Source of the DNA: an uncultured Pelagibacteraceae bacterium
GTDB taxonomy: Bacteria > Pseudomonadota > Alphaproteobacteria > Pelagibacterales > Pelagibacteraceae
Assembly (NCBI GenBank): GCA_902531455.1
Contig: CACAEM010000008.1
Span: 1 to 21,830, forward strand
Reading direction: 5' to 3'
Length of the DNA: 21,830 nucleotides
The notes below the pieces were generated by a model. The model searched no databases and was not told the DNA's origin. It was given only the letters and a program-made list of their open reading frames with translations. Shown in pieces: positions 1-21,830 of this stretch. The position numbers and the translations under genes are program-made. Positions within the stretch are counted from its first letter, which is position 1; every line of letters starts with the position of its first letter.

Positions 1-20
1 ATTTTTGTAAAGAAACTATA

Positions 21-1649
21 TTAGTTTAATTCCTTAGCTTGTTTTCTGAGTTCAAACTTTTGAATCTTTCCAGTGGATGTCTTTGGTAGCGGAGCAAACA
101 CAACCTTCTTAGGAAGTTTAAATCCAGCAAGAGTTTCTCGACAAAATTTAATAATTTCTTCCTCTGAGCTTGATTTTCCTTCGATTAATTCAACAAAAGC
201 ACAAGGTGTTTCGCCCCATTTTTCATCTGGTTTTGCTACAACAGCTGCAAGTGAAACAGCAGGATGTTTTGAAATCGTATTTTCTATCTCAATAGATGAA
301 ATATTTTCTCCTCCTGAAATTATAATATCTTTTGATCGGTCTTGTATTTTTATGTAACCACTTGGATGCGTTACAGCTAAGTCCCCGGAATGAAACCATC
401 CTCCATCCATTGATTTTTCTGTAGCTTCTTTGTCTTTAAAATAACCTTTCATTACAACATTTCCTCTAATCATTATCTCACCCATTGTTTTTCCATCATG
501 AGGAACGGGCTTCATGGTTTCAGGATCCATTACAATAACGCCTTCTGTATTGGGATACCTTACACCTTGTCTTGCTCTAATTTCATTTTGATTGTTTTGA
601 TCTAATTCATCCCATTCTTGATTCCATGCGCACTGCAAAATATGACCATAAGTTTCCGTTAGACCATATACATGCATTACTTCAAAGCCTAACTTTTGCA
701 TTTTTTCAAAAATTATACTAGGAGGAGGAGCGCCTGCTGTTAATACGTAGACCTTTCTTTTTAATTCTTTTTGCTGATCCTCAGGTGTATTAGCTAACAT
801 GTTTAAAACTATTGGCGCTCCACCAAAATGAGTAACTTCATATTTATCAATTAATTCAAATATCTTTTTTACATCAATATTTCTCAGACAAATTACTCGA
901 CCGTGAATCATTGACATTGTCCAAGGATAGCACCAGCCATTACAATGAAACATTGGTACTGTGTATAAAAAATTTAACTGATTAGGCATGTTCCATGCAA
1001 CCACACTTCCAGTTGCCATTAAATATGATCCTCTATGATGATAAACAACTCCTTTCGGATTACCAGTTGTGCCTGAAGTATAACCCAAAGCTATAGCTTG
1101 CCACTCATCTTTTGGCATTTTCCATTTAAAGTTTTCATCCCCAGAATTTAAAAATTCCTCATATTCCAAAGATCCAATACTTTTAGAGTCGGTTAAATTT
1201 GCGTCTTTATCATCAATATCTATTATTTTTATCTCTTGTTTAACATCTTCTAAAGCTTTTTTTACTACATCATGAAATTGTCTGTCTACAATTAGCACCT
1301 TTGCTTCACTGTGATTTAAAATATAACTAATTGTTTTTGAATCTAGTCTTGTATTAATTGCATTAATAACTGCTCCAACCATTGGTATTGAATAATGCGC
1401 TTCGAATATTTCAGGTGTGTTAAAAGCCAAAACAGATACCGTATCACCTGTTTTAATTCCCAATTTATTTAATGCACTAGCAAACTTAATACATCTTTTG
1501 TAAACTTCACTCCAAGTGTATTTCCTACTTTCATAAACTACTGCTTCGTAGTTTGGATAAATATCTTTTGCTCTTTCTAGAAATGATAAAGGGGTTAATG
1601 GAACATAATTGGCTTCGTTTTTATCCAAATTTGATTCATAAGGATTCAT
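21..1649 (-). CDS. dmdB: AMP-forming acyl-CoA synthetase, DmdB-like (3-methylmercaptopropionate-CoA ligase)
   Basis: A 542-residue ANL-superfamily enzyme that activates a carboxylic acid with ATP and CoA in the cytoplasm. Visible motifs: the phosphate loop TSGTTGNPKG at 191-200, YGLTET at 328-333, HSGDL at 420-424 (D423 would bind ribose), the hinge around RSKDIIISGGENIS at 438-451, and the catalytic lysine K528 in PKTSTGKIQ. The acyl-pocket motif MFHCNGW (H235, W239) resembles the His/Trp pair described for DmdB enzymes, and the length matches that family (about 540). The gene follows the acyl-CoA dehydrogenase by one base, so the two are surely co-translated and probably catalyse consecutive steps. 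The family also contains short/medium-chain fatty acyl-CoA ligases, so activity on methylmercaptopropionate is inferred. The ATG follows the upstream stop (TAG, then A, then ATG). Confidence 0.82.
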   Translation of the reverse strand: MNPYESNLDKNEANYVPLTPLSFLERAKDIYPNYEAVVYESRKYTWSEVYKRCIKFASALNKLGIKTGDTVSVLAFNTPEIFEAHYSIPMVGAVINAINTRLDSKTISYILNHSEAKVLIVDRQFHDVVKKALEDVKQEIKIIDIDDKDANLTDSKSIGSLEYEEFLNSGDENFKWKMPKDEWQAIALGYTSGTTGNPKGVVYHHRGSYLMATGSVVAWNMPNQLNFLYTVPMFHCNGWCYPWTMSMIHGRVICLRNIDVKKIFELIDKYEVTHFGGAPIVLNMLANTPEDQQKELKRKVYVLTAGAPPPSIIFEKMQKLGFEVMHVYGLTETYGHILQCAWNQEWDELDQNNQNEIRARQGVRYPNTEGVIVMDPETMKPVPHDGKTMGEIMIRGNVVMKGYFKDKEATEKSMDGGWFHSGDLAVTHPSGYIKIQDRSKDIIISGGENISSIEIENTISKHPAVSLAAVVAKPDEKWGETPCAFVELIEGKSSSEEEIIKFCRETLAGFKLPKKVVFAPLPKTSTGKIQKFELRKQAKELN

Positions 1650-1650
1650 T

Positions 1651-3414
1651 CTAATTGAATTTGTAATTCATAATATAATTACTTCCAGTTGTTGCAGTAA
1701 TATAATTACTTTCTATCCTAGGAAGCACTCTATTAAAGAAAAAGTTGGCAGTTTGGATTTTGTCTTCATAAAAATCTTTATTACTTTCATATTCTTTAAA
1801 GGAAACTTCTAGAACTTTTAACCAAGCATGCCCAGTTGCAACTAAACCTAGAACTTTTAAATAGTCATTACATGCTCCACTTGCATCTTCTGGAGAATTT
1901 TTTATCTTTTCCTTCATCCAATCAGTAAATTTTGATAAAATATCAATATGATAGTTAAGTTGTTTTACAAAAGGTTCGGCTTTTTTGTCAGTAATTTTAA
2001 TCTCGTCTTTAACCAAGTTTAGATAGTTTTCAATAATATCGCCATTTTTGTTGATTAATTTTCTGAAAACTAAGTCGGCAGCCTGAACTGAATTTGTTCC
2101 CTCATAAATAGGTGTAATTCTATTGTCTCTGTAGAATTGTTCAATACCTTGATCTTTCGTAAATCCATATCCTCCATGAATTTGCATTGCTTCACTTGTT
2201 ATTTCCATTGCATTGTCCGTGAAAAGTGATTTAACAACTGGAGTCATTAATGAAACAAGATCTGAGGCTTCTTGTTTTATTTTTTCATCAGAATGATTTA
2301 AGCTAACTTCAATTTGTTGAGATAGCCAGAAACTCAAGGCTCTTTGTCCCTCTATCATGGACTTCATGCTCAAAAGTGAACGTCTTATATCAACATGATC
2401 AATAATAAAATCTGCACCATTGTTAGATTTTGAATTAAATGCCTTACCTTGTTTTCTTTCTTTGGCATAAGTAAGGGAATTTTGGTATGCAATTTCAGAA
2501 ATGCCTAATCCTTGAATGCCAACAATAATTCGCTCCAAATTCATCATTGTGAACATAGAGTTAAGGCCTTTGTTTTTTGGTCCAATCATATAACCAACAG
2601 CATCATCAAAATTTAACACACATGTTGCAGATCCTTTAATACCCATTTTGTTTTCTATTGAACCTGTTGAAACTCCATTTCTTGGCCCAACTGATCCATC
2701 TTTATTTAAAACAAATTTTGGAACTAAAAATAAACTGATACCTTTTGTTCCTGCTGGAGAGTCTGTTGATCGAGCTAACACTAAATGAATAATGTTTTCT
2801 GTTAAATCTTGATCACCAGAAGTAATAAAAATTTTTTGACCACTAATTTTGTAAGTTCCATCATTTTGATCTACTGCTTTAGTTTTTAGAAGACCTAAAT
2901 CTGTTCCACATACTGGTTCTGTTAAACACATTGTGCCACTCCATTTACCTTCAACCATTTTAGGCAAATAAGTATTTTTTATTTCATCATCAGCATGCCT
3001 TAGCAAACAGTTATATGCTCCAATGGTTAATTCACTGTAAAGTTTAAAAGATAAGCTTGCAGATGATAACATTTCGTCAAAGAAAGTACTTACTGTTTTA
3101 GGCATTCCTTGACCACCATATTTCGGATCACAAGATAAAGAAATCCACCCATCCTCTATAAATTTTTGATAAGCTTCCTTATATCCTGGAGGTGTTCTAA
3201 CCACTCCATTTTCTAAAACCGCTGGCGTTTCATCTCCACTTTTTGCAAGAGGTAATATTAAGTTCTGAGTAATTTTTGCTGCTTCGTCTAAAATATCTTT
3301 AACTAGTTCTGTATTAACTTCTTTATATTTTTCAATTTCATTATATTTTTTATTGTTCCTCAATTTGTCGAAAAGGAACATCATATCATCTACAGGTGCA
3401 TTATAAGTTGGCAT
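1651..3414 (-). CDS. dmdC: Acyl-CoA dehydrogenase with C-terminal extension, DmdC-like (3-methylmercaptopropionyl-CoA dehydrogenase)
   Basis: A 587-residue flavoprotein of the long acyl-CoA dehydrogenase class (ordinary members have about 380-400). It has the N-terminal helical domain, a middle FAD-binding domain with MCLTEPVCGTDLG (162-174) and FITSGDQDL (196-204), the C-terminal helical domain with MQIHGGYGFTKD (410-421), and the catalytic base E438 in PIYEGTNS. The remaining residues, about 455-587, match the extra C-terminal domain typical of the DmdC type. Known DmdC oxidises methylmercaptopropionyl-CoA to methylthioacryloyl-CoA in DMSP demethylation. This gene lies 26 bases after leuB and 1 base before the DmdB-like ligase, which supports that pathway. 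Other acyl-CoA substrates cannot be excluded from sequence. The N-terminus (MPTYNAPVDD) matches the usual family start. Confidence 0.83.
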   Translation of the reverse strand: MPTYNAPVDDMMFLFDKLRNNKKYNEIEKYKEVNTELVKDILDEAAKITQNLILPLAKSGDETPAVLENGVVRTPPGYKEAYQKFIEDGWISLSCDPKYGGQGMPKTVSTFFDEMLSSASLSFKLYSELTIGAYNCLLRHADDEIKNTYLPKMVEGKWSGTMCLTEPVCGTDLGLLKTKAVDQNDGTYKISGQKIFITSGDQDLTENIIHLVLARSTDSPAGTKGISLFLVPKFVLNKDGSVGPRNGVSTGSIENKMGIKGSATCVLNFDDAVGYMIGPKNKGLNSMFTMMNLERIIVGIQGLGISEIAYQNSLTYAKERKQGKAFNSKSNNGADFIIDHVDIRRSLLSMKSMIEGQRALSFWLSQQIEVSLNHSDEKIKQEASDLVSLMTPVVKSLFTDNAMEITSEAMQIHGGYGFTKDQGIEQFYRDNRITPIYEGTNSVQAADLVFRKLINKNGDIIENYLNLVKDEIKITDKKAEPFVKQLNYHIDILSKFTDWMKEKIKNSPEDASGACNDYLKVLGLVATGHAWLKVLEVSFKEYESNKDFYEDKIQTANFFFNRVLPRIESNYITATTGSNYIMNYKFN

Positions 3415-3440
3415 AAATATACTTTAGAATAAATGTTTAA

Positions 3441-4547
3441 TTATTGCAATTTTGAAATTATCGCATCACCCATAACTGATGTTGATACTTCATTCATTCC
3501 CTTTGAAATAATGTCTTTAGTTCTAAGACCCTCATCAAGCACACCTTGAACAGCTTTTTCTAAACTATCTGCCTCTTTATCAAGATCTAGGGAATATCTT
3601 AAAGCCATTGCAAAACTAAGTATTGTTGCAATTGGATTGGCAATACCTTGACCTGCTATATCAGGTGCTGACCCATGAACTGGCTCATATAAAGATCTCA
3701 TATTACCGTTTTTATCTTTAGCTCCAAGAGACGCGGATGGCAAAAGTCCTAGAGAACCAGTCAACATTGCAGCCTCGTCCGATAACATATCACCAAAAAG
3801 ATTATCTGTTACTATCACATCAAATTGTTTAGGATTTCTAACTAACTGCATTGCACAATTGTCTGCTAGCATGTGTTTTAATTCTACATCACTATATTCT
3901 TTTTCATGAATTGCTTGAACTTCTTCTTTCCATAATTGGCCTGCCTCCATGACATTCGACTTTTCGCAGGAAGTAACTTTATTATTCCTTTTTCTAGCTA
4001 GATCAAATGCAACACGCGCTACTCTCTCTATTTCACTAGTAGTATATACATGAGTATTAATTCCTTTTCTTTCGCCATTATCAATTGGTTTTATCCCTCT
4101 AGGTTCACCAAAGTAAATCCCACCCGTTAATTCCCTAACAAAAAGAATATCTAAATTAGAGACAAATTCAGGCTTTAAACTTGAGGCATCAACAAGTTGT
4201 TTAAAACAAATTGCAGGTCTCAAATTTGCAAATAATTTTAATTCTTTTCTTAATTTTAATAGAGCTCTCTCTGGTTTTTTTGAAAAATCAATATTATCCC
4301 ATTTTGGTCCACCAACAGCACCTAATATTACTGCAGCGCTTTCTTGTGCCTTGTAAAAAGCTTCATCAGTTATTGGAGTTCCATGTTTATCATAAGCAGC
4401 ACCTCCAACCAAATCTTGGTCAATTTCAAAATCCAAGGATTTATTTGAGTTAAACCATTCAATTATTTTTTTGACTTCAGCAATTACCTCGGGTCCGATA
4501 CCATCCCCTGGTAATAATAAAATTTTTCTTTTTTTAATTTTAATCAT
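3441..4547 (-). CDS. leuB: 3-isopropylmalate dehydrogenase
   Basis: LeuB (368 residues, normal length) oxidises and decarboxylates (2R,3S)-3-isopropylmalate to 2-oxoisocaproate with NAD+, the third committed step of leucine synthesis, in the cytoplasm. The N-terminus carries the beta-strand/turn motif [12 protein letters not shown]. The substrate-binding NLRPA is present, as is the isocitrate/isopropylmalate dehydrogenase signature ([14 protein letters not shown], then [13 protein letters not shown]), followed by the NAD-binding [19 protein letters not shown]. The start ATG lies inside the last codons of leuD (an 8-base overlap, ATGATTAA), which implies translational coupling. Confidence 0.97.
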
Positions 4548-5145
4548 TAAATATCCAAGGTTTTGCCTCTTTAATCTTATTTTCGTATGAAACTATTTTT
4601 TCAGATTTTTCTAGTGATAAAGCAATGTCATCTAATCCCTCAATTAGACATTTTTTCTTAAATTGATCTATTTCAAATTTAATTTCTTTGTTACCAAAAA
4701 TGATTGTTTGCTCAGGTAAATTTACAGAAATTTCCTCTTTTCTATTCGAGTACTCTGAAATTTCTTTGATTTGATCCTCTGAAATTGTAATTGGGAGAAT
4801 CCCGTTTTTAAAACAGTTATTATAAAATATATCTGCATAACTTGAACTAATTACACAAGTTATTCCAAAATCCATTAAAGCCCAGGGAGCATGTTCTCTA
4901 GAAGAGCCACATCCAAAATTCTTTCCTGCAATTAAAATTTTAGAATTATTATATGGACTATTATTTAAAATAAAGTCATCTATCTCTTTACCACTTTGGT
5001 CATATCTCATTTCAAAAAATAAATTTTTTCCTAGTCCAGTTCTTTTTATAGTTTTTAAAAATTGTTTAGGAATTATCATGTCTGTATCTATATTAACAAT
5101 AGGTAAATAAGCTGGAACACTTTTTATTGAAATAAATTTATTCAT
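4540..5145 (-). CDS. leuD: 3-isopropylmalate dehydratase small subunit
   Basis: LeuD (201 residues, typical) is the swivel-domain subunit that pairs with LeuC to isomerise 2- to 3-isopropylmalate. The small-subunit signature [17 protein letters not shown] is intact, and the N-terminus carries the expected D-T-D-x-I-I-P motif. The start codon directly abuts the leuC stop codon with no intervening base, and the end overlaps leuB by 8 bases, so stoichiometric coupled expression of the three leu genes is likely. Confidence 0.97.
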
Positions 5146-6549
5146 TTAATTTTGGTATTTTCTAACATCATCTAAGTTTCCAGAAATAGCAGCTGCTGCA
5201 GCCATTGCTGGACTAACTAAATGTGTTCTACCACCTCTTCCCTGTCTACCCTCAAAATTTCTATTAGAGGTAGATGCACATCTTTCTTCAGGTTTAAGCT
5301 TGTCCGCATTCATTGCTAGACACATTGAACAGCCAGGCTCTCTCCATTCAAAGCCTGATTGTAAAAATATTTTATCTAGACCCTCTTGCTCTGCTTGTTC
5401 TTTAACTAAACCAGAACCTGGAACAATCATTGCATGCACATGTGATGCAACTTTTTTATCTTTTAAAATTTTAGCTGCCTGTCTGATATCCTCTATTCTC
5501 CCGTTAGTGCAGCTTCCTATAAAAACTTTATCAATCTTAATATCTTGAATGTTTGTATTTGGTTTTAATCCCATATAATTTAGTGATCTATTTATTGAAT
5601 TTTTTCTATCTGGGTCAGTTTCATTTTCAGGATTAGGAACTTTACCATCTATTTCAACTACATCCTGAGGAGATGTTCCCCAAGTTACCATTGGTTTAAT
5701 TTGAGATCCATCTAACGTTAATTCTTTATCAAAGTTTGCATCCTTATCAGATTTTAATGTATGCCAATATTCTAAAGCTTTTTCCCAGTTTTCTCCTTTT
5801 GGTGACATTGGTTTACCTTTTAAATATTGAAATATTTTTTCATCTGGTTGAATTAATCCTGCTCTTGCCCCACCTTCAATTGTCATGTTGCAAATCGTCA
5901 TTCTTTGTTCAACACTTAGATTAGATATTAGATTACCAGCATACTCAATCACATAACCAGTACCACCAGCTGTTCCTATTTTTCCAATTATCTGCAAGAT
6001 GACATCCTTTGATGTTACGCCAATAGGTAATGAACCATTTACGCTAATTCTAAAGTTTTTAGATTTTTTCTGAACTAAAGTTTGTGTTGCTAAAACGTGT
6101 TCTACTTCTGAAGTTCCGATACCAAAAGCTAAAGCTCCAAATGCTCCATGAGTTGCAGTATGACTATCACCACAAACAATAATATTTCCAGGCTGTGTAA
6201 AACCTTGTTCAGGTCCTATGATATGGACAATGCCTTGTCTTTTATCATCCATACCAAATATCTCGACACCAAATTCCTTACAGTTTTTGTTCAAAGTTTC
6301 AACTTGAATTCTCGAGTCTTCATCTTCAATACCTTTTGACCTATCAGTTGTTGGAACATTATGATCTGCAACTGCAAGAGTTAATTTAGGATGTCTTACT
6401 TTTCTATTTGAATTTCTTAAGCCTTCAAATGCTTGAGGGCTTGTAACTTCATGAATTAAATGTCTATCTACAAATAAAAGTGATGTACCATCAGGTTGTT
6501 CATCAACAAGATGTTCGTTCCAAATTTTATCGTAAGTTGTAAAAGGCAT
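5146..6549 (-). CDS. leuC: 3-isopropylmalate dehydratase large subunit
   Basis: LeuC (467 residues, typical) is the aconitase-family subunit that carries the 4Fe-4S cluster. All three cluster cysteines are visible: C347 in [14 protein letters not shown], and C407 and C410 in [10 protein letters not shown]. The active-site [11 protein letters not shown] (126-136) and the C-terminal [19 protein letters not shown] are also intact. It starts 11 bases after the rplS stop, so no separate leucine-attenuation leader fits between them. Expression is therefore probably driven from the ffh/rpsP side, unusual for a leucine operon but compatible with a streamlined genome. Confidence 0.97.
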
Positions 6550-6560
6550 TTAGAAAAAAA

Positions 6561-7130
6561 TTATTTTTTCTGTTCTTGATTTTCTTTCAGTTCTTCAGTT
6601 TTCGCAGTTTCTGCTTTAACTTCTTCTTTTGTAGCTTCTGCTTTAACTTCCTCTTTTGGAGCTTCTGATTTAACTTCTTCTTTTGGAGCTTCTGTTTGAG
6701 GATCAGTTGATGGCATTACGTTTTCCTCAGTAACTTCATTAATTTTAGTTTCTAAATCAATACCAATCGTCTTCTTAATCTTTTCAGCTATTCTAGCAGA
6801 TTTACCAGTTCTATCTCTTAGATAGTATAATTTTGCTCTTCTTACTTTTCCTGATCTTACAACTTTTATTGTATCTACAATTGGGCTATATAATGCAAAA
6901 GTTCTTTCTACTCCCTCACCAAAAGAAATTTTTCTAACAGTAAAAGATGAATTGATGTCTCTACTCTTTTTTGCGATACATACACCTTCAAAATATTGAA
7001 TTCTGTCTCTTTTACCCTCTGTTATCCTAACCCCAACTTTAACGATGTCTCCAGGGAAAAAATCAGGATGTTTTCTTTCAGAAATAATCTTGTTTAAATT
7101 TGATCTGTTTATTTCTTCAATATTTTTCAT
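6561..7130 (-). CDS. rplS: 50S ribosomal protein L19 with charged C-terminal repeat tail
   Basis: Ribosomal protein L19 sits at the 30S-50S interface. Residues 1 to about 120 contain the whole conserved fold, including [29 protein letters not shown] and [19 protein letters not shown]. Bacterial L19 is usually about 115-130 residues; this one has 189, because about 70 residues of low-complexity Ala/Glu/Lys/Pro sequence follow the core. The tail repeats a unit close to EAPKEEVK and resembles the tail of S16 two genes upstream. The start ATG follows the trmD stop by one base (TAA, A, ATG), so translation is likely coupled. Confidence 0.95.
6564..6695 (-). repeat. Tandem [12 protein letters not shown] repeats encoding the L19 tail
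   Basis: Imperfect tandem units of about 8-10 codons (E-A-P-K-E-E-V-K and variants) fill the last 40-odd codons of rplS. An 18-base stretch at 6669-6686 is identical to 7919-7936 in the rpsP tail, in the same orientation. Confidence 0.8.
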
Positions 7131-7131
7131 T

Positions 7132-7815
7132 TTAATTTTTCTTATATTTTTGCCACAAGTCTGGTCTTCGGTCGCGTGTTATAGCCTCAGATTGGGATAA
7201 ACGCCAGTCTTTAATTTTGGCATGATCACCTGAAATTAGCACATTTGGGACCTTTTTTTCCTCCCAAACTTGAGGTTTTGTGAATTGCGGATATTCAAGA
7301 AGGCCATTCTCAAAACTCTCATCTCTTGAGGAATTAATATTACCTAGAATTCCTGGAATAAATCTTAGAATAGAGTCTGTTACAACAAATGCAGCAACTT
7401 CACCCCCTGACAATATAAAGTCACCAATGCTGATCTCTTCAATATCTCTACTTTCTAGTATTCTCTCATCTACTCCTTCGAAGTGTCCACAAATTAGATT
7501 GATTGTTTTTTCATTCGAAAACTCCCTTGCAAGTTTAGAATTAAATACTTTTCCTCTTGGACTTAAATAGAGGGTTTTTTCTTTAGCCTTGATATTTGCA
7601 TCTAATGAATTTGCCAATACATCTGCTTTCATAATCATTCCATTTCCTCCACCATAAGGAGTGTCGTCAACAGTTTTATGTTTATCTAAAGCATAATCTC
7701 TTATGTTTACTGTTTCTAAATCCCATTCTTTTCCTTTTGACTTTCCAAAAAGGCCTTTGCTCAAATAACCAGGAAAATATTCAGGATACAACGTAAATAC
7801 TCTTGACAAAAACAT
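7132..7815 (-). CDS. trmD: tRNA (guanine-N1-)-methyltransferase (G37)
   Basis: TrmD (227 residues from this start) transfers a methyl group from SAM to N1 of G37 in tRNAs with G at position 36, preventing +1 frameshifting. It is a SPOUT knotted-fold enzyme. Visible: N-terminal [23 protein letters not shown], the cofactor knot [13 protein letters not shown] and [14 protein letters not shown], and the C-terminal [10 protein letters not shown]. The open frame continues upstream through the rpsP tail because the repeats are open in other frames. The true start is the ATG at 7815, four bases after the rpsP stop, since [12 protein letters not shown] matches the family N-terminus and the upstream residues are a K/Q-rich frame shadow. 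Confidence 0.95.
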
Positions 7816-7819
7816 TATT

Positions 7820-8305
7820 CTATTTAGCTTCTTCCTTCGTAGCTTCTGTTTTAGCTTCTTCTTTTGGTGCCTCTGCTTTTGGCTCTTCTGTTTTAGCTTC
7901 TTCCTTTGGAGCTTCTGTTTTAACTTCTTCTTTTGGTGCCTCTTGTTTTGGTGCTTCTGTTTTAGGAGCATCTGCTTTAGCTTCGCCACCCTCTTCAGTT
8001 TTCTTTCTATCTTTTTTTGGAATTGCTTTTTGAGGATTATTACCTTTTGCTGGCATAGGCATAATCTCATTTTCTCCTAATAATCTTGCAACCCTAGTTG
8101 TTGGTTGTGCCCCTTGACCAAGCCAATACTTAACTCTCTCAACATCTAATCCCATTCTTTCTTTTTTTTCTCTCGGAATTAGAGGATTAAAAAAACCTAA
8201 TTTTTCTATAAACCTTCCATCTCTTGGAAATCTACTATCAGCAACCACTATCTTATAAACTGGTCTCTTCTTAGTTCCTCCCATTGATAAACGCATTTTT
8301 AACAT
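7820..8305 (-). CDS. rpsP: 30S ribosomal protein S16 with charged C-terminal repeat tail
   Basis: Ribosomal protein S16 is an early 30S assembly protein. Residues 1 to about 82 match the whole family: [36 protein letters not shown] and the [12 protein letters not shown] segment. The protein has 161 residues against a usual 80-90. Most of the excess, from about residue 103, is a Lys/Glu/Ala/Pro repeat tail with units such as EAPKEEAKT, similar to that of L19. A clear Shine-Dalgarno AGGAG lies five bases before the ATG and supports this start. The gene follows ffh by 12 bases. Confidence 0.95.
7823..7999 (-). repeat. Tandem [12 protein letters not shown] repeats encoding the S16 tail
   Basis: Imperfect tandem repeats of about 8-10 codons (E-A-P-K-E-E-[AV]-K-T) encode the last 59 residues of S16. 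They keep other frames open, giving spurious ORFs on both strands. They share short identical blocks with the rplS tail on the other side of trmD. Confidence 0.8.
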
Positions 8306-8310
8306 TTGTT

Positions 8311-8315
8311 CTCCT
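8311..8315 (-). promoter_or_regulatory. Shine-Dalgarno site of rpsP
   Basis: AGGAG on the minus strand, five bases upstream of the rpsP ATG. It is one of the few strong ribosome-binding sites in a window where most genes show weak or no SD, and suggests strong translation of S16. Confidence 0.7.
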
Positions 8316-8317
8316 AT

Positions 8318-9676
8318 TTATTTTAATTGATTAAAAAGTTCTGGTGGTATGCCTTTATCCAACATCCCTTTTGTATTTCCTTTAGACATTTTTTTCATCA
8401 TTTCTGACATCATCTTAAACTGCTTAAGCAATTTATTGATAGTGGCTACGTCTGTTCCTGAGCCATTAGCAATTCTTTTTTTTCTAGAACCATCAATAAT
8501 CTTAGGGTTTTCACGCTCTTTTTTAGTCATTGATAATATTACTGCTTCGTTTTGAGTAATTATTTTTTCATCCACTCCTGCTTGGTCCATTTGAGATTTA
8601 ACTTTTGAAACACCGGGTAAAAAAGACATTATACCTTCAATACCACCCATTTTTTTCATTTGTCTTAGCTGAGTAAGATAATCCTCTAAAGAGAATTGAC
8701 CTTTTTTTAATTTTTCCTCTGTTTTTTTTAATTTTTCTTCATCTAGATCTACTGCAGCCTTTTCAACAAGGGAAACAATATCTCCCATACCTAAAATTCT
8801 ATTGGCAATTCTGTCTGGGTGAAAAACTTCAAAATTTTCTATCTTCTCACCAACTCCTAAAAATTTAATTGGAACACCTGCAACATATTTCATACTTAAA
8901 GCCGCTCCACCTCTTCCATCACCATCTGATCTTGTAAGAATAATACCTGTCAGATTTACAGTACTTTTAAATTCTTTGGCTACATTAGCTGCTACTTGGC
9001 CAGTTAAAGAATCTGCAACAAGAATTGTTTCTGTCGGGTTTATAATACTTTCAATTTGTTTAATCTCACTCATCATTTGTAAATCAATCTGAGTTCTTCC
9101 AGCTGTATCAAATAAAATTACATCTGCTCCATTAAGATTAGCAGCACTAATCGCTCTTCTACAAATATCTGCAGGAAGTTGGTCTTTGATGACTGGAAGC
9201 GTTAGTATATTATTTTGCTCACCCAAAAGTCTTAGTTGCTCTTGTGCGGCAGGTCTGTAAACGTCTAGACTAGCCATCATAACTTTTTTCTTTTTGTTAG
9301 CCTCTAAAAATCTTGCTAACTTAGCTGTAGTTGTAGTTTTTCCAGAACCCTGTAAACCAACTAACATCACTGCAACAGGAGGAACTGCATTTAATTCAAT
9401 ATCAGAATTTTTATCCCCCAAGAAAGAAATTAACTCATCGTTAACAACTTTAACTACCATCTGTCCAGGTGAAGTAGATCTGACGATCTCTTGACCAAGA
9501 GCTTTAGGTTTCACTCTATTTATAAATTCTTTTACAACTTCTAAAGATACATCCGCTTCTAGTAGAGCAAGCCTAATCTCTCTTAAACCCTCATCTACTT
9601 GCTTTTCATCAAGCGAAGGTGCCTTTTTTAAAGAAGAAAATATTTCTTCAAATTTATTTGTTAAATTTTCAAACAT
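8318..9676 (-). CDS. ffh: Signal recognition particle GTPase Ffh (SRP54)
   Basis: Ffh (452 residues from this start) binds 4.5S RNA and the signal sequences of nascent membrane proteins, then docks with FtsY. It has an N domain (1-90), a G domain with P-loop GLQGSGKTTTTAKLA, DVYRPAAQEQL, DTAGR and TRSDGDGRGGA (the alphaproteobacterial form of the usual TKLDGDARGGA), then a methionine-rich M domain with the RNA-binding IANGSGTD and the run MMSEMMKKMSKG. An upstream ATG at 9700 would add eight residues, but MFENLTNKFEEIF is the family N-terminus, so 9676 is chosen. This is the first gene of the long leftward directon. Its leader is the structured element at 9693-9785, if that is transcribed on this strand. 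Confidence 0.96.
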   Translation of the reverse strand: MFENLTNKFEEIFSSLKKAPSLDEKQVDEGLREIRLALLEADVSLEVVKEFINRVKPKALGQEIVRSTSPGQMVVKVVNDELISFLGDKNSDIELNAVPPVAVMLVGLQGSGKTTTTAKLARFLEANKKKKVMMASLDVYRPAAQEQLRLLGEQNNILTLPVIKDQLPADICRRAISAANLNGADVILFDTAGRTQIDLQMMSEIKQIESIINPTETILVADSLTGQVAANVAKEFKSTVNLTGIILTRSDGDGRGGAALSMKYVAGVPIKFLGVGEKIENFEVFHPDRIANRILGMGDIVSLVEKAAVDLDEEKLKKTEEKLKKGQFSLEDYLTQLRQMKKMGGIEGIMSFLPGVSKVKSQMDQAGVDEKIITQNEAVILSMTKKERENPKIIDGSRKKRIANGSGTDVATINKLLKQFKMMSEMMKKMSKGNTKGMLDKGIPPELFNQLK

Positions 9677-9692
9677 AATCACATCCAGCAAG

Positions 9693-9785
9693 TATCGCAC
9701 CAGTGGGCGAACTCTCGCTGACTGGTGTCGATCTCTTTGTTACCAAAGACACCGCAAATTGCTGTATTTTGCGGAAACAGCGATA
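9693..9785. ncRNA. Candidate structured RNA or leader element between ffh and dapF
   Basis: This 93-base block has 45 G/C (48%) in a genome of roughly 30% GC and codes for nothing I recognise. Self-complementary arms can be read directly. The closing stem pairs TATCGC (9693-9698) with GCGATA (9780-9785). One arm pairs ACCAGT (9699-9704) with ACTGGT (9721-9726), with an inner GCGA/TCGC stem at 9707-9710/9715-9718. A second pairs TCTTTG (9734-9739) with CAAAGA (9744-9749). A third pairs CCGCAAA (9752-9758) with TTTGCGG (9768-9774). Together they form a closed four-way-junction layout. Read on the minus strand, the second arm has a GUAA (GNRA) loop, which favours an ffh leader. On the plus strand it would precede dapF. 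No SRP RNA, tRNA or riboswitch consensus I know fits. Confidence 0.5.
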
Positions 9786-9812
9786 AAATATAATAGAGGT
9801 TCAAAATGTCAA
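9785..9812 (-). promoter_or_regulatory. Candidate promoter for ffh directon
   Basis: On the minus strand, a perfect -35 TTGACA (9812-9807) is followed after 16 bases by TATTTT (9790-9785), four of six -10 positions. Transcription would begin near 9778, so the ffh mRNA would carry a leader of about 100 bases containing most of the structured element. Confidence 0.4.
9789..9794 (+). promoter_or_regulatory. Candidate -10 box for dapF-ftsY
   Basis: A consensus TATAAT lies 42 bases before the dapF ATG. No convincing -35 lies 16-18 bases upstream. Transcription from it would start near 9801, downstream of the structured block, and it overlaps the opposing ffh promoter candidate. Confidence 0.35.
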
Positions 9813-9847
9813 TAAATAAGTTAAATACTGAAGTATATGGAATTTAA
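9806..9847 (+). CDS. Possible 13-codon leader ORF overlapping the dapF start
   Basis: ATG at 9806 opens MSINKLNTEVYGI and stops with TAA at 9845-9847, eleven bases into dapF in another frame. It has a good Shine-Dalgarno (AGAGG, 9795-9799, six-base spacing), whereas the dapF ATG itself has only a weak GAAG. It could be a coupling or leader peptide, or chance. If transcription starts near 9801, the SD would be absent from the mRNA. Confidence 0.2.
   Translation: MSINKLNTEVYGI
9825..9836. repeat. Short inverted repeat just before dapF start
   Basis: ATACT-GA-AGTAT is a perfect 5-base inverted repeat ending directly before the dapF ATG. Its loop is too short for an RNA hairpin, so if it matters it is more likely a protein-binding site. 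It may be chance in AT-rich DNA. Confidence 0.25.
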
Positions 9848-10661
9848 AGCTTTTAAAATGGATGGTCTTGGAAATGATTTTGTAATTATTGATAAAAGGT
9901 CAAATAATGTGGAATTAAACAAGGATCAAATAATTAAAATTTGTGATCGAAACTTTATTGGTTGTGACCAACTAATCTATATTAACAACAGTGATAATGC
10001 TGATGCCAATCTAGAATTTTATAATTCTGATGGTTCGGGATCTGACGCATGTGGAAATGGTACAAGATGTGTGGCCTTCTTATTATCAAAAGAAAAAAAT
10101 ACAAAAAATATTAGCGTTCAAGTAGCATCAAAACAGTTAAATTCAAAATTACTTGATGATGGTCAAGTTGAAACAATAATTGGTGTACCAAGAACTAATT
10201 GGAATGAAATTCCTTTATCTAAAAAACTAGACACTAAAAATTTAGGAATAATTATAGAAGGTAACAATAACCAAGAAGTGAGAGGTGGTATAGCTATTAA
10301 TGTAGGTAATCCTCATACTATTTTTTTTGTTGATAATGTAGAAAATTTCAATTTAGAAAAAATTGGACCTGAGATCGAAAATCATGAACTGTTTCCAGAA
10401 AAATGTAATTTTACTCTTGCTCAAAAATTAAATAAAAATCATTATAAAATCAAAGTTTGGGAAAGAGGCGCAGGTTTAACGAAAGCATGTGGGACTGCTG
10501 CGTGTGCAACAGCAGTGGCTGCAAATTTAGAAAAATTAGAAAATTCTAGAACTGAAATTGAATTCAGTTTAGGAAAATTAATAATTTCTATTGATGAAAG
10601 TCAACAAATTCATATGAAAGGACCTGTATCTAGTATCAGAGAAATAGATATAAATATCTGA
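9837..10661 (+). CDS. dapF: Diaminopimelate epimerase
   Basis: DapF (274 residues, typical) is a cofactor-independent racemase that converts LL- to meso-diaminopimelate for peptidoglycan and lysine synthesis. Both catalytic cysteines are in their conserved settings: SDACGNGTRC in the N-terminal half and KACGTAACATA in the C-terminal half. The N-terminus FKMDGLGNDFVIID and GGIAINVGNPHTIFFV are also characteristic. The stop TGA shares its A with the ftsY ATG (TGATG), so the two genes are translationally coupled. Pairing with ftsY has no obvious metabolic logic. Confidence 0.96.
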   Translation: MEFKAFKMDGLGNDFVIIDKRSNNVELNKDQIIKICDRNFIGCDQLIYINNSDNADANLEFYNSDGSGSDACGNGTRCVAFLLSKEKNTKNISVQVASKQLNSKLLDDGQVETIIGVPRTNWNEIPLSKKLDTKNLGIIIEGNNNQEVRGGIAINVGNPHTIFFVDNVENFNLEKIGPEIENHELFPEKCNFTLAQKLNKNHYKIKVWERGAGLTKACGTAACATAVAANLEKLENSRTEIEFSLGKLIISIDESQQIHMKGPVSSIREIDINI

Positions 10662-11578
10662 TGGGTATTTTCGAAAAGTTTAAATTAGGTTTTAAAAAAA
10701 GTGCTGATAGTATTTCTTCAGGACTTAGAGAAATAATAGTAAAAAAGGAAATTGATGATGAAACATTAAACAAAATAGAGGAATTTTTGATTAGTTCAGA
10801 TGTTGGTATTGACGCTTCAGCTGAAATAAAAAATATTATATCTCAAAAAAAAATTGACCCAAAGAAAAATGCAGTTGAGGAAATAAATTCTATTTTAAAA
10901 GAATATATTTTGGAGTTAATGGTACCTTTAGAAAGAAAAGATTTTTTTGAAAATAAAGAAAATTTAAATGTAACATTAGTTTCTGGTGTAAATGGGGTAG
11001 GTAAGACGACCACCATCGGTAAAATTGGTAAAATATTTAAAGATAACGGCTCAGAAGTAATATTTTCTGCTTGCGATACTTTTAGGGCAGCAGCAATAGA
11101 GCAATTAGAATCTTGGTCTGATAAAATTGGAGCCACAATTATCAAATCAAGTCCAGGGTCTGACCCTGCTTCAGTAGCTTACAAAGCGATAGAACATGCA
11201 AAAAACAACAATATTAGACGGGTACTAATTGATACCGCTGGCAGATTGCAAAATAAGAAAAATTTAATGGATGAATTCAAAAAAATTGCAAATGTTATAA
11301 AAAAAACAGATGAAAGTGCACCCCATGATGTTGTTTTAGTTCTAGATGCAACCTCCGGGCAAAATATAATAAATCAACTTGAAGAATTTGATAAAATTAT
11401 AAAAATTACTGGTTTAATTATGACAAAACTTGATGGAACTGCAAAAGGAGGAGTACTAATTGCAATTTCAAAGAAATACAAGGTTCCAATTTTAGGCCTT
11501 GGACTTGGAGAAAAAGAAGATGATTTAAAAATTTTCAATGCTGAACAATTTGCAGATGCATTTACTCAATTTAATTAA
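10661..11578 (+). CDS. ftsY: Signal recognition particle receptor FtsY
   Basis: FtsY (305 residues) is the membrane-associated GTPase that receives the Ffh-ribosome complex and delivers it to SecYEG. The NG domain is complete: GVNGVGKTTTIGK (P-loop), CDTFRAAAIEQLE, DTAGR, TKLDGTAKGG and the closing GLGEKEDDL. The long acidic A domain of enterobacterial FtsY is absent; only a short N-terminal helix (MGIFEKFKLGFKKS) precedes the NG domain and could bind lipid, as in other short FtsY proteins. It overlaps the end of dapF by one base, and its 3' end overlaps the convergent downstream gene by eight bases. Confidence 0.96.
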   Translation: MGIFEKFKLGFKKSADSISSGLREIIVKKEIDDETLNKIEEFLISSDVGIDASAEIKNIISQKKIDPKKNAVEEINSILKEYILELMVPLERKDFFENKENLNVTLVSGVNGVGKTTTIGKIGKIFKDNGSEVIFSACDTFRAAAIEQLESWSDKIGATIIKSSPGSDPASVAYKAIEHAKNNNIRRVLIDTAGRLQNKKNLMDEFKKIANVIKKTDESAPHDVVLVLDATSGQNIINQLEEFDKIIKITGLIMTKLDGTAKGGVLIAISKKYKVPILGLGLGEKEDDLKIFNAEQFADAFTQFN

Positions 11579-12131
11579 TTAGATTTTTAGAAATTAAAGG
11601 TTTTTCTATAGAACATTCAAAATTATTCTTATTTGTTTCATATCCACAAACTTTTGCATAACTTGAAATAATGAAATTTAGTTTGCCATTATTCTCGAAA
11701 TTTTTTAATTTTTTAGACCGAATATTATATTCTAAATTTTGATGAAAATTTTTTTTACCACTCACTAAAATTAAAGTATTATTATCTTTCATTAAATAGT
11801 ATGCAAAGTCCTCAGGAAAAACTGGATAGGTATAATTTTTTACAAGTTTTTTAACTTTTTTAGGAAACCATTCATATGTTAGTAAAGGGAGGTCCTCTTT
11901 TGAATTATGATTATAAATATATAGATCTTGTGGGTAATCATTAATATAGTTTGCATCTTCTCCTCTTGCCAAAATGGCTTTGCCTCTTGTTTTAAAATAT
12001 AAGGTAAATTGACTATTATATGATTTCATTTTACCAACATAAAAATATTTATTTCTAGTATCGTTGCTAATTTCTGCGTATGAAATATTTGAAAAAAGAG
12101 TTATAATTAATATAGATAAGATTCTCGTCAT
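11571..12131 (-). CDS. Secreted protein of unknown function
   Basis: I do not recognise a family for this 186-residue protein. The N-terminus is a clear Sec signal peptide: basic MTR, hydrophobic core, then cleavage probably after A19 (NISYA, then EISND). The mature protein would be periplasmic, about 167 residues, Lys/Asn/Tyr-rich, with two cysteines (C162, C173) that could form a disulfide. There is no lipobox, membrane segment or catalytic motif. It lies 49 bases after the alpha/beta hydrolase gene on the same strand, the largest gap in this block, so it may have its own promoter. Its end overlaps ftsY by eight bases, tail to tail, leaving no room for a terminator. Confidence 0.75.
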   Translation of the reverse strand: MTRILSILIITLFSNISYAEISNDTRNKYFYVGKMKSYNSQFTLYFKTRGKAILARGEDANYINDYPQDLYIYNHNSKEDLPLLTYEWFPKKVKKLVKNYTYPVFPEDFAYYLMKDNNTLILVSGKKNFHQNLEYNIRSKKLKNFENNGKLNFIISSYAKVCGYETNKNNFECSIEKPLISKNLIN

Positions 12132-12180
12132 ATATTACTTAAAATATATAATGTTGCTTAATATTTGTTTGAATTGTGTC

Positions 12181-12990
12181 TTAATTTAATTCTGTAATAA
12201 ACAACTCAATGGAGTCAATGAGATTTTCGTTAAAATCCATCATGTGATCATCATTTTCAACAAAAAAACTTGATTTTTTTCCGTTAAACTTATCATAAAT
12301 TTCTTTTCCCATTTTAAATGGCACAATTTTATCTTTCATGCCATGCATTACAAGAATTGGAGCAGTATTTTTATTCAATTTACTAATTGAATTATATTTA
12401 TCTTTTAACAAATATTTAACCGGCAAGTATGGATAATAACTTTTTGCTAGTGTTTCCATGGATGTGAACGGTGACTCTAATATCACACCACTAAAAGAAT
12501 AATCTTTTGCTAGATTTAATGCAATTGCTGTACCTAGTGACTCCCCATACAAAATTATATTTTTATCCTCAATTTTCATGGAATTTAACCATTTCTTTGC
12601 TGCCAAAGCATCTTCATAAAGGCCTAATTCTGAGGGTTTTCCATCATTTCCACTAAACCCCCTGTAAGCGAATATCAAATAGTTAACATTCATTTTTGAG
12701 AATTCATTTAACTTATAAATACGATTATCGAGTTTTCCTGCATTGCCATGAAAAAGTAATATAGTCTTATAATTTTCCTTCTTTTGAAAGTGCCATCCGA
12801 CCAAACTATCTTGAGAACTAATATACACCTTTTCAATTTTATGATTTAAAGGTCCTTCATCTAAATAATTATTTTCTCCTGGATGGTACAGAAGATTTCT
12901 TTGATAGAAAAAAATAAAAATACAAATAAAAGTATAAATTGTTAATATTAATAATAATAAATTTGTTAGTGTCATTTTTTTATTAATCAT
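12181..12990 (-). CDS. Membrane-anchored alpha/beta hydrolase (BEM46-like)
   Basis: A 269-residue alpha/beta-hydrolase-fold protein with an N-terminal hydrophobic segment (about 9-29) that probably anchors it in the inner membrane with the catalytic domain outside the cytoplasm. Visible catalytic features: HGNAG at 81-85 (oxyanion region), YRGFSGNDGKPSE at 109-121, nucleophile S151 in GESLG, acid D220 in HGMKDKIVP and base H249 in NDDHMMDF. This layout matches the BEM46/YfhR-type hydrolases, whose substrates are mostly unknown. Its ATG lies in the end of the MFS gene (8-base overlap), so it is probably co-expressed with that transporter. Confidence 0.88.
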   Translation of the reverse strand: MINKKMTLTNLLLLILTIYTFICIFIFFYQRNLLYHPGENNYLDEGPLNHKIEKVYISSQDSLVGWHFQKKENYKTILLFHGNAGKLDNRIYKLNEFSKMNVNYLIFAYRGFSGNDGKPSELGLYEDALAAKKWLNSMKIEDKNIILYGESLGTAIALNLAKDYSFSGVILESPFTSMETLAKSYYPYLPVKYLLKDKYNSISKLNKNTAPILVMHGMKDKIVPFKMGKEIYDKFNGKKSSFFVENDDHMMDFNENLIDSIELFITELN

Positions 12991-14194
12991 TATTTCTGTT
13001 TAGATAAATGAAAAAAATATAACTTAATATACAAAGAATTAAAAAAATTGAAAAAGAAATTCTATAACTACTTACAATATCAAATCCTTTAGAATTAAAT
13101 AAGTCTATAAATAATCCAATACCCCATTGCATAAAGAATGTTCCTGAATGAATAAATACATTATATGAAGTGAGTGACTTACCTGCTAAACTTTGTGGAA
13201 AGTTTAAAGCTATTGCTGGTTGAGTTAGAGAAATTACAATTGAAGTCATAATGTATATTGCAAATAAAAATGCTCCAGCTTTAGGACCAAAAAAGATTAT
13301 TAGAAAAAAAACAAAGTAACTTATTGGGAGTCCAAATTTAATAAGTTTAACACTACTTATTCCATAATCAGAGAGTTTGGGGAGAATATATCCCCATAAA
13401 AAGTATGATGCTAACATAGTTACATTGATCCAAAACAAGCCTGTAGCACTTTGAAATGGGGAATACCCTGTTATATTTAGCATCCAAGGACCGGCCCAAA
13501 GCGTTTGGATTGCCTGTATACCACCATAATTAATAAATGCTAATGGTACCATACTGATAAAAAACTTATTCTTCCAAATTTGTGCTAAACCTTTTTTTTC
13601 TTCGTCAACAGTGAAGTTTTCTTTCTGTTCCCAATTAGGAGTGAATAAGAAAATTAAAATAATACTTATTAAAATAAGTATAGCTATTAAAATGAAAATC
13701 CATCTCCATCCTATGTATGGTAATAAAATCTGTACAGGTAAAGTAGATGATACAAAACCTATATTTGCTACCATTAACATCCATGAATTAGCGCGCTGTT
13801 GATATTTTTCAGCAAACCAAACTCTGTATCCTGTTAGAGGTCCCATCATACAAGCACTCACGCCGATCCCAATAAATATTCTTGAAATAAGCAACCCAGA
13901 AAAACTTTTTGCTAATGCAAATGATATGGTTCCTACCAATGCAATTATCAAAAAATACCCAACAACCTTTTTTGGTCCGAATTTATCGAGTAGTAGTCCT
14001 ATTGGGACTTGCATAATTGAAAAGCCAATAAAATAGCCTCCTGCTAACAGTCCTAAATTCCCTGCAGTTAAATCGAATTCATATGTCAGGACCGGCGTTA
14101 ATGTTGCAGTAATAGATCTAACAAGATTTGATAATAAAAAACCAAAGGCAAAAATACAGAATATGATAATGCTTTTATTTACTTTAGTAATCAT
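12983..14194 (-). CDS. Major facilitator superfamily transporter
   Basis: A 403-residue integral membrane protein with about 12 hydrophobic segments in two halves, the standard MFS length. The loop after helix 2 carries PIGLLLDKFGPKKV, the MFS motif A (G-x-x-x-D-K/R-x-G-x-K/R). A short hydrophilic loop (about 190-208, Glu/Lys-rich) divides the halves. The substrate cannot be read from sequence. It is divergent from the HpxW-like/oxalate-CoA ligase operon with only 29 bases between the start codons, so import of an organic anion for that operon is possible (the oxalate carrier OxlT is also an MFS protein), but this is inference from position. Confidence 0.88.
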   Translation of the reverse strand: MITKVNKSIIIFCIFAFGFLLSNLVRSITATLTPVLTYEFDLTAGNLGLLAGGYFIGFSIMQVPIGLLLDKFGPKKVVGYFLIIALVGTISFALAKSFSGLLISRIFIGIGVSACMMGPLTGYRVWFAEKYQQRANSWMLMVANIGFVSSTLPVQILLPYIGWRWIFILIAILILISIILIFLFTPNWEQKENFTVDEEKKGLAQIWKNKFFISMVPLAFINYGGIQAIQTLWAGPWMLNITGYSPFQSATGLFWINVTMLASYFLWGYILPKLSDYGISSVKLIKFGLPISYFVFFLIIFFGPKAGAFLFAIYIMTSIVISLTQPAIALNFPQSLAGKSLTSYNVFIHSGTFFMQWGIGLFIDLFNSKGFDIVSSYRISFSIFLILCILSYIFFIYLNRNND

Positions 14195-14223
14195 TTATAA
14201 ATTTTTGAGATTTAATCTGTACT
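14195..14223. promoter_or_regulatory. Minimal divergent intergenic region
   Basis: Only 29 bases, all but a few A/T, separate the ATG of the MFS gene from that of the HpxW-like gene. Two independent promoters do not fit, so the two units must share overlapping promoters or have elements inside each other's coding regions, which may link their expression. I see no strong Shine-Dalgarno for either gene. Confidence 0.3.
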
Positions 14224-15807
14224 ATGAATAATCAATCAACAAAAGATAAAGATGCACGCTCATCAAATGCTATGGCTGCAACTTCTCATCCATTAGCGAC
14301 CGAAGAGGCCTTAAAAATACTAAAAATGGGTGGAAATGCAGTAGATGCTTCTATAGCAGCTTCAATTGTTTTATCTGTAGTTGAGCCTAATGCAACAAGT
14401 ATTGGTGGAGACTGTTTTGCAATTGTCAAAATGAATAATAAGGATGCAGTATCTTTTAATGGATCTGGGTTAGCACCAGAGAAATTAAGTTATGATTTCT
14501 TCAAGGAAAAAAATATAGATAAAATTGGATTAACAAGTCCTCATTCAGTAACGATTCCTGGTGCAGTTCATGCTTGGGAGACTATTCATAAAGAATTTGG
14601 AAAATTAGATTTTGAACAATTATTTACAGGTGCAATTGAGATTGCAAAAAATGGTCACAAGATTTCTAAAGTAGTGTCAAATGCTTGGCATAATAGCTTA
14701 AATAAAATTAATGGAAATGAAAATTCTAAAAAAATTTTTTTGAAAGAAAGTCGTACTTATCAAGAAAATGAATTAATGAAAAATATTCCATTAGGAAAAA
14801 CATTAGAGGCAATTAGTAAAAGAGGAAGTAAAGAATTTTATGAGGGTGAAACTGCAAAAGATATAATTGAAAGTTTAAATGAATTAGGGGGTGTACATAC
14901 TTTTGAGGATTTTTCTAAACAGAACACAATAAGATCAGAAACAATAAAATCTAGTTATAAGGGTGATTTTATTCATCAATGTCCTCCAAATGGACCTGGC
15001 GTAACTGTTTTGATTATGATGAAATTGTTAGAAAAACTAAATATTCATAACTATAAATTCAACAGTACAGAAAGATTTCATCTTGAAGCCGAAGTTACAA
15101 AACAAGCTTATAAAGTTAAAGAAACAAGCTTAGGCGACCCAAATTTTGTAAAATTTGATTTAGATGAAATTTTAAGTGATAAAAATATTGAGGATATTTT
15201 TAATAAAATTAAGCTCAATTCATGCGGTGATGTTGGTGACTTAAATATTCCAGCTCACCCAGAAACTATTTATCTAACAGTTGTAGATAAAGACTTAAAT
15301 AGTGTATCCATCATTAATTCAGTTTGTTACGTATTTGGATCAGGTATCACTACAAATAAAAGTGGAATACTTTTACATAACAGGGGTACAAATTTCAGAG
15401 TAGAGCATGGACATCCAAACTGTATTGAGGGCTTAAAAAGACCATTACACACTATTATTCCAGGTATGGTCATTGACAAAGATAACAACACAACTTTGAG
15501 TTATGGAGTTATGGGAGGACAATATCAACCAGTAGGACAGGTGCATGTTTTAAATAATATGATTGATTACGGTATGGGTCCTCAAGAGGCTTTAAGTTTT
15601 CCAAGAGCTTTTCATTTTAACAATATTTATAAGCTTGAAAAATCAGTCGATAATCAAATTTTTAATGAATTGAAAGAAATCGGTCATAATGTTGAGTATA
15701 TTGATGGTACTCATGGTGGAGGTCAAGCTATTAAAATAAATCGATCAGAAGGGGACCTTTTAGGAGGATCTGATCCTAGAAAAGACGGTTACGCAAAAGG
15801 GTACTAA
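14224..15807 (+). CDS. Gamma-glutamyltransferase-family hydrolase, oxamate amidohydrolase (HpxW)-like
   Basis: A 527-residue Ntn-hydrolase of the gamma-glutamyltransferase family, normally made as a precursor that cleaves itself before the catalytic threonine. The large-subunit motif GGNAVDASIAASIVLSVVEP and GGDCFAIV are intact. The expected nucleophile is T348 in AHPETIYLTVVDKDLNS, which aligns with Thr391 of E. coli GGT (T-T-H-Y-S-V-V-D). This would give a small subunit of about 180 residues with KRPLHTIIPGMV and GVMGGQYQPVGQ. The T-[IV]-Y-L-T-V-V-D form is closer to the HpxW/oxamate amidohydrolase branch than to classical GGT. There is no signal peptide, unlike periplasmic GGT, so it should be cytoplasmic. 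It is three bases upstream of an oxalate-CoA-ligase-like gene, which supports release of oxalate from oxamate. Glutathione or another gamma-glutamyl substrate remains possible. Confidence 0.82.
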   Translation: MNNQSTKDKDARSSNAMAATSHPLATEEALKILKMGGNAVDASIAASIVLSVVEPNATSIGGDCFAIVKMNNKDAVSFNGSGLAPEKLSYDFFKEKNIDKIGLTSPHSVTIPGAVHAWETIHKEFGKLDFEQLFTGAIEIAKNGHKISKVVSNAWHNSLNKINGNENSKKIFLKESRTYQENELMKNIPLGKTLEAISKRGSKEFYEGETAKDIIESLNELGGVHTFEDFSKQNTIRSETIKSSYKGDFIHQCPPNGPGVTVLIMMKLLEKLNIHNYKFNSTERFHLEAEVTKQAYKVKETSLGDPNFVKFDLDEILSDKNIEDIFNKIKLNSCGDVGDLNIPAHPETIYLTVVDKDLNSVSIINSVCYVFGSGITTNKSGILLHNRGTNFRVEHGHPNCIEGLKRPLHTIIPGMVIDKDNNTTLSYGVMGGQYQPVGQVHVLNNMIDYGMGPQEALSFPRAFHFNNIYKLEKSVDNQIFNELKEIGHNVEYIDGTHGGGQAIKINRSEGDLLGGSDPRKDGYAKGY

Positions 15808-15810
15808 ATA

Positions 15811-17319
15811 ATGTCAAAAAGAATTGTTAGAAACATTTTTGAAAATGTGAATGATGAAAATATTGCTCTAACCTCTGAAATCAGTACAAAACTAAGTTAC
15901 AAAGATTTAAAATTATTTATCAATAAAATTTCTAAACAAATGGCTGGAAATGGATTATCAAACAAAGATAGAGCAGCAATAGTTTTACCAAATGGACCGT
16001 ACATGGCTTCAAGTTTTTTGGCTATTTCAAGCTATATGTCTGCTGCCCCTTTAAATCCATCATATAAATCTGAGGAGTATGAATTTTATTTAAAAGATTT
16101 AAATCCAAAAATTGTTTTGGTTGAGAAAAATTCTGAAAATCCAGTTGTAGATGTAGCAAAAAAATTAAAAATAGAATTATGTGAAATTAATCCTGAAAAG
16201 GATGGACCTTCAGGAATATTTAATATTTACGAAAAAGAAAGTGAATATACTTTACCCAATGAAAGTGATGAAGCATTAGTGCTACACACTTCTGGTACTA
16301 CATCGAGACCAAAGATTGTTCCTTTAACAAATAAAAATATTTTTTCTTCAGCAGAAAATATTTCTAAAAGTTTAAATCTTTCAGAAAATGACCATTGTCT
16401 TAATATTATGCCACTTTTTCATATACATGGTCTAATAGCTATTTTAGCTTCATCAATGAAAGCTGGTGCATCTGTATGTGTATCAAATGGTTTTAATGCT
16501 ATCAAGTTTTTAGATATAGCTAAATCAGAAAAAATAACTTGGTACTCTGGAGTACCCACAATGCATCAAACTATTTTGTTAAGAGCACATAAAAATTTAG
16601 AAATTGCTAAGGGGCTAGAACTAAGATTAATTAGGTCATCATCTGCATCTTTACCACCAGCAGTATTTAATGATTTAAATGATGTTTTTAGTTGTCCAGT
16701 AATTGAAGCATACGGTATGACAGAAGCTACTCATCAAATGACTTCTAATCCATTACCACCTAAGCAACAAAAAGCAGGATTTGTAGGCCTTCCAGCAGGC
16801 CCAGAGGTATGTATTATGAATGAAAATGGGGAAGTGCTAAAACAAGGTGATGAAGGAGAAGTGTGTATAAAAGGTGAAAATGTAACTCTTGGATACGATA
16901 ATAATGAAGAAGCAAACAAAGTAAGTTTTATTAATGGTTGGTTTAGAACTGGCGATCAAGGTTATTTCGATAATGAGGGTTATTTAAAGATTTCAGGAAG
17001 ATTGAAAGAAATAATTAATAAAGGTGGAGAAAAAATATCTCCATTAGAAGTTGATAATGTATTAATGGACCATCCATTAATAGATCAAGCAGTTTGTTTT
17101 GGATATGATGATAAAATGCTTGGAGAAAACATTGCTAGCGCAATTATAATAAAAAGTGGTGAGACATGTTCAGAAAATGATGTTTTAGAATATGCTCAAG
17201 AAAAACTAGCTAAGTTTAAAATACCAAAAAAAATTTTTTTTGTTGAAGAAATTCCAAAAGGAGCAACAGGAAAATTACAAAGAAATGTTTTAGCAAAAAA
17301 ATTTGGTTTAAATAATTAA
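15811..17319 (+). CDS. AAE3/Pcs60-type acyl-CoA synthetase, probable oxalate-CoA ligase
   Basis: A 502-residue ANL-superfamily ligase. Motifs: phosphate loop HTSGTTSRPK (159-168), PLFHIHGL (201-208), YGMTEATHQM (301-310), D382 in RTGDQGYF, the hinge SGRLKEIINKGGEKISP (395-411) and catalytic K488 in GATGKLQ. Several stretches match the plant/yeast oxalyl-CoA synthetases (AAE3, Pcs60) as I remember them, especially the serine-arginine phosphate loop, VPTMHQ-like, RSSSASLPP and EAYGMTEATHQMTSNPLP. The last is characteristic of that branch. It would convert oxalate, ATP and CoA to oxalyl-CoA. It is clearly different from the ligase at the left end of the window. Other small diacids remain possible. 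AAGGG precedes the ATG, and it overlaps the next gene by one base (TAATG). Confidence 0.83.
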   Translation: MSKRIVRNIFENVNDENIALTSEISTKLSYKDLKLFINKISKQMAGNGLSNKDRAAIVLPNGPYMASSFLAISSYMSAAPLNPSYKSEEYEFYLKDLNPKIVLVEKNSENPVVDVAKKLKIELCEINPEKDGPSGIFNIYEKESEYTLPNESDEALVLHTSGTTSRPKIVPLTNKNIFSSAENISKSLNLSENDHCLNIMPLFHIHGLIAILASSMKAGASVCVSNGFNAIKFLDIAKSEKITWYSGVPTMHQTILLRAHKNLEIAKGLELRLIRSSSASLPPAVFNDLNDVFSCPVIEAYGMTEATHQMTSNPLPPKQQKAGFVGLPAGPEVCIMNENGEVLKQGDEGEVCIKGENVTLGYDNNEEANKVSFINGWFRTGDQGYFDNEGYLKISGRLKEIINKGGEKISPLEVDNVLMDHPLIDQAVCFGYDDKMLGENIASAIIIKSGETCSENDVLEYAQEKLAKFKIPKKIFFVEEIPKGATGKLQRNVLAKKFGLNN

Positions 17320-18335
17320 TGATAAAAGTTTGTATATTTGGTGCAGGATCAATTGGTGGATATTTAGCTACATGTTTAAGTAAAAATAAAATTGATTTAT
17401 CACTTATAGCTAGAGGTCCACACAAAAAAGCTATTGAGGAAAATGGTTTAACATTAATTAAAAAAGATAAAACAGAAAACTTTAAATTAAAAGTAACAGA
17501 TGATCCCAAAGAACTTGGAATTCAAGATTATATTTTTATTTCAGTAAAAGCTCATGCAATTTCTAATATAGTTGAGTCTCTTCAAAGCTTAATTGGAGAA
17601 AATACAACTATAATATCAGCTGTGAATGGCTTACCATGGTGGTATTTTCATAAAGCTAACACGGGGACAAACTTAGATGAGAAACACATAGATAGTGTTG
17701 ATCCTGATGGTAAAATTTGGAATTCTTTGAGGCCTTCAAGAGCTCTTGGATGTGTAGTTTATCCAGCAGCTGAAATTACTGAACCTGGTGTTATTAAACA
17801 CAATGGTGGTGAAAGATTTACATTAGGCGAACCAGATGGGTCAAAATCAGAAAGACTTAAAATTATTGCAGATTTATTAATTGCAGGAGGTTTAAAAGCT
17901 CCACAAAAAAGTAATCTAAGAGATGAAATATGGATAAAGCTCTGGGGTAATTGCTCGTTTAATATTGTGAGTGCACTACACGATAAATCTTTAGATGAAA
18001 TTGGTAACGACCCAGAACTATTGAATATAGTGAAAAAATTGATGGAAGAATGTCAGTCAGTGGGAGAAAAAATTGGCGTTAAATTTAATGTTTCGATAGA
18101 TCATAGAATTAAGGCAGCAATTTCAATAAAAGGCCACAAACCATCAACTACTCAAGATTTACACGCAAAACGTCCCCTAGAAATTGATCCAATCATTGGA
18201 TCAATAATTGAAATTGGAAATAAAATTAATGTAAATACTAAAAACTTAAAATCTGAATATAACAAGTTAAAACATAAAGCTGAGGGCTTGGGATTATACA
18301 AAAGATTAAAAATAATTGATCAAATTACAAATTAA
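17319..18335 (+). CDS. PanE/ApbA-family 2-ketoacid reductase
   Basis: A 338-residue protein of the 2-dehydropantoate 2-reductase family (about 300 is usual). The N-terminal Rossmann domain has GAGSIGGYLA, and RG in SLIARGPHK follows beta-2, suggesting NADP(H). The C-terminal helical domain has the catalytic lysine K207 in RDEIWIKLWGN with N211 nearby, and E288 in KRPLEIDPI. An extra segment at about 103-140 begins with GLPWWYF, the mark of a PanE-like subfamily of uncertain substrate. Family members reduce 2-oxo acids with NADPH. It shares one base with the ligase stop, so it belongs to the same operon. Reduction of glyoxylate or another ketoacid from oxalyl-CoA metabolism fits the context better than pantothenate synthesis, but is inferred. 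Confidence 0.8.
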   Translation: MIKVCIFGAGSIGGYLATCLSKNKIDLSLIARGPHKKAIEENGLTLIKKDKTENFKLKVTDDPKELGIQDYIFISVKAHAISNIVESLQSLIGENTTIISAVNGLPWWYFHKANTGTNLDEKHIDSVDPDGKIWNSLRPSRALGCVVYPAAEITEPGVIKHNGGERFTLGEPDGSKSERLKIIADLLIAGGLKAPQKSNLRDEIWIKLWGNCSFNIVSALHDKSLDEIGNDPELLNIVKKLMEECQSVGEKIGVKFNVSIDHRIKAAISIKGHKPSTTQDLHAKRPLEIDPIIGSIIEIGNKINVNTKNLKSEYNKLKHKAEGLGLYKRLKIIDQITN

Positions 18336-20987
18336 CTAAAAGTTTAAAGAAATATCTCTGTGCACTGAATTACATCTCGAAACATAAATCGCTTGTTCTT
18401 TAGTGAGTTTTTGCTGTAACCTTAAGCCAATATTATCGCTTAGTACCTGTAAGTGATTATTTATTCTATCCATATATTTTTTTTGAAATTCATTTCTCCA
18501 ACTTACCTCTTTATCAAAATGTACATAAGTCTCATCAGCTATTTTTGCTATTTGTTCAGGATCTTTTTCATCTTCATCCATAATAGTTATCAAGTAATCT
18601 AATTTATCTGCAAATTCATCTGAACCTGATATTTCTCCAACTTTGTCAAACATATTGTCAATATGATCTATAGCATCTAGATAACCTCGATTATCAATTT
18701 TAGATTTAAGAATTTTAATATCATTACTCAATTCTTCAAATTTTTCTCCATCTAAAATAAATAATTTAATAAGCATTAAATCATCGTATGCATTATCTGC
18801 TGTTTTACGATATTTTTTAACAGCTAAATTTTTAGCTTTATTAATCTTGTTAAATTCATCATTCTTTGGTTTCCAGTCTTTTGAAATTGAATTAGCGATT
18901 TCTTCAATTTCAAGTTTTACATTTTCAATTCTTTGTTCAATTTTATTTTTTTCTGAAACCTCATCATCATCTAAATTTCTAATTTCAGCTTTATATTTGT
19001 CAATTTTTTTATTGAGTTTAGAAATTTTCTTCTGTTTTTTTCTAGTCTTAAAATGTAAGTCTCTATAATCAACGGCATAGTCATTATAAATAGCTTCTGC
19101 ACTTTTGACTTCGTCAACTAATTCGAAAGTGTAATTTGAATTATCTACGTGACGTTGGAAAAAACTTAGTTTATCAGCTGGTAAATTTGCAAGTATAATT
19201 GAGTCAAAATCGTCAATGCTATTCTTTATTACATCTGCATTATTTGCATAATTTGCAAATTTATATTCTTGTAGGCAATACTGTAGTTTAGGATTCATTG
19301 GAGGTGGTGCTACATTTGAAGTTAAATAAACTCTGTTAGGAAGATAATTCACAAGTGATGGATAAGAACCAACAATAGCTAAACCAATAAGCTGAAGAAC
19401 TATGAATGGTACAACGCCTTTCCAAATATCTAGTGTTTGCACTACTTTTGGAGCCACACCTTTTAAATAAAATAATGCAAATCCAAATGGTGGGGTTAGA
19501 AAAGAAGTTTGCAAGTTCACTCCAATCATAACTCCTAACCAAACTGCCGTTACATTAGCTCCTGTTTCAGCCAACAATATTGGTGCAATTATTGGAACAA
19601 CAACAACAGCAATTTCAATAAAATCTAAAAAGAAACCCAGTAAAAATATTACTATCATAACAACTACAAACTGAGTCCAAAATCCGCCAGGTAAATCCTG
19701 TAAGAAATCTCTAACTAATTCTTCACCACCAAACGCTCTAAATCCAGAAGTAAGCATCGCAGCTCCTAAAAGAATAATAAATACCATTGAAGTAGTTATA
19801 CAAGTTTCAGTAACAACCTCTTTTAAAACATTCTCTGTTTTATAAGTTCTCCAGAAGCTCCAAGATATTCCAATTACAAGAAGGATAACAAAGAAAGTAG
19901 TTGTGTATATTGCTCCAATATCTCTTTCTTCTAAATTTTTTATGTTGAGTTCATAATTTGAGGCAAAAAAAGTGATTGGTATCAACGAACCTATAATAAG
20001 TAAAAGAGGATAAAAGGCACTTTTCTTTCCTTCAAATAATCTGTAACCTGCCATTAGTGTTGCACCTATAGCTCCGATAGAACCAGCTTGGTTAACAGTT
20101 GCAATACCCATTAATATAGAACCTAAAACTGCAAATATTAATGCAAGAGGTGGAATAATAATAACAATTACTCTCATCCAAAATCTAAAATTAAATTCAC
20201 CCTTAAATGGAACTGGTGGTGCAACTCCTTTTTTGATTCTTGCATAGAAGAAAACATAAATCATATAAAGAGCTACCAATACTAATCCCGGCAAAAGTGC
20301 ACCAAGGAACATGTCTCCAGCACTTGATGATCCAACTCTAAATTCACCTGGCATATTAAATTCTCCAGTCAAAGCTTTGTAATCATTCTGTCTCATATTA
20401 TTTGCAACATCAGACGCACTCGCTAATTGGTCTGCAATAATAATCAATACGATGGATGGAGGAATAATTTGTCCAAGTGTTCCAGAGGAACATACAATTC
20501 CACTTGCAAGTTTTCTGTCATAATTGTTATTCAACATTGTTGGTAATGAGATTAATCCCATTGCAATTACTGTTGCTCCTACAATACCTGTCGTTGCAGC
20601 TAATAAAGCACCAACGAATATAACTGAGATACCTAATCCTCCTGGAATTGGACCAAATAACTGACCCATTGTAATTAATAAATCTTCAGCAATTTTTGAT
20701 TTTTGAAGCATAATCCCCATAAAAATAAACAAAGGAATTGCAATTAAGGTGTCTGTTTCTACATCCCAATAGTTACTTCTAAAATTAGTTATTCCAGCAA
20801 CAAGCCATTCAATTGGCCCATCTACTGCGAAGAATGCATCAGCATCTCCTTCAAATAAATAGCCAAAAAAGGCCGCTAAACCTATAGATATGATAGCTGA
20901 ACCTGGTAGAGCAAATGCAACTGGGTAACCAGATGCAAGAGCTACAATCATAATTAAAACTAAAACTGCTAAGAAAAATAATTCCAC
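18336..20987 (-). CDS. dctM: TRAP transporter large permease DctM with long C-terminal tail
   Basis: The 4TM/12TM large subunit of a tripartite ATP-independent periplasmic transporter, which uses the sodium gradient to import an organic acid delivered by a solute-binding protein. The membrane part spans about 1-550, with TLIAIPLFIFMGIMLQKSKI (80-99), SSGTLGQIIPPSIVLIIIAD (167-186) and NLQTSFLTPPFGFALFYLKG (491-510). It carries an insertion with extra hydrophobic segments at about 190-395, seen in the larger DctM subfamily. Typical DctM proteins have about 430 residues; this has 883. Residues 551-883 are hydrophilic, with a Lys/Glu-rich predicted coiled coil at about 645-700 and no domain I recognise. 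It overlaps dctQ by one base. Its stop codon abuts the convergent reductase gene with no gap. Confidence 0.9.
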   Translation of the reverse strand: MELFFLAVLVLIMIVALASGYPVAFALPGSAIISIGLAAFFGYLFEGDADAFFAVDGPIEWLVAGITNFRSNYWDVETDTLIAIPLFIFMGIMLQKSKIAEDLLITMGQLFGPIPGGLGISVIFVGALLAATTGIVGATVIAMGLISLPTMLNNNYDRKLASGIVCSSGTLGQIIPPSIVLIIIADQLASASDVANNMRQNDYKALTGEFNMPGEFRVGSSSAGDMFLGALLPGLVLVALYMIYVFFYARIKKGVAPPVPFKGEFNFRFWMRVIVIIIPPLALIFAVLGSILMGIATVNQAGSIGAIGATLMAGYRLFEGKKSAFYPLLLIIGSLIPITFFASNYELNIKNLEERDIGAIYTTTFFVILLVIGISWSFWRTYKTENVLKEVVTETCITTSMVFIILLGAAMLTSGFRAFGGEELVRDFLQDLPGGFWTQFVVVMIVIFLLGFFLDFIEIAVVVVPIIAPILLAETGANVTAVWLGVMIGVNLQTSFLTPPFGFALFYLKGVAPKVVQTLDIWKGVVPFIVLQLIGLAIVGSYPSLVNYLPNRVYLTSNVAPPPMNPKLQYCLQEYKFANYANNADVIKNSIDDFDSIILANLPADKLSFFQRHVDNSNYTFELVDEVKSAEAIYNDYAVDYRDLHFKTRKKQKKISKLNKKIDKYKAEIRNLDDDEVSEKNKIEQRIENVKLEIEEIANSISKDWKPKNDEFNKINKAKNLAVKKYRKTADNAYDDLMLIKLFILDGEKFEELSNDIKILKSKIDNRGYLDAIDHIDNMFDKVGEISGSDEFADKLDYLITIMDEDEKDPEQIAKIADETYVHFDKEVSWRNEFQKKYMDRINNHLQVLSDNIGLRLQQKLTKEQAIYVSRCNSVHRDISLNF

Positions 20988-21565
20988 TATTGGCTTTCCA
21001 TATTTTCTACATTAACTTCGTTTGTATTATTCACATCTGAAATTTTCGACTCATTCTCATTTAACAGAAGTTTGTAACTGCTACCCATAAAAAAGCTTGT
21101 GAACTGTAACAACATCGTAATAGCGAATACTGCTAGATACACTGCCATTAAATAAAGTAAATATAATCCATTAGAACCCTGCTGGGTGACCTCAAAAGCA
21201 ACTACCGGTCCATTAATAATACTTGCTTTACCATTTAAACCTAAAAATATAACAATTAAACAAAGTGGTACTCCAAGTACTGCAGAACCAATTGCATTAG
21301 TCCATGCTTTTTTTCTTTCACTAAAATTAGAGTATAAAACATCAACTCTAACATGACCCTCATGAATTAATGCATAAGCACTTGCAAATAAATATAATGC
21401 CGCGTACCAAAACCTTACAAGATCACCTTGAAAAGCTTGTTCGTAAGAAAATATAAATCTAGATAAAACTATAAAAAATTCACTTAAGACTACTAAAACT
21501 GCTAGCCAAATAAAACCAACAGATTTTGTAAAATAACCAATTATTAATCGAAGCTGCTGCAGCAA
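20987..21565 (-). CDS. dctQ: TRAP transporter small permease DctQ, probably lacking its native start
   Basis: A 192-residue small permease with four hydrophobic segments (about 15-38, 50-68, 90-110, 133-160) and a polar C-terminus, the DctQ topology. SYEQAFQGDLVRFWYAALYLFASAY and HEGHVRVDVLY are typical of the subfamily that pairs with long DctM proteins. The reading frame reaches back only to a TTG at 21565, inside a 10-base palindrome where the sequence switches to inverted dctP coding sequence. The first 8-10 residues (LQQLRLIIG) are therefore probably antisense dctP and the native start is missing. It shares one base with dctM. The order dctQ-dctM is the usual one. Confidence 0.85.
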   Translation of the reverse strand: MLQQLRLIIGYFTKSVGFIWLAVLVVLSEFFIVLSRFIFSYEQAFQGDLVRFWYAALYLFASAYALIHEGHVRVDVLYSNFSERKKAWTNAIGSAVLGVPLCLIVIFLGLNGKASIINGPVVAFEVTQQGSNGLYLLYLMAVYLAVFAITMLLQFTSFFMGSSYKLLLNENESKISDVNNTNEVNVENMESQ

Positions 21566-21830
21566 TGGAAAATGACGTTATGATGTCTGAGTACAATGCT
21601 AAAAATGGTGCAGCACTTGCAAGATTGATTAATGATCATGGTGTTAAACTAGAGAAGTTTAGCGACAAGGTTTATGATGGTTTTGGAAAAGCAGCAGAGG
21701 AAGTCTTTGAAGAGACAAGAGCGAGTAGTGGTCTTGCAGAAAGAATCCATACTAGTTTCTTAAAAGCTAGAAAAGAAATTGGTGCTTGGACAAACCTTTC
21801 AGACTCACCTTACATTCAGCAAAGAAATAG
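21541..21830 (+). CDS. dctP: TRAP solute-binding protein DctP, C-terminal fragment in inverted orientation
   Basis: The plus-strand frame reading LIEAAAAMENDVMMSEYNAK from about 21544, with first ATG at 21565, continues open to the window edge (last complete codon AAT at 21828). It matches the C-terminal part of TRAP periplasmic solute-binding proteins: N-x-K-N-G-A-A-L-x-x-L, a G-V-K-L-E-x-F-S-D-x-V-Y stretch, FGKAAEEVFEE, and an ending F-L-K-A-R-x-E-I-G-A-W-T-x-L-S-D-x-x-Y. About 95 residues are visible; the signal peptide and ligand-binding lobes are missing. dctP normally lies upstream of dctQ on the same strand, but here the fragment runs the other way and begins at a mid-gene break against the dctQ start. 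This fits an inversion or a foldback artefact. Confidence 0.78.
21555..21564. repeat. 10-base perfect palindrome at dctQ/dctP junction
   Basis: TGCTGCAGCA is its own reverse complement and sits exactly where minus-strand dctQ and plus-strand dctP coding sequence meet. Such short inverted homology is what strand-switching amplification chimeras or small inversions use. Confidence 0.7.

Follow-up and report, generated by a model that had tools for sequence, protein, structure and literature searches.

The window analysed here, a stretch of 21,830 nucleotides from an uncultured bacterium of the Pelagibacteraceae, contains a GC-rich block (9693-9785) in an intergenic gap, which is flanked by ffh (ATG at 9676, minus strand) and dapF (starting at 9837 on the plus strand). 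The question raised by this locus is whether a structured RNA is encoded there and, if so, from which strand it is read and which genes it serves. In an earlier, sequence-only reading of this DNA the block had been taken for an unknown RNA whose three arms and closing stem form a closed four-way junction; the strand was left open, and an ffh leader, a dapF leader and an independent small RNA were offered as options.

The element in the ffh-dapF gap

The compositional part of that reading was borne out. The GC content of the block is 48.4%, as compared with 31.6% window-wide, and both strands fold far beyond 200 dinucleotide shuffles (z of -5.24 for the plus strand and -4.96 for the minus strand, with none of the 200 shuffles as good in either case). 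The Rfam search that had been proposed led to the identification of RF01793 ('ffh'), the sole match in the window at the Rfam curated threshold (at 9690-9742 on the minus strand, with 58.7 bits against a gathering score of 35). The shape of this family is present, with a 7-bp stem, a 2x2 bulge containing two conserved C and a 4-bp stem, and the core lies before ffh, the position described for RF01793, ending 21 nt from the ATG. According to the passages on this motif in Meyer et al. 2009 (PMC2704228), it was derived from a gap of Pelagibacter ubique ordered ffh motif (-), ffh (-), dapF (+), consists of a single bulged hairpin and is likely to be a cis-regulator of ffh; its detection in a metatranscriptome is cited as well. 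The folded RNA is genuine, but its core is already in Rfam and the same dapF-ffh gap was listed in 2009; hence the element as such is no discovery, and the designation "unknown" has to be withdrawn.

The likeness to RF01793 comprises the type of locus, the strand and the bulged core hairpin with its two conserved C. The Rfam entry, however, is a single hairpin with a model of 52 positions, whereas conservation extends here over about twice that length, since two hairpins, P2 and P3, are added upstream of the core (P4), and a promoter box accompanies them. The conserved structure of the element, its strand, its promoter box and its location ahead of the operon genes are shown by comparison with relatives. 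Positions 9778 (approximately) to 9677 of the minus strand make up the 5' leader RNA of the operon ffh-rpsP-trmD-rplS, with P2, P3 and the core P4 in a row. In the window the order of this operon is ffh, rpsP (S16), trmD and rplS (L19), so that the ribosomal protein genes follow the leader. The features are listed below.

9807..9812, minus strand: -35 box TTGACA of the leader promoter, from the conservation of TTGAC in relatives
9785..9790, minus strand: likely -10 box TATTTT with a 16-nt spacer (TAGTTT in many relatives), inferred by eye
9752..9774, minus strand: hairpin P2, CCGCAAA...TTTGCGG, outside the Rfam model; covariation, aligned by the model R2
9730..9753, minus strand: hairpin P3 with a 6-bp stem at 9734-9749, unpaired in the Rfam model; covariation and the sequences of family f41
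9698..9727, minus strand: core hairpin P4 (7 bp, C.C mismatch and A.C, 4 bp, loop), within the RF01793 match
9690..9742, minus strand: match to Rfam RF01793 'ffh'
9682..9776, minus strand: whole element, match to R2 (a model of non-SAR11 rows), 75.8 bits, rough E of 1.5e-18
9685..9691, minus strand: TTGCTGG box 3' of the core (GTTTGG in many other leaders), by eye
8318..9676, minus strand: ffh, first gene of the operon (TIGR00959, 574 bits)
7820..8305, minus strand: rpsP (S16; TIGR00002)
7132..7815, minus strand: trmD (TIGR00088 and NF000648 on the ORF 7132-8070; start by eye)
6561..7130, minus strand: rplS (L19; TIGR01024)
9837..10661, plus strand: dapF, divergent neighbour outside the operon of the leader (TIGR00652)

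The structured RNA had been said to lie beside ffh without SRP-RNA features, and this agrees with the search for the bacterial small SRP RNA (RF00169), which returned nothing in 9600-9900 even with E values of up to 10 allowed. The two RNAs have a link in common, in that an SRP protein gene adjoins the present element, but they match neither in sequence nor in structure, and SRP RNA has a separate gene in SAR11 (present in 4 of the 4 genomes searched, in one of them below the family cut-off).

All three arms proposed earlier exist, namely the core/P4 (9698-9727), P3 (9734-9749) and P2 (9752-9774). The 6-bp closing stem (9693-9698/9780-9785) is present in the window sequence as well, but it is not conserved: it pairs in 202 of 366 cells, and at least 5 of the 6 pairs are formed in 12 of 62 SAR11 rows. 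The closed four-way junction was therefore rejected, and three hairpins in a row take its place. As read by eye, the arm at 9780-9785 overlaps the likely -10 box. A looser test of closing pairs gave 4.31 against 3.96 for swapped partners in SAR11 and 4.51 against 4.17 in the class (0 of 200 swaps as high in both), and 4.64 against 4.67 in f41 (132 of 200 swaps as high); this signal was counted as weak, because relatedness can produce such an excess.

Conserved structure, strand and promoter box

The leaders analysed numbered 87 from SAR11, 78 from the class Alphaproteobacteria and 13 from a family of the PS1/OCS116 type, f41 (71, 78 and 11 distinct ones, respectively); L131, in which no core was found, and one of the 14 f41 loci were left out. 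The alignment of SAR11 leaders, proposed earlier as a check for compensatory changes, revealed pairs that change on both sides in P2, P3 and the core alike. When 50 distinct SAR11 leaders were aligned with MAFFT alone, 95.8% of the cells were paired (35-49% in slid controls) and 69 cells were double-changed, with 8 of 24 pairs altered on both sides (3/7 in P2, 3/6 in P3 and 2/11 in the core). For P3, the outermost pair considered (columns 32/49) is not formed in 33 of the 50 rows, and further pair types are no more numerous in SAR11 than in shuffles, 177 of 500 of which reach the count. RNAalifold returned P2 without P3 on alignment A2 and P3 without P2 on alignment A1; P3 on A2 comes from pair counts for the named structure and not from RNAalifold.

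The model built from the SAR11 alignment (R1) matches 87 of 93 loci outside SAR11, and in 85 of these the match spans the full model. In the class-wide alignment A3, 94.9% of the cells are paired and 404 are double-changed, the cells of P2 and P3 being paired at 86-93%, but A3 was fitted to R1, which biases its counts in favour of the structure. As a check, the 65-nt segment upstream of the core was therefore folded on its own, without any model. The mean z was -2.54 in SAR11 (n=55, 40 at -2 or below), -1.72 in f41 (n=11, 4 at -2 or below) and -1.22 in the class (n=78, 20 at -2 or below), as against -0.53, 0.02 and -0.07 in upstream and -0.70, -0.94 and -0.16 in downstream control folds of SAR11, f41 and the class, respectively. 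The contrast in f41 is only modest, since its downstream control is also below shuffles. The opposite strand folds about equally, and the folding test thus does not choose the strand.

The strand, which the earlier reading had left open, is the minus strand, towards ffh. On this strand, G-U cells outnumber A-C cells by 20 to 9 in SAR11 and by 109 to 27 in the class and f41 together (32 to 0 in the class core alone). Furthermore, TTGAC occurs 55-140 nt upstream of the core, 5' of P2 and P3, in 71 of 71 SAR11, 11 of 11 f41 and 76 of 78 class distinct leaders, that is, in 158 of 160, compared with 8, 0 and 6 leaders, respectively, in control windows and 0, 0 and 9 on the opposite strand. The G-U excess and the TTGAC box together argue that the RNA is read towards ffh, from a start estimated at about 9778, and the ffh leader fits best among the three options named before.

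Range of the element and its link to rpsP

RF01793 is present in 81 of 101 SAR11 relatives, with ffh and dapF in all 81 of these loci. The 20 relatives without the motif also lack a full-length ffh (no match in 14, a weak one in 3, FtsY-like by score in 2 and a C-terminal piece in 1), and hence look like assembly gaps. In the class, RF01793 has matches with E of 0.001 or below in 112 of 387 Alphaproteobacteria, and 86 of these exceed its cut-off; besides the nearest genome, 89 of these loci were studied and the 22 weakest were left out. The whole-element model R2, which was built from non-SAR11 rows alone, though aligned via R1, matches 239 of the 387, more than twice as many as RF01793 and over half of the sampled Alphaproteobacteria. 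The E-values of R2 are rough, and position before ffh served as the check on its matches. Among the matches listed, 46 new ones were picked (40 fetched, 5 judged by coordinates and G425 set aside). In 39 of the fetched ones the match lies upstream of ffh and the distance from its end to the ffh start, as estimated by tblastn, is 1-79 nt; the 5 others fit this position by their coordinates. The remaining fetched match, in genome G441 (L278 4673-4754), lies between ffh and rpsP, directly before rpsP; no second copy of the element was found in this 9-kb locus, and P2 and P3 pair poorly in it. Twenty class genomes were listed without RF01793: in 17 of them ffh and rpsP are on one contig and strand, and 2 of the 3 unlinked cases are in assemblies of over 300 contigs. 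R2 matches 11 of the 17 linked and 0 of the 3 unlinked genomes, numbers too small to weigh.

As for the operon, ffh is found in the same locus in 81/81 SAR11 and 84/89 class cases, and the remaining 5 class loci, all of which belong to f41, have rpsP. Among 79 motif-bearing genomes outside SAR11 and f41, 78 have rpsP downstream on the strand of the motif (within 2.3 kb in 73); in the other one rpsP was not found. Since nearly every genome examined has ffh and rpsP linked, only f41 and G441 separate the two genes. In the window, the genes of the two SRP proteins, ffh and ftsY, flank the gap with only dapF between them (8318-11578). There is no room for rimM between rpsP and trmD at 7815-7820, nor in the f41 locus L197, while a rimM-like frame was seen by eye between the two genes in the f41 locus L192.

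The family f41, one of small Alphaproteobacteria, comprises 18 genomes (G140, G246, G327, G395, G457 and G488-G500, with the named loci L195-L206), and an order-level search around it returned the same 18, without a sister family. Its form of the core occurs in 12 records assigned to the OCS116 cluster, the PS1 clade, MED-G09, Rhodobiaceae or Hyphomicrobiales, or unclassified; judging by these clade names, the family is presumably free-living and planktonic. The Ffh/FtsY GTPase domain (PF00448) was over the cut-off in 0 of the 18 genomes, with one weak partial match, and SRP RNA was found in 0 of 18. The same searches detected PF00448 in 14 and SRP RNA in 11 of 14 control genomes, and the absence of SRP RNA is therefore less sure than that of the protein. 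SecY was found in 14 of the 18 genomes, including 6 of 6 good assemblies. Absence in all 18 genomes suggests that SRP was lost before the family split, in which case the structure has been kept without SRP.

RF01793 has been described before ffh, whereas here it is also found ahead of rpsP, in a family where SRP is undetected. The element is kept in 14 of the 18 f41 genomes, with rpsP next to it in 14 of 14 loci and dapF on the other side in 13, the fourteenth being cut by a contig end; the 4 genomes without the motif include one that is 96% complete. In all 13 f41 rows read, the core is completely paired and shows G-C/A-U and C-G/U-A exchanges. In locus L198, the sole one checked in this respect, mtaB lies beyond dapF and neither ffh nor ftsY is present. 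The promoter of the stretch may be part of the reason why the family has kept it.

The apparent absence of the whole SRP from f41 is surprising, and its loss outside symbionts would be remarkable. No report of PS1-clade bacteria without SRP was found in the titles and abstract openings of the open-access papers listed by the searches; passages of PMC7143759 and PMC2881028 address SRP RNA only, and PMC8321541 treats SRP in mitochondria. As far as the open-access literature searched is concerned, the extent of the element, its range and its link to rpsP where SRP is undetected are new.

Possible role of the leader

The C.C mismatch of the core is present in 178 of 178 leaders, and such invariance points to recognition. 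Chances appear about even that the element is a cis-acting leader serving as a feedback sensor for the ribosomal-protein part of the operon. In this scheme S16 (or L19), when in excess over rRNA, would bind the core around the invariant mismatch; either protein would be the natural ligand, because the operon encodes one or the other wherever the element was traced. Together with a following U run, the core could act as an attenuator at which transcription ends as an RNA of about 100 nt. Runs of at least four U come after the core in 31 of the 78 class leaders, as against 4 in a control window, and in 3 of the 11 f41 leaders. With the threshold at three U, the class count rises to 45 (control, 15), while none of the 71 SAR11 leaders has such a run. 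The core is thus terminator-like in many relatives and not in SAR11, where no U run is found, and attenuation cannot be general; in SAR11 the leader would instead act on the translation or stability of the mRNA.

More specifically, the 'ffh motif' may belong to the rpsP-trmD-rplS operon as its feedback leader, S16 or L19 being the putative ligand and ffh a passenger gene; this tentative proposal is given somewhat less than even chances. A passenger role of ffh would explain why f41 has kept the element after losing Ffh, FtsY and SRP RNA. The trmD operon is presented in the relevant part of a 2024 review (PMC10931766) as a rare ribosomal-protein operon without information on its regulation, for which the element is a concrete candidate RNA. 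If the proposal is true, the feedback leader is the sensor missing from accounts of the rpsP-trmD-rplS operon.

A likeness between the leader of a ribosomal protein operon and the rRNA site of the protein is common, not obligatory. Mimicry of SRP RNA and of rRNA was considered for the present leader, and nothing was found in the RF00169 search or in the comparison with E. coli rRNA. No match of R2 to the E. coli rRNA stretch exceeded 10 bits, a simple C.C scan of the E. coli 16S and 23S rRNA was unspecific, and the only likeness to these two rRNAs was the 8-mer GUCAGCGA at 23S 579, possibly a matter of chance. The rpsB and rpsL motifs, as described in the corresponding passages of PMC2704228, are likewise structured leaders heading ribosomal protein operons (here rpsP, rplS), but the present element differs in that no rRNA mimicry was found and its ligand is putative.

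Among the other explanations, that of a ligand-free structural 5' UTR survives best, although it seems unlikely: it would protect the mRNA, fix a rate of early termination or insulate the start site, and the terminator-like core of many lineages speaks for it, but a C.C mismatch kept in every leader exceeds the needs of a mere stem. Autogenous control by Ffh/SRP, in which free Ffh would bind its own leader, echoes the suggestion of the discoverers of the motif and gains from the presence of ffh in the same locus throughout SAR11 and in most class loci, as well as from the argument, put forward in the discussion of the motif in PMC2704228, that RNA-binding proteins can control their own mRNA. 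Nevertheless, the 14 f41 genomes that keep the element before rpsP have neither an Ffh/FtsY domain over the cut-off nor a detectable SRP RNA, and SRP therefore cannot be the only partner of the element; as the leader does not match SRP RNA either, such control is rather improbable.

Slightly less probable still is a trans-acting small RNA made from the leader promoter and freed by termination or processing. Rfam lists RF01793 under the type sRNA, and RNA has been detected at corresponding places: the portions of the respective papers that concern this gap report sm5 from the dapF< ffh> gap of S. meliloti, with a predicted sigma-70 promoter, a predicted Rho-independent terminator and a microarray signal (PMC2573895), and, from Bartonella, an ffh leader RNA (PMC7717549). 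These reported RNAs count for the cis-acting leader as well. RF01793 is also listed for Mesorhizobium huakuii (PMC5596092). In the part of PMC2573895 that deals with it, sm5, which lies in the same gap on the forward strand, is treated as a candidate sRNA unit, and its identity with the present element is by place alone. Against a function in trans stand the position of the element in cis to the same operon wherever checked, the distance of 21 nt, in the window, between its end and the start codon, and the lack of a U run in SAR11. A dapF leader on the plus strand, although this strand folds well too and dapF is present in 81/81 SAR11 loci, is hardly credible, since both the G-U excess and the TTGAC box are on the minus strand and dapF was detected in just 10 of 89 class loci, many of which have only about 300 nt of flank.

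Two minor observations concern the leader of the rpsP-linked operon itself. P3 has a possible base GGU/AUC, the two G of which (9752-9753) also end the 3' arm of P2, and an overlap of this kind was seen by eye in other leaders too (CCGGUCC...GGAUC); through the shared G, the leader might switch from P2 to an extended P3 and back. Finally, conservation includes the short box 3' of the core, which reads TTGCTGG in SAR11 and GTTTGG in many other leaders and lies at a variable distance from the start codon.
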